DNA of 41,237 bases, taken from the IMG/VR virus record IMGVR_UViG_3300047557_001833, positions 1-41,237 of that record. The stretch is one strand, 5' to 3'. The notes below the pieces were generated by a model. It did no database searches. It was not told the DNA's origin and saw nothing but the letters and a program-made list of their open reading frames with translations. Position 1 is the first letter of the stretch. Every line of letters starts with the position of its first letter. The translations under genes and the position numbers were made by a program. Positions 1 through 41,237 of this stretch are shown here, piece after piece. Source of the stretch: a virus.

Positions 1-68
1 CCCCAAAAGGGGCCCCCAGGTCGCCACCCTCGTTCTGCTATTACCACAACAAAAACAATCCTTTTTTG

Positions 69-602
69 CTATTGTATTTGTTTATCGTCTGTCACTGTAA
101 TTACTTTGTCTGGCAAAGCGTTCAACAGATTAATTGACACTGTAGCGTTTTCGCTTTGATCATTCCAACCAAACACTAAAGCAGACCGCTTTGCTAATGA
201 TGAAAGGACTTGTTCCCTTGTGTTTTCTTCACGAATATCACTGATGTCATATTTATCGACTCTTTCTAGTGTGGAAACTGCATCGCTTGCAAGCTTGGAG
301 CGCATTAATTTAGATAGGCTTTCGATTGATTGTTCTATTACAGGGTTTCTCTTTTCTAAGGAAACCTCTTTCACCATAGAAACAATTTTTGAGAAACCAG
401 TCTTGAAAGCCCGTTGCTCTAGTGTCGCTTTGTTTACTTGCAAATCGTTTGCAATCTCCGCCCAGCTTTCACCGGCGAGGCGGCGAGCCTTGGCAAGTTC
501 CCATTGATCTTTGTTCACCTTCACGACGACGAACCTACCCGTCCGGTCTTTGCCTTTCAACCTTTCGCTCCGTTCCCCTTGGCGGCTCCGCTTCGCTCCC
601 AT
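69..602 (-). CDS. HTH protein, possible small terminase subunit
   Basis: A 177-residue protein with a basic N-terminus, then a helix-turn-helix-like segment (about residues 33-70, containing GESWAEIANDLQVNKATLEQ). A charged helical middle follows, and a C-terminal stretch reading SALVFGWNDQSENATVSINL. This layout, an N-terminal DNA-binding domain, a helical core and a beta-rich tail, is typical of phage small terminase subunits, which recognise the packaging site and assemble with the large subunit. The frame stays open far upstream, but that part is antisense to the gene at 723. I chose the ATG at 602 because GGAAG lies about 9 bases upstream; a GTG just before VNKDQWEL is the alternative. 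It is divergent from the gene at 723 and far from the large terminase at 34145. The terminase role is inference; a transcription factor is possible. Confidence 0.55.
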   Translation of the reverse strand: MGAKRSRQGERSERLKGKDRTGRFVVVKVNKDQWELAKARRLAGESWAEIANDLQVNKATLEQRAFKTGFSKIVSMVKEVSLEKRNPVIEQSIESLSKLMRSKLASDAVSTLERVDKYDISDIREENTREQVLSSLAKRSALVFGWNDQSENATVSINLLNALPDKVITVTDDKQIQ

Positions 603-722
603 CCCCAGTCGCTTCCCAAACCCTCGTTTTCCCCTGTAAATCCGGCCTCGAAACCAGGTTCTGAAAAAAAGTGCAAAAAAGTTGTTGCGCTCCGTTTCGG
701 TCCGCTCTAGTCTGTCGTCGTC
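603..722. promoter_or_regulatory. Divergent intergenic control region
   Basis: These 120 bases separate a leftward gene (start 602) from a rightward gene (start 723) and should hold promoters for both. The left part is pyrimidine-rich and continues the composition of the flanking gene. The right part has an A-rich tract followed by a promoter-like pair at 685-713. No convincing leftward promoter was found by eye. Confidence 0.45.
685..713 (+). promoter_or_regulatory. Putative promoter, TTGCGC-17-TAGTCT
   Basis: A -35-like TTGCGC at 685-690 is followed after 17 bases by TAGTCT at 708-713, just ahead of the ATG at 723. The -10 form TAGNNT recurs at 7557 (TAGACT) and 8145 (TAGCGT), each after a TTGACA box, which supports a shared phage or host promoter type. 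The -35 match here is weak, and the start codon is only 10 bases downstream of the -10 box. Confidence 0.4.
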
Positions 723-1136
723 ATGAACGAAAACCAGTCCATTACTCCCAAGGAAACCCAACGCATCCTCGTTGCAATCGGCCTGTCCGTCGCGACGAAA
801 ACTTGTCCCGAAGTCGAAGTCTCCGACGTCGAAGCCGCTTGTCGCTTCATCCGATCCCGTTTCGACGACGTTGATTGGGATTGGGAAGACAATGCAGCAT
901 CGATCTTCGGCGACGACCGCCGCATTCCCGTCTGCGAAGACGACGAAGGAAACGAGGCTCATTTCACGATTCGACTTGTTGGTCAACGCATCGTTGCAGT
1001 CTTCCGTAAACCTTCTGGCGAAACCGTCATCGATTCGTCTTACCACGGTTCCATCGATGAAGCGAAGGAAGTCGCTTTTGAAGACGCCAACCGCTACGGT
1101 TGGAACCTTGTTTCCGTTGCCACCGTCAACGCCTAA
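723..1136 (+). CDS. Hypothetical acidic protein, 137 aa
   Basis: First gene of the rightward cluster of small unknown proteins. The product is acidic, with an alpha-helical N-terminus (ITPKETQRILVAIGLSVATK) and a beta-strand-rich second half (HFTIRLVGQRIVAVFRKPSG) ending in a helix. No catalytic motif or membrane segment is visible and I do not recognise the family. The ATG at 723 follows a promoter-like element by a few bases, without a Shine-Dalgarno sequence. The gene at 1148 follows after 11 bases, so the two are probably co-transcribed. Its location next to genes of plasmid/phage hypothetical type suggests an accessory early gene. Confidence 0.7.
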   Translation: MNENQSITPKETQRILVAIGLSVATKTCPEVEVSDVEAACRFIRSRFDDVDWDWEDNAASIFGDDRRIPVCEDDEGNEAHFTIRLVGQRIVAVFRKPSGETVIDSSYHGSIDEAKEVAFEDANRYGWNLVSVATVNA

Positions 1137-1147
1137 CCAACAAATCC

Positions 1148-1522
1148 ATGAATTACCCAGAACAAATTCCCGCCGCCTACTCCACCGATTCCGCTTTGGA
1201 ACGTGCCTATCGCATAGGATGGAACCACGGCCACGGAATCGCTTGTCACAACGTGCCTTCAATCGGCGATTCGATCGATCGATCGGTCGACTGGATTGGA
1301 CTCGGGAAAACCGTCACGCCGGAAAATATCGCCGAATACCACGAATGCCTTTGCTACGCCGCCGAGTCCTGTTCCCGTGAGTATTCCCCCTTCGAATTCG
1401 TCGCCCATGAATTGAACGAATCCGACGACTCCGAATCGCTTTGGGAGGCTTTCGAATCCGGCGTCTCCGATTCGATCCGATTCGATTTGAAAGGCTATTC
1501 CTACGCCGTCGAAACGGTCTGA
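1148..1522 (+). CDS. Hypothetical protein, 124 aa
   Basis: A 124-residue acidic soluble protein containing AYRIGWNHGHGIACHNVP near the N-terminus and LWEAFESGVSDSIRFDL near the C-terminus. The pattern of an 'A.R.GW.HG' helix and a later 'ESG.SD' helix resembles conserved hypothetical proteins of mobile elements, but I cannot name the family. Its ATG at 1148 is preceded by ACAAATCC rather than a Shine-Dalgarno site, like several neighbours. The coding sequence is unusually rich in GANTC sites, with six between 1381 and 1500. The stop codon runs directly into the structured spacer at 1534. Confidence 0.7.
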   Translation: MNYPEQIPAAYSTDSALERAYRIGWNHGHGIACHNVPSIGDSIDRSVDWIGLGKTVTPENIAEYHECLCYAAESCSREYSPFEFVAHELNESDDSESLWEAFESGVSDSIRFDLKGYSYAVETV

Positions 1523-1533
1523 TTCCCGATCAT

Positions 1534-1575
1534 CAGGCTATCGGAAACGGTAGCCTGTCATCGGCGATCATGCCG
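1534..1575 (+). promoter_or_regulatory. Tandem intergenic hairpins, GAAA tetraloop (copy A)
   Basis: Directly after the stop codon at 1520-1522 comes a 10-bp stem (1534-1543 with 1548-1557) closed by GAAA, a GNRA tetraloop. A second small stem follows (CGGC at 1562-1565 with GCCG at 1572-1575). The same arrangement recurs at 2741-2784 with compensating base changes, so it probably acts as RNA. An A-rich leader CACAAAAACAATCC then precedes the next start at 1599. Confidence 0.7.
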
Positions 1576-1598
1576 AATCACAAAAACAATCCAATCCC

Positions 1599-1973
1599 AT
1601 GACACTGCATTCCCCATTCATCATCTCCTCCCGTTTGCTCCCCGCTGTTTCAATCGGCAAAGGAAGCGAACAAATCACCGTTTCGCTCTCCCCGTCGGGA
1701 TTCATCATGGACGGCCCATTCGGCGAGCATCGGGTCACCGGACTCAGGCTTTCCCCGCTTTGCAATTCCATCGAATCCGCTTTTGAGACTCTGCTCTCGT
1801 TTATGACGGCGGCTGCCGAATCCTTCCGTTACAAGGGAATGGACGGCGAAAACTCTGACTTGTTCCCCGCCGAGGTCACCGAGGCAATCTCTCAGGTTTC
1901 ATCGGAGCTTGAATGCGTTTGGTTCGAGATTCACTCGGCCATCGAATCCGATGAATCCCTTGTCACCGAATAA
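1599..1973 (+). CDS. Hypothetical protein, 124 aa
   Basis: A 124-residue soluble protein with a beta-rich N-terminal half (PFIISSRLLPAVSIGKGSEQ onward) and a helical C-terminal half (ESAFETLLSFMTAAAESFRY and following). There are no recognised motifs and no clear signal peptide. The ATG at 1599 lies behind the leader CACAAAAACAATCC with no Shine-Dalgarno site. It sits between two structured or leader-type spacers in the rightward cluster and is 21 bases from the next gene. Function unknown; the reading frame is supported by neighbour spacing and by consistent codon use. Confidence 0.65.
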   Translation: MTLHSPFIISSRLLPAVSIGKGSEQITVSLSPSGFIMDGPFGEHRVTGLRLSPLCNSIESAFETLLSFMTAAAESFRYKGMDGENSDLFPAEVTEAISQVSSELECVWFEIHSAIESDESLVTE

Positions 1974-1994
1974 ACCCAAAGCCCATCAAATCCC

Positions 1995-2312
1995 ATGATC
2001 CTGATTTCCCGCACCTATGAAATCGTCACGCCGGAATCCGCCGAATTCGGGGAATCCGACGATGCCGGTTTTATCTGTCAATCGGAGCCTGTAACCTTTC
2101 GCGAGTTGGTCGACTTGATGCGCGAGCATCCCGTCCCTTCGTCCTATCCTTGTGGAGGTACCCGATGGGATTGGCTTTCGTCATATTCCGAAACGAACTA
2201 TCGGGACGCGAGCGAAAGGACGGAATCCCTTCATTACGACAAATCGAATCCGCCGTCCCGCGACAAATACTGGCGCAAGGCAATGGTGATTGCCGGAATC
2301 CGGGTCCGCTGA
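1995..2312 (+). CDS. Conserved mobile-element hypothetical protein, 105 aa
   Basis: A 105-residue protein beginning with ISRTYEIVTPESAEFGESDD and containing TFRELVDLMREHPVPSS, then RWDWLSSY and a C-terminal RDKYWRKAMVIAGI. From memory this order (YEIVTPESAE...FRELV.L...PS...YW..A...AG) matches a conserved hypothetical family common in phages and plasmids of diverse bacteria. No activity is known to me. The ATG at 1995 is preceded by CATCAAATCCC and lacks a Shine-Dalgarno site. The stop at 2310-2312 is fused to the start of another structured spacer. Confidence 0.75.
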   Translation: MILISRTYEIVTPESAEFGESDDAGFICQSEPVTFRELVDLMREHPVPSSYPCGGTRWDWLSSYSETNYRDASERTESLHYDKSNPPSRDKYWRKAMVIAGIRVR

Positions 2313-2322
2313 TTCCCCGCGC

Positions 2323-2351
2323 GGCTTTCCACGGGGAAACCCTGGGGAGCC
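2323..2351 (+). promoter_or_regulatory. Intergenic hairpin with GAAA tetraloop (copy C)
   Basis: After the stop codon, GGCTTTCC (2323-2330) can pair with GGGGAGCC (2344-2351), including two G-U pairs. The enclosed bases form a second stem, GGG-GAAA-CCC (2333-2342), again capped by a GNRA tetraloop. The flanks (ATTCCCCGCGC before, CTGGCGGCGAATCA after) align with the elements at 1534 and 2741. The leader CACAAAAACAATCC follows before the ATG at 2395. Confidence 0.6.
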
Positions 2352-2394
2352 TGGCGGCGAATCAAATCCGATCCCCGATCACAAAAACAATCCT

Positions 2395-2730
2395 ATGACC
2401 AAAAACGAAGAAATCCAGATCCTCACCGCCGCCGCCGATAGTCTCGGTCCCGATTCCTACTGCGGCGCGTGGCTTCGCGAGCAAATCCCTTTCATCGAAA
2501 GCGATATCCGCTCCGACGTTGAACCTGGGATCCTGGCAAGCGCTTCACTGCAGGAATGGACGCGCCGATGCGCGGAAATGCGGGCGGAGGCTATGCGTGA
2601 CCGTGACCGGATCCTTTCCGATGCGCGCAAGGAAGCGGATCAAATCCGCGCGCAAGCGGTCCGGTTTAATGAACTGCAGCGGGATGAATTGAAGCGGACG
2701 TTGCGCGCGATTCTTGACCGGATTTCCTGA
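2395..2730 (+). CDS. Hypothetical helical protein, 111 aa
   Basis: A 111-residue protein, mostly helical, with a charged coiled-coil-like C-terminal half (RAEAMRDRDRILSDARKEAD through ELQRDELKRTLRAILDRIS). The N-terminal part contains DSYCGAWLREQIPFIESDI. No catalytic motif was found. Upstream in-frame codons would extend into the structured spacer, so I chose the ATG at 2395, which has the same CACAAAAACAATCC leader seen at 1599. Its length and helical make-up would suit a small oligomerising or nucleic-acid-associated protein, but that is a guess. Confidence 0.65.
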   Translation: MTKNEEIQILTAAADSLGPDSYCGAWLREQIPFIESDIRSDVEPGILASASLQEWTRRCAEMRAEAMRDRDRILSDARKEADQIRAQAVRFNELQRDELKRTLRAILDRIS

Positions 2731-2740
2731 TTCCCCGCGC

Positions 2741-2784
2741 GAGGCTATCCGCAAGGGTAGCCTCTGGCGGGCGATCACCGCCCG
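2741..2784 (+). promoter_or_regulatory. Tandem intergenic hairpins, GCAA tetraloop (copy B)
   Basis: A 10-bp stem pairs 2741-2750 with 2755-2764 around a GCAA (GNRA) tetraloop. A second stem pairs CGGGCG (2768-2773) with CGCCCG (2779-2784). Compared with copy A, the closing pair changes from G-C to C-G, and the outermost pair and the second stem also change while keeping pairing. The element begins 10 bases after the stop codon of the preceding gene. Confidence 0.7.
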
Positions 2785-2797
2785 GATTCAAAATCCT

Positions 2798-3235
2798 ATG
2801 ACCACACAAGAAACCATCACAAAAGCGGAGCTTTGCTCTCTACTCCGTAAATTCATCGCGCAACGGTCCGGGCTGGACTGGCGCGATTATGGGCACGATG
2901 CGGCTGGAATGCGAGCGTTCCGCGCGAACCGGGACCTGATCCTGCAGCATGGTCGGGATGCGCGGGCGCTTCTGTCGTTCGTCCAAAAATGGTCATCGAT
3001 CCCGGTTGACTATCTCCTGTCGGAGCTATCGGCGGGCAAGCGGCTTTCGTTCGATCCTGCGCGCAACGCTATCGACTACTGCGCGGGGCAATATTTCCCG
3101 ACGGAATACCGTGCGGCTGTTTGTCGTGCGCTTTCGTCTGCGCTTTGGCGTTATCACGTCAATCTTGGCACGTCCGACGTGCGCGCCTGGGCGGTCGAAG
3201 CCTTTGGTCGTGGGATCGCTTCGCGTTGGTTCTGA
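2798..3235 (+). CDS. Conserved mobile-element hypothetical protein, 145 aa
   Basis: A 145-residue protein with FIAQRSGLDWRDYG near residues 20-33 and a C-terminal core reading IDYCAGQYFPTEYRAAVCRA followed by SSALW. This DYC.GQY.PTEYR..A..VL.SALW pattern is one I recognise from conserved hypothetical proteins on plasmids and phages, where it often sits with other small unknown genes. No biochemical role is known to me. The ATG at 2798 follows AAAATCCT without a Shine-Dalgarno site; upstream in-frame codons fall inside the hairpin element and were rejected. The next gene starts 18 bases on. Confidence 0.75.
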   Translation: MTTQETITKAELCSLLRKFIAQRSGLDWRDYGHDAAGMRAFRANRDLILQHGRDARALLSFVQKWSSIPVDYLLSELSAGKRLSFDPARNAIDYCAGQYFPTEYRAAVCRALSSALWRYHVNLGTSDVRAWAVEAFGRGIASRWF

Positions 3236-3253
3236 CCTATTCCCCGCGCACCT

Positions 3254-3466
3254 ATGACTATTGAAGAAGCCAAAGCCTATTTGCTGAATCGACAAGCTGA
3301 CGGTGTTTTTGGTTACTCATGGGAAGAGATAGCCAAAATGCAGCGCTCCGGGAAAATCCGGGTAAATGCCCAGAAAATGCGGATGAACGCCCGTAAATGC
3401 GCGCGCTGCGGAAAGCCTGTGAAGAAAAACAGTCTGCTTCCGCGCTGCCCTAAGTGTCAGCTCTGA
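3254..3466 (+). CDS. Small zinc-ribbon protein, 70 aa
   Basis: A 70-residue basic protein. The N-terminal half is helical (TIEEAKAYLLNRQADGVFGY). The C-terminal third has two CxxC pairs, KCARCGKP and PRCPKCQL, giving a four-cysteine zinc ribbon at about residues 48-68. Such small ribbons bind DNA, RNA or protein partners; nothing here says which. Only 18 bases separate it from the upstream stop, and these hold CCCCGCGC, the same motif that opens the hairpin spacers, but no hairpin. ATG chosen as the first in frame after that spacer. Confidence 0.7.
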   Translation: MTIEEAKAYLLNRQADGVFGYSWEEIAKMQRSGKIRVNAQKMRMNARKCARCGKPVKKNSLLPRCPKCQL

Positions 3467-3514
3467 CCCATCCTCCGCGCGCCATCGCTCCTGGCGGTGA
3501 CGCGAAAGGGTGGG
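3467..3514 (+). promoter_or_regulatory. Long intergenic hairpin after stop codon (E)
   Basis: Immediately after the TGA at 3464-3466, CCCATCCT (3467-3474) pairs with AGGGTGGG (3507-3514). Inside, CGCG (3476-3479) pairs with CGCG (3501-3504) and CGCCA (3480-3484) with TGGCG (3492-3496) around a 7-base loop. That gives about 17 pairs in 48 bases. It occupies the same post-stop position as the GNRA hairpins but differs in sequence. It lacks a T tract, so it does not look like a simple intrinsic terminator. Confidence 0.6.
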
Positions 3515-3553
3515 CCAGTTGAGCCTGTCCGATTCACGAAACAAAAACGACCT

Positions 3554-3751
3554 ATGCAAAAAATCGAAAACGAAACTGTTCTGTTCGACATTCCCGATTC
3601 CGTCCTGGATCGGTGCGATGGTCCGATATGGGAAGCGATGCGAGCGGCAGGGTATGACGGTTCCCCGCGCGTGTTCATCAACCATTGGGACTGTTGGGGA
3701 CTGACTGTTGGAGAGTTTCTGGAACAGGTGCGGGCGTCTGAAACCGTTTGA
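3554..3751 (+). CDS. Hypothetical protein, 65 aa
   Basis: A small acidic soluble protein of 65 residues containing DIPDSVLDRCDGPIWEAMRA and VFINHWDCWGLTVGEFLEQV. The tryptophan-rich second half suggests a compact globular fold, but no family is recognised. The ATG at 3554 follows GAAACAAAAACGACCT, a leader almost identical to that of the next gene at 3777, which supports this start over codons further upstream. The gene lies in the rightward small-gene cluster, 25 bases before the next start. Confidence 0.6.
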   Translation: MQKIENETVLFDIPDSVLDRCDGPIWEAMRAAGYDGSPRVFINHWDCWGLTVGEFLEQVRASETV

Positions 3752-3776
3752 AGCATCACAAAAACAAAAACGACCT

Positions 3777-4007
3777 ATGCAATACACGTTACACGACACG
3801 TTCAACGATTACATCATCTCCCGCCACCGGACCCTAGAGGGTGCGGTGCGGGCCGATCTTGCCCATGCGCGGGCGGTCAAGCGGTTCCATGGGCCAAACT
3901 CCTACCTTCCCACTGAAATCCGGCGCGACGGGCGGAGGTTGGACAATGATGATTTTGAGGCGATGCAGTCAATCTCGTTGTGGATCCAGACTGGGGGTGT
4001 CCGATGA
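3777..4007 (+). CDS. Hypothetical protein, 76 aa
   Basis: A 76-residue protein with HDTFNDYIISRHRTLEGAVR near the N-terminus and EIRRDGRRLDNDDFEAMQSI near the C-terminus. It appears to be a small alpha/beta domain that recalls short phage proteins with 'tlEeAv.a...h.r' helices, but I cannot name the family. The start is set by the leader ACAAAAACGACCT directly before ATG, which repeats the leader at 3541. The stop TGA overlaps the next start in an ATGA, indicating translational coupling. Confidence 0.6.
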   Translation: MQYTLHDTFNDYIISRHRTLEGAVRADLAHARAVKRFHGPNSYLPTEIRRDGRRLDNDDFEAMQSISLWIQTGGVR

Positions 4008-4216
4008 GCGAGCATCTATGGGGTGTCACGCGGCAGAAGCCATCGCGAGCCACGGCGCGGAAGTGGGATCGGGTCTGCCGGGAGGCTGGCGGCTATGGGT
4101 TTGTGGAATCGACAGATGCTGCGGGATATCTCGGATGGTTTTCCGGTCCGAATCGCGGCCATCCGTTTGATCGGCAGTTGGAGCAGCGTGTTGCGGAAGC
4201 GATCAACAAGCGGTGA
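4004..4216 (+). CDS. Hypothetical protein, 70 aa
   Basis: A 70-residue protein starting in the ATGA that ends the previous gene. It includes RATARKWDRVCREAGGYGFV and GWFSGPNRGHPFDRQLEQRV. The composition is basic and soluble, with no membrane segment or known motif. A different frame across the same bases is also open but does not match neighbour spacing. The next confident gene starts at 4266 after a 49-base spacer in which I see no clear regulatory site. Function unknown. Confidence 0.55.
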   Translation: MSEHLWGVTRQKPSRATARKWDRVCREAGGYGFVESTDAAGYLGWFSGPNRGHPFDRQLEQRVAEAINKR

Positions 4217-4265
4217 CGGTGAACCAGGGGCGCGGCTGGTCAACGCGCGGAACAAGAACGAATCC

Positions 4266-4676
4266 ATGAATGCAATTTTGTTATCGGCTTTGATGGCTGT
4301 GGAGACTGGTGGCGAGCGCAACCCGGACTTGGCTATTGGTGATGGGGGGCGGGCCATTGGGTGTCTCCAGATTCATCGTGCGGTTGTCCTGGATGTGAAC
4401 CGGATCGCTGGGACGCATTACACCCACGACCAGATGACAAATCGGGTTGCGGCTAGTCGTGTCTGCGAAATCTATCTCGACCACTATGGGAAGGGTTTGG
4501 ATGATATTTCCCGTGCGCGGGTGTGGAACTCCGGTCCTCGTGGCCATCTAAAGGACTGCTCGCGGGCGTATGGGGAGCGGGTGAGGGTGGCGATGGAGAA
4601 GGAACGTGTAAGTGATGCTTACAAGTTGCAGGATTTGTCGGGTGGTAAACCAACGAAACGAAAGGAGAAGCGGTGA
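4266..4676 (+). CDS. Lysozyme-like transglycosylase (SLT type), 136 aa
   Basis: A 136-residue soluble muramidase-like protein. The N-terminal LMAVETGGERNP carries the likely catalytic glutamate (E13), followed by GRAIGCLQIHRAVVLDVNRI, which matches the 'G..QI....' block of soluble lytic transglycosylases. VWNSGPRG corresponds to the late 'R.WNGGP.G' block of phage members. The enzyme would cleave peptidoglycan glycan strands, either for lysis or for genome entry. No signal peptide is seen, so it would need a holin or virion packaging. The frame is open further upstream, but homology-like sequence begins at the ATG at 4266. It ends in AAAGGAGAAGCGGTGA, which supplies the ribosome site and GTG start of the next gene. 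Confidence 0.75.
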   Translation: MNAILLSALMAVETGGERNPDLAIGDGGRAIGCLQIHRAVVLDVNRIAGTHYTHDQMTNRVAASRVCEIYLDHYGKGLDDISRARVWNSGPRGHLKDCSRAYGERVRVAMEKERVSDAYKLQDLSGGKPTKRKEKR

Positions 4677-4876
4677 AACTGACTATTCAATCGAAGCAGA
4701 ACGCGCAGACGATCATTGATTTGTTCAACGCGATCATCACGGGTGAGGTATCGGAGCATGGGGCTACGCCTATGAGTATTTACGATGAGGAGAAGCATAT
4801 CTGTTCCATTGTGGCTGCGAATGGTGATCAGATTTTGGAGTTGGTGATTGAGAGGGAGGAGGGTGACAAGGTGTGA
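4673..4876 (+). CDS. Hypothetical protein, 67 aa
   Basis: A 67-residue acidic protein (TIQSKQNAQTIIDLFNAIIT, then a beta-rich C-terminal half). It starts at a GTG overlapping the upstream TGA, with AGGAG 6 bases ahead. This is the same stop/start architecture used repeatedly in the small-gene array at 11-13 kb. No family is recognised. It is coupled downstream to the next gene through a TGATG overlap. The coupling suggests it is translated together with the transglycosylase at 4266. Confidence 0.6.
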   Translation: MKLTIQSKQNAQTIIDLFNAIITGEVSEHGATPMSIYDEEKHICSIVAANGDQILELVIEREEGDKV

Positions 4877-5073
4877 TGGCCAATGATCCGAGTTATCGGG
4901 AGTTGTATCTTAAATATTACGGATTGTACGCGCGCGAAGAGGGGCGATTTCAGCGTTTGCTGTTTATGACCCGTGAACTGGCGAAGCGGATTCCGAAGCG
5001 AGGTTTGGAATGGAAGAGGTGGAAGGACTACGAAAAGCAGATTGAAGAAAGCGAATGCAATGAATCTGACTGA
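4876..5073 (+). CDS. Hypothetical helical protein, 65 aa
   Basis: A 65-residue, highly charged, helical protein (LKYYGLYAREEGRFQRLLFM then KRGLEWKRWKDYEKQIEESE). The start is ATG at 4876 in a TGATG overlap with the previous stop, or the GTG one codon earlier. No membrane segment or motif is visible. It overlaps the next gene at 5060 by 14 bases in another frame. The compact overlapping arrangement is typical of phage early operons; its function is unknown. Confidence 0.55.
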   Translation: MANDPSYRELYLKYYGLYAREEGRFQRLLFMTRELAKRIPKRGLEWKRWKDYEKQIEESECNESD

Positions 5074-5344
5074 TTATGTTTTGGTGCATAAAAAGGACCA
5101 TGAATATCTCGAGAAAATGGTTTCGGAGCTTGAAGCTGAGAATTCGCGGATCATGAACCATGATTTGGTGAAGCACGCATGGCTTGCTGAATCGATGGAA
5201 GACAAGGCGAAACGGATGATTGAGCTTGGGAATCGGATGGCTGACCGGAGCGGATGTGTTTGCTGGATGCCGGGGTCTCCGATTTTGATATGCAGCAAAT
5301 GCCAGAAAGCGATTGCTGAGTGGAAAAAATTTCTGAACTTATGA
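5060..5344 (+). CDS. Small coiled-coil/zinc-motif protein, 94 aa
   Basis: A 94-residue protein with a charged helical N-terminal part (VHKKDHEYLEKMVSELEAEN) and a C-terminal cysteine cluster CVCWMPGSPILICSKC that could hold a zinc ion (CxC then CxxC). The pattern suggests a small nucleic-acid or protein-binding module. The ATG at 5060 overlaps the previous gene. Longer in-frame extension upstream is antisense-like shadow and was not used. The stop overlaps the next start in ATGA. Confidence 0.6.
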   Translation: MNLTDYVLVHKKDHEYLEKMVSELEAENSRIMNHDLVKHAWLAESMEDKAKRMIELGNRMADRSGCVCWMPGSPILICSKCQKAIAEWKKFLNL

Positions 5345-5556
5345 AACCCATCGGCTTCAAGTTACAGCAGAAGGGTGCGCTTGGATGGTTTGATTTGAAG
5401 GTGCGCGGCCAAAGTGGGGATTGGGAGCCGTCTATTTGGGTGGAGCGGGCGGAGGCGACTCGGTATGCGCGGCGGCATTTTGGGGATTTGTACGCGCGCG
5501 GGGATGTGATGGTGATGCCGAGCAGTGTGTCGGAGGATTATGATGTTTATGGGTGA
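5341..5556 (+). CDS. Hypothetical protein, 71 aa
   Basis: A 71-residue protein beginning MKPIGFKLQQKGALGWFDLK and containing ERAEATRYARRHFGDLYARG. It looks like a small beta-beta-alpha domain. The start is the ATG in the ATGA overlap with the upstream stop; an in-frame GTG at 5320 is less likely. No family is recognised. After its stop there is a 64-base spacer before the HNH gene at 5621. I see no terminator in that spacer. Confidence 0.55.
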   Translation: MKPIGFKLQQKGALGWFDLKVRGQSGDWEPSIWVERAEATRYARRHFGDLYARGDVMVMPSSVSEDYDVYG

Positions 5557-5620
5557 CGCATGGATACTTCCAAAACAGTTGGCCACCTTGGCCTGTGCGC
5601 TGGATCTGAACAGTTGACAA

Positions 5621-6052
5621 ATGACAGCCGTTCCCCACCATCTTTCAATGAGTTGCATTCCAGACACCAAGAAAACACTCGAGATGCATGAGCTGTACAA
5701 ACAGGGCTTCAGTATTTCGCAAGTAGCAAGAGCGTTCGGAGTTAGTCGCCAATCAGTTTTTTCAAGGTTCCAACGAGCCTCACTAGAAACCAGATCAAAG
5801 CGGTTCCTCCCGTTCATTTACTTCAACGGAGCCAAGTACACCAAGCGAGTCAATGGATACTACGGACGCACTGACAAGGACCGCTCATTCCTGCACCGAG
5901 ACGTGTGGGAATCAGCCAACGGCAAAATCGCAGACGGGTTTGATATCCACCACATCGACGGTGACAAAACGAACAACGATCTGTCGAACCTTGAGCTTCT
6001 ATTGAAGTCTGAACACACCAAGAAGCACCACGCAATCAACACTCAAAAATGA
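5621..6052 (+). CDS. HNH homing endonuclease, 143 aa
   Basis: A free-standing HNH endonuclease. Residues about 20-50 form a helix-turn-helix (MHELYKQGFSISQVARAFGV). The nuclease core at the C-terminus reads DIHHIDGDKTNNDLSNLELL with the paired histidines at 110-111, N119 and a trailing histidine around 132 (SEHTKKHH). Such proteins make a DNA break at an intron-less target and spread by recombination. Start: ATG at 5621, with ATG at 5648 an alternative that would still keep both domains. Its stop overlaps the ATG at 6049 (ATGA). It is a mobile gene, probably inserted next to the methyltransferase rather than part of it. Confidence 0.85.
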   Translation: MTAVPHHLSMSCIPDTKKTLEMHELYKQGFSISQVARAFGVSRQSVFSRFQRASLETRSKRFLPFIYFNGAKYTKRVNGYYGRTDKDRSFLHRDVWESANGKIADGFDIHHIDGDKTNNDLSNLELLLKSEHTKKHHAINTQK

Positions 6053-6981
6053 GCAAATGCACAGTCATCATCCCGTCATCCCTTACGTCAGTCTTTGCTC
6101 AGGATACGAGGGCATCGGCCTTGGACTGCACCGCTGTATCCCGAATCTTCGAGCAGTCGCTTACTGCGAGAGGGAAGCATTCGCCGTCGCGAATCTGGTT
6201 GCGAAGATGGAAAACGGATTCTTGGATTCGGCCCCTGTTTTCACAGACGTTGCAACTTTCCCCTGGGCAGAACTCACTGAAGTCATGGCTGGAGGAGTTC
6301 TCTCGTTCGGGTGGCCTTGTCAGCCAGTCAGCACCGCAGGAAAACGCAAAGCAACCGAAGATGAACGGTGGCTCTTCGACATCATTGCAGATGGAATTGC
6401 CATTATGCGACCGGGAATCCTATTCGCCGAAAACGTCGAAGGACTCCTTTCAGCCAAGATGCCAGATGGATCTTCAGTCTTTGGCCACTGCATCCAGAGA
6501 TTGGAAAGCCTACATTACCGAGTTGCGGCAGGCATATTCAGCGCGTCTGAAGTTGGCGCACCGCACCAGCGAAAGCGGGTGTTCATCCTGGCCTACCGCA
6601 TCGGCGCGGGATGGGAAGGATTCGCCAGGGGCATGGATGTATGCGGTGACGGATCGGAATCGGGAGGATCAGTTGGCCAGAAAGGTGTACGCGGTCGAGT
6701 TTGGCCGAGCCGTCCTGGCGAACGGCAATACGGATGGGAGCCGCCGAGAGTCGTTGGAGTGGCCGACACCATCATCAGCCGGAGTGACGGGAGGCCCGAC
6801 GGGTCTTGCAGGTGGAGCCGGGAATCGGGAGAAGCTGGCGTCGATGCTACCGGAAGCGGAAGCCAAGGCGATGGGATGCGGCAAACTCAACCCCCGCTGG
6901 GTGGAGACACTGATGGGCCTGCCAGTGGGATGGACTATGCCCAGTTGTCGGTCTCCTGTGACAATAGAACGGATGAGTTAA
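6049..6981 (+). CDS. Overlapping-frame protein nested on the methyltransferase, 310 aa
   Basis: A 310-codon frame that starts in the ATGA ending the HNH gene and covers nearly the whole methyltransferase in another frame. Its second half is not random shadow. It contains EYSARLKLAHRT-like sequence (written here QAYSARLKLAHRTSESGCSS), the motifs SSWPTASARDGKD and WPTPSSAGVTGGP, and a C-terminal GKLNPRWVETLMGLPVGWTM. I recall this combination (WPTP..D.KG ... LNP.WVE.LMG.P.GWT) from proteins annotated in many phages beside C5 methyltransferases. Its role is unknown; it could be a separate partner protein or an alternative C-terminus reached by frameshifting. The N-terminal 80 residues look like shadow, so the true start may be internal. 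Confidence 0.5.
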   Translation: MSKCTVIIPSSLTSVFAQDTRASALDCTAVSRIFEQSLTARGKHSPSRIWLRRWKTDSWIRPLFSQTLQLSPGQNSLKSWLEEFSRSGGLVSQSAPQENAKQPKMNGGSSTSLQMELPLCDRESYSPKTSKDSFQPRCQMDLQSLATASRDWKAYITELRQAYSARLKLAHRTSESGCSSWPTASARDGKDSPGAWMYAVTDRNREDQLARKVYAVEFGRAVLANGNTDGSRRESLEWPTPSSAGVTGGPTGLAGGAGNREKLASMLPEAEAKAMGCGKLNPRWVETLMGLPVGWTMPSCRSPVTIERMS

Positions 6982-7055
6982 GGTTATTGGGTAATGGAGT
7001 AGTACCACAGACTGCTGATTTGGCCTTTCGTGTACTGATAAAAGAGTTATTGTGA
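6057..7055 (+). CDS. DNA (cytosine-5) methyltransferase, 332 aa
   Basis: Transfers methyl from S-adenosylmethionine to carbon 5 of cytosine in DNA, probably to protect the phage from restriction. All core motifs are in order in one frame: motif I SLCSGYEGIGLGL (12-24), the catalytic PCQ of motif IV (87-89, cysteine 88), ENV of motif VI (125-127), QRKR of motif VIII (171-174) and the C-terminal GNG-VVPQ of motif X (312-318). The region between VIII and X, the target recognition domain, is glycine-rich and of unusual composition. That matches its overlap with a second open frame at 6049-6981. The ATG at 6057 lies 8 bases after the competing ATG at 6049. It follows a homing endonuclease gene with no spacer. 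Confidence 0.85.
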   Translation: MHSHHPVIPYVSLCSGYEGIGLGLHRCIPNLRAVAYCEREAFAVANLVAKMENGFLDSAPVFTDVATFPWAELTEVMAGGVLSFGWPCQPVSTAGKRKATEDERWLFDIIADGIAIMRPGILFAENVEGLLSAKMPDGSSVFGHCIQRLESLHYRVAAGIFSASEVGAPHQRKRVFILAYRIGAGWEGFARGMDVCGDGSESGGSVGQKGVRGRVWPSRPGERQYGWEPPRVVGVADTIISRSDGRPDGSCRWSRESGEAGVDATGSGSQGDGMRQTQPPLGGDTDGPASGMDYAQLSVSCDNRTDELRLLGNGVVPQTADLAFRVLIKELL

Positions 7056-7312
7056 AGACAAACAATCTAACAACAACATCATTTCGGATCGACTGTTCCG
7101 ATCTATTGATATTACAAAAGCGAGCGGATGAATTGGGGTTTCGGTCATGGGGAGCGTTTGTGCGTCATGTGATTGACTGTCATGTGATGTTTTTCGAGCC
7201 TGACCTGCTTGCCCGTCTGAGCGGGCCACTACCCCCGAATCGGCCGGAAGGAGCATCCGGCAATCAAAATCGCTCTACGGGGCATTTCCGCTCCAGCAAA
7301 CAGCATCCTTGA
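7052..7312 (+). CDS. Ribbon-helix-helix-like protein, 86 aa
   Basis: An 86-residue protein. Residues 8-45 (TTSFRIDCSDLLILQKRADE and the following GFRSWGAFVRHVIDCHVMF) fit a ribbon-helix-helix DNA-binding fold: a short beta strand, then two helices. The proline-rich tail is disordered. Start: GTG at 7052 overlapping the methyltransferase stop. It may regulate its own operon or the palindromes downstream at 7492-7566, but that is inference from position. The fold assignment is moderate because no search was run. Confidence 0.55.
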   Translation: MKTNNLTTTSFRIDCSDLLILQKRADELGFRSWGAFVRHVIDCHVMFFEPDLLARLSGPLPPNRPEGASGNQNRSTGHFRSSKQHP

Positions 7313-7371
7313 CCATGGATCGGATCGCCAACTTGATCGGATGGACGACTGATCGCTTTTTTCGGGGGGTT

Positions 7372-7506
7372 GGAAATCCGCAGCGGGGAGCGTGGGGCCC
7401 CGACGGAGGCCCCGCAAGCGAAACCGCGAAAAGCGGATTTCCTGTACTCCCTTTTAAGGGGAGTACTTACGTCTCCCAAAAGGGGAGGTAGTTAGCCTCA
7501 TGCTAA
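7372..7506 (+). ncRNA. Candidate structured RNA or folded control region
   Basis: The longest gene-free stretch (7313-7589) is packed with inverted repeats. GGAAATCCGC (7372-7381) pairs perfectly with GCGGATTTCC (7433-7442) and encloses an 8-bp GC stem (7392-7399 with 7408-7415). Next come GTACTCCC (7444-7451) with GGGAGTAC (7459-7466), CTCCC (7473-7477) with GGGAG (7483-7487), and TTAGC (7492-7496) with GCTAA (7502-7506). Competing pairings exist: CCGC at 7424-7427 with the same GCGG, and GCGGGG at 7383-7388 with CCCCGC at 7410-7415. It could be a small RNA, a switch-like leader or a replication origin. Confidence 0.5.
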
Positions 7507-7534
7507 GGACAGACGAAGGAAGATGCGTATTAGA

Positions 7535-7562
7535 TTGACAAAGATCTGAGAAGGCTTAGACT
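7535..7562 (+). promoter_or_regulatory. Promoter TTGACA-16-TAGACT
   Basis: A perfect -35 box TTGACA (7535-7540) is followed after 16 bases by TAGACT (7557-7562), 27 bases before the ATG at 7590. The same -10 form TAGNNT is seen at 8145 and 708. The -10 box lies inside a 13-base palindrome, so the promoter looks repressible. Confidence 0.65.
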
Positions 7563-7566
7563 AAGC
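7554..7566. promoter_or_regulatory. Operator-like palindrome over the -10 box
   Basis: GCTTAG-A-CTAAGC is a perfect palindrome with 6-base arms, centred on the -10 box of the promoter at 7535. A related inverted pair TTAGC/GCTAA lies at 7492-7506. The regulator is unknown; the RHH-like protein at 7052 and the HTH protein at 8260 are candidates by position. Confidence 0.5.
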
Positions 7567-7589
7567 GTTCGGAATCGGGAATAAAACTT

Positions 7590-8099
7590 ATGTACACTAC
7601 AGATGGACGGACTTTGAGGCAGCTTTTTCGGGATATGCCGCCGAAATCGCATAACATGGATCAGAGCAAGAGTGATGTTCTGGCCTACATATCACAGCAG
7701 CTTAATAGCGATATGCTTATCGCTATTCGGGCGTTCAATTCGATGCGTAATCCCAATAGCAAGGTATTGGTATTCGATTCGATTGAGCGTGTGTGGATGG
7801 GGTGCGATTGGTTGCCTGATAATAAGGAAGCCAAGGAAGAGTATCTGATACGAGAGGTCCGCTCCTGGGACAGGAAGGTGGCCGACTTGAAGGCGGAGGT
7901 GTCCAGCCTTGAGAAGGAGAACCACGACCTGAAGAAGCGGCTGAAGAAGCAGGAGGAGCGGTTTGACAGTTTCTATGGCAAGGTGGCCAAATGGCTGGAG
8001 GCTCTTGTCGATCACGCCGGGATCGATCCCGAAAACTACGTTCCCGAAGGCGAGAAACAGGCCGAAAACAGGGATCCGCGAGCGATGATGGGGGAGTGA
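7590..8099 (+). CDS. Hypothetical coiled-coil protein, 169 aa
   Basis: A 169-residue protein. The N-terminal part (about 1-75) is globular and contains SDVLAYISQQLNSDMLIAIR. Residues about 85-135 form a strong coiled coil (KVADLKAEVSSLEKENHDLK and following), so it probably dimerises. The tail is charged and disordered. It is the first gene behind the promoter at 7535 and is followed by a second promoter at 8122, so it may be transcribed as a single unit. No family is recognised. The ATG at 7590 has no strong Shine-Dalgarno site. Confidence 0.7.
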   Translation: MYTTDGRTLRQLFRDMPPKSHNMDQSKSDVLAYISQQLNSDMLIAIRAFNSMRNPNSKVLVFDSIERVWMGCDWLPDNKEAKEEYLIREVRSWDRKVADLKAEVSSLEKENHDLKKRLKKQEERFDSFYGKVAKWLEALVDHAGIDPENYVPEGEKQAENRDPRAMMGE

Positions 8100-8121
8100 A
8101 AAAGATTTTTGGAAAAAGTTT

Positions 8122-8150
8122 TTGACATCCTGAAAGACGACTGGTAGCGT
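8122..8150 (+). promoter_or_regulatory. Promoter TTGACA-17-TAGCGT
   Basis: TTGACA (8122-8127) is followed, after exactly 17 bases, by TAGCGT (8145-8150), with an A/T-rich tract upstream. It should drive the recombination genes from 8260 onward, leaving a leader of about 100 bases. Together with 7535 and 685 it defines a TAGNNT -10 class in this genome. Confidence 0.65.
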
Positions 8151-8209
8151 ATCGAAACAATTTGAGTGATTGCGGAATGGAGCCGATGGAGAGCGTCGGA
8201 CGAGGGGTT

Positions 8210-8249
8210 GGGAACGGTTCCCCTGTGACGAACACCGCAGTCACTTTTT
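8210..8249 (+). promoter_or_regulatory. Leader palindrome and hairpin with T tract
   Basis: In the leader ahead of the gene at 8260, GGGAAC-G-GTTCCC (8210-8222) is a perfect 13-base palindrome. Just after it, GTGAC (8225-8229) pairs with GTCAC (8240-8244) and is followed by TTTTT (8245-8249). It could be an operator plus a weak attenuator. The second stem is only 5 pairs, so terminator activity is uncertain. Confidence 0.35.
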
Positions 8250-8259
8250 CAAAAATGCG

Positions 8260-8862
8260 ATGATCAAAGTTTGGGACATCAAGACGGCGGCGAAGGAGTT
8301 GCACGTTTGCAGAGAGACGCTCTGGAGATTGATCCGGTCAGGGAAGATGCCGCATCGGCGGGTTGGTCGGCGTGTGTTGCTGACCGAGGCGGATGTGGCG
8401 GCGCTCTTGGAGGACGCGGCGATCAGGAACGGGGCGACGAATCCATTTGCTCGGAAGGGGAAGCCATCGAAGAAGAAGAAGGTGGCCGACCTGACCGAGA
8501 AGCAGTCAGAGAATACAAACCAACAGAATACCAATGAACAGCAACAGCAGCATGACGGTGGCGGTGTCGCAACCGCAGGAAATAACGACCCCGGCACAGA
8601 CGGGGGAGTTCTACGACAAGATCAACAACCCGATGGAGGCGATCAAAACCATGGGGGAATGGATCGCGCACTCGGGGATGTTCGGGTGTGTGAAACCGGA
8701 GCAGGGCTATGTATTGGCGATGGAGTGTCTGGCGTCCCGGCAGACCCCGCTAAGCTGGAAGCGGGAGAACCACTTGATCAACGGAAACATCACCATGAAG
8801 AGCGAGTCGATGTTATCCGGGTTGATGCAAGCTGGCTGGGACATCGACTGGGTTCGGTTTGA
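8260..8862 (+). CDS. Excisionase-like HTH protein with long overlapping tail, 200 aa
   Basis: Residues 1-55 are a winged helix-turn-helix of the excisionase/MerR-like kind (IKTAAKELHVCRETLWRLIR, then HRRVGRRVLLTEADVAALL). Then come a lysine-rich linker (GKPSKKKKVADL) and a Gln/Asn-rich stretch. From about residue 92 the frame runs through the 5' part of the RecT-like gene (8534 onward) and becomes Gly/Asp/Gln-rich low-complexity sequence, ending at 8862. Such DNA-binding proteins are usually 60-120 residues, so the 329-base overlap is odd. Either the tail is real dual-coding sequence or the frame simply lacks an early stop. The ATG at 8260 was chosen because it directly precedes the HTH fold. 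It probably regulates the promoter at 8122. Confidence 0.65.
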   Translation: MIKVWDIKTAAKELHVCRETLWRLIRSGKMPHRRVGRRVLLTEADVAALLEDAAIRNGATNPFARKGKPSKKKKVADLTEKQSENTNQQNTNEQQQQHDGGGVATAGNNDPGTDGGVLRQDQQPDGGDQNHGGMDRALGDVRVCETGAGLCIGDGVSGVPADPAKLEAGEPLDQRKHHHEERVDVIRVDASWLGHRLGSV

Positions 8863-9331
8863 TGCGGAGGCGGCGATTGCTGACTTCCGCAAGGGCCAGA
8901 AGGAGTTGCGGGTGTCGTTCAGCGCAGAGGACGCGAAGCAAGCGGGACTGCTTCCTGCGAAAGCTGGAAGCGGCTGGGCGAAGTTCCCGGCTGAGATGTT
9001 GCGAGCGCGATTGATCAGCAAGGCGACGAGGATGCTTGATCCGAGGATTACGCAGGGTCGCTACACGCCTGAGGAAGTGGCCGACTTTGATCGTCCGTCT
9101 GTTCCGGTGGCGAAGACTGAGCCGGTGAATGTGACCCCCGCCGCTCCGGCGAGTGACTTCACTGTTGTGGAGAAGCTGGAAGCGGCATTGGAAGCTCACG
9201 CTGAGAAGGCCAATGCGTTCCTGCTGTCGAAGAACCTGATCAAGGAAGGCCAGAACTTCCGTGATGTGTCCACGAAGGTGGCGAACATGATCCTGTCGGA
9301 TATCCCGGCTTTCATCGCGAAGATCCAATGA
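8534..9331 (+). CDS. RecT-like ssDNA-annealing protein, 265 aa
   Basis: A 265-residue protein with the block order of phage RecT-type annealing proteins: a 'GMFG...P.QGYVLAMECLASRQTPLSW' region (about 47-76), a strand with INGNITMKSESMLSGLMQAG, and WAKFPAEMLRARLISKATRM followed by P-RITQGRYTPEEVADF. It would anneal complementary single strands exposed by the partner nuclease at 9328. The C-terminal 70 residues are a separate helical region after a Pro/Ala linker. Possible starts are 8534, 8552 and 8633; all overlap the upstream HTH frame. Its stop overlaps the nuclease start in ATGA, which fits a coupled RecE/RecT pair. Confidence 0.7.
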   Translation: MNSNSSMTVAVSQPQEITTPAQTGEFYDKINNPMEAIKTMGEWIAHSGMFGCVKPEQGYVLAMECLASRQTPLSWKRENHLINGNITMKSESMLSGLMQAGWDIDWVRFDAEAAIADFRKGQKELRVSFSAEDAKQAGLLPAKAGSGWAKFPAEMLRARLISKATRMLDPRITQGRYTPEEVADFDRPSVPVAKTEPVNVTPAAPASDFTVVEKLEAALEAHAEKANAFLLSKNLIKEGQNFRDVSTKVANMILSDIPAFIAKIQ

Positions 9332-10140
9332 GCATCAAGAATCGAATTGTGAACGTGGATATGCCAGCGGAGGTGTACCACAAGGTCGACGCTCTCTCGA
9401 AGAGTCTGATGACCAAGGCGTTGCGATCCCCGGCGCATTATCGTGCGGCGGTGGATGGGAAGAGCGATGAGCCTACGAAGGCCATGCAGATTGGTACGGT
9501 GGCTCATACGGCGATCCTAGAGCCGCACAAGCTGGCCGAGATCGTTGCGATCAAGCCTGAGGGCATGAGCCTTGTGACGAAGGAGGGGAAGGCTTGGAAG
9601 GCTGAGAACGATGGAAAGATCATCCTCGATGCTCAAGAGGCAGCGGACATCGATGGAATGGCCCATTCGGTTCGCAGACATCCTTCGTTTGAGCCGTCGC
9701 CGCGCTTTAAAATCGAGGCGAGCGTGTTCGCGGAGGATGAGGAGACCGGGCTGCCGCTGAAGGCGAGGCCGGATCTATGGGCAGAGGGGATCGGGTTGAT
9801 CCTTGATGTGAAGACGACGGATGACGCGACCGAGGAAGCGTTCCTGCGGACTATCCAGAAGTTTGCGTATCATGTGCAAGCAGCGCACTACATCGAGATG
9901 ACCGGGGCAAGCGACTTCGTGTTCATCGCGGTGGAGCGGAATGCTCCGTATGCGGTGGCTGCTTATCGCTTGAGTCCTGAGTGGCTTGAGCTTGGGTTTG
10001 AGACACGGCGGCGGGCGATTCGGATCGTGCATGAGTGTACGGCACTGAACAGCTGGCCTGCTTATCCGACTGGGACGACGACTCTTGCGCTGCCTGTGTG
10101 GGTGGCGCGTAACCAACAGAAACTGAACGAGAAGGAATAA
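9328..10140 (+). CDS. RecE-like PD-(D/E)XK exonuclease, 270 aa
   Basis: A 270-residue nuclease of the exonuclease VIII / RecE type. Visible motifs are MQIGTVAHTAILEP (histidine 60), a glutamate at about 130 in FKIEASVFAEDEETG, RPDLW (aspartate 149), LILDVKTT (D160 and K162) and the downstream FAYHVQAAHYIEM helix with a QxxxY-type arrangement. It would resect double-stranded DNA ends to give substrates for the RecT-like protein encoded immediately upstream. The start ATG overlaps the RecT stop (ATGA). The order RecT then RecE then a ssDNA-binding protein is a common phage recombination module. Confidence 0.8.
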   Translation: MSIKNRIVNVDMPAEVYHKVDALSKSLMTKALRSPAHYRAAVDGKSDEPTKAMQIGTVAHTAILEPHKLAEIVAIKPEGMSLVTKEGKAWKAENDGKIILDAQEAADIDGMAHSVRRHPSFEPSPRFKIEASVFAEDEETGLPLKARPDLWAEGIGLILDVKTTDDATEEAFLRTIQKFAYHVQAAHYIEMTGASDFVFIAVERNAPYAVAAYRLSPEWLELGFETRRRAIRIVHECTALNSWPAYPTGTTTLALPVWVARNQQKLNEKE

Positions 10141-10141
10141 T

Positions 10142-10600
10142 ATGTTCACGGTGAACCGTAAGGACGGAGCAAGTAAGTACATCGACACGGAGGGAACTCA
10201 TCTGGTGTCGATTGCGAAGTGTGAGGCCATCTTGGATGGGAAAGGTCGCGAGATTGTGACTGTCACGTTCAAGAGGCAGGACGGGGCGGCGATCACGGAT
10301 CGATTCATCAACCAGGAGAATGTCTGGTGGCGTGTCAATTCGTTGGTGGCTGCGACTGACCACAATGTGCCTGATGGCACTCAGGTCGATTTCCTTGGTG
10401 TCAAGGGGAGCTTCTTGGAGTTCCTGACTGCGATGATCGGCTTGGAGTTGGCGATTGTGACCAAGTTCGAGGATTACACGGCGAAGGATGGGACGCCGAA
10501 GAAAGCTGTTCGTGTTCGGAGTTTTCGGAATGCGAACACGGTGAAGCCGGTGTCGGATTTGGCTGGTGAGGAGGATGCTGGCGAAGCGGCTCCTTGGTGA
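10142..10600 (+). CDS. Phage OB-type ssDNA-binding-like protein, 152 aa
   Basis: A 152-residue protein with beta-rich sequence (GREIVTVTFKRQDGAAITDR then FINQENVWWRVNSLVAAT) and a late strand KKAVRVRSFRNAN. It ends in an acidic tail (GEEDAGEAAPW) that resembles the C-terminal tip of single-stranded DNA-binding proteins. It recalls the DUF669-like family encoded beside phage recombinases. It starts 1 base after the nuclease stop, so it is in the same operon. A second, more typical SSB is encoded at 15520. The exact family is not certain. Confidence 0.6.
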   Translation: MFTVNRKDGASKYIDTEGTHLVSIAKCEAILDGKGREIVTVTFKRQDGAAITDRFINQENVWWRVNSLVAATDHNVPDGTQVDFLGVKGSFLEFLTAMIGLELAIVTKFEDYTAKDGTPKKAVRVRSFRNANTVKPVSDLAGEEDAGEAAPW

Positions 10601-10650
10601 GGTGAAGCCGTGGGGAGCGCATACGGTTGACCACGCTCGAACAAATACAA

Positions 10651-10827
10651 ATGAAAGCTGACAAGAAGGTTATCAAGACGGTGTTGATTGAGAGTGACAC
10701 GCATGAGCAGTTGAAGAAGTACTGTGAATCGACGGGGATGAAGCTGAATTACTTGGCCAACAAGGTGTTGTCTGAGTGGGCGTATGGAGCGAACGAGGAC
10801 ATGAGGAAGATGGAGGTGGCGAGATGA
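10651..10827 (+). CDS. Ribbon-helix-helix-like protein, 58 aa
   Basis: A 58-residue protein: KVIKTVLIESDTHEQLKKYC then GMKLNYLANKVLSEWAYG. A strand followed by two helices fits an Arc/MetJ-type ribbon-helix-helix DNA-binding fold. ATG at 10651 is preferred; an in-frame TTG at 10627 would add 8 residues. The stop overlaps the next start (ATGA). Sitting at the head of the array of tiny genes, it could be their repressor, but no operator was identified. Confidence 0.6.
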   Translation: MKADKKVIKTVLIESDTHEQLKKYCESTGMKLNYLANKVLSEWAYGANEDMRKMEVAR

Positions 10828-11093
10828 AGGCAGTGTTCAAAAATCTCAAGGCTCCCACCCTTGGAGAAAGCCTGACGATTCTAGGCTGGGCGGTGCTGGC
10901 CCTCGGTCAGTTCGCGCTCTACCGCCAAAACATGAACCCCGACCCGCGCATCCTGGTTCAGACCACGGGCGACGGGTGGTCCGTGCTGAACGACGGCACA
11001 CGGTCCAATATCTGGATCGTGTACACCAAGAAACTCAATACCCCCACCAACGGGTACGTCTATGCGACGTTCGAGAAGGAGGCCAAGCCGTGA
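10824..11093 (+). CDS. Single-pass membrane protein, 89 aa
   Basis: An 89-residue protein with a short basic N-terminus, one hydrophobic segment at about 14-33 (GESLTILGWAVLALGQFALY) and a soluble domain. The N-terminal lysines predict the N-terminus inside and the bulk outside the membrane. It ends with KEAKP, encoded by the first copy of the AAGGAGGCCAAGCCGTGA cassette that also provides the ribosome site and GTG start of the next gene. Possible roles (membrane-associated lysis or exclusion protein) are speculation. Confidence 0.6.
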   Translation: MKAVFKNLKAPTLGESLTILGWAVLALGQFALYRQNMNPDPRILVQTTGDGWSVLNDGTRSNIWIVYTKKLNTPTNGYVYATFEKEAKP

Positions 11094-11356
11094 AGCATAT
11101 TCCCGACATCGGCAAAATGGTAAGTGATACGCCTAGGACGGACAACTATTACTGGTCGTTCCACCTGCTCTTTGCTGAAGCGCAGAAGATGGAACGCGAA
11201 CTCAACGCGGCCAATGTCCACATCAAGCGGCTGGAGGAGGCGGGGGATGCACTATTCGAAAATTCTACCCCATCACGCTATGATTTGCCAGTAGCCGCTG
11301 ATCGAAAGCTGGTTGATCAATCAAACTGGACCAAAGCCAAGGAGGCCAAGCCGTGA
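11090..11356 (+). CDS. TPRTD-family small phage protein, copy 1, 88 aa
   Basis: An 88-residue protein: HIPDIGKMVSDTPRTDNYYW, then a coiled-coil helix with KMERELNAANVHIKRLEE and a C-terminal NWTKAKEAKP. It is a paralogue of the products of 11556 and 12491, sharing the TPRTD box, the ERELNAAN helix and the IKRLEE block. I recall such TPRTD proteins as scattered small phage proteins of unknown role. The GTG start at 11090 follows the AAGGAGG cassette. No catalytic residues are evident; a helical, probably oligomeric adaptor is likely. Confidence 0.7.
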   Translation: MKHIPDIGKMVSDTPRTDNYYWSFHLLFAEAQKMERELNAANVHIKRLEEAGDALFENSTPSRYDLPVAADRKLVDQSNWTKAKEAKP

Positions 11357-11559
11357 AACCAGAACCCTATCGCGCCCTTGTGGACGACGCTGGCCGTGCA
11401 TTGTGCGGCTGGGTGCTGTCCGACGGTCGGCATTGCCTGGCCAGAGCAACGCACATGGGGACTCAGACCAGATGGTTTTTGTGTCGGTCTCATGCGGAGG
11501 AGGCGCGGGAGTATTTGAAAGCTGAATTGGTAGAACTGAGGAAGGAGGAGGCCAAATGA
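11353..11559 (+). CDS. Small Cys/His-containing protein, 68 aa
   Basis: A 68-residue protein with ALCGWVLSDGRHCLARATHM followed by FLCRSHAEEAREY. Cysteines and histidines at C...H-C...H...C...H suggest a small metal-binding module. The C-terminal helix is charged. GTG start at 11353 by the repeated cassette; the stop overlaps the next ATG after AAGGAGGAGGCCAA. No family is recognised. Confidence 0.6.
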   Translation: MKPEPYRALVDDAGRALCGWVLSDGRHCLARATHMGTQTRWFLCRSHAEEAREYLKAELVELRKEEAK

Positions 11560-11921
11560 GCGATCATATTCCTGACGTAACGAAAATGATCGGTGAGACA
11601 CCGAGGACGGATGCAGCGTACTTCAAACCTCACGCCACGATGTACGATCTAGCCGGTGAGATGAAGCTCATGGAACGCGAACTCAACGCGGCCAACAGCA
11701 AGATCGAAGCCCTCAACCGTGGCAACGCCGCTGCCGAGAGGATCCTTTGCGATGCTGCTGGCGTCGGATCTGGACGCGATGTCCTCGAATGGATCGTCGC
11801 TGCCAATGACCGCATCAAGCGGCTGGAGGAGGTGGGCGACGACCTAGAGTCATGGCTCGACCGAAAGACCCCGTTCACGATTCGCAATAATTGGCGCAAA
11901 GCCAAGGAGGCCAAGCCGTGA
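11556..11921 (+). CDS. TPRTD-family small phage protein, copy 2, 121 aa
   Basis: A 121-residue paralogue of the protein at 11090: HIPDVTKMIGETPRTDAAYF, then KLMERELNAANSKIEALNRG, an insertion of about 35 residues (ERILCDAAGVGSGRDVLEWI), then DRIKRLEEVGDDLESWLDRK and NWRKAKEAKP. The DNA for the ERELNAAN part is identical to copy 1 over some 26 bases, so the duplication is recent or maintained by recombination. ATG at 11556 with AAGGAGG upstream. Function unknown; helical. Confidence 0.7.
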   Translation: MSDHIPDVTKMIGETPRTDAAYFKPHATMYDLAGEMKLMERELNAANSKIEALNRGNAAAERILCDAAGVGSGRDVLEWIVAANDRIKRLEEVGDDLESWLDRKTPFTIRNNWRKAKEAKP

Positions 11922-12157
11922 GCGCAAGCGAAATTCGATTCGATCACCCTAAATACTGGCCATGCAAATGTCCCAGTTGCGGATGGCGGGGAATGAGCGA
12001 CGAGACAGCAGGAGGAAATAGGGTGCCGGGAGGAGACGATTACAATGATTGCGTTTGCCCTGTCTGTATTGCACCGGAAGGCAATTACGAGAAAGGAGGA
12101 TGGGTTCCTGTTGTTGAGATACCAAAACCGCCCGAAGCCAAGGAGGCCAAGCCGTGA
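11918..12157 (+). CDS. Small zinc-ribbon protein, 79 aa
   Basis: A 79-residue protein carrying CKCPSCGWRGMSDE and later CVCPVC, two cysteine knuckles spaced by about 25 residues that should bind zinc. The rest is flexible and proline-rich (VEIPKPPEAKEAKP). It starts at GTG in the third cassette copy and ends in the fourth. Comparable small ribbons occur in phage early operons as nucleic-acid or host-protein binders; the target cannot be inferred. Confidence 0.65.
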   Translation: MSASEIRFDHPKYWPCKCPSCGWRGMSDETAGGNRVPGGDDYNDCVCPVCIAPEGNYEKGGWVPVVEIPKPPEAKEAKP

Positions 12158-12348
12158 GCTTAGAAATGACTGTCAAAATCCAGTGGCAGAAGCGCGAGAT
12201 TCGCTTGTTGAAGCAGCGCATCAAGCGGCTGGAGGAGGCCATGTCTGAAATCGCCTACGCAGCAAGTCATCCACTAGGAGCGGGTCAGTCACTGACGCTT
12301 GGAAAGATTGAGTCAATCGCCATCAAAGCCAAGGAGGCCAAGCCGTGA
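12154..12348 (+). CDS. Short helical protein related to TPRTD family, 64 aa
   Basis: A 64-residue protein with QKREIRLLKQRIKRLEEAMS, then a short linker and IESIAIKAKEAKP. It shares the IKRLEE block (identical DNA over about 20 bases with the genes at 11090 and 11556) and the cassette-encoded end, but lacks the TPRTD box. It looks like a truncated or recombined relative. GTG start at 12154. Confidence 0.6.
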   Translation: MSLEMTVKIQWQKREIRLLKQRIKRLEEAMSEIAYAASHPLGAGQSLTLGKIESIAIKAKEAKP

Positions 12349-12494
12349 GCGTATTCGCAACCATCGGTATCATCCTGCTGCTCACATTCGCCGCACTGGC
12401 GTTTGGGCTTCTGATCGCCCTGGTCGTGCTGATCCAAGAGATCGGCCCGCTGGTGAGATGGCTGGGAAAACTGAGAAGGAGACAGAAGCCGTGA
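12345..12494 (+). CDS. Tiny membrane protein, 49 aa
   Basis: A 49-residue protein in the fifth cassette: GTG start at 12345, hydrophobic segment from about residue 4 to 32 (TIGIILLLTFAALAFGLLIA and beyond), then a basic tail LGKLRRRQKP. The positive C-terminus predicts an N-out, C-in single-pass protein. Size and topology would suit a small holin or membrane regulator, but nothing proves it. The next gene begins at the GTG overlapping its stop. Confidence 0.6.
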   Translation: MSVFATIGIILLLTFAALAFGLLIALVVLIQEIGPLVRWLGKLRRRQKP

Positions 12495-12739
12495 ACCATC
12501 TTGTTAACGCCAACAAAAAGGTCAGCAAAACCCCGCGCACAGACCGGCAGCCGTCTATGTGCTTTGGCCCGAATCTTGGTTTGTACGTCAAAATCGGTTT
12601 TGCCAAGCAGCTAGAGCGGCAACTGGCTGGTGCCAACAAGCGGATCAAGGAACTGGAGAAAGAGAACGACTCAATGCGAGCGGATCTGCTGCTGTGGGAC
12701 AAAGCTGGCATCGGATTCACAACGGAGGAAAAGCCATGA
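12491..12739 (+). CDS. TPRTD-family small phage protein, copy 3, 82 aa
   Basis: An 82-residue paralogue: NANKKVSKTPRTDRQPSMCF, then FAKQLERQLAGANKRIKELE and a charged helix. It is more diverged than copies 1 and 2 in both DNA and protein and lacks the KEAKP ending, finishing in TTEEKP instead. GTG start at 12491 overlaps the stop of the tiny membrane protein, with AAGGAG upstream. Role unknown. Confidence 0.65.
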   Translation: MNHLVNANKKVSKTPRTDRQPSMCFGPNLGLYVKIGFAKQLERQLAGANKRIKELEKENDSMRADLLLWDKAGIGFTTEEKP

Positions 12740-13017
12740 ATCTCAACGACTCCCAATGCAAGCTGATTGCCCGAAAGATCAATGAAGTCTGGACTGGCAA
12801 CAGGCCATGTCCAATCTGCTCGAAAAGCACCCGCTGGGACATCTCCGGCATCCATCAGGTTCAGCAATACAACGAGGGAAACCACTGCCCCGGTGCGGCT
12901 ATTGCTCCACTGATCCTAGTTTCCTGTCGTACCTGCGGCAACACGATCCTATTCAACGCCATCAGTCTTGGAATCGTTGACCCAGACACCGGCAAGGTAA
13001 AGGAGGACAGAGAATGA
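12736..13017 (+). CDS. Zinc-ribbon protein, 93 aa
   Basis: A 93-residue protein with RPCPICSKSTRWDISGIHQV and, about 45 residues later, LVSCRTCGNTILFNAISLGI. The two CxxC knuckles form a zinc ribbon like those of small phage proteins that read 'CP.C....W......c..CG....F'. It may bind nucleic acid or a host protein. ATG at 12736 overlaps the previous stop. AAGGAGGACAGAGAATGA at its end initiates the next gene. Confidence 0.65.
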   Translation: MNLNDSQCKLIARKINEVWTGNRPCPICSKSTRWDISGIHQVQQYNEGNHCPGAAIAPLILVSCRTCGNTILFNAISLGIVDPDTGKVKEDRE

Positions 13018-13232
13018 ACATCCCCATCGACCCTGTCGCATACGTCTTCAAGCACCGGAAGACCGGACAAGTCGTCGTAGCACCCAGCGAGCGGTGGCAT
13101 GAGTACTACGACAACAAGGAGAACTGGGAACACACCGCCAGCATCAACGCCTGTTTGGCCATCCAATACCTCATCAACGTCAAACCGAAGGAGCGGAACA
13201 GGTACCTGAGATCACTCACGGAGAAGATATGA
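13014..13232 (+). CDS. Hypothetical protein, 72 aa
   Basis: A 72-residue basic protein (DPVAYVFKHRKTGQVVVAPS, then a helical half ACLAIQYLINVKPKERNRYL). It starts at the ATG overlapping the previous stop, with AAGGAGG 9 bases upstream. No family is recognised. The stop overlaps the start of the HTH gene at 13229, so the two are coupled. Confidence 0.6.
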   Translation: MNIPIDPVAYVFKHRKTGQVVVAPSERWHEYYDNKENWEHTASINACLAIQYLINVKPKERNRYLRSLTEKI

Positions 13233-13474
13233 AACCCGTCCTCCCAGAATGCCGCCCAGGCCAACGGCGATTCGCCAAAGTCCCCGACCACATCCGGGCA
13301 ATGATCCTCAAGGAGCATCCAACAATCTCCTATCTGGAACTCTCAAAGAAATACAACCTCTCAAACTCCGTACTCTGGTACATCCGCAACAACGTCAAAT
13401 TCCCAAGTAAGTACAAAAAAAATGAATCTTCGAGAATACCAAAAACGAGTCGTCAACTGGGCCAAGACATCTGA
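13229..13474 (+). CDS. Small helix-turn-helix protein, 81 aa
   Basis: An 81-residue basic protein with AMILKEHPTISYLELSKKYN followed by LSNSVLWYIRNNVKF, a helix-turn-helix resembling the resolvase/homeodomain-like type. It overlaps the helicase start by 53 bases. It could control the helicase operon or act in replication initiation. The last residues are encoded by overlapping sequence and have little structure. Confidence 0.6.
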   Translation: MKPVLPECRPGQRRFAKVPDHIRAMILKEHPTISYLELSKKYNLSNSVLWYIRNNVKFPSKYKKNESSRIPKTSRQLGQDI

Positions 13475-15539
13475 CGGACTGATCATAGCCCCAGCCGGTA
13501 GCGGCAAGACCTGGATCGCCGCTTCAATCGTCAACCTCTATCCGAATGATCGCATCGGCTGGTTGGCTCCAACAATCGAAACCTGCAAACAGGCCAAGAC
13601 AGCCCTCGACTTAGCCGGTGTTGATCCCGCCCGCTACGAGATCCGATGCCCACACGAAAGCGTCGATTTCACTAAGTGCGAACTCCTGATCGTTGATGAG
13701 TGCTTTCCTAGTTGGACAAAAATAGGCCATAAAAACATCAGCGAAATCAAAGCTGGAGACATGGTTGATTCGTACAACCACGATTTAAAAACCGTTGAAA
13801 AACGCAGGGTTCTTGATGTTTTCAAGACTCCGGCACCAGACATGATGGTGACAGTTTGGACTGAAAACGGTCCAACAACCTGTACACCAGGACATCCATT
13901 CTGGAACGGATTCGAATATGTTCCAGCCGCCAACTTGACATCAAACGATGTGGTGGCCATCATTCCAACGCATGAACATGGAATGCAGGGAGTGCGGTTC
14001 GATGACCGAAAGAAGTGGTCATTTTTCAACAACTCGGAAGCCGGTTTGCGAACAATGCAAAACCGTTCTTCGTTTCGAGAAAAGGAAGCGAGTAGAAACT
14101 CAATGTGCATGGTGCAAGACACCAGTCACGTGCATGGGGAGAACTCCAGCTCACAAGAGTTTGGATGCTTTGAGGAGGGGGCGAGCCTACTGCTCGATTC
14201 AATGTCGGGACTTGATGGTTTCGAAAATGAGTTCGGAAACGATGTCTGCCACAAACAAAAGGATGGGAGACAGGATTTCGAAATGGATGAGCGCAAGAGT
14301 CGTGTCAGATCAAACCAGAAAGCGCGTCTCGGAATCTCTGAAAAAGATTGGCCACAAGCCCAAGATTCGTGGCGGAAATGGAACGGGTTACACGTTTGCT
14401 CAACACCAGCTTTCGTACATGTGCAACCTTCTGATGGAGTATGTTATACCTACAGCAGGGAGTGGAATGGCCAAGGTTCCAAATTGCTACAAGGTAGACT
14501 TGGCGGAACCATCGGTGAAGCTGGCGGTGGAAGTGGACGGCCCGTCTCACAACTCAATCAGCAGAAAAGCTGCGGACAAAAAGAAAACCGAAACACTCAA
14601 TTCGTTAGGGTGGTGCGTGTTGAGGTTCACAAACGAGGAAGTCCTTCTTGGTTCTCAGCAATGCGCGGAGAAGATCATGTCTACAATTTCTCGGTTGAGG
14701 GAAATGAGAACTACTTCGCAAACGGAATCCTAGTTCACAACTGCAAACACAGCCCAGCGAACCAATGGAAGCGTGTAATCGAACAGTGTAACGGGCGGCG
14801 TTATGGGTTCGATGCGACTCCGTGGTGCGATGATCCAGATCGCAATGAAGTCCTGCGGAAGCTCTTCCGAAATCGTCAGATCGAGATCACCAGGGCTGAC
14901 ATCGGCGATTCATTGGCCGACGCAACCCTAGTCCTTTCCAACGCGACCGACATGGGTCTTGAGATGCGAATCGACAATAACATCGAGCGGTTGTTCGATA
15001 CTAGACGTCGGTACATGAGGATCAGTGACGAGGAATTGAAACGGATGTGTGCATGGGAATCCATCGTGGACATCGGTATCTGCCAGAACAACGCCCGCAA
15101 CGAGTACGCCCGTGACGTGGCCATAACGCATGGCGATATGCAGACCTTGATCCTGGTGCCACGCATCACGCTAGGCGAGTGGTACGAGCATGAGATCCCC
15201 GGTGCCAGATTGGTTCACTCGAAGATCGGCAAGAAGGATCGACGCTCGTACATGGAGGAATTCAAGAGCGGCAACCTGAAGACGATGATCGCGACATCAT
15301 TGGCCGATGAAGGACTCGATCTTCCGAATGCTGAACTCTTGATCATGGTCAGCGGAGGGCGGTCCCCGCAGAAAACGATCCAGCGGGCCAGCCGTGTGTT
15401 GCGGAAGACATCGGATAAAAATAACGCGACAATCTATGATTTCACGGACAAGTTCCATCCCATCGGAGCGTTTCACGCTCGGAAGCGAATCAAATCATAC
15501 AAACAACTTGGGATCATAGATGAGCGCGAGTCCAACTGA
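13422..15539 (+). CDS. DEAH-type helicase (SF2) with intein, 705 aa precursor
   Basis: An SF2 helicase/ATPase interrupted by a 347-residue intein. The N-extein (1-93) carries motif I APAGSGKT (23-30) and ends in LLIVDE. The C-extein resumes at Cys441 with CKHSPANQW, so splicing rebuilds the motif II sequence DECKH. Later blocks are the Ia/III-like GFDATP, SLADEGLDLPNAELLIMVSG (motif V) and QRASRVLRK (motif VI). The mature enzyme is about 358 residues and would unwind DNA during replication or recombination. No nuclease is fused. The ATG at 13422 lies inside the upstream HTH gene, and the end overlaps the SSB start by 20 bases. Confidence 0.85.
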   Translation: MNLREYQKRVVNWAKTSDGLIIAPAGSGKTWIAASIVNLYPNDRIGWLAPTIETCKQAKTALDLAGVDPARYEIRCPHESVDFTKCELLIVDECFPSWTKIGHKNISEIKAGDMVDSYNHDLKTVEKRRVLDVFKTPAPDMMVTVWTENGPTTCTPGHPFWNGFEYVPAANLTSNDVVAIIPTHEHGMQGVRFDDRKKWSFFNNSEAGLRTMQNRSSFREKEASRNSMCMVQDTSHVHGENSSSQEFGCFEEGASLLLDSMSGLDGFENEFGNDVCHKQKDGRQDFEMDERKSRVRSNQKARLGISEKDWPQAQDSWRKWNGLHVCSTPAFVHVQPSDGVCYTYSREWNGQGSKLLQGRLGGTIGEAGGGSGRPVSQLNQQKSCGQKENRNTQFVRVVRVEVHKRGSPSWFSAMRGEDHVYNFSVEGNENYFANGILVHNCKHSPANQWKRVIEQCNGRRYGFDATPWCDDPDRNEVLRKLFRNRQIEITRADIGDSLADATLVLSNATDMGLEMRIDNNIERLFDTRRRYMRISDEELKRMCAWESIVDIGICQNNARNEYARDVAITHGDMQTLILVPRITLGEWYEHEIPGARLVHSKIGKKDRRSYMEEFKSGNLKTMIATSLADEGLDLPNAELLIMVSGGRSPQKTIQRASRVLRKTSDKNNATIYDFTDKFHPIGAFHARKRIKSYKQLGIIDERESN
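13701..14741 (+). mobile_element. Intein in the Walker B motif of the helicase
   Basis: In the helicase frame, residues 94-440 form an intein. It begins with CFPSWTKIGHKNISEIKAGD (block A, nucleophile Cys94). Block B is TTCTPGHPFW with T155 and H158. The C-terminus is VYNFSVEGNENYFANG followed by ILVHN and extein Cys441 (blocks F and G). The His-Asn/Cys junction and all splicing residues are intact, so it should splice. Between about residues 180 and 395 the helicase frame has no recognisable domain and no LAGLIDADG motif. That stretch is instead coding in another frame for an endonuclease (13978-14733). Confidence 0.9.
13978..14733 (+). CDS. Vsr/EDxHD-type homing endonuclease nested out of frame in the intein, 251 aa
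   Basis: A 251-residue nuclease in the +1 frame relative to the helicase. The N-terminal half has zinc knuckles: MECRECG, VCEQCK, CAWCK and YCSIQC. A basic helical linker RVSESLKKIGHKPKIRGGNG follows. The nuclease core reads YKVDLAEPSVKLAVEVDGPS, then a histidine, then TLNSLGWCVLRFTNEEVL. The E-V-D...H pattern and 'LGW.VLRF.N.EV' match very-short-patch-repair-like (EDxHD) homing endonucleases. The last ~130 bases overlap the intein's C-terminal splicing domain, so both frames are constrained there. Alternative starts are 13948 and 13972; 13978 begins just before the first zinc knuckle. It has no evident ribosome site. Confidence 0.8.
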   Translation: MECRECGSMTERSGHFSTTRKPVCEQCKTVLRFEKRKRVETQCAWCKTPVTCMGRTPAHKSLDALRRGRAYCSIQCRDLMVSKMSSETMSATNKRMGDRISKWMSARVVSDQTRKRVSESLKKIGHKPKIRGGNGTGYTFAQHQLSYMCNLLMEYVIPTAGSGMAKVPNCYKVDLAEPSVKLAVEVDGPSHNSISRKAADKKKTETLNSLGWCVLRFTNEEVLLGSQQCAEKIMSTISRLREMRTTSQTES

Positions 15540-15852
15540 GAACATAGTGTTCTTGATCGGTGAACTGAAAGGGGTTTCGAGGAATGGCGAGACGAAGAAC
15601 GGAGCTAGGATGGTTCGGCGAGTGATCAGTGTCGCGAGGCACTGGACCGATCCATCTGGGAAGTTCCACGAAGATTTCGACGACTTTGAGGTTGTCTCTT
15701 GGGGTCAGGTGGCGCAGCAGCTTGAGGAGATTGAGAATGGTGCGCTGGTGAGGATCAAGGGGCGGATCAAGGTCGAGCGATGGTACGACGGTGAAGAAAC
15801 AAAAAGTGCAATCAGAATAGCTGCGGAGAACGTCGTTGTTCTCTGCTATTGA
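15520..15852 (+). CDS. Single-stranded DNA-binding protein, 110 aa
   Basis: A 110-residue OB-fold protein of the bacterial SSB type: NIVFLIGELKGVSRNGETKN, then VRRVISVARHWTDPSGKFHE, DFDDFEVVSWGQVAQQL and GALVRIKGRIKVERWYDG. It would coat single-stranded DNA during replication. It is shorter than most host SSBs and lacks the acidic C-terminal tail that recruits host proteins. The ATG overlaps the helicase end by 20 bases, which fits a helicase/SSB replication operon. Confidence 0.8.
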   Translation: MSASPTENIVFLIGELKGVSRNGETKNGARMVRRVISVARHWTDPSGKFHEDFDDFEVVSWGQVAQQLEEIENGALVRIKGRIKVERWYDGEETKSAIRIAAENVVVLCY

Positions 15853-15861
15853 GAAAACAAA

Positions 15862-16317
15862 ATGAGAAAAGAAATCATGGAAGATTCGGATGACCATCCG
15901 ATGCATCTGGTCGAGGAGTTCATGCTTACATTCGGACAAGCCGTTCCCGGCTTGCCAAAGATGCCATTACCGGAGGTAAAAAACTTTCGGTTACATCTGA
16001 TCGATGAGGAAGCCGATGAACTGGCTGATTCAGACAACCTAGTCGATTATCTAGACGCCATTGGCGACCTTCTCTACGTCGTCTACGGTGCCGCCCTTGC
16101 GGCTGGATTCACTGAAAGGCAGGTCGATTCCGCTTTCCGAGAGATCCACCGGAGCAACATGAGCAAACTCTGGAGCGAGGACGAACTCAGCCAGCTTCCG
16201 AGCGATGCCAAGGCTGTCCTCTCAGTTCCCGGCAAGTGGATCGTCCGCCGCAACGACGGCAAGATCATCAAGTCGCCGTCTTACTCACCGGCAAACCTTA
16301 AGCCGATCATCGAATGA
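15862..16317 (+). CDS. MazG-like nucleotide pyrophosphohydrolase, 151 aa
   Basis: A 151-residue all-alpha NTP pyrophosphohydrolase-like protein. FRLHLIDEEADELADSDNLV gives the EExxE metal-binding motif (E49, E50, E53), and VDYLDAIGDLLYVVYGAALA provides the second, Asp-containing helix (D65 and D69). FTERQVDSAFREIHRSNMSK is the usual third block. Phage MazG-type enzymes hydrolyse nucleotides and may tune nucleotide pools or alarmones. ATG at 15862, with a second in-frame ATG 18 bases later. The stop overlaps the RuvC-like start (ATGA). Confidence 0.75.
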   Translation: MRKEIMEDSDDHPMHLVEEFMLTFGQAVPGLPKMPLPEVKNFRLHLIDEEADELADSDNLVDYLDAIGDLLYVVYGAALAAGFTERQVDSAFREIHRSNMSKLWSEDELSQLPSDAKAVLSVPGKWIVRRNDGKIIKSPSYSPANLKPIIE

Positions 16318-16766
16318 AAACCATCGTCGCTTGTGACCCAGGGGTGAATGGCGGATTCGCGATCAAGACACCCGACGGAATCATCCTCCTGCCGATGCCC
16401 GAATCCGTACCGGACATGGCCCAGTTGATCAGCGGATTCAAGGTGGCCGAATCCCATTTCTGGATCGAGAAACTGCCCAAGTTCGTGTCGAGCCTGACAC
16501 CGGCAGCAACGATGGCCACGCTCCACGAAAACTACGGCATCTGCCAAGGACTGGCCTACGCATACGGTTACGCTCTACATCGAGTCGAACCCAAGATATG
16601 GCAGGAACCACTCGGACTCGGCGGCAAGAAGTCCTGTGCGACCGGACCCGAGTGGAAGCGAAAGCTCAAATCCAAAGCTCAGGAACTATATCCGAGCCAA
16701 GATGTAACGCTAAAGAACTGCGATGCGTTGCTCATTCTTCACTACGCATTGGGCGGAGGTCGTTGA
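16314..16766 (+). CDS. RuvC-like Holliday junction resolvase, 150 aa
   Basis: A 150-residue RNase H-fold nuclease of the phage RuvC type. TIVACDPGVNGGFAIKTPDG holds the first acidic residue (D8), FWIEKLP the second (E52), and NCDALLILHYAL the late acidic position (D137). RVEPKIWQEPLGL matches the conserved 'P..W' block. It would resolve branched recombination intermediates before packaging. It begins in an ATGA overlap with the MazG-like gene. After its stop comes a hairpin-bearing spacer. Confidence 0.8.
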   Translation: MKTIVACDPGVNGGFAIKTPDGIILLPMPESVPDMAQLISGFKVAESHFWIEKLPKFVSSLTPAATMATLHENYGICQGLAYAYGYALHRVEPKIWQEPLGLGGKKSCATGPEWKRKLKSKAQELYPSQDVTLKNCDALLILHYALGGGR

Positions 16767-16781
16767 CAAATGATAATAGGA

Positions 16782-16805
16782 TGCGGCACTTTTCATACTG
16801 CCGCA
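16782..16805 (+). promoter_or_regulatory. Hairpin directly upstream of a start codon
   Basis: TGCGGCA (16782-16788) pairs perfectly with TGCCGCA (16799-16805) around a 10-base loop, ending one base before the ATG at 16807. In the mRNA it would cover the place where a ribosome site is expected, so it may control translation of the phosphoesterase. A related placement occurs at 30806 on the other strand. Confidence 0.6.
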
Positions 16806-16806
16806 C

Positions 16807-17556
16807 ATGAATATCATCAAGGCGCGGAAACGGGTGATGGCAATAGGCTGCACACACGGTAATCGCGCCAACAAAAACGCCCTAGCTGCCGCACTCCTGT
16901 TCCGTGAAGTCTATCGTCCTGACGAAGTTATTCATCTGGGTGATGCTTACGATCTGGCAAGCCTTCGGGCAGGATCGTTGGCCAATCCATCAGATAGCGA
17001 TGCCGCTGACGATTATCTGGATGACATCGAGTGCGGAGCTAGTTTTCTTAACGATCTACGTCCTACTGTTTTCACGCTCGGCAACCACGATCAACGCGCA
17101 CAGAAGTATCTGAGGCATCACAACACGGTCGTTCGCGGATTCGCAGAAGCGGTCTGGGAACGAATGATCAAGCCGATAGAGAAACACTGCCACACCTTCA
17201 TCCAACACAACGATGTCTTTCAAAGAAGTTTTTATCACCTAGGTGGATTCAAATGGGGACACGGCGTTCTGTTTGGCGAGAATTTCCTGCGGGATAGTGC
17301 AGAGACCTGGGGAAGCTGCGTCGTGGCACACGCGCATCGTGCTGGAGTTGCAGCCGGACGAAACTCCTTACATCCGATTGCATACAGCCCAGGCACCCTG
17401 AGCGATATGCCATGCATGGAATACGCGCACAAACGCAGGTCCACCTTGGCTTGGTCACACGGAATAGTTTACGGCGAATACGATGACGACAGCGCAAACC
17501 TGAACGTACACATATGGAATCAGAACGAGACGAAATGGAATCTGCCGAGCTTCTAA
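16807..17556 (+). CDS. Calcineurin-like metallophosphoesterase, 249 aa
   Basis: A 249-residue phosphoesterase with motifs in order: VMAIGCTHGN (11-19), VIHLGDAYD (with D46), TLGNHDQR (N93-H94-D95), KWGHG and VVAHAHR. Together these build the two-metal centre. Motif I has Cys15 where most family members have Asp (C-T-H instead of D-x-H), a variant I also recall in phage members. Likely substrates are nucleic-acid ends, cyclic nucleotides or protein phosphates; the sequence does not decide. The 40-base spacer ahead holds a hairpin against the start codon. The 3' end overlaps the next gene by 43 bases. Confidence 0.8.
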   Translation: MNIIKARKRVMAIGCTHGNRANKNALAAALLFREVYRPDEVIHLGDAYDLASLRAGSLANPSDSDAADDYLDDIECGASFLNDLRPTVFTLGNHDQRAQKYLRHHNTVVRGFAEAVWERMIKPIEKHCHTFIQHNDVFQRSFYHLGGFKWGHGVLFGENFLRDSAETWGSCVVAHAHRAGVAAGRNSLHPIAYSPGTLSDMPCMEYAHKRRSTLAWSHGIVYGEYDDDSANLNVHIWNQNETKWNLPSF

Positions 17557-17813
17557 AAAGGCTCAGAGACGCGATTGCCTGCCAACCGGAGCCTGTTCCA
17601 GGAGAATTCAAAACCTCCGCTCAGTGGGCAAAAAAGTGGGGCATGACGACGAACGGAGCCGGGATCATCCTTCAGAGAAGCGTCAAAGCCGGTGCCATGG
17701 AGATGAAGAAGTTTCGAGTCCCAACCGAAGGACGCGGCAACTACCCGACCCCGCACTACCGCGAGATCAAGACTTCAAAACGCGGCGATACCCGCACTTC
17801 CAAACCTGCTTAG
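17514..17813 (+). CDS. Winged-helix-like DNA-binding protein, 99 aa
   Basis: A 99-residue protein with a helical N-terminus (ESAELLKRLRDAIACQ) and EFKTSAQWAKKWGMTTNGAG followed by IILQRSVKAGAMEMKKFRV. It fits a winged helix-turn-helix, with the wing at MEMKKFRVPTEG and a final YPTPHYR strand. It is probably a small transcription regulator. It starts inside the phosphoesterase gene and its last 47 bases overlap the antisense metallopeptidase gene. The tail is basic and disordered. Confidence 0.6.
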   Translation: MESERDEMESAELLKRLRDAIACQPEPVPGEFKTSAQWAKKWGMTTNGAGIILQRSVKAGAMEMKKFRVPTEGRGNYPTPHYREIKTSKRGDTRTSKPA

Positions 17814-18009
17814 TCAGGATATTAGAAACCCTGATAACTTCTTCCTCGACCAGATCCGGTTTGGCGAGGTGAAGCACTTCGTGAATCAATGTGTCCAACC
17901 GCTCGCGTTCGTTCTGTCGAGGGTCGATTTCGACGATGTTCTCGCCATGGAAGCACTGGCCAAGGGCGCGTTCGCGACCAAGTTTTTTTTCCACAACCCT
18001 GATACGCAT
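17767..18009 (-). CDS. Small HExxH metallopeptidase-like protein, 80 aa
   Basis: An 80-residue protein on the strand opposite to all its neighbours. It contains IVEIDPRQNERERLDTLIHE with the zinc motif HEVLH (residues 43-47), then EEEVIRVSNILTKQVWKCGY. The glutamates at about 55-57 could be the third zinc ligand. This matches small phage proteins related to SprT/ImmA-type zinc peptidases. The ATG is at 18009, and both flanks are plus-strand genes. As a lone antisense gene it needs its own promoter, which I could not identify. Confidence 0.7.
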   Translation of the reverse strand: MRIRVVEKKLGRERALGQCFHGENIVEIDPRQNERERLDTLIHEVLHLAKPDLVEEEVIRVSNILTKQVWKCGYRRVLKS

Positions 18010-18015
18010 AAAAAC

Positions 18016-18117
18016 ATGAGAATGAATCGAAGAGACGAGATCAAGTCGATAGCCATCGCTGCTTTCGCCATGGGTCTCATTGTTGCAACAGCGTGGTTTC
18101 TTTTGTTCGTACTATGA
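18016..18117 (+). CDS. Tiny membrane protein, 33 aa
   Basis: A 33-residue peptide with a basic N-terminus (MRMNRRDEIK) and a hydrophobic remainder SIAIAAFAMGLIVATAWFLL, that is one membrane segment with the N-terminus inside. ATG at 18016 (or 18022). The stop overlaps the next start in ATGA, which supports translation. Its role is unknown; small peptides of this type can be holin-like or act on host membrane proteins. Confidence 0.45.
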   Translation: MRMNRRDEIKSIAIAAFAMGLIVATAWFLLFVL

Positions 18118-18308
18118 ATACAACCATCCGAATCGCAGAAGCAGACGAGTCATCCACCAAGTTCAACTTCGAGGACTTCAACCGCGCTTACCGGCGATGG
18201 TTGATCCGTCGAGGATTCAACGACGAGATCGAGCGCATGGACCGTTTCAAGGGCATCGCAAAGCGGTCGCGTGACAAAAAAGCAGCGAAGAACAAGATTG
18301 CCAAATGA
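18114..18308 (+). CDS. Hypothetical basic protein, 64 aa
   Basis: A 64-residue protein: TIRIAEADESSTKFNFEDFN, then RAYRRWLIRRGFNDEIERMD and a lysine-rich tail (RDKKAAKNKIAK). It is helical and basic, possibly nucleic-acid binding. The ATG lies in an overlap with the upstream stop, and its own stop overlaps the next ATG. No family is recognised. Confidence 0.55.
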   Translation: MNTTIRIAEADESSTKFNFEDFNRAYRRWLIRRGFNDEIERMDRFKGIAKRSRDKKAAKNKIAK

Positions 18309-18496
18309 ACTCATCGACAATCACCCGCGAACAACTCTTGAAAGAGGCTCCAAGACTTGTGGAGTATGCGATCATGCGGGGATGGATGTCCTATCCGAAG
18401 AAGGTCAAACAACCCAGCCCTTGGAACGATTTAACCGATGAAGAAGACATTCAAGAACTCCGTAAAACCCTCACTCAAGGTCCAGGTGATCGATGA
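18305..18496 (+). CDS. Hypothetical protein, 63 aa
   Basis: A 63-residue protein with TITREQLLKEAPRLVEYAIM and PSPWNDLTDEEDIQELRKTL. It is helical and soluble, with no motif. It starts in an ATGA overlap with the previous gene and overlaps the next gene by 59 bases in another frame. Either this end or the next start may be misjudged, but both frames look protein-like. Confidence 0.5.
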   Translation: MNSSTITREQLLKEAPRLVEYAIMRGWMSYPKKVKQPSPWNDLTDEEDIQELRKTLTQGPGDR

Positions 18497-18629
18497 AGAC
18501 GCCGAGATCCGAATCGGCGAGATGAAGGTGCCAGCCGTGGCCTACGTTCGCGAAGGCCGCAACAAGGTGAGCATCCGCACCAAGGAGGAGTTCAAGGCGA
18601 AGTTCGTCAGGGATGAACCGGAATCCTGA
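18438..18629 (+). CDS. Hypothetical protein, 63 aa
   Basis: A 63-residue beta-rich protein: SLKVQVIDEDAEIRIGEMKV, then PAVAYVREGRNKVSIRTKEE. Its regular strand pattern supports a real small domain. The start ATG at 18438 overlaps the previous gene by 59 bases; no later ATG keeps the fold intact except an internal methionine in GEMKV. Its end overlaps the next gene by 17 bases. Confidence 0.5.
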   Translation: MKKTFKNSVKPSLKVQVIDEDAEIRIGEMKVPAVAYVREGRNKVSIRTKEEFKAKFVRDEPES

Positions 18630-18840
18630 CACATACATCGACGCTCAGGCAAAGCTCTTTGAACATTTCGACCAAAGGCGAATCAGAATTCAATTCTGGT
18701 CGAAGTATCTGATCACACCCAAAGAGCTTGCCCTGCTGTTCAAGCGGAACCGCGAGCATCGTCAGTTCATACAGGAAATAGCGTCATCGGACCTAGGTGA
18801 GGCGGGACGCAAAGCGCGTACATATCTTGGAATCACATGA
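18613..18840 (+). CDS. Hypothetical helical protein, 75 aa
   Basis: A 75-residue basic helical protein (DAQAKLFEHFDQRRIRIQFW, then LITPKELALLFKRNREHRQF). It sits just ahead of the primase-helicase, and its stop overlaps that gene's ATG, so it is probably co-expressed with replication functions. A role as replication accessory factor is only positional inference. Confidence 0.55.
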   Translation: MNRNPDTYIDAQAKLFEHFDQRRIRIQFWSKYLITPKELALLFKRNREHRQFIQEIASSDLGEAGRKARTYLGIT

Positions 18841-20651
18841 ATACAATCGAACGGGCGAGGGCATGGCTTGCCAGCGTTCCAGGAGCAGTCTCCGGCCAGA
18901 ATGGTCATTCCCAAACATTCACCGCAGCCACAGGTCTCATCCACGGGTTTGAACTGACCGCTGGCGACGCTCTCGCGTTGCTATCGGAATGGAACCTCAA
19001 ATGTAGCCCGAAATGGAGCGAGGCGGAGCTTCGGCACAAGATCAATCAGGCCGAGAAAACTCCGCACACAAATCCCAAGGGCTACCTCAAGAACACCCGA
19101 TCCACCGGCAATCCGGTCTCGATGACGGGCAAATTCGTCGTTCGCAAGATCCTTGCATTACCGGAACAGACTTCCCGATTTACAACCGAGGACTTCCTCA
19201 GAGCCTGCTTCGATCCAGACGAAACCGTCTGCATCTGCAACGAGATCATCACGGACGACGAAGGCCGATCCAGACCCGCTTCCAAGGGGACATACCTCAA
19301 GAGGGACGAATGGATCAAATCGCACTTTACCGCGCCCATATCGTCAATGTGGACCGGCAAAGAGGCCCGTGGCGCGTATGTCAGGATCAATCCATGCAGC
19401 GACCAGACAGGAACCGATTCCGGGGTCTCAACCTTCCGCCATGTCCTGGTCGAGATGGATGAGAAGTCGAAGGACGAACAATGGACGATCCTGAAGGAAT
19501 CGAACCTGCCATTCTCGGTCATCATCGATTCGGGCGGCAAGAGTCTGCATGGCTGGGTGCGGGTCGATGCGTCCAACCGCGAGGAATGGGAGCAGCGAAG
19601 GAACGTGGTCTACCAACACCTCGATCACCTAGGGGTGGATCCAAAGAACAAGAACGCCAGTAGGTTCAGCCGTCTCCCCGGCGTGATGCGGAACGGTGTC
19701 GAGCAGAAGCTCTTGGCCCTCAATCAGGGTGCGCCGTGTTGGGATGATTTCATCGATCACTTGGAGTCGGCCAACCTGCCGAGCAAGTTCGATCTCGTTG
19801 ACATCATCACCTACGACAAGGAGAACGATCCTGATAATTTGATCGGTGATCGCTGGTTGCGCCGGGGAACCAGTCTTCTCTTTGTGGGACAAAGTGGATG
19901 CGGAAAATCGTCCTTGGTGATGTCGCAAGCTATTCATTGGGCGCATGGATTGTCATGGTTCGGGATAGCCCCGATCCGACCGTTGAAGGTGATGGTGATT
20001 CAAGCGGAGAACGACATCGCGGATATGCACGATTCGCTGATCGGTGCGGCAAAGGGTGTGTTCTCGGATTATTGGGAATCGAAGATCCGAGAATCTGGAA
20101 TCGAGTTCTACCGTGAGACAGTTCGGGTTGGGATCGATTTCACGACGATGCTTCGGAAGATGGTCAAGAAATCGAAGCCTGACATCGTGTACATCGATCC
20201 GTTGCTTTCGTACATCGGGGGCAATCCTGCGGACATCGAGGTCTGCTCGCAGTTCACGCGGCAACAGCTCCAGCCTTTGATGATCGAAACGGGTGTGATC
20301 ATCGTGCTGGTGCATCACTTCCCGAAGCCGAAGGGGAAGGATGAGAAACCTGAGAGCGTGGCAGAGATGGCTTACTCAGGGTTTGGGTCGAGTGACCTGA
20401 CGAACTGGGCGCGAGAGGTGATGGTGCTTCGCGAAGTGGGCTACAATGCGCCACGGAAGTTCATGCTTGGGTTGGCCAAGAGATCGATGCGGAGCGGCTT
20501 ACAGGATCGTGAAGGTAAGAAAACAGGCGGCATCACGATCCAGCATTCGTTGAAGAACATCTGCTGGGAGTATGCTCCACCGGAGGTCTTCACGGTGGAT
20601 AAGGAGCAGAAGCAGAAGAAGGCGAACGGCTACCGCAAGAAATTCTACTGA
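18837..20651 (+). CDS. Primase-helicase / RepA-like replication protein, 604 aa
   Basis: A 604-residue replication protein in three parts. Residues 1-75 (ARAWLASVPGAVSGQNGHSQ and on) resemble the PriCT-type domain found with primases. Residues about 195-290 carry VLVEMDEKSKDEQW, FSVIIDSGGKSLHGWVRV and RFSRLPGVMRNG, like the archaeo-eukaryotic primase catalytic fold. From about 335 comes a RepA/AAA-type ATPase with Walker A GQSGCGKS (351-358), Walker B DIVYIDP (449-455) and IIVLVHHFPKP. It would lay down primers and unwind the origin. Its stop TGA is immediately followed by the stop of the converging minus-strand operon (TGATCA). Confidence 0.8.
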   Translation: MNTIERARAWLASVPGAVSGQNGHSQTFTAATGLIHGFELTAGDALALLSEWNLKCSPKWSEAELRHKINQAEKTPHTNPKGYLKNTRSTGNPVSMTGKFVVRKILALPEQTSRFTTEDFLRACFDPDETVCICNEIITDDEGRSRPASKGTYLKRDEWIKSHFTAPISSMWTGKEARGAYVRINPCSDQTGTDSGVSTFRHVLVEMDEKSKDEQWTILKESNLPFSVIIDSGGKSLHGWVRVDASNREEWEQRRNVVYQHLDHLGVDPKNKNASRFSRLPGVMRNGVEQKLLALNQGAPCWDDFIDHLESANLPSKFDLVDIITYDKENDPDNLIGDRWLRRGTSLLFVGQSGCGKSSLVMSQAIHWAHGLSWFGIAPIRPLKVMVIQAENDIADMHDSLIGAAKGVFSDYWESKIRESGIEFYRETVRVGIDFTTMLRKMVKKSKPDIVYIDPLLSYIGGNPADIEVCSQFTRQQLQPLMIETGVIIVLVHHFPKPKGKDEKPESVAEMAYSGFGSSDLTNWAREVMVLREVGYNAPRKFMLGLAKRSMRSGLQDREGKKTGGITIQHSLKNICWEYAPPEVFTVDKEQKQKKANGYRKKFY

Positions 20652-20840
20652 TCAGGCGTTAGCCTTTTCGCGCATGGCGCGGCGACGGCCTTTGGCAGCG
20701 AGAGACTGGAACTTCGCCTTGCCGAGCTTCTTACGTCCAAGGTAAGCCGCCAAAGCACCGGGATCTTTCACACCCTTCTTCTCAAGCTCGCCAACGAGCT
20801 TCTCGTAACGTCCGCCACCACCAAGTTTTATCTTGTCCAT
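20652..20840 (-). CDS. Small basic phage protein, 62 aa
   Basis: A 62-residue very basic protein: MDKIKLGGGGRYEKLVGELE, then KKGVKDPGALAAYLGRKKLG and a KRRRAM-type tail. I recall this GGGGR.E.L...L..KGV.DP.ALAA.IGRKK pattern from many phages, where it sits at the end of virion operons; the role is unknown. The start is the ATG at 20840; longer upstream frames overlap the next gene. It is the last gene of the leftward operon and its stop abuts that of the primase-helicase gene. Confidence 0.7.
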   Translation of the reverse strand: MDKIKLGGGGRYEKLVGELEKKGVKDPGALAAYLGRKKLGKAKFQSLAAKGRRRAMREKANA

Positions 20841-20844
20841 AAAT

Positions 20845-21132
20845 TTACCAGAGGTTTTTGCAGGCCCAGTAACGAGCCGTGGTTTTATCTTTTGCTGTCT
20901 CGCAGTTGTGCCGCGAGCGAAAATTTGAGCGTCGAGCGTTGTTCTTGTGCTTGGTGAAATCGGAATACCGAACATCACCGAAATGCACAACAACCACGTT
21001 CCCTTTCGAATTCTTGACGAAGACACTTTTCTTCTTCGGATACGGAGTAACACCATCGATTTTTCGAGGTGAATTGAGCGTTACCTTGCGACCCTTGTAG
21101 GTGTTACCCTTTTTGGAGAGTGAGGTTTTCAT
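20845..21132 (-). CDS. Conserved small basic phage protein, 95 aa
   Basis: A 95-residue basic protein with KIDGVTPYPKKKSVFVKNSK, a beta strand VVVVHFGD, and a C-terminal block FTKHKNNARRSNFRSRHNCE followed by KTTARYWACKNLW. The ending F..HK...RR..F..RH.C....DKTTA.YW.CK is a recurring signature of small phage proteins encoded near structural genes. Its ATG overlaps the stop of the upstream virion gene. Function unknown, probably a virion or DNA-associated component. Confidence 0.7.
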   Translation of the reverse strand: MKTSLSKKGNTYKGRKVTLNSPRKIDGVTPYPKKKSVFVKNSKGNVVVVHFGDVRYSDFTKHKNNARRSNFRSRHNCETAKDKTTARYWACKNLW

Positions 21133-23885
21133 GGAAGGACATTCTCAGCTTCAACGGCTTGCCTGTACTCATCGGAGTTCTTTCCAAATTCCTGACGAAT
21201 CGAAGACGACACTTGGTTTGCCAAAACATTGAGCATTCTCGCATCGATGTCTTTGATCGGAGTCATCGCAAGTTTGCGAAGCTCAGGCGTTGAAAGAGCT
21301 TTGGCAGCGAATCGATAACGAATCTCATCGCTAGAATTCCAAAGCCTTGAGAGGAAAGACAATGCCGCCGGAAGTGTGCCCTGAGCAACATTTCCACCTT
21401 GATATCCAACCAGAATGTAATTGATCAGACTGCGGTTTACGTCAGATGCAGTCTTAGCGGGAACCGGCATATCAGCTATCGCCTGAGCAACCTTTTGCAG
21501 TTCCTGCCTTCCAGAAGGTCCAAGCAATGTGTTTGCAGTTTCAAAAAACGGACTAGCAACTCTTCCTGCCGTTCCTGGTCCAGCAGGTACACCAGCCGAA
21601 ACAAGATTCAAAAGTTTTTGACCATCAATAACCCCACCCGAGCTTGCGTTCTTGAGAAGGTCATCAATGAAAAGCGATTGAACATCTCGAAGAACATCCG
21701 GTTTCCTAGATGACAACCTAGAAACCAGATTTGCTATTTTGGGCTGATTGATCGGATCAGAAACAAACTTTGCGATGTCGAATGTGTCGCGTTCAGCAAG
21801 CTGATCTAGACCGAGCTTTGAAAGCTCAGACTTTACCCTTACATCTTCCTGAACCGCTTTCTTGGCAAGATTTTGGAGAGCGTTTTTGTCGGTTGTTCCA
21901 AGCATTTGCTCAACAAATCTGGGATCAGCAGTTACCGAATTCAGATAATCTTCTGGAGATTTTACTGCGTTACGAATCGATCCCAATCTTGATTCCGTCA
22001 GGAATGCAGAACGAATGCCTGAGTAATTCGGAAACAACTGGTTGCGAACAGGCTCTGGAAGATCGTTTATCTTCCTGAACATATCGCCAACATTGATTCC
22101 AGCACCTTTTCGTCCTGCTTGAGATGCCGTGCTTACAATGGCTTCTTTTACGAGATCAAGACCTTTTTGCCGGTTGTTGGAACCGAGAAGATCAGTGAGA
22201 AGGCCAAGGTTTGTTTCGGCGTTTGATCCAGTCAGTCTGGAAATGATTGCTTCTCCAGATAGTCCGCCACCCTCGCCAACCTCCTTCAAAATTCCTTCGC
22301 TCAAATTGCCACGGAAACGGGCAATATTCTGAGCGTAGTTTTTGTTGGCATCTCCGAGCGCAGTTTGAAGCGCAGGAGTCGCAGAGACTGCTTGATCGAT
22401 TTGGTTTGCAGCAATCTCCGCAAGTTGAGCCTTGGTTCTGACATCAACACCAGGAAGAACACCAGCCTGTCTGATCTGCTTTGAAAGATTAGAGGCAAGG
22501 TTTCTAGCCTCTTCAAGAGTGGCAGTATTTAGAAGGTCTTCAGCAGCACCTAGAGCGGCACGTTGGCCAGCAGGTGCAGATAGAACGGAAATCGTGCCAG
22601 CAGAAGTTTTGGCAAGATTCAGTCCCGCTGAATTCGCGTAATCGATCAAAGGCTGAAGATCGACCATTGTGGATGCATATTCAGGCATCGACTTGGCCTT
22701 TGAATATGCCGCGTTCCACGAATTCCTAGCTGTTTCAAGTGAGTTTTCTGCAAGATCCTTTAGATCATTGCCGATTGCGGCGATGCTTCTTCCTGGAGCA
22801 AAAAATGTTTTGCCAACGGTCAACGCTCGTTGTTCGGCGTTGTTCACGGAATTAGCAGCACGGGACGCAAAATCACGAACAGCTATTTCAGCTTGTTTTC
22901 CAAGTCCTTGTCGCTGCGGATCAAGAACATCAAACACCTGTCTTCCGATCTCTTGGGGCGTCCTGTTGCCTCGCGGAGTGTTTGCGGCACGATGCAGAGC
23001 AAGCTCATAAAGCTGACCCATGACTTCAGGATCAGGCTCAGCACCTTCCAAACCCATTCGACGAGAAATGGCTTTTGAGTTGATGGCTTCTGCCAAAGAA
23101 ATCGGAACCTGCTGTCCAGATGCAGATTCAATGGTCTGAACGGAACGCAGCATTTTCAGTTGATCCGACGTCAGATCAACCGGCCTGAATAAGTTTGCTA
23201 CCGTTTCCTTTACAACACCCAGCTTTCCTCCAAGCGACTTTGCGCCTGCGATAAGCCCCCGGACTGGTTCGCTAACAACTGGACCAAGAGCGGCACCAAA
23301 AGCCGTTTCTTTCGCAACCTCACCAGCGGCTTCCACAGGTTTTCCTTCAGTAACCAATTCCGCTGCCTTAGGGATTGAGGACGCGGCACCTCCGGTTGCA
23401 CCTAGAGTTGCTTGGGCTCCAATACGAGGCAAAAACCTGCCAGCCATAGCTGCCTGAGCCAAAGCAGGAACTCTTGCAGCAAGCATTTCTGGAACAGCCA
23501 TTCCAAGTGCAATGGCAGTCGCTCCTTCTGGAACGGTTTCATCAAATGCAGACGGCGCACCGGCAGCGGCTAACTGCTGCTCCTTTTCCATCATCGCTTG
23601 GCCCATGCGGGCAGACTCGCTCATGGTGGCCTGTTGAATCTGTTCAGGCGTAAGAGCCGATACCTGGCCAGCCTCCTCGCGCCGACGCATTTCACCAATA
23701 GTGCCAGCGCGATTTACAGCCTGTTCTAGCTGTTGAGGAGAGCCGACTTGAGCAGCAGGTTGAGTCGCGCCAGTGGAAGGAAGCCCTTTAAAAATCTCCT
23801 CAAGCTCCTGTTCGGTAGGAGGAGAATCTCCGGTCAAACGGAGCGTTTTGCCGGAGGCCGGATCGGTGACGCGATAGGTTGGCAT
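21129..23885 (-). CDS. Large internal/ejection virion protein, 918 aa
   Basis: A 918-residue protein starting with YRVTDPASGKTLRLTGDSPP and EQELEEIFKG, a short N-terminal domain found at the head of many large phage ejection proteins. It continues with an Ala/Gly-rich, partly hydrophobic zone at about 115-175 (EGATAIALGMAVPEMLAARV) and long helical sequence to the end. It lacks enzymatic motifs that I can see. Size, helical content and location behind the tail genes suggest an internal core protein ejected with the DNA, comparable to T7 gp15/gp16, though without detectable sequence identity by eye. Confidence 0.6.
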   Translation of the reverse strand: MPTYRVTDPASGKTLRLTGDSPPTEQELEEIFKGLPSTGATQPAAQVGSPQQLEQAVNRAGTIGEMRRREEAGQVSALTPEQIQQATMSESARMGQAMMEKEQQLAAAGAPSAFDETVPEGATAIALGMAVPEMLAARVPALAQAAMAGRFLPRIGAQATLGATGGAASSIPKAAELVTEGKPVEAAGEVAKETAFGAALGPVVSEPVRGLIAGAKSLGGKLGVVKETVANLFRPVDLTSDQLKMLRSVQTIESASGQQVPISLAEAINSKAISRRMGLEGAEPDPEVMGQLYELALHRAANTPRGNRTPQEIGRQVFDVLDPQRQGLGKQAEIAVRDFASRAANSVNNAEQRALTVGKTFFAPGRSIAAIGNDLKDLAENSLETARNSWNAAYSKAKSMPEYASTMVDLQPLIDYANSAGLNLAKTSAGTISVLSAPAGQRAALGAAEDLLNTATLEEARNLASNLSKQIRQAGVLPGVDVRTKAQLAEIAANQIDQAVSATPALQTALGDANKNYAQNIARFRGNLSEGILKEVGEGGGLSGEAIISRLTGSNAETNLGLLTDLLGSNNRQKGLDLVKEAIVSTASQAGRKGAGINVGDMFRKINDLPEPVRNQLFPNYSGIRSAFLTESRLGSIRNAVKSPEDYLNSVTADPRFVEQMLGTTDKNALQNLAKKAVQEDVRVKSELSKLGLDQLAERDTFDIAKFVSDPINQPKIANLVSRLSSRKPDVLRDVQSLFIDDLLKNASSGGVIDGQKLLNLVSAGVPAGPGTAGRVASPFFETANTLLGPSGRQELQKVAQAIADMPVPAKTASDVNRSLINYILVGYQGGNVAQGTLPAALSFLSRLWNSSDEIRYRFAAKALSTPELRKLAMTPIKDIDARMLNVLANQVSSSIRQEFGKNSDEYRQAVEAENVLP

Positions 23886-25228
23886 TATTGCGATTCGATT
23901 TCGATTTGGAAGCGTCCAGACCTCATTCCAGACGAAGGCGCAGCCGGTGTGGTCGGAACTACCGTCTGAGGAACACCGCTAGGAATGTTCGTCTGAAACA
24001 GCGGCAGATTGATCATCTTGTATTTGATCTTCAGATCGTCGGCCAACTGGACCTGCTCAGGAGTGATGCGGTACTTCGACTTGAAGTTGTTGATGGTGCG
24101 ATGCAGATCCTCCGCAGACATCTTCGCGAAGTTTCTGACATCGTTCGAGAAGTTGTCGCTCTTGATGCTACCGAGAGCGGCAACAAGACGCTGCATTTCG
24201 CTCGTCGTGACCGCTTTACCAGATTGTTCAAACGCCGCCTTGTTGAAGTTATCTTGGAACCTCTGAAGCAGTGCGTAAGCCTCACGCTCCTTGTCAGTCT
24301 TTGCACCAGTCAATCTCTTCTGAATTTCAGAAACCCGTCCATCGATGATGCCAACGAACGGCTGCAAAGCGTTCTTTCCGTACTTCTGCTCGAACGAGTT
24401 AAGCTCATCAACGAGCGTAGATGTCGTTCCAGCAATGCGTTCGTCACCCTCGATCTGCTTGGCCTGAGTGGCCGGAGGAATCGTCCATTTGCCGCTTAAA
24501 GCGTTGTTCTCGATGAACGACTTTGTGACGTTGTCAGGCTTTCCAAAAAGATTGGTGTACTCGTCGATAGCGAGTTGAGCGTTGCGTTCGGAGGAGCGTT
24601 CTCCAGCGGTTTTTGTCCGCTCCCTAGACATCTTGATCGCTTCACCGATTCTCTGATCAAACGGCAGATTTGGATCGGTCTGAGAATATGCAGCGCGAAC
24701 TTCCTGCGAGTAACCTTTCAAAGGAAGCATCGGAAGATTCTGCCGATAAAGTTGCTCGTTGATCTGTCCGGTTTGAGGATCGAAAACATCCACACCGAGA
24801 ACGGACAACATATCTGCCGCGTTGTTGGCTCGTTCGGCATCGTACTTCTCGCGAGCCTTGAGGAGTTTTGCGCGAGGCGAATACTGCTGGAGTCCTTGGA
24901 CTGCTTGCTGTGCTTGCTGATTGAAAATCTTTGATCGAAACCTAGGAACAGTCGGAATCTGAGCTTCGATATCAGGATTGTTTAGAAACGAAGCAAGCTG
25001 ATCGTTGAAAGTTTGGAACGCATCAAACTCAGCATTCTGCGCTTCGGACTCTTTTAGAGCATCCGCATACGCCTTGGACTGAATCTTGTTCTGAAGATCG
25101 TACTGCCGCTGGCGCATGATCTGATCAGCCGCCTGTTGCTGGAACTGCTCTACCAACCGGGCCTGAGTTTGCGCGCGGTCGAACAGGCTGGCACCTAGCT
25201 GAAATGCTTGAAGAGATTGGTCGGCCAT
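23885..25228 (-). CDS. Internal virion protein, coiled-coil rich, 447 aa
   Basis: A 447-residue, Gln/Ala-rich helical protein. The N-terminal 100 residues (FQLGASLFDRAQTQARLVEQ and on) form long amphipathic helices. The middle contains PTVPRFRSKIFNQQAQQAVQ and repeated charged helices. It lies between two other presumed internal proteins, sharing a TAATG junction with the gene downstream. A role as core or ejection protein of a podovirus-like virion is inferred from order and composition, not from a recognised family. Confidence 0.6.
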   Translation of the reverse strand: MADQSLQAFQLGASLFDRAQTQARLVEQFQQQAADQIMRQRQYDLQNKIQSKAYADALKESEAQNAEFDAFQTFNDQLASFLNNPDIEAQIPTVPRFRSKIFNQQAQQAVQGLQQYSPRAKLLKAREKYDAERANNAADMLSVLGVDVFDPQTGQINEQLYRQNLPMLPLKGYSQEVRAAYSQTDPNLPFDQRIGEAIKMSRERTKTAGERSSERNAQLAIDEYTNLFGKPDNVTKSFIENNALSGKWTIPPATQAKQIEGDERIAGTTSTLVDELNSFEQKYGKNALQPFVGIIDGRVSEIQKRLTGAKTDKEREAYALLQRFQDNFNKAAFEQSGKAVTTSEMQRLVAALGSIKSDNFSNDVRNFAKMSAEDLHRTINNFKSKYRITPEQVQLADDLKIKYKMINLPLFQTNIPSGVPQTVVPTTPAAPSSGMRSGRFQIEIESQ

Positions 25229-25231
25229 AAA

Positions 25232-26110
25232 TCAGCGGATTCCGGGATAGTAAGAAGACGGAGGAACAGCGTAAACGGTAGCCGGTGACATCGGATTCGG
25301 ATAAGCGGTTTCTCCGGTGCTGTAATCGACAGTCGTGCTGCTGACGCTCGGCATACCTCCGGGTGTAGTACCGTAAGCCGCAGGACTGTTGGCCATCATG
25401 GCGTTGTACATCCCGTACTGCATCAACGCACCGCCAGCGATGTTTCCGACATTGCTGAGAGCAGTTCCAACAGATTGCTGGAACGGTGACGGCGCAGCGG
25501 CAACTTGAGCGGCGGTCACATCGCGACCGTACTGACGAGCTTGCTGCTCTTGAATCGCACCGATCCGCTGAGCAGGGGTGATGAACATACTGCTCACCGA
25601 GAACGGTTGAACCATTCCGAAAGTCCGTTGCTGCTGGATGAAGTTCTGAGCTTGAGCAAGACCCTGATTCTGCAACTGCATCGAGGTCAGACCAAGATCG
25701 CGAGCTGTCAAAGCTCGTCCAGCACCAGTACCAGCGTAACCGCCCATCAAAGCTCGACCGGCAGTAGACCGTTGAACCTGAGCAGAAACCTCTGGCGAAA
25801 TCTCACCGGCCAAGGCTGCACCGATGTTCTTGCTGGCTTGCTGAACCAACTGATCGTAACCGGGGATCGCCCGACGAAGCTGGGCCTCAAGCTGAGTCTG
25901 CTCAGCCTGAGTGGTCCGCTGAGCAAGATCGGTGGCGGATTCAAGCGATGCGATGTTCTGCTGGATCGCCTGGCGTTGTTCAGCCTCGAAATTGATGGGC
26001 TTCAACTCGGGGATCTTCGGCTTGCGACCGCCGAACAAACCACCGAGCAGACTTCCAGCAGCCGAGATTCCGGCTCCACCTAGAATTGCTGCACCTAGTC
26101 CGATTGCCAT
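25232..26110 (-). CDS. Internal virion protein with N-terminal membrane segment, 292 aa
   Basis: A 292-residue protein with a glycine-rich hydrophobic N-terminus (GLGAAILGGAGISAAGSLLG), then KIPELKPINFEAEQRQAIQQ and a long Gln-rich helical region with GRALMGGYAGTGAGRALTAR. This layout recalls the small ejection protein (T7 gp14-like) that inserts into the outer membrane. It sits between the tail adaptor and the coiled-coil virion protein, the usual place. The C-terminal 60 residues are Tyr/Pro-rich and disordered. Confidence 0.6.
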   Translation of the reverse strand: MAIGLGAAILGGAGISAAGSLLGGLFGGRKPKIPELKPINFEAEQRQAIQQNIASLESATDLAQRTTQAEQTQLEAQLRRAIPGYDQLVQQASKNIGAALAGEISPEVSAQVQRSTAGRALMGGYAGTGAGRALTARDLGLTSMQLQNQGLAQAQNFIQQQRTFGMVQPFSVSSMFITPAQRIGAIQEQQARQYGRDVTAAQVAAAPSPFQQSVGTALSNVGNIAGGALMQYGMYNAMMANSPAAYGTTPGGMPSVSSTTVDYSTGETAYPNPMSPATVYAVPPSSYYPGIR

Positions 26111-26119
26111 AAATATCCT

Positions 26120-27088
26120 TTAGAACCACTGATACAATCCACCGCCACTCTGGCCCGCTCCGACCATACGGATCGTAGCGACCGCATCACCAAGGTATTG
26201 CATCGTCTGCTCTTGGACCGCTTGCACGGCCTTAGCTTCATACGCAACAGCCTCGTTTAGAAGATCATTCTCTTCCTTACGAATCGCTTGAACCATCAAT
26301 TTGATGGCGTCCGCACAAGGAGGAATCAGGTAATCGTTCGGAGTCGATGCGTTGATGTGCCGCATTTTTCCGATGACAGTCACCAACTGGCTACAGTTGC
26401 CATTCCTGCCAGTCCAAAACGAACGACGATACTGAGGCAACGTCTCGTCTGGATCGTACACAGCAAGATCCACTTCGCTGAACGTGCTGGAATTGTATTC
26501 GTACAAGCGACTGACCGTGTTGGTCGCCTGACGAATCACTCCGGTCAAAGATACAAATTTCTTGGTGGATTGAACGTACGGGAGGGCCAAAGTCAGCTTC
26601 TCGCCATCGATCCACGCCCCACCGCTCTGAGTCCTGATCCATTGACCATTCTGATCGTAACCCTGGAGAGTTATGGTCTTTCCGACATCAGAAGCATCGC
26701 CCGGATAAACGCGAAGGAAGCTGTTGATGCCGCCAGACATATCGCGGTATGAAACCACAGTACCCCGATCAATAAGCTGTCGTCCGCTGCAAGCGTTTCG
26801 TTCGTCAACCAGTCCGAAGCCCGTTTCTTGGAACTCGTACCATTGATTGCGAACAGATCCGGTTTGGCAGCAGTCGGCCACAGCTTCGATAGTCTCGATT
26901 GAACGCGGCCAAGTGATGCATCCATCGGTCGTGCAAATGGTGAACTTGCCGTAGGAACCGGCCCACAGACCCTTGTGAAGCAGACGCCGACAGGCTTGGT
27001 TGATGTACTCGTAGACGCGAGAATCATCGGAGCAGACCCCGATAACCCGAGCGATCAACGATTGGATGTCAGCAACGATCAGCTTCAT
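26120..27088 (-). CDS. Tail tubular A-like / head-tail adaptor protein, 322 aa
   Basis: A 322-residue protein. Its N-terminus (RVYEYINQACRRLLHKGLWA) resembles the helical start of phage tail tubular A/adaptor proteins, which often read 'R...Y.N.A.RRL...G.W'. The middle is beta-rich (SFLRVYPGDASDVGKTITLQ and on). The C-terminal helix (AIRKEENDLLNEAVAYEAKA) matches the family's late 'A..KE.....A......' region. It would link portal to nozzle. It overlaps the upstream collar gene by 4 bases, and the order adaptor/nozzle/internal proteins fits a T7-type tail. Confidence 0.65.
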   Translation of the reverse strand: MKLIVADIQSLIARVIGVCSDDSRVYEYINQACRRLLHKGLWAGSYGKFTICTTDGCITWPRSIETIEAVADCCQTGSVRNQWYEFQETGFGLVDERNACSGRQLIDRGTVVSYRDMSGGINSFLRVYPGDASDVGKTITLQGYDQNGQWIRTQSGGAWIDGEKLTLALPYVQSTKKFVSLTGVIRQATNTVSRLYEYNSSTFSEVDLAVYDPDETLPQYRRSFWTGRNGNCSQLVTVIGKMRHINASTPNDYLIPPCADAIKLMVQAIRKEENDLLNEAVAYEAKAVQAVQEQTMQYLGDAVATIRMVGAGQSGGGLYQWF

Positions 27089-27786
27089 TTGGTGTAATAG
27101 ACTCGGGCCGTCCGCTTGATGAAGTAAACGCCGTAGAACGGCGGGATATTGTTGTGCGGATCACCGGAACCAGTGGTTCCAGTGTTCAGGCTGGAAGAAA
27201 AGTCGGTTCCAGATCCGAACAAGGTTCTGCCGCCAGCATCGATATCCAACGCGAAATTGGCTCCAACGGTGTGTGTGTGAGGCGGGATTTCAGCGGTGAT
27301 CAAAGTGTGCTTATCCTCGCCAACCACGCCAGAAGAGGTCGTCGTTCCTTGTACCGCAACAGTTCCGCTTGCGGCAAAAGCACCAACTCCAACAGGGAAT
27401 CGCGCCGCAAAGTTAGTGTCCACTTCCCACATTGGCCCACTGTAAGCCGACGGAGCATTCGTGTTACCACCATCATAAGTCTGAAGTTCGGTCGTCGTTC
27501 CGATGAAAATGCGGCGTTCATTGCTTCCGATATCAACCGGATGTTTACGCGCCCAGAATCCGCCCTGATACACCCACCAGTTACCATCGGCATCGAGCCA
27601 CGGATAAATCTGGTTGTTCAACGATGGAACAGTTGCTCCAAAGTTGAAGAACGAGTTTCCAATCGAAGAAAGGAACGTCGCCTGTGTACCGCTGATGATG
27701 TCGTTGGCAAACTGTTGATAGTTCGCCGGACAATAGTTCAGCGGAAAGTTCGGAGGCGTGAGAGTGATTAGCGTAAGGTTTGGCAT
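27085..27786 (-). CDS. Tail collar/fibre-like protein, 233 aa
   Basis: A 233-residue protein whose C-terminal half has the collar-domain signature of phage tail fibres and microcystin-dependent proteins: FPVGVGAFAASGTVAVQGTT, HTLITAEIPPHTHT and HNNIPPFYGVYFIKRT. The N-terminal part contains NQIYPWLDADGNWWVYQGGF, a short beta-rich attachment region. It probably forms a trimeric tip or short fibre, and receptor binding is plausible. It lies between nozzle and adaptor genes in a compact operon. Confidence 0.7.
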   Translation of the reverse strand: MPNLTLITLTPPNFPLNYCPANYQQFANDIISGTQATFLSSIGNSFFNFGATVPSLNNQIYPWLDADGNWWVYQGGFWARKHPVDIGSNERRIFIGTTTELQTYDGGNTNAPSAYSGPMWEVDTNFAARFPVGVGAFAASGTVAVQGTTTSSGVVGEDKHTLITAEIPPHTHTVGANFALDIDAGGRTLFGSGTDFSSSLNTGTTGSGDPHNNIPPFYGVYFIKRTARVYYTK

Positions 27787-27787
27787 A

Positions 27788-29644
27788 CTATTCCGATGAG
27801 TAGAAAAATTGGTTCAGGTCACACGACTCCAAGATGGAACAAGGAACAAGCGTTGGCCTGCAATCACCAACAACCGGCTCCTGAACATCGTAGGCATGAA
27901 CACGGATGCTCTTGATGCGGCAATAGCCAATGATCAAAAGCTGCATCTGAACCTCGAAAAGATTCCGTGTAGGAGTGCTGATTGTCGAATTGCACACGTT
28001 ATCAGACGGCGTAGGCAAGCGCATCTTCGGCCTGTACTGCGGCTGATAATTGGTGATCGGCAGACATGAAGACGGAAACCCGCAGAGGTTGACGCGAGCG
28101 CATTCAGCCCAATCAGCCCACTCGATCCATCCTGGATATTGGTCAGGCTTGTACTTCGCCTCGAAGTTTACATCACCTTCAAGCTGATCGATGAAGATGT
28201 CTCCGCTATCAAGACGCTTCAAACCGAACGGAAGCTCGAAGTTGTATGCACGGGTCTGGAACAACCACTGAATTTCCTTCGACCCGGACAGGTTGACATC
28301 GAACCTTCCTCCTTTCGTGACTTCCCATAGTTGAATGTTCCCGTTCTGGCCACGGGCAAAGATCCAGCACTGATCACCGTAAACATTTTCAGTTTTGACG
28401 ATCTGAAGGATCTTTAGTCCTGTCCAAATCCCGGCCCAGGCGGGCGGCATTTTCTTCCGCATCGAGGTGACGAGATCAAAATCGAGAACACCAAGAGCGC
28501 GATGATAAACGCCATCGTTGTCATAAACAGGCTGCGTAGTCATCAGCAGTCGGTTATCGAACACGACAGCAGAACCAGACCACAGCAAATCGGTCTGATC
28601 GTTCTCGACGATGTTCACGATCTCACCGCTGATGGGTGTATTCCCCCAATCGGTGAACGAGCGTCGAGCGATGATGAACGAGCGGATGCCATCGACAGCG
28701 CGATAGAACACGTCTCCATTGACCGTGATGGCTGAACGCGCTCCTAGCGCACCGGAAGTGAGAAGGCTGATCGCTTGGATCGGGTAGGTCAGGTTCTTCC
28801 ATGTGTCCCGATTGACCGGAGCCTGTACGGAGAAGACGTAGCGAGGAGTGAAGACTAGGAGCGGACCTTGGCCGAGCGAGGTGTCAGGATCGCCTGGGAC
28901 GGCCATCGCCGTGATACCTCCTGAGTCCGACGGAACCGCGAAGTCTCCGCCTTCATTGAGGAAGGTGTTCTCGGTTTCCTTGAGAACACTGGCCCGCGTT
29001 CCGTCTCCATAAACGATGTCTGTGGCTCGGAAAGAGAAGCCATCGGGGAGCGCATACCAGATGCGTCCGTTGACGTAGGCCATGACTCTGCCGCACTTGA
29101 TCTCGTTGTCATCAGCACGACGGAGAGTTGCTCCGTTGAAGATGAGCGGTTTGGAATAACCGTCTTGGATGACGACAAAGTTCTCAGCCTGAACCATCCA
29201 GCCGTCGAGTAGGTTGGACGGATTCTTTAGGTCAGGCGTGGTGCTGAGGTTGATGAACGTGTTTAGCTGAGTGTCATACAACCAGACTTCACCGCTGATG
29301 AGGGCCAGAATGTAGGTGCGTCCGTTGTCAGCGATGTAAGGCAGAGCGCATTGGAATACGCCACCGATTTCATCGGGTCCGTAACAATCTTCCGACCAAC
29401 CGTCAGCCGTGACATTCGTTTGGTCAGCGGTGACGATATCATTGTCTGCGGTTACGGTCAGACAGATGCTGTAATCCTTTTGGACGTAACCGGGGCGAGG
29501 GGAGACAAAGCCTTCTCGGAACGATGAATTGATGGCGAAAGCGACCTGATTTTTGTCGATTTCGGACGGCATAACGCCGGTATCGATGCCGCCCTCGAAT
29601 GTGACGGTGCCATCGGTGTAGCGTCTTGGTGCGCGTTCGCTCAT
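27788..29644 (-). CDS. Tail tubular B-like / nozzle protein, 618 aa
   Basis: A 618-residue beta-rich protein. The start (TFEGGIDTGVMPSEIDKNQV and AINSSFREGFVSPRPGY) matches the opening 'F.GG.....P..i..nq....n..... G....RPG' region of phage tail tubular B/nozzle-like and propeller proteins. Repeated 'lv.f.....y.....' blades run through the middle (LGQGPLLVFTPRYVFSVQAP). A short local repeat, VTADN/VTADQ/NVTADG, lies near residue 65. It would form the tail nozzle below the adaptor. The C-terminal 90 residues are cysteine-containing and unusual. Confidence 0.65.
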   Translation of the reverse strand: MSERAPRRYTDGTVTFEGGIDTGVMPSEIDKNQVAFAINSSFREGFVSPRPGYVQKDYSICLTVTADNDIVTADQTNVTADGWSEDCYGPDEIGGVFQCALPYIADNGRTYILALISGEVWLYDTQLNTFINLSTTPDLKNPSNLLDGWMVQAENFVVIQDGYSKPLIFNGATLRRADDNEIKCGRVMAYVNGRIWYALPDGFSFRATDIVYGDGTRASVLKETENTFLNEGGDFAVPSDSGGITAMAVPGDPDTSLGQGPLLVFTPRYVFSVQAPVNRDTWKNLTYPIQAISLLTSGALGARSAITVNGDVFYRAVDGIRSFIIARRSFTDWGNTPISGEIVNIVENDQTDLLWSGSAVVFDNRLLMTTQPVYDNDGVYHRALGVLDFDLVTSMRKKMPPAWAGIWTGLKILQIVKTENVYGDQCWIFARGQNGNIQLWEVTKGGRFDVNLSGSKEIQWLFQTRAYNFELPFGLKRLDSGDIFIDQLEGDVNFEAKYKPDQYPGWIEWADWAECARVNLCGFPSSCLPITNYQPQYRPKMRLPTPSDNVCNSTISTPTRNLFEVQMQLLIIGYCRIKSIRVHAYDVQEPVVGDCRPTLVPCSILESCDLNQFFYSSE

Positions 29645-29647
29645 CGT

Positions 29648-30805
29648 TTAAGCTTGGATACGCTGGACAGAGAAGGAAGATCCTTGATCGACGTAAAGAT
29701 CATGCGTAGTAGATACGATTATTTCATAATAATCAGTAATAGCAGACGCTTGATCTATGTAATTTAGCGAGATTGGATGATAACCTGAGTTAGTTACATT
29801 AAAATCATTGGAAGCGATAATATCAGAACCGTTTTTGCGAATGTAAATGTAAACGGTTGCTGTGACAGAAACAGCGGTTAAATTGAAATATGCATCGATT
29901 CTGTAATATCCAGTGAATGGAACAACGAATCGACCGTTAGAAGCGTTGAATCCAGAAGCAGTGTCGATTCCAGAGTAGGAAGCACCGGAATAGGTTGTAG
30001 CGTTGTATGGATTTGTGACTGACGGCCCAACACATTGAGGCGGGGTGCCTGAAACCCTTCGAGTGAACGTGACGTAGCTGAACGGAACAATCGACGGAGC
30101 CGAAAGTGTGATGTTTCCGGCGCTGTTCGTGACGACAATCGGAAGCGTTCCGACAATTTCTTTCTGAATGTAGGTGGTGCCGTCGCCTACGGGGATTTTG
30201 TTGGCCGGAGCGGTGGTTAGGTTGGTGCCACCCTTGGCAATCGGAAGTGTGCCGCTGATATCCGCAACCGAGATTGTGGCGGTGGTAGAAACGACACCGG
30301 AACCGCCAGACCCTGCGGTCTTCATGTAACCGGCGGCGAGCAGGTCAAGAGCGGTAGCAGACCCCAAAGCTGGATCAGTGGTGCGAAGAACGTAAGTAGC
30401 CGTATTTGGTGCCCCAGAAACGCCGGGGGCACCGGCTGGGCCAATGGCACCTGCAAGCGAGACCAATGCTCCGCTTGAGATGACTGTGCCTGGAACGGAA
30501 TTGGCGATTCCAAGCAATCCAGAAGTCGGGTTTCTAAGCGTTACGTTGAGAACTGAAACAGCTTCAACCTGAAAATATCCTGCACCTTGAATCGATACGA
30601 AAAACTGACCAGCCAGCGACTGAGGAAGAAAAGCTGTTACAGCAAACGGAACAACAACGGTTCCACCTATCGCTGGGACGATAAATGAAGCGGTTGTGGT
30701 TGTGTAGGTGCTGACACCATTCGTCCCATTGGTTCCGTTTGTCCCCGCTGGCCCCTGTGGCCCAGGGATGTTGACGGCATAAGAACTAGCACAGCATCCG
30801 CTCAT
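29648..30805 (-). CDS. Collagen-like tail fibre with C1q-like tip, 385 aa
   Basis: A 385-residue protein. A short Cys-rich start (MSGCCASSYAVN) leads into a collagen-like stretch (IPGPQGPAGTNGTNGTNG). Beta-rich Ser/Thr/Gly sequence follows, with a second short Gly-x-y run near 120 and an 'IPVGDGTTYIQK' fibre-type segment. The C-terminal 130 residues (NGRFVVPFTGYYRIDAYFNL and IYIRKNGSDI) look like a C1q/TNF-type jelly-roll. Such proteins form trimeric fibres that bind receptors or surface glycans. A hairpin lies directly before its start codon. Confidence 0.7.
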   Translation of the reverse strand: MSGCCASSYAVNIPGPQGPAGTNGTNGTNGVSTYTTTTASFIVPAIGGTVVVPFAVTAFLPQSLAGQFFVSIQGAGYFQVEAVSVLNVTLRNPTSGLLGIANSVPGTVISSGALVSLAGAIGPAGAPGVSGAPNTATYVLRTTDPALGSATALDLLAAGYMKTAGSGGSGVVSTTATISVADISGTLPIAKGGTNLTTAPANKIPVGDGTTYIQKEIVGTLPIVVTNSAGNITLSAPSIVPFSYVTFTRRVSGTPPQCVGPSVTNPYNATTYSGASYSGIDTASGFNASNGRFVVPFTGYYRIDAYFNLTAVSVTATVYIYIRKNGSDIIASNDFNVTNSGYHPISLNYIDQASAITDYYEIIVSTTHDLYVDQGSSFSVQRIQA

Positions 30806-30828
30806 GGGTTATGTTTTTCCCATAACCC
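30806..30828 (-). promoter_or_regulatory. Hairpin abutting the fibre-gene start codon
   Basis: GGGTTATG (30806-30813 on the plus strand) is perfectly complementary to CATAACCC (30821-30828). On the leftward mRNA the 8-bp stem with a 7-base loop ends immediately before the ATG at 30805, so it would occupy the ribosome-binding region. No T tract follows, so a terminator is unlikely. Confidence 0.6.
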
Positions 30829-30848
30829 TCGCAAAATCAACTAGGAAA

Positions 30849-31004
30849 TCACTTCCATACAGCGCCGACCTTGATTTTCGGAGTGGCCTGTTTCCAAACG
30901 CCTGAAACTTTGATGAAAGGAGTGGTCTGCTTCCAAGTTCCAGCCACTTTGAGCCAAATCTTGGAAGCTAGCGGTCCAGAGTTTGAAAGGATCGTGAGAA
31001 GCAT
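30849..31004 (-). CDS. Short protein with WKQ.TP.IKV repeats, 51 aa
   Basis: A 51-residue protein made largely of tandem repeats: IWLKVAGTWKQTTP, FIKVSGVWKQATP, KIKVGAVWK. The 13-residue unit (I/F-x-K-V-x-G-x-W-K-Q-x-T-P) recurs in many phage tail-associated proteins, usually as a short C-terminal strip. The two complete repeats are also visible at DNA level. Start: ATG at 31004 in a TAATG overlap with the upstream stop. Probably a minor virion component; function unknown. Confidence 0.7.
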   Translation of the reverse strand: MLLTILSNSGPLASKIWLKVAGTWKQTTPFIKVSGVWKQATPKIKVGAVWK

Positions 31005-31180
31005 TACTCAGGATCGGTCTCCATCGGAACGGCGAATCCGCCTCGTTCATCCTCCGAAAGCAGCACGGCCATACCTTCGGCGATCAGGTTGCTTCCGGTC
31101 ACGTCATCGACGATGGCCGATTGACCGGCCAGCACCATTTTTCCGTCGATGTAGATGGTGAACAGGGCCTTAATCTTCAT
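31004..31180 (-). CDS. Hypothetical protein, 58 aa
   Basis: A 58-residue acidic protein: KIKALFTIYIDGKMVLAGQS, then SNLIAEGMAVLLSEDERGGF. It reads like a small beta-alpha domain. Its ATG (31180) overlaps the stop of the large fibre-like gene as ATGA, and its stop overlaps the next ATG as TAATG, so three genes are translationally linked. No family is recognised. Confidence 0.65.
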   Translation of the reverse strand: MKIKALFTIYIDGKMVLAGQSAIVDDVTGSNLIAEGMAVLLSEDERGGFAVPMETDPE

Positions 31181-33348
31181 GCGAAGAAAATGTCGCCAAT
31201 AATGTCGTTGAGACCTACAGCGGTGTTGTCCGCGTCAGCGGCTCCGGTCACCGTCGTCAGCGCGATTCCGGTCGAAAATGCGATGCCGCCTTCAAGCGTG
31301 AAACTAGCCACGCCGTTGGCAGGAATACCGATGGTGCGGACGACGCCGGTGCCAGCCGTCGGTGTCGTGGTCTGGTTGTGCAGCTTGACGTACCGGATGG
31401 CGGCGTTGGTATTGATGAAGAACCAGCCAAGGACGCGGCCGGCGGAACCCTTGACCACGGTGGCGTTTGTGGTCGCAGCGGAAACAAGATGGGTGCCAGA
31501 CGCTGCCCCGGTCGCGTTTGCGCGATACTGAACACCAACGTCACCGATGGCGGCAGTACCAGCGACAAGAGCAGGCTGGGTGAAGCTCGTTGTAACTGTT
31601 CCGACGACGCCGACAGAGAGGGCTGCCTGCGCGCCATTAGGCCGCACACCGGCGATGTATGTCGGCACGTTGGCGTTGTCCTCGACGCTTAAGAAACCAA
31701 TCGTCCAAGTCGTCGTGCTGGCCGGATTCGTGGTGCCGTTCCAGAGCCACAGATAGAGGTAAAGCTCCGTGTCGTCGTCAGGGATGTTTTCGATGCGGCT
31801 TCCGCGAGTGGTGACCGTTGGTGTCGTGGAACTAGCGACCAGCGAGTCAGCCCAGTTGACGTTGCGGCCGTCTGCATAGGTCTGCATGACGTGGCCTGGA
31901 GAGGCCGTGGTGTTGATCGTGGCAGTCGTGTTGCCGCTGTTCCAACCCCTGCGTTGAGCATCAACGCCAGCGTTTGTTGCGGTCGTGCCCGTGTACTGCG
32001 TCCACAGGTAGTTCCAGCCGAAAAGATCGACCGTGCATGAACCGGAAGCAGGCCAACCAGCGACCGTGAAGTTGATCGTGTCAACGCTGGGGATCGAAGC
32101 GATGGCATAGCGTCCAGGGACGCCATTCGCGCCGTTAATCGCGCCCACCATCATGGACTGACCGACGTTCTCAGACGTGAAGCCGTGAGCGGTCAGCGTG
32201 ACGGTGATGCTCGTTGCGCTGTTGATCGTGCATGACAACCCCTCGCCAACCTTGTCGGCCAACATGACCGCGAAGTTGTTGTTGGCGATGCGTTGCGACA
32301 GGATCGTCTTGTGGCGAGCGGTCAGCGCACCGCGGAACGATTGGACGCTGCGGGCAAGATACTCGGAGTTCGCAGTCGTGCCGCTGGTGACGACCAGGTT
32401 GGATGCGCTCTGGGAAACACCGACACCAGTGCCGAGGCGGCGTTGGGTAAGCTCCGTTGCCAGCAACGAAGAACCGACGGCAGCAAAGCCAACCGACCAG
32501 ATTTCGGCGGGTGCTTGGCGGACAACTGCACCGCTCGCATTTGGAAGCGGGTGGGTGGTCGTCAGCGGCGCTTGATTGGCAGACGTGGCAGCGCCGGCGG
32601 GAAGGGCGCTCGACAGAACATCGACCTGAAGCTCACCGCTAGCATCGGTCTTGATGCCGCGAAGGTTGGTTCCGTCGGTGCCGCCGATCAGCGTACCGGA
32701 TGCGGGAACCGCTGATCCAGTCGTCCCAACGGACGGGTTAGATGCGGTGATGCTTCCGGTGATCGGAATAGCCGACTGGTCAGACGCGATGACCACCGGA
32801 GTCGAGTTGGCCATGGTCTTTTGGCCAAGAGATCCCAGCTTTCCGTCGATGGATGACAGCGTTGTCTCTGTCGCGGCACCAGAAGGCAGCGGAAGCGATG
32901 CGGCGGATACCGGCTGCGTGGCTTGGAAGAACGTGCCGCTGACAGGAACCGGAGTTGCCCGAAGCTGCGCGTCGGTCAGAGGTTGAGTCAGGCCAGTGTT
33001 GGCCGTGACGGTGCCAGAGACAGGGACGGGGGTTGCCCGCAACTGACCATCAGTCAACGGACCAGTGACGGCCACAGAAGACGCGATGCTAACCGGCTGA
33101 GTAGCCTGAAAAAACGTACCTGAAACTGGAACCGCAGATGCCCGAAGTTGAGCATCCGTCAACGGCTGAGAAAGCCCAGTATTGGCCGTAACAGTGCCAG
33201 TGACAGGCATCGGATTGGATGAGGAAACATCCGTTGCGGATCCGTCTGTTCCGATGCCGATTTTTACGCGCTGATGCAAAACGCCACTGATTTCATCAGC
33301 AGCGATGGTTGCTCCGGTTCCTGGCGTGTATCCAACATTGTCAGCCAT
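31177..33348 (-). CDS. Repeat-containing tail fibre-like protein, 723 aa
   Basis: A 723-residue beta-rich protein. Residues about 45-150 consist of imperfect repeats containing PLTDAQLRATPVPVSGT and FFQATQPVS, a motif common at the N-terminus of phage tail proteins. The middle has a KLGSLGQKTMANSTPVVIAS segment, typical of the same group. The C-terminal 450 residues are strand-rich with a jelly-roll-like region near 460-560 (DDDTELYLYLWLWNGTTNP). It is probably a surface-exposed virion or fibre protein. The DNA repeats could recombine and change fibre length. Confidence 0.65.
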   Translation of the reverse strand: MADNVGYTPGTGATIAADEISGVLHQRVKIGIGTDGSATDVSSSNPMPVTGTVTANTGLSQPLTDAQLRASAVPVSGTFFQATQPVSIASSVAVTGPLTDGQLRATPVPVSGTVTANTGLTQPLTDAQLRATPVPVSGTFFQATQPVSAASLPLPSGAATETTLSSIDGKLGSLGQKTMANSTPVVIASDQSAIPITGSITASNPSVGTTGSAVPASGTLIGGTDGTNLRGIKTDASGELQVDVLSSALPAGAATSANQAPLTTTHPLPNASGAVVRQAPAEIWSVGFAAVGSSLLATELTQRRLGTGVGVSQSASNLVVTSGTTANSEYLARSVQSFRGALTARHKTILSQRIANNNFAVMLADKVGEGLSCTINSATSITVTLTAHGFTSENVGQSMMVGAINGANGVPGRYAIASIPSVDTINFTVAGWPASGSCTVDLFGWNYLWTQYTGTTATNAGVDAQRRGWNSGNTTATINTTASPGHVMQTYADGRNVNWADSLVASSTTPTVTTRGSRIENIPDDDTELYLYLWLWNGTTNPASTTTWTIGFLSVEDNANVPTYIAGVRPNGAQAALSVGVVGTVTTSFTQPALVAGTAAIGDVGVQYRANATGAASGTHLVSAATTNATVVKGSAGRVLGWFFINTNAAIRYVKLHNQTTTPTAGTGVVRTIGIPANGVASFTLEGGIAFSTGIALTTVTGAADADNTAVGLNDIIGDIFFA

Positions 33349-33351
33349 ATT

Positions 33352-33678
33352 TTAGGTGTATTGAAGGTAGATATCGTTGTCGTTACCACCAGACGGAGAA
33401 GCAGTTCCGCTAGTAATGGTTATTCCCCAAACTGTATCGTAATTTGTTGAGGAATTTTTGGTGAGAAGTTGACCGATGACACCACCGGAAGGAACTCCCT
33501 GACCTGTAGGTCCGGGCGGTCCGGGAGGACCAGCGGGTCCGGCAGGCCCAGCGGGTCCAATAGGCCCTGGAACACCGCTGATTGCGGTGACGTTCAGAGT
33601 GTACGCAGCAGCGTACTCGGATATCGTTGTGACGACAGCCGTTCCTACGAATGCGACTGAAAGAGAATACGCGCTCAT
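33352..33678 (-). CDS. Collagen-like virion protein, 108 aa
   Basis: A 108-residue protein with an N-terminal beta region (YSLSVAFVGTAVVTTISEYA), a run of about 25 residues of Gly-x-y repeats (GPIGPAGPAGPAGPPGPPGP) and a short C-terminal tip (SSTNYDTVWGITITSGTASP). It should trimerise through the collagen-like part. It is probably a short fibre or decoration protein. Its ATG overlaps the stop of the gene at 33675. Confidence 0.7.
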   Translation of the reverse strand: MSAYSLSVAFVGTAVVTTISEYAAAYTLNVTAISGVPGPIGPAGPAGPAGPPGPPGPTGQGVPSGGVIGQLLTKNSSTNYDTVWGITITSGTASPSGGNDNDIYLQYT

Positions 33679-34097
33679 GGAGGAACTGTGACACCGGCAC
33701 AGACGATCAGCTTGTAGGTTCCGGTTGTTTTAGGGCCGAAACTGCCAACAACCTCGAACGAAAAATCAACGTAGTAAGTTCCAGGAGTCCAGTTTACGGT
33801 GCTTGCACCTGGGGCTACAAAGATGATGGTCGCGTTGCCAGAACCATCAACCGCACCGGCAACGGTTCCAAAATCGTAGAGCAGTGCGCCTGAAGAATCA
33901 CGAATCTGAGAGTATCCAACGATGCCAGTCCAAGAAACAGATGGATCAGCGGGGATAGCAAGAGTAACCGAAAACTGCTCGCCGACCTTGGTGGTCATTA
34001 TCCCGATGTACGAGCAAGCGTCACCTTCGGGCTGGCACTCCTGCTGTGGACTACACGCCGAAGTTTGGCATCCACCGAAATAAAGCTGTGCTGGCAT
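33675..34097 (-). CDS. Cys-rich Ig-like/baseplate-type virion protein, 140 aa
   Basis: A 140-residue protein. The first 30 residues hold five cysteines (GGCQTSACSPQQECQPEGDA, then C). The rest is one beta-sandwich-like domain with FSVTLAIPADPSVSWTGIVG, YSQIRDSSGALLYDFGTVAG and TPGTYYVDFSFEVVG. That block order resembles the small domain found in phage baseplate or fibre upper proteins ('y..qiR...g.....t.t......G...l......t....pG.y.wDi'). First gene of the leftward virion operon, starting 47 bases from the terminase start on the other strand. Confidence 0.6.
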   Translation of the reverse strand: MPAQLYFGGCQTSACSPQQECQPEGDACSYIGIMTTKVGEQFSVTLAIPADPSVSWTGIVGYSQIRDSSGALLYDFGTVAGAVDGSGNATIIFVAPGASTVNWTPGTYYVDFSFEVVGSFGPKTTGTYKLIVCAGVTVPP

Positions 34098-34118
34098 AGC
34101 CGAGAAAACCTTCTTTGA

Positions 34119-34129
34119 AAGACGGTCTT
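34119..34129. promoter_or_regulatory. Palindrome in the divergent terminase/tail promoter gap
   Basis: The 47-base gap between the leftward operon (start 34097) and the large terminase (ATG 34145) holds AAGAC-G-GTCTT at 34119-34129. TTGA and TCAA flank it outside (34115-34118 and 34132-34135). It may be an operator serving both directions. No clear -10 box was recognised on either strand. Confidence 0.4.
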
Positions 34130-34144
34130 AATCAAGTCAAAAGC

Positions 34145-35812
34145 ATGGAAGTACAGGAACAACCTCTGATACAACACAAATACGGGATTCGTTCACCCGT
34201 AAAAATCCCTGATCTTGAGCTAGAACTGTATGCTTTCAGAAATCGGCTTCAGCCAAGTGAGGGTGGATTGGGCACTTTCGATCATTTTCGTAACGCCACG
34301 AAAATGTTATGGCCGAAGATGAGTTGGAACCCTTGGCTGGAAAAGCAGATCGAAAGCCTTTGCGATCACGATTACGTTGGATGGGCCGGTTGCGGTGCGT
34401 CCGGTAAAACCTTCGGGGCCACTCTTTTCGCGACTGTCTGGTGGTTGGCTAACCCATCGAAAACGGCAGTCGTCCTTACATCCACCACGGCGAAGATGAT
34501 CCGAAAGCGTATGTGGGCCAATCTTCAGGATCTGACCCGTACAACCCGTGGTTTCCCAGGCAACATGGTGGACTCGAAGATGAGTCTCCAAGCGGTCAAA
34601 GGGGATGATCGCCATTCGATTTCAGCGGTTGCTGTAGCCGAGGGAAACACATCGAAAGCGGTGGCCAACATTCAGGGTATCCACGCTGACCGAGTGATGG
34701 TCATCATCGACGAAGCGACAGACACGCCAGAGGCGGCATTTGAGGCGTGTACCAACCTCTCGAAAGGTTGTCGCGAGTTCAAAATGTTGGTCATCGGAAA
34801 CCCTGCGTCCAAGTTCGATCCACACGGCAGGTTCTGCACACCGGCAAAGGGCTGGAGAAGTGTGACGATTGAGGATCAGTCATGGCTGACTGAACGCGGA
34901 ATGTGCTGCCGATTCGACGGCATGAAGAGTCCGAACATCAGCGAAGGTCGGACCAAGTATTCATACCTTATAACGCATGATCAGGTGTTATCCGCTATGC
35001 GACATGAGGGTGAACAAAGCCCTACGTTCTGGAAGTACACCCGTGGTTTCTGGGCACCGGACGGCATGGTAAAGACCGTTTTGTCTGAGGCTTTGGTCGA
35101 AACTCATTCTCCGAACAAGAAGCTGATTTTCACCTCGAACGCCTATGAGGTTGCCGCTCTTGACCCTGGTTTCGGTGGCGACCGTTGTATCCTGAGATTC
35201 GCGAAGGTTGGTACAGCCAATGACAAGGTGAGCATCTTGTTTGGCGACATCATTCAAATCTCGCCGAATGCATCACTTGCGGATCCTGTGCATTACCAGA
35301 TCGCCAATCGGGTGAAGGAGGAGTGCATCAAGCGCGGCATTCAACCGGATCGATTCGCTTTGGATTCAAGCGGCGAAGGCGGGGGGTTGGCCGACATTTT
35401 GACGCGAGAATGGGGCATTGTGCATCGTGTTGAATTCGGCGGTTCTCCATCGACGATACCCGTGAGCGACGAAGACAGTAGGCCATGCAACGAGGCTTAT
35501 GACCGGAAGGTGACCGAACTATGGTTTTCGATGCGGAAATGGGTGGTTGAAGAGCGGATTGGTGGTCTTGATGTCGAGACGATGCAGGAGTTTTGTTCGC
35601 GAATGTTCGATGACGGCAAGCGCAAGATTTGCGTCGAATCGAAGACCGTGATGAAGCAGAGGACTGGCAGGTCGCCTGACTTGGCGGATGCGGCGGTCGT
35701 TTTGCTCGATCTGGTTAGGAAAACTGCTCAGTTTGAACCGAGGAGAACCAAGGCTGATAGGATGTGGGAAAAGCTCGTTGCTGAATCGGACATGATCTAT
35801 CACAACATCTAG
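34145..35812 (+). CDS. terL: Terminase large subunit, 555 aa
   Basis: The packaging motor. Walker A GCGASGKT at 82-89, Walker B VMVIIDEA at 184-191 with the catalytic Glu190. The C-terminal RNase H-like nuclease has LDPGFGGD (D340), FALDSSGEGG (D407) and LADAAV (D515). It cuts concatemers and pumps DNA through the portal. I chose the ATG at 34145; a TTG 30 bases earlier would add 10 residues and would leave only a 17-base gap to the divergent gene. No Shine-Dalgarno site is evident. The zinc protein and portal follow directly, the normal packaging order. Confidence 0.9.
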   Translation: MEVQEQPLIQHKYGIRSPVKIPDLELELYAFRNRLQPSEGGLGTFDHFRNATKMLWPKMSWNPWLEKQIESLCDHDYVGWAGCGASGKTFGATLFATVWWLANPSKTAVVLTSTTAKMIRKRMWANLQDLTRTTRGFPGNMVDSKMSLQAVKGDDRHSISAVAVAEGNTSKAVANIQGIHADRVMVIIDEATDTPEAAFEACTNLSKGCREFKMLVIGNPASKFDPHGRFCTPAKGWRSVTIEDQSWLTERGMCCRFDGMKSPNISEGRTKYSYLITHDQVLSAMRHEGEQSPTFWKYTRGFWAPDGMVKTVLSEALVETHSPNKKLIFTSNAYEVAALDPGFGGDRCILRFAKVGTANDKVSILFGDIIQISPNASLADPVHYQIANRVKEECIKRGIQPDRFALDSSGEGGGLADILTREWGIVHRVEFGGSPSTIPVSDEDSRPCNEAYDRKVTELWFSMRKWVVEERIGGLDVETMQEFCSRMFDDGKRKICVESKTVMKQRTGRSPDLADAAVVLLDLVRKTAQFEPRRTKADRMWEKLVAESDMIYHNI

Positions 35813-35814
35813 TT

Positions 35815-36432
35815 ATGGGATACAAACTATTGAATATTCATGTTGTTCCGCCGGGAAACTGGATCTACCGAGTTCCAGAGACTGGGGTTGAGATCATTGC
35901 TGGATCTTGGCAGCAACTTCAGACGTTTGTTGAGGAACATTACAAGGCCAACGCGATTCCGGTTCCAAAAAACATCATTGATTTGCTGGTCGAGTTTTCG
36001 TGTCGCAGAGGTGCGGATTGTTCATTTGACGACGTAGAAATCCCGAAGGTTCAAGGAACGAGATCGTTCCAGATTGGAGATGTGGTCAAGTTCAGCATGA
36101 GTTTGGCGCATGGATTGACCATTGGAGGCGGCAAAGTTGACCCGGCAGAAGCTAACCGTAGGGCGGCAATTTGTGCCTCATGCATCTACAATCGTCAGCC
36201 GCATGGATGCAGTTCGTGCAACAGTCGTATCATAAAGGAGACGGTAAAGGTTTTAGCGTCTCATGGGTCTACACAGTACGATAATCAGCTTCAGAGTTGT
36301 GAGTTTTGTGGTTGTTTCGTAAGAAGCATGGTTTGGTTTCCCATTGAAACCCTTCGTAAATTTGCTGACCCTGCTGAGAACAAGAACCTTCCGGCCCACT
36401 GCTGGAAAAAAACACCATGTACGGATCAATAG
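35815..36432 (+). CDS. Cysteine-rich zinc protein between terminase and portal, 205 aa
   Basis: A 205-residue protein. The N-terminal part contains VPPGNWIYRVPETGVEIIAG, and a central helix has NIIDLLVEFSCRRGADC. The C-terminal half has cysteine pairs ICASC, CSSC, CEFCGC and HCWKKTPC that should bind two or more zinc ions. I recall similar proteins (with a 'R...C..C..N......C' block) encoded between terminase and portal in other phages. Possible roles are head-completion or packaging accessory factor. It starts 2 bases after the terminase stop and overlaps the portal start by 16 bases. Confidence 0.65.
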   Translation: MGYKLLNIHVVPPGNWIYRVPETGVEIIAGSWQQLQTFVEEHYKANAIPVPKNIIDLLVEFSCRRGADCSFDDVEIPKVQGTRSFQIGDVVKFSMSLAHGLTIGGGKVDPAEANRRAAICASCIYNRQPHGCSSCNSRIIKETVKVLASHGSTQYDNQLQSCEFCGCFVRSMVWFPIETLRKFADPAENKNLPAHCWKKTPCTDQ

Positions 36433-38666
36433 CTCAACTCCCGCTCAAGACCCTCAACGAGAACGGGACGGCTCCCGATACGCGCATTGAGGATGCGGCG
36501 TCAGCGCGAGAAATCTTCCAGAAGCTCATCATGGCCGACGAGCTTCGGAACAACACCAGGGCCAAGCTGCGTGGTCTGGTTGATGGCAATCCTCCGTACA
36601 ACCCTGCTGAGTTAAGGCGGAACAATCAGGCGTATCGGACCAACGTGAACTTCCGTGAATCGGAAGCGTTCCTGACGTTGGCCATGTCTGCCTTCTACGA
36701 TGTGTTCGCCGAGGTGCCGACTTACGCGACGATCAAGACTGCTTACGGCAACGACATCGACAAGCGTGATGAGTGGTCGAAGATCATCACCGAGGAGTTT
36801 GATCGGCTTCAGAAGCTCGACAAGGACTTCGACTACATCATGCAGCTTTCGCAGCGTGAGATGGTCTTGATCGGTCATGGTCCGCTGATCTTCGAGGACT
36901 CCAACAACTGGCGGTGCAAGGCGATTCTCGCGACTGATCTGCTCGTTCCTGATGGCACCAAGTCAAATGTGAGCGACTGGAAGGTGGCCGTCGTTCGCGT
37001 TCGCATGGGTGTCGATGATCTGTTCGAGAAGATTCAGGACGAAGAAGCTGCCCGTGCTGCCGGTTGGAATGTCGATTATGTCCGCCAGCGGATCCGGGCT
37101 GCGATGCCTGAGCCGTACCGTTCCGGTGTCCAGTACGATTGGGAGTTCTTCCAGCGTCAGCTTCGCTCGAATGACATCACCTTCTCGGCTCGTTCCGAGG
37201 TGGTGCTGATGTCCCATGTGTTCTACAAGGAGTTCGATGGGAAGATCAGCCATTGCATCATCGACGAGCGTGACAGCGGTGATTTCATGTATCGCAGGCT
37301 TCGCCGGTTCTCGAAGTGGGAGCAGGTGATTCACCCGATGTATTACGACCGTGGTGATGGCGAGCATCACGGCGTGAAGGGCCTGGGCATCAAGATGCTT
37401 CAGGCGATGGAACTGAAGAATCGCTTGCGCTGCTCGATGGTGGACAGCGCGTTCGCTCGGACGCAGATCCTTTTCAAGCCTCTCAACCCGAATGCGCTGA
37501 ACAAGACGAGCGTTGTCCAGCAGGGGCCGTACGCGATTGTTCCGCCTGATTACGATGTCATTCAGCAGAATGTTGCCGGTGTCCTCGACGCGCCGATGGC
37601 GGTGAATGCGGACCTAGAGAACGTGCTTCAGGGCAACCTCTCGCAGTACCGGCAATCGCTCAATAAGCCTCAAGGCAACCCGCGCACGGCGACTGAGATC
37701 CAAGCAATCGTCTCGCAGCAGAGCGCGATTGGTAAGACTCAACTGAGCCGGTATTACAACCAGCTTGACGCCTTCTTTGAGGAGCGTTTCCGACGTGCGT
37801 CCAATCCGAATCTGAATCCGATCACCAAGAGTGATCGCGATGCGATTGAGTTCCAGCGTCGTTGTCGTGAGCGTGGCGTTCCCAATCAAGCCATGCTTGA
37901 CGTGGACTACGTCGAGGCGACTCGGACGGTGGGCCAAGGATCGCAGTTCGCCAAGCAGCAGCTTCTTGGTTCTCTGCTCGGTCTGCTCGGTTCTCTCCCC
38001 GAGGGTGGCAAGATCAATCTGTTGCAGGACTACATCGCCGCCCAGGTCGGACAGCAGATGGTTGATCGGTATCTGCCGACGGCGATCCCGAATGCGAAGG
38101 CTCAGGATCAGGCTGCTTTGGCCGTACTCGAACACTCCTCGCTACGCCAAGGCAACCTTGCTGTGGTCACGGACACTCAGAACCATGTCATCCATGTGGA
38201 GACGCATCTTGGTGCTGCCAATGAGGCTGCTGGCAGCTTGCAGCAGGGTGCGAATCCGCAGGAGGTCATGTTGTTCTTGCAGGGCATCCTTCAGCACGTT
38301 CAAGAGCATCTCCAGCGGTTGTCGCTCGATCCCACTCGGCGTCCGCAGGTCGATGCTTACGCGCAGCAGCTTGGCATGCTGAACGATACGATTCAGCAGC
38401 TTGGCGAGTTGGTGAGTGAGCAAGCCCAGGCGATGGCGATGCAGCAGCAGGCGGCTGCGATCCAGCAGGGTGTGGATCCGAAGACGATGGTGATGAACGC
38501 TGAGATTCAGGCAAAAATCGCTCGCCAGAACGCCGAGGCCATGGCAAATATCCAGCGTCAGAACGTCAAGACTCAGGCTGATCTGGCCCGTCGAAACGCG
38601 AAGACAACCGCTGATATCCAGCGGGCGAATGCAACTGCGGAGGCTCAACTGATGCGTCAGGGATGA
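36417..38666 (+). CDS. Portal protein, 749 aa
   Basis: A 749-residue protein of the podovirus portal type. The N-terminus (LIMADELRNNTRAKLRGLVD and YRTNVNFRESEAFLTLAMSA) and the central GDGEHHGVKGLGIKMLQAME, NVLQGNLSQYRQSLNKPQ and RTATEIQAIVSQQ blocks match large portals. The C-terminal 130 residues are a long Gln/Ala-rich helix (MANIQRQNVKTQADLARRNA) that would form the barrel inside the capsid. It forms the dodecameric DNA gateway. The genes after it are not capsid genes, which is unusual. The end overlaps the next ATG. Confidence 0.8.
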   Translation: MYGSIAQLPLKTLNENGTAPDTRIEDAASAREIFQKLIMADELRNNTRAKLRGLVDGNPPYNPAELRRNNQAYRTNVNFRESEAFLTLAMSAFYDVFAEVPTYATIKTAYGNDIDKRDEWSKIITEEFDRLQKLDKDFDYIMQLSQREMVLIGHGPLIFEDSNNWRCKAILATDLLVPDGTKSNVSDWKVAVVRVRMGVDDLFEKIQDEEAARAAGWNVDYVRQRIRAAMPEPYRSGVQYDWEFFQRQLRSNDITFSARSEVVLMSHVFYKEFDGKISHCIIDERDSGDFMYRRLRRFSKWEQVIHPMYYDRGDGEHHGVKGLGIKMLQAMELKNRLRCSMVDSAFARTQILFKPLNPNALNKTSVVQQGPYAIVPPDYDVIQQNVAGVLDAPMAVNADLENVLQGNLSQYRQSLNKPQGNPRTATEIQAIVSQQSAIGKTQLSRYYNQLDAFFEERFRRASNPNLNPITKSDRDAIEFQRRCRERGVPNQAMLDVDYVEATRTVGQGSQFAKQQLLGSLLGLLGSLPEGGKINLLQDYIAAQVGQQMVDRYLPTAIPNAKAQDQAALAVLEHSSLRQGNLAVVTDTQNHVIHVETHLGAANEAAGSLQQGANPQEVMLFLQGILQHVQEHLQRLSLDPTRRPQVDAYAQQLGMLNDTIQQLGELVSEQAQAMAMQQQAAAIQQGVDPKTMVMNAEIQAKIARQNAEAMANIQRQNVKTQADLARRNAKTTADIQRANATAEAQLMRQG

Positions 38667-39391
38667 AAAACATACACTTCGTTCATGGTCTTGGTAACGA
38701 CGGATTCCATATCTGCGACAGACTTGCGATAGCTTCTGCCGCCATCAACAACCCGGATTGGACGGTGCATCTCTGGTGCCCTGAAGAACCGAAAGGTGAA
38801 CACTGGGAAAAGCTGATCCAAAAGGTCCGCGTCAAGGTGATGCTGATCGACAACCCTTTTGTCTGGAACGACAAGGTTGTTGGACATTATGCCAATCGAA
38901 CCGACTTGATCCGATTGAGTGTCCTGTACGCGATGGGCGGTGTTTACTGCGACACGGACACGTTGACGATTGCCCCGTTTCCTGAGAAGTGGTTCGACCA
39001 CCAAGCTGTCATAGGCCATGAGTTCTGCGATTCTGGAACCATCGGCCTGTGCAACGCGATCATCTTTGCAAAGCCGTTCAGCAGGTTCATCTGGAAGTGG
39101 CTGCAAAAGGCTCAGGAGTACGACGGTTATTCTTGGAACACTCTGGCGGTCCAGTGGCCGTATGAAATCTGGAAGGAAGACAACACGATTTGTCAGCCTG
39201 TGGATTTTGAAATGCTTGGTTTCATTCACTGCGGAAGTGGTCGGTACTGGGATGGAATCCATTCGCTTGAAGGATGCGTGACTGCTCATCTGTGGCGTAC
39301 ATACCACAAGGAAAAGATGAACAGTTTGACTGACGAGGAGATACTGAAGAGAGAGTTTACTTATTCGCACTACGCATACAAATATCTATGA
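38663..39391 (+). CDS. Glycosyltransferase, GT32-like (DXD), 242 aa
   Basis: A 242-residue glycosyltransferase. IHFVHGLGNDGFHICDRLAI is the usual start of the sugar-binding-fold family, and RTDLIRLSVLYAMGGVYCDT then D99 gives the DXD metal site (97-99). The acceptor and sugar are unknown. The ATG overlaps the portal stop (ATGA). It lies in a run of four carbohydrate- or methyl-transfer genes, which might modify virion proteins or host surface glycans. Confidence 0.8.
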   Translation: MKNIHFVHGLGNDGFHICDRLAIASAAINNPDWTVHLWCPEEPKGEHWEKLIQKVRVKVMLIDNPFVWNDKVVGHYANRTDLIRLSVLYAMGGVYCDTDTLTIAPFPEKWFDHQAVIGHEFCDSGTIGLCNAIIFAKPFSRFIWKWLQKAQEYDGYSWNTLAVQWPYEIWKEDNTICQPVDFEMLGFIHCGSGRYWDGIHSLEGCVTAHLWRTYHKEKMNSLTDEEILKREFTYSHYAYKYL

Positions 39392-40023
39392 AGTTTCCGA
39401 CGACGTTCTGTGTTTCACTCAAGAGAGCCGCTGAACGAAGAGAGAAGGTTGTAAAGCATCTCAACGAACGAGGGATTGAGTTCCATTTGTTTGACGCGAT
39501 TCACGCCAGCAAAATGGGTTTGGAAACGAGGTATGCTTACCTTGACGACAAACCGAACTGGCAACCTGAAGACGGCCCTCCGTACAAGATTTCACAGCCT
39601 GTCCTTGGATGCTCGCTTTCGCATTACGTCATCTGGCGAATCGCTCAATACCTTCCAGACGATTACTTCCTGATTGTCGAGGACGATGTTCACCTTTGCG
39701 AAGGATTCAAAGAAAAGCTGATTGATGTAATCACCAGACTACCAGAAGACTGGCAATATGTATTTGTTGGTCATTGTTGTATGGGCAACAATTTTACTCA
39801 TGTTCGAGGAAACATCGTTGCGTCCACGTTTGCCCCTCTTTGCACACACGCTTATTTGGTGAAAAAGAGTGTGCTACAACATTTGATCGATACAAATGAG
39901 ATGATGTACGCTCCTATTGATATTCAATTACAGAAGCGTTCACTTACAAGCATTTCTCATTATTCAATAGTTCCGCCACTAGCAATACAAAACGGAGAAG
40001 CAAGTACATTTGGTTATGCCTAA
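39388..40023 (+). CDS. Glycosyltransferase family 25-like protein, 211 aa
   Basis: A 211-residue protein of the LPS glycosyltransferase family 25 type: TTFCVSLKRAAERREKVVKH (the 'I.L....R.... ...l' start), VLGCSLSHYVIWRIA (73-86) and FLIVEDDVHL with the E-D-D site at 98-100. Later TFAPLCTHAYLVKK fits the 'G..gY.is' block. It would add a galactose- or glucose-type sugar. Coupled to the upstream gene by an ATGA overlap. Confidence 0.8.
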   Translation: MKFPTTFCVSLKRAAERREKVVKHLNERGIEFHLFDAIHASKMGLETRYAYLDDKPNWQPEDGPPYKISQPVLGCSLSHYVIWRIAQYLPDDYFLIVEDDVHLCEGFKEKLIDVITRLPEDWQYVFVGHCCMGNNFTHVRGNIVASTFAPLCTHAYLVKKSVLQHLIDTNEMMYAPIDIQLQKRSLTSISHYSIVPPLAIQNGEASTFGYA

Positions 40024-40618
40024 TAATTCCTGGGAAAAGGTTCTTGAAGCTCGCTCGAAACTTGAAGGGTGGACCTTTGAGGACAAGAGCAAGTATCTGT
40101 ACGATCTTGTTCTTGAAACCAAGCCCGAGGTGGTTGTCGAGGTTGGCGTTTGGAAGGGGCTGAGTTTGGCCAGCTTTTGTGCTGCTTCACTCGATCATCC
40201 GTGCAAGGTGTTTGCCGTCGATCCGTGGAGCGAAGCGGCGATGGACGAGAATGGTTACGGCAAAAATCTTGGTGAACGGCAGTGGGAACTGGATTCGATC
40301 TACAACAGTTTCCTGCGGAACTTCAGGCACCTTGAACTTGATGCGAATCTTCGCGTCATGCGCGAGACATCTTGGGATGGCTCATTCAGGTTCTCCAACG
40401 ATTCGATTGATATCCTGCATCTCGACGGCGCACATACCGAGTGGGATTCATGCCGTGACGTGATTGCTTGGACTCCTCGTATCAAGCGAGGTGGTTACTT
40501 CATCATGGACGACGCAAACTGGGAGACCATGAAGCTCGTTCAAGAACTCATACAATTTAAGTTTGATCATTGGACGTATCTGGAAAATGGAAAAACCCGC
40601 GTGTACAAAAAACGATGA
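40016..40618 (+). CDS. SAM-dependent methyltransferase (class I, family 24-like), 200 aa
   Basis: A 200-residue class I methyltransferase. VVVEVGVWKGLSLASF (39-54) is motif I for SAM binding, KVFAVDPWSE the second strand with its acidic residue, DSIDILHLDGAHTEWDSCRD the motif IV region and RIKRGGYFIMDDANWETMKL the following helix and strand. Such enzymes methylate sugars or small molecules in glycan pathways. The ATG at 40016 lies inside the previous gene; an in-frame TTG at 40010 is possible. Confidence 0.8.
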   Translation: MPNNSWEKVLEARSKLEGWTFEDKSKYLYDLVLETKPEVVVEVGVWKGLSLASFCAASLDHPCKVFAVDPWSEAAMDENGYGKNLGERQWELDSIYNSFLRNFRHLELDANLRVMRETSWDGSFRFSNDSIDILHLDGAHTEWDSCRDVIAWTPRIKRGGYFIMDDANWETMKLVQELIQFKFDHWTYLENGKTRVYKKR

Positions 40619-41237
40619 GAGACATCATCCGTGAGTTAAGTATCAAAGCACTTCGACGGTTTGCGAACGGTGGGGATGGCCACGCTGACCTCCTCATGCA
40701 GATTGAAGACCTTCGTAAGACACTTGAAATCCGAACCAAAGAACATGAGGAACATCTGACCGAGTTGCGTGAGGAGCGCGACCACTGGCTGGCCCTCTAC
40801 GACGAAAACAAATTCGCAGCCGAATTCCTGATGAGCTACGCAAAAAACGATGTCCCGTTATTGAAGGATCAGGTGGATTGGGAGGTTGGAAAGATTGTTC
40901 TCCCGCAGGAGACGGGCACCTATTACTTCAATCCATGCATCATCCAAGAGGACGATGGACGAATCACATTTTTCGCCCGTCGATGCCGTAACAAGCGTGA
41001 GAATGACGAGGATGTCTACATCGAGAAGAACGACATCGTGATGTTCGAGCTTTCGCGTGACCTGCGGGCCACCAAGAAGGCTCTGATCTCGCTAAACTCG
41101 CACTATCCGAACGAGCAATTCGAGGATCCTCGCGTGGTCCGATTCGGCGACAAGTACGGCCTAAGCTGCTGCACGTTCATCCCGTTCAAGAGCTACGCGC
41201 ACCAGGGGATGTTCCTTTTGGACAAGCACTTCCACAA
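40615..41237 (+). CDS. GH130-like beta-propeller protein, 5' part only
   Basis: An open frame of 207 codons that continues past the window end. After a helical N-terminus (LRKTLEIRTKEHEEHLTELR) comes beta-propeller sequence: YYFNPCIIQEDDGRITFFAR, NDIVMFELSRDLRATKKALI and EQFEDPRVVRFGDKYGLSC. The 'EDPR' box is characteristic of GH130-type mannoside phosphorylases and related five-blade glycosidases. The coiled N-terminus could anchor it to another protein. The ATG overlaps the methyltransferase stop (ATGA), making it the fourth gene of the glycan cluster. It is truncated by the window edge, not by mutation. Confidence 0.65.
   Translation, partial: MRDIIRELSIKALRRFANGGDGHADLLMQIEDLRKTLEIRTKEHEEHLTELREERDHWLALYDENKFAAEFLMSYAKNDVPLLKDQVDWEVGKIVLPQETGTYYFNPCIIQEDDGRITFFARRCRNKRENDEDVYIEKNDIVMFELSRDLRATKKALISLNSHYPNEQFEDPRVVRFGDKYGLSCCTFIPFKSYAHQGMFLLDKHFH

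Follow-up and report, generated by a model that had tools for sequence, protein, structure and literature searches.

Stop-codon-paired RNA hairpins between small early genes of uncultured phages and their likeness to the RNase III sites of phage T7

Hairpin elements and neighboring genes in the viral record

The window analyzed here is the whole of IMG/VR virus record IMGVR_UViG_3300047557_001833, a stretch of 41,237 bases. Four of its genes, all on the + strand, frame the features described below: they encode proteins of 124 residues (beginning MNYPEQIP; 1148-1522), 105 residues (MILISRTYE; 1995-2312), 111 residues (MTKNEEIQ; 2395-2730) and 145 residues (MTTQETIT; 2798-3235). A protein-family search with the neighboring genes returned nothing informative. 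The early genes between 600 and 4500 have no Shine-Dalgarno-like leaders, and the heptamer most often found before the ATG in this phage group is AAATCCC (61 of 127 leaders). The nearest named match to the helicase comes from Verrucomicrobia phage P8625, at 36% over 38% of the protein.

Each of the first three genes ends in an imperfect hairpin of about 50 nt on the + strand that starts exactly at the TGA stop codon. Element A (1520-1570) opens with a helix P1 (1520-1524/1566-1570) that includes the stop codon at 1520-1522. Above it follow a mismatch (1525/1565), a second helix P2 (1526-1530/1560-1564), an internal loop (1531-1533/1558-1559) and an upper stem P3 (1534-1543/1548-1557) closed by the loop GAAA (1544-1547). 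This element scores 72.3 bits with a covariance model and its pairing is supported by covariation. Element B (2310-2364) has the same parts in the same order: P1 (2310-2315/2359-2364) with the stop codon at 2310-2312, a C.C mismatch (2316/2358), P2 (2317-2320/2354-2357) and an upper stem (2323-2335/2340-2351) that carries one bulged base at 2332 and the loop GAAA at 2336-2339. It reaches 37.4 bits with covariance model R2 and 18.3 bits with the first model. Element C (2728-2777) consists of P1 (2728-2732/2773-2777) with the stop codon at 2728-2730, a mismatch (2733/2772), P2 (2734-2738/2767-2771), P3 (2741-2750/2755-2764) and the loop GCAA (2751-2754), and scores 62.1 bits with model R1 and 69.2 bits with model R2. 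The folds of A, B and C were each better than all 200 dinucleotide shuffles of the same sequence (z scores of -5.3, -5.8 and -4.0, respectively), and an unfiltered scan of the window returned no confident covariance-model matches besides these three elements and their own reverse-strand echoes.

A preliminary description of this DNA had reported GNRA-capped hairpins in three spacers. These hairpins are present with the loops given above, but they had been taken to start inside the element, whereas the whole hairpin begins at the stop codon. The region proposed for A, 1534-1575, thus combines the upper stem with an alternative downstream stem (P4, described below); the same holds for C, and the region proposed for B corresponds to the upper stem. 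The three spacers were also called consecutive, which is not strictly so because a 21-nt spacer between A and B (1974-1994) yielded no hairpin on folding. A and B had been described as identical in architecture, but B is the more divergent copy, and A most resembles C.

A degenerate fourth copy, termed type D, lies at 3464-3517 on the + strand (9.7 bits, E = 4.3). It begins at the stop codon (3464-3466) of a Zn-ribbon-like gene (3254-3466) and its loop is no longer GNRA, although relatives of this type in five other contigs (L009, L100, L108, L227 and L243) have kept both the layout and a GNRA loop. The spacer just upstream of the Zn-ribbon-like gene (3236-3253, CCTATTCCCCGCGCACCT) contains TTCCCCGCGC, which corresponds to the 5' half of a C-type element and runs straight into the leader of the next gene; it looks like a decayed or truncated copy.

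Conservation and covariation of the family

Covariance-model searches of related genomes, which had been suggested at the outset, found copies on roughly 100 IMG/VR contigs. This number is our own tally over the searches, in which reverse-strand matches reflect the palindromic nature of the hairpin; model R1 was built from 16 sequences. The contigs carry one to five copies each, always on the coding strand and within similar arrays of small genes. Each of the 22 relatives of the gene upstream of A, on viral contigs, has the hairpin at its stop codon. An independent scan looked for hairpins that start from any stop triplet; of the 131 distinct elements that it returned, 127 lie where an open reading frame of at least 40 residues ends. 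Of 1,412 other stop-anchored hairpins, 95 coincide with the end of an open reading frame (at least 50 residues). In the general layout, a basal helix of 5 bp that contains the stop codon is separated by a 1x1 mismatch from another 4-5 bp, above which come a small internal loop and an upper stem of 10-12 bp with a GNRA loop; a strict version of this layout was found in 79 of 138 elements and in none of the 1,412 other hairpins.

Within this layout several details recur. The elements are 48-55 nt long (50-52 nt in 108 of 115 distinct copies), and their ends resemble TGATTCC/AATCA in the sequences listed. The sequence of P1 (TGATTCCC) is strongly conserved. The mismatch is C.C or C.U and is shifted by one position in B-type copies, where P2 has 4 bp instead of 5 bp; the internal loop is 2-3 by 2 nt and the upper stem, usually of 10 bp, begins 13-14 nt past the first base of the stop codon. 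A GNRA loop caps 108 of the 115 distinct copies (GAAA in 54, GCAA in 46, GCGA in 4 and GUAA in 4), and the remainder mostly have the pentaloop GCAAU. The third pair from the loop is U.G in 86 of 108 copies.

The pairing itself is upheld by covariation. In a plain MAFFT alignment of 16 sequences, 97.8% of the cells were paired and 14 of 20 pairs had changed on both sides, with a covariation score of 0.532 against 0.195 +- 0.022 after shuffling and at most 0.114 when the partner strand was slid. Among 117 distinct copies, in an alignment that was fitted to the model and so leans toward the structure, 95.1% of the cells were paired, 16 of 20 pairs had changed on both sides, 439 cells held double changes compared with 118 after shuffling, and the score was 0.573, compared with 0.190 +- 0.008 after shuffling and no more than 0.103 after sliding. 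The preliminary description had argued from covariation and GNRA loops that the hairpins are a selected RNA. Covariation could not be proven from three sequences, yet the relatives establish it, and the claim is strongly upheld across the roughly 100 related contigs.

The stop codon takes part in this covariation. Its second base pairs as G-C in 88 copies, as G-U in 22 and as A-U in 5 (TGA:TCA, TGA:TTA and TAA:TTA); selection therefore acts on this position of the helix as a base pair. Since the stop-anchored scan required the first four pairs, its counts describe the types of pair rather than their frequency; in the model-fitted alignment, the second pair was unpaired in 5 of 117 copies. Read on the gene strand, the counted pairs of P1, P2 and P3 include 104 G.U cells and 9 A.C cells. 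This excess favors a + strand RNA over a structure in DNA, but as support only, because pairs 1-4 were forced by the scan and the RNA-folding filter favors G.U.

In most copies, the sequence just 3' of P1 is able to pair with the 3' strand of P2 and P1, forming an alternative hairpin that we call P4. The P4 of element A (1562-1575, + strand; CGGC-GATCAT-GCCG) is mutually exclusive with P1 and P2 and conserved in most relatives, and that of element C (2768-2784, + strand; CGGGCG-ATCAC-CGCCCG) has 6 bp, with the same tail and following sequence in contig L006 folding at -11.9 kcal/mol. Across copies, P4 occurs in several versions, including CGGC/GCCG, GGGT/ACCC, GGTGA/TCACC, GGTC/GACC and GAATC/GATTC. 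Element tails folded with their own downstream sequences at -6.39 kcal/mol, compared with -4.21 +- 0.19 kcal/mol when partners were permuted, and none of 5,000 permutations was as low, a significance that is inflated by relatedness among the 80 distinct combinations. P4 is common and not essential, because the subfamily that begins TGAATCC has none.

We found the elements to be a structured RNA family that is absent from Rfam. No Rfam release 15 model matched the window at its gathering score, and relaxing the threshold to E values up to 5 over 1450-3600 gave only two chance-level matches, both away from the elements. Among 50,697 named phage records none had a DNA match to 1500-2860, and phage P8625, the nearest named helicase relative, had no covariance-model match. 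Distant relatives of the gene before B (at most 59% identity; L109-L125) have no hairpin. Contigs that were found through their primase contained no copies, but since most of those loci exclude the early region, this does not show that the elements are absent there. A pattern for B- and C-type copies gave seven scattered matches in 84,980 cellular genomes, one of which scored with the model (L302; 22.5 bits, E = 0.009); we read these as chance. A literature search, of incomplete coverage, found no described phage RNA in which the stop codon is paired.

Several further observations concern divergent or similar hairpins. Upper stems of copies on the same contig (59 distinct sets) are 28% identical over 10 nt, compared with 37% between genomes, and no two are identical, as if near-identical repeats within one genome were avoided; the control for this comparison is rough. 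In contig L107 a divergent element (1189-1250, TGACTTCCCGTCC...) has a minimum-energy fold that consists of the upper stem and P4 rather than P1 and P2. Contigs L227 (at 8059) and L233 (at 3711) carry divergent elements after a gene of 228-230 residues (MKSLLSIDTN or MTKNLLSIDT); their ends pair as TAA:TTA and TGA:TCA and their sequence is unlike TGATTCCC, but they have a similar layout and a GNRA loop. In other phages (L198 at 1311, L192 at 5215), a nearly perfect hairpin of about 55 nt and unrelated sequence starts from the stop codon (TAG...TTA) of a gene of 221-222 residues (MATVNLYRTK).

Proposed role in processing of early mRNA

We propose that the elements are probably RNase III processing signals that punctuate a polycistronic early mRNA and work like the early sites of phage T7, to which they can be compared by model as well as by layout. 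When two element models were run unfiltered over both strands of the T7 and lambda genomes (88 kb), T7 R1.1 ranked first with each (17.9 bits, E = 0.025; 18.6 bits, E = 0.016; E values from a short calibration). A search of T7 positions 1-8500 alone again put R1.1 at the top (E = 0.0024), with R1 in third place (E = 0.98); the match to R1 ends at position 5887, the known cut. These matches cover the upper stem and loop only; R1.1 alone was clearly recovered, and R0.3, R0.5 and R1.3 were not. In the folds made here, the T7 cuts (890, 1468, 3138, 5887 and 6448) lie beneath the upper stem, on the 3' side. Of the three functions offered in the preliminary description, a processing site is thus the best supported by virtue of this resemblance. 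The second-best match of model R2 in the same search was in lambda, downstream of ea31 on the - strand (L305, 24395-24370; CAGGUCAUUGGCAACAGUGGCAUGCA; 16.4 bits, E = 0.075); it resembles the upper stem of T7 R1.1 and might be an RNase III site or a chance match.

By analogy with T7, host RNase III would cut on the 3' side of the internal loop, at 1559^1560 in A, 2353^2354 in B and 2766^2767 in C. The upper stem with its GNRA loop would then stay on the upstream mRNA and cap its 3' end. On the downstream mRNA, the freed 3' strand of the lower stem could refold into P4, placing a hairpin at the new 5' end shortly before the next start codon. A hairpin a few nucleotides from the 5' end protects an mRNA. 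More speculatively, since the lower stem includes the stop codon and the 11-14 nt or so after it, a terminating ribosome would hold it open, and cutting may wait until translation ends. The strong conservation of stop-codon pairing, of the P1 sequence and of the U.G pair goes beyond the known needs of RNase III alone and hints that something else reads the element too. A fuller version, which we regard as tentative and rather doubtful, is a translation-gated processing switch, in which cutting and refolding into P4 would occur only once the upstream gene is no longer translated, with the element serving as the 3' module of each gene and brought along as genes are exchanged.

A terminating ribosome could also act without RNase III. 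It would cover the stop-codon strand and leave the 3' strand to pair as P4, thereby tuning translation or decay of the next gene. The stop codon does lie in the helix (it terminates an open reading frame in 127 of 131 copies), P3 starts just outside a terminating ribosome, whose footprint ends just before that point, and P4 reuses the P1/P2 strand, which fits the sequence downstream of the same copy better than sequences permuted among copies. A switch of this kind is nevertheless hard to reconcile with a whole subfamily that lacks P4 and with a next start codon that lies 17-48 nt beyond the element (median 26 nt) and is free in both folds. The identity of the downstream gene speaks against it as well: judged by the first five residues, the gene of A precedes 10 different downstream genes and the gene of B precedes 8, and it is with the upstream gene that the element stays. 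We therefore consider it unlikely.

The elements could instead be bound by an RNA-binding protein of the phage or the host, in the manner of boxB and N or of a similar regulator, and be repeated so that each early gene is controlled. The nearly invariant GNRA loop, the conserved U.G pair near it and the few GCAAU pentaloops would fit such a site, but conservation spans a helix of about 20 bp whose upper stem varies freely as long as it is paired, unlike the short boxB, and we judge this reading quite improbable. Slightly less probable still are passive 3'-end stabilizers of the REP type, or Rho-dependent or imperfect terminators, even though stable GC-rich hairpins directly after genes are what these would look like. 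None of the copies is followed by a U-run (0-4 T among the 8 nt beyond the element), on which ground we rejected plain intrinsic terminators, and no element was among the terminator-like sites of 600-5600. Nor was there a promoter-like site in that region, and with the next gene only 17-48 nt away transcription must therefore read through; we infer that neighboring genes are co-transcribed. A plain stabilizer, moreover, would need no fixed mismatch, fixed internal loop or stop-codon pair.

Action at the DNA level, as a recombination site or attC-like cassette end for gene shuffling, is the least credible reading and one we hold to be very remote: the same upstream gene can precede up to 10 different genes, and in L006 the stop codon of the gene of A leads cleanly into element C and the gene that follows C, but G.U outnumbers A.C on the gene strand as for RNA, the elements always point the same way as the gene, their ends are not attC core sites, and a short shared sequence suffices for such junctions by homologous recombination. 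The L006 junction is what would result from exchange of genes along with their 3' element, or from recombination in the conserved ends. Stop-codon readthrough was rejected separately: the frame after the TGA is not kept, given element lengths of 48-55 nt, and C has a stop 30 nt on.

The family is new to Rfam, and across roughly 100 uncultured phage contigs it shows a stop codon that covaries within a helix. If the elements are indeed RNase III sites, the T7 strategy of dividing early mRNA into single-gene pieces would be shared, in almost the same layout, by an unrelated group of phages. More than 100 natural variants would then be available from which to learn what RNase III reads in the mismatch, the internal loop, the U.G pair and the GNRA loop. 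That small early genes can be exchanged without disturbing the genes next to them would likewise find an explanation.

Comparison with known systems

Several known systems share single features with the elements. Integron attC sites are also imperfect hairpins at the 3' ends of exchangeable small genes, but the mismatch bias of the elements points to a + strand RNA and their ends lack attC core sequences. Intrinsic terminators likewise place a GC-rich hairpin after a gene; the elements differ from them in having no U-run, a conserved mismatch and internal loop, and a next gene close behind. The boxB hairpins of the lambda nut sites have GNRA-type loops and lie in early operons, whereas the elements have a much longer helix that is tied to the stop codon and whose upper stem is not conserved in sequence.

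The closest resemblance is to the early region of T7, where R1.1 is a proven RNase III substrate that a single cut divides into fragments of 47 and 13 nt (PMC4858673, PMC6121014). The elements differ from the T7 sites in that almost every copy has the stop codon within its helix, where it covaries, in their far more conserved P1 sequence and GNRA loop, and in the wide occurrence of P4. They also sit at the 3' ends of many different genes in a different phage group, in which cleavage is proposed by analogy. What the two share is mainly the layout and the upper stem. The T7 sites, too, lie between early genes and have an upper stem of 9-10 bp with a tetraloop, U.G pairs near the loop and a small internal loop. 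With a lower stem and an upper stem of about 10 bp each, the elements amount to some two turns of helix, as T7-type RNase III sites do. T7 R1, as folded here, consists of 4 bp, a 1x1 mismatch, 5 bp, a 2x3 internal loop, 9 bp and a tetraloop, nearly the layout of the family; R0.3 and R1.1 come almost as near and have GCAA loops, and the 1x1 mismatch in the lower stem is common to R0.3, R1 and R1.1. The R0.5 hairpin begins exactly at the TGA of gene 0.4, as the elements do at their stop codons. In R1.1 the loop region reads CAUUC-GCAA-GAGUG, compared with CAUUC-GAAA-GAGUG in many elements, and this site also has a downstream hairpin that reuses a strand of the lower stem, much as P4 does.

What the first reader, a model, noticed from the sequence alone, without database searches (positions are those of the whole stretch)
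13701..14741. Homing endonuclease encoded in a second reading frame inside an intact intein
The helicase frame carries a complete intein (first Cys, TPGH block B, C-terminal HN/C), but its middle third is meaningless in that frame. In the +1 frame the same DNA encodes a zinc-finger/EDxHD (Vsr-like) endonuclease with a full catalytic core (13978-14733). Inteins normally carry an endonuclease fused in frame, and free-standing EDxHD enzymes have been described between split inteins. Here the intein is continuous and the nuclease is out of frame. The last ~130 bases must encode both the Hint C-terminal strands and the nuclease C-terminus. This could be an intermediate between fused and split inteins, or a way to express the nuclease separately from splicing.
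Basis: partly seen in the sequence, partly recalled or inferred. Interest (0 to 1): 0.93.

Follow-up and report, generated by a model that had tools for sequence, protein, structure and literature searches.

The report
Homing nuclease hidden inside intein
In this phage's helicase gene a self-splicing protein insert (an intein) and the DNA-cutting enzyme that probably spreads it are written over the same DNA in two reading frames, and this double-coded layout turns out to be a widespread, stably maintained class in phages and in bacterial genomes from 14 phyla that annotation had missed in the records examined.

Summary
A continuous 347-residue intein (13701-14741) sits in motif II (DE^C) of an SF2 helicase. 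An EDxHD/Vsr-like homing endonuclease (HEN) is encoded in the +1 frame (13972-14733); its last 148 nt also code the Hint C-terminus. Both frames are under selection: HEN frame dN/dS 0.14; Hint frame 0.19 before the HEN and neutral inside it, yet without a stop where about 14 are expected.

It is a class, not an oddity. 103 distinct inteins, from phages and genome contigs of 14 named phyla, share it, always +1, with splicing residues and nuclease core kept. A search keyed only on the splice junction found it in 75 of 80. Intein-free sisters show exact absence of the element (phi673/phi674, CP-T1/VchM-138, window/L193), and intein and host-gene identities disagree, so it moves. One small clade has a broken Hint frame: split inteins around the HEN. 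Xanthomonas phage FoX3 shows the same trick with a LAGLIDADG nuclease in the +2 frame.

Best mechanism: HEN translated separately by internal initiation while the frame-0 product splices. Nearest precedents: fractured genes and the out-of-frame HNH 'ShiLan' insertion. A relevant preprint could not be read. Expression, splicing and homing are untested.

The parts
13422..15539 (+). Precursor ORF: SF2 helicase with intein in motif II (N-extein 13422-13700, C-extein 14742-15539)
   Evidence: intein-free allele L193 97.8% identical in protein
13701..14741 (+). Intein, 347 codons, Cys1 to HN, Cys+1 in the C-extein
   Evidence: Pfam Intein_splicing; exact 1041-bp difference from L193
13701..13976 (+). 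Hint N-terminal part (residues 1-92)
   Evidence: AF2 pLDDT about 97; frame-0 dN/dS 0.19
13936..13938 (+). TGA stop in the +1 frame just upstream of the HEN
   Evidence: Sequence
13972..14733 (+). EDxHD/Vsr-like homing endonuclease in the +1 frame (start 13972 or 13978; 253 or 251 aa); zinc ribbon then catalytic core (D, ExD, H, D encoded near 14497, 14530-14538, 14548, 14575)
   Evidence: DUF559; AF2 pLDDT 91.9; Foldseek I-Bth0305I; dN/dS 0.14; conserved starts
13977..14585 (+). Region with HEN-only constraint; frame 0 open but disordered (intein residues 93-295)
14586..14733 (+). 148 nt coding both the Hint C-terminus (frame 0) and the HEN C-terminus (+1)
14586..14741 (+). Hint C-terminal part (residues 296-347) ending in VHN
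   Evidence: TIGR01443 intein_Cterm; AF2

Best explanation
A mobile intein whose homing endonuclease is a separate gene nested in the +1 frame of the same DNA. The helicase frame is translated as one precursor; two Hint pieces fold around a disordered loop of about 200 residues and splice out at DE^C (anatomy and selection shown; splicing inferred). Ribosomes also start inside the message at the ATG before the HEN's zinc ribbon and make a free EDxHD nuclease of 251-253 residues (inferred). The nuclease cuts intein-free motif II alleles; repair from the invaded copy inserts the 1041-bp element and can convert the next codon to the required Cys (mobility shown by comparison; cleavage and conversion inferred). 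Selection keeps both frames open. If frame 0 gains stops and the C-half gains its own start, a split intein with the nuclease between the halves results, as in L052 and L240-L242 (state shown, direction inferred).
For: Two-frame selection in the window clade and stop avoidance in nine lineages. 103 distinct inteins, all +1, with splicing residues and HEN core kept. HEN-independent search 75 of 80. Controls: free-standing or split HENs show no stop avoidance; Tyr of Tyr-Lys is TAC 91/91 in overlapping copies, TAT in L039 and L154. Complementary structures. Shine-Dalgarno before a start ahead of the zinc ribbon in 48/100 against 25% matched background, p 9e-7. Clean intein-free alleles. Intein 92.9% but C-extein 70.9% identical to L001, reversed for L011, 83.6% and 94.1%.
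Against: No expression, splicing or cleavage data. The window clade has no recognisable Shine-Dalgarno before the HEN (most start sites checked in this phage lack one too). Half the relatives lack one as well. Recombination within the intein (HEN 98% but HintN 85% identical to L001) complicates single-unit transfer.
Confidence: 0.85

Rival explanations
1. The HEN is reached by programmed +1 frameshifting, giving an N-extein-HintN-HEN fusion instead of a free nuclease.
For: The HEN is always in the +1 frame, and half the copies lack a recognisable Shine-Dalgarno.
Against: A conserved ATG precedes the zinc ribbon in the window clade; Shine-Dalgarno excess in relatives; +1 stop at 13936-13938 leaves only a short stretch for a shift. 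The uniform frame also follows from single origin.
Confidence: 0.1
2. The overlapping protein is real but serves the phage in another way (for example recombination or exclusion of rivals) and is no longer a homing enzyme.
For: Every copy keeps the catalytic core, unlike many inteins whose nuclease decays (general knowledge).
Against: Exact presence/absence in sister phages and discordant intein and extein identities indicate mobility; fold matches a homing endonuclease.
Confidence: 0.05
3. Decayed or chance ORF, or a sequencing/assembly frameshift in an ordinary fused intein.
For: None found.
Against: Same layout in 103 distinct inteins, intact cores, HEN dN/dS 0.14, stop avoidance in the Hint frame.
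Confidence: 0.01
4. The region is an RNA intron carrying a nuclease gene, and the intein-like frame is incidental.
For: EDxHD nucleases also occur in group I introns (PMC3943268).
Against: No Rfam match over 13300-15000 at permissive threshold; complete Hint fold with conserved catalytic residues; frame 0 kept open.
Confidence: 0.01

Closest known systems
Fractured genes: split inteins with a free-standing EDxHD/Vsr-like endonuclease between the halves (Dassa et al. 2009, doi 10.1093/nar/gkp095; not held, recalled from memory)
   Same: Same nuclease family, same position within the intein, mainly phage DNA-replication genes; L052 and L240-L242 of this family have this layout
   Different: There the intein is split and the nuclease stands alone; here the intein is continuous and the nuclease lies in another frame of it, with dual coding of the Hint C-terminus
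[quoted passage not shown] 2025, PMC11855218)
   Same: Endonuclease hidden in another frame of an insertion that keeps the host frame open; mobile
   Different: HNH, no splicing domain found by its authors, methylase gene; here EDxHD, a complete Hint intein, helicase motif II
Canonical inteins with in-frame homing endonuclease
   Same: Splicing domain with nuclease in the usual insertion region; L253 and L276 at the same site are of this type with LAGLIDADG-like domains
   Different: Nuclease not fused, different frame
I-Bth0305I, EDxHD homing endonuclease of a group I intron (PDB 3r3p)
   Same: Best fold match of the catalytic domain
   Different: Carried by an RNA intron, not by an overlapping intein frame
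Gosselin, Arsenault and Gogarten 2025 preprint on actinobacteriophage inteins with non-canonical architecture (doi 10.1101/2025.01.02.630785)
   Same: Title, and its citation in PMC11855218 for overlapping frames, suggest it may report related layouts
   Different: Not held and not read; overlap with this finding unknown

Membership tests
Intein (Hint domain) | Nucleophilic first residue, block B TxxH, C-terminal HN, Cys/Ser/Thr +1 | tested here: met
   Window C1, TPGH, HN^C; over 103 inteins C1 in 103, TxxH in 102, HN^C in 99
Intein (Hint domain) | Hint fold | tested here: met
   AF2 and Foldseek to RecA and DnaB mini-inteins; profile search
Intein (Hint domain) | In-frame precise insertion, intein-free allele encodes an uninterrupted host protein | tested here: met
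   L193, phi674, VchM-138
Intein (Hint domain) | Protein splicing activity | not testable with these tools
   Needs expression of the precursor
EDxHD/Vsr-like homing endonuclease | Vsr-like catalytic core with conserved D, E-x-D, H, D | tested here: met
   A2 invariant D176, D189, G190, H193, D202 and near-invariant E187; DUF559; Foldseek 3r3p
EDxHD/Vsr-like homing endonuclease | Site-specific cleavage of the element-free allele | not testable with these tools
   Needs purified protein
Fractured gene / split intein | Intein halves on separate polypeptides | tested here: not met
   Window frame 0 is continuous; met only by L052 and L240-L242
Canonical intein with fused endonuclease | Endonuclease in frame with the splicing domain | tested here: not met
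   HEN in +1 frame in window and all 103 distinct relatives
ShiLan-type out-of-frame endonuclease insertion | No recognisable splicing domain in the host frame | tested here: not met
   Complete Hint domain present

The most novel reading that the evidence does not exclude
Dual-frame inteins are a separate, old class in which overlap ties nuclease and splicing domain together: the nuclease is expressed independently of splicing, yet cannot easily be deleted or decay without harming the Hint C-terminus. When frame-0 reading is lost the overlap yields split inteins, giving a natural route to fractured genes with EDxHD nucleases. The FoX3 LAGLIDADG case shows that the state can arise independently.
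Probability: 0.45. Interest if true: 0.93.

Novelty: new variant of a known kind. Interest (0 to 1): 0.87.

Why it matters
It adds a third way to join a homing nuclease to an intein, besides in-frame fusion and free-standing between split halves, and shows it is common rather than freakish. It gives a plausible, testable path to split inteins. It shows two unrelated folds dual-coded over about 150 nt and kept over great divergence. It exposes a nuclease left unannotated in the seven GenBank phage records checked. The phi673/phi674 pair in the harmless Corynebacterium glutamicum makes homing, internal initiation and the cost of overlap directly testable.

Tried and rejected
Sequencing frameshift, chance ORF and decayed pseudogene: rejected by 103 conserved relatives, dN/dS and stop avoidance. 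RNA intron: no Rfam match. Start at ATG 13948: not conserved. L028-L032 as relatives: short shared motif hits in GIY-YIG and other nucleases. Whole-family distance correlation of Hint, HEN and extein was inconclusive (Spearman 0.43-0.52), so the discordance claim rests on the close clade. The Shine-Dalgarno excess looked larger against single internal ATGs (10%) than against a matched background (25%); the matched figure is used. The HEN tree has many weak branches; the split clade is one clade (support 100) on a long branch, so direction and root are unresolved. Nearest DNA match of the window region in cultured phages: none.

Full report
WHAT IS THERE. The window is a 41-kb viral record. Frame 0 from 13422 to 15539 encodes an SF2 helicase interrupted in motif II by an intein at exactly 13701-14741. 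The +1 frame holds an ORF ending at 14733 that matches DUF559. ATG 13948 is not conserved, whereas ATG 13972 and 13978, just before a CxxC zinc ribbon, are invariant in the close clade. Structure predictions are complementary. The +1 protein is well folded (pLDDT 91.9) and its best PDB match is the catalytic domain of I-Bth0305I, the reference EDxHD homing endonuclease (prob 1.00, target TM 0.62, though Foldseek E is only 0.009; family described in PMC3943268). The frame-0 intein gives a confident Hint fold in residues 1-92 and 296-347 and disorder between, matching RecA and DnaB mini-inteins. The HEN and the structured Hint C-terminus share 148 nt (14586-14733).

IS IT MORE THAN CHANCE. Eleven unique close relatives have ungapped 347-codon inteins. 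Before the HEN, substitutions follow frame 0 (dN/dS 0.19). Inside the HEN they follow the +1 frame (0.14), while frame 0 looks neutral (1.49). In the C-terminal overlap both frames are constrained (0.61 and 0.23; position bias p about 1e-14). NG86 values are biased in overlapping genes, so only the contrast is used. With HEN codons shuffled synonymously, frame 0 should contain about 14 stops here; it has none, and the same holds in all nine lineages tested. Over 103 distinct inteins the Hint frame has 0 stops against 970 expected, while the third frame has 1534 against 1374; free-standing or split HENs and 40 other DUF559 domains show no avoidance. That zero is partly by definition, since these loci were classed as continuous; the informative facts are how many fall in that class and that controls do not. 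A specific footprint: the Tyr of the HEN's Tyr-Lys motif is TAC in 91 of 91, because TAT would create a TAA in the Hint frame; the free-standing relatives L039 and L154 use TAT.

HOW WIDESPREAD. tblastn against phages found the layout in Corynebacterium phi673, Vibrio CP-T1 and others, and Pseudomonas MR14. The endonuclease is not annotated in the seven GenBank records examined. Scans of viral and genome contigs with the HEN alignment, classified with Hint and HEN HMMs, gave 134 loci, 103 distinct inteins, all with the HEN in +1 and none fused in frame. Genome contigs with it come from 14 named phyla, including the isolate Ktedonobacter racemifer; many contigs may be prophage or mis-binned virus. 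Host genes are mainly SF2 helicases, some SNF2 proteins and two DnaX-like clamp loaders, with DE^C the usual site. All 103 have Cys1 and an Asn before Cys or Ser, 102 have TxxH, and all have the nuclease core (99 strict, 4 conservative variants seen by eye). Because those scans started from the HEN, a second search used only a DNA pattern for the splice junction G-x-x-V-H-N^C-H-H. Of 80 untruncated hits (not deduplicated; the 75 are 68 distinct), 75 had the HEN in +1, one was a 130-residue mini-intein (L280), two (L253, L276) had in-frame LAGLIDADG-like domains, L259 had no recognised nuclease, and L306 had a different nuclease out of frame.

MOBILITY. L193 and L194 encode the same helicase (97.8% identical) without the intein; the difference is exactly 1041 bp. 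Cultured pairs show the same: phi673/phi674 (302 residues, 99.4% identical outside; DE^C against DE^V), CP-T1/VchM-138 (353 residues; DE^C against DE^A) and FoX3/FoX2. The change of the +1 residue to Cys fits co-conversion during repair (inference). Against L001 the window intein is 92.9% identical in DNA but the C-extein only 70.9%; against L011 the reverse, 83.6% and 94.1%. The element therefore moves between helicase lineages.

EXPRESSION. In many relatives a Shine-Dalgarno lies before a start ahead of the zinc ribbon, inside Hint N coding sequence: 48 of 100 against 25% in a matched background (p 9e-7). The window clade lacks one, but so do most start sites checked in this phage. A +1-frame stop just upstream (13936-13938) makes frameshifting less likely but not impossible. 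Internal initiation is the favoured, untested mechanism.

EVOLUTION. Three arrangements exist: overlapping (dominant), free-standing HEN immediately upstream of an intein-less helicase (L039, L154), and split with the Hint frame broken (L052, L240-L242). The split HENs form one clade (support 100) on a long branch. A route from overlap to fractured gene by frame-0 stops is the simplest reading, but direction is inferred. Xanthomonas phage FoX3 carries a LAGLIDADG_2 nuclease (Pfam E 1e-21) in the +2 frame of an intein at the same site, with frame 0 open (0 stops against 2.6 expected, P 0.03): an independent origin of the same trick, less strongly supported.

WHAT IS KNOWN. Fractured genes and the EDxHD family (Dassa 2009, Taylor 2011; neither held; described from memory) and the ShiLan out-of-frame HNH insertion without a splicing domain (PMC11855218) are the nearest precedents. 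The ten searches of the held library returned no paper that I recognised as describing an intein with its homing endonuclease in another frame; only a few were read. A preprint on non-canonical actinobacteriophage inteins and Gorbalenya 1998 could not be read, so priority is uncertain. Hence 'new variant of a known kind'.

Noticed in passing
L306:1005-3542 (Xanthomonas phage FoX3, MT161383): Intein at the same helicase motif II site with a LAGLIDADG_2 nuclease in the +2 frame; sister phages FoX1, FoX2, FoX5, Murka and M29 lack it: an independent out-of-frame case.
   Followed up: partly
L052:2660-4951, L240:2529-4748, L242:2511-4748: Same HEN family between the halves of a broken Hint frame: natural split inteins in a helicase, HintC ORF starting inside the HEN.
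   Followed up: partly
L039:3396-5461, L154:3010-5278: Free-standing HEN of the same family directly upstream of an intein-less helicase gene.
   Followed up: partly
L253, L276, L280: At the same DE^C site: two inteins with in-frame LAGLIDADG-like domains and one 130-residue mini-intein without a nuclease.
   Followed up: partly
L025, helicase ORF 1973-5269: Second intein in the same gene at the Walker A motif with an apparent in-frame HNH-like nuclease, beside the overlapping one at motif II.
   Followed up: no
L045:3233-4280, L046:3233-4280: HEN ORF runs 157 nt past the intein end into the C-extein, so it would overlap host helicase coding sequence too.
   Followed up: no
window 5621-6052: HNH_3 plus helix-turn-helix protein, possibly another free-standing homing endonuclease.
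   Followed up: no
window 11540-12740: Several consecutive small ORFs end in near-identical EAKEAKP-type tails; a 24-nt stretch of this occurs twice (12136-12159, 12327-12350) and matches L001 exactly.
   Followed up: no
window, start sites: Most start sites checked lack a Shine-Dalgarno, suggesting a host with SD-independent initiation.
   Followed up: partly
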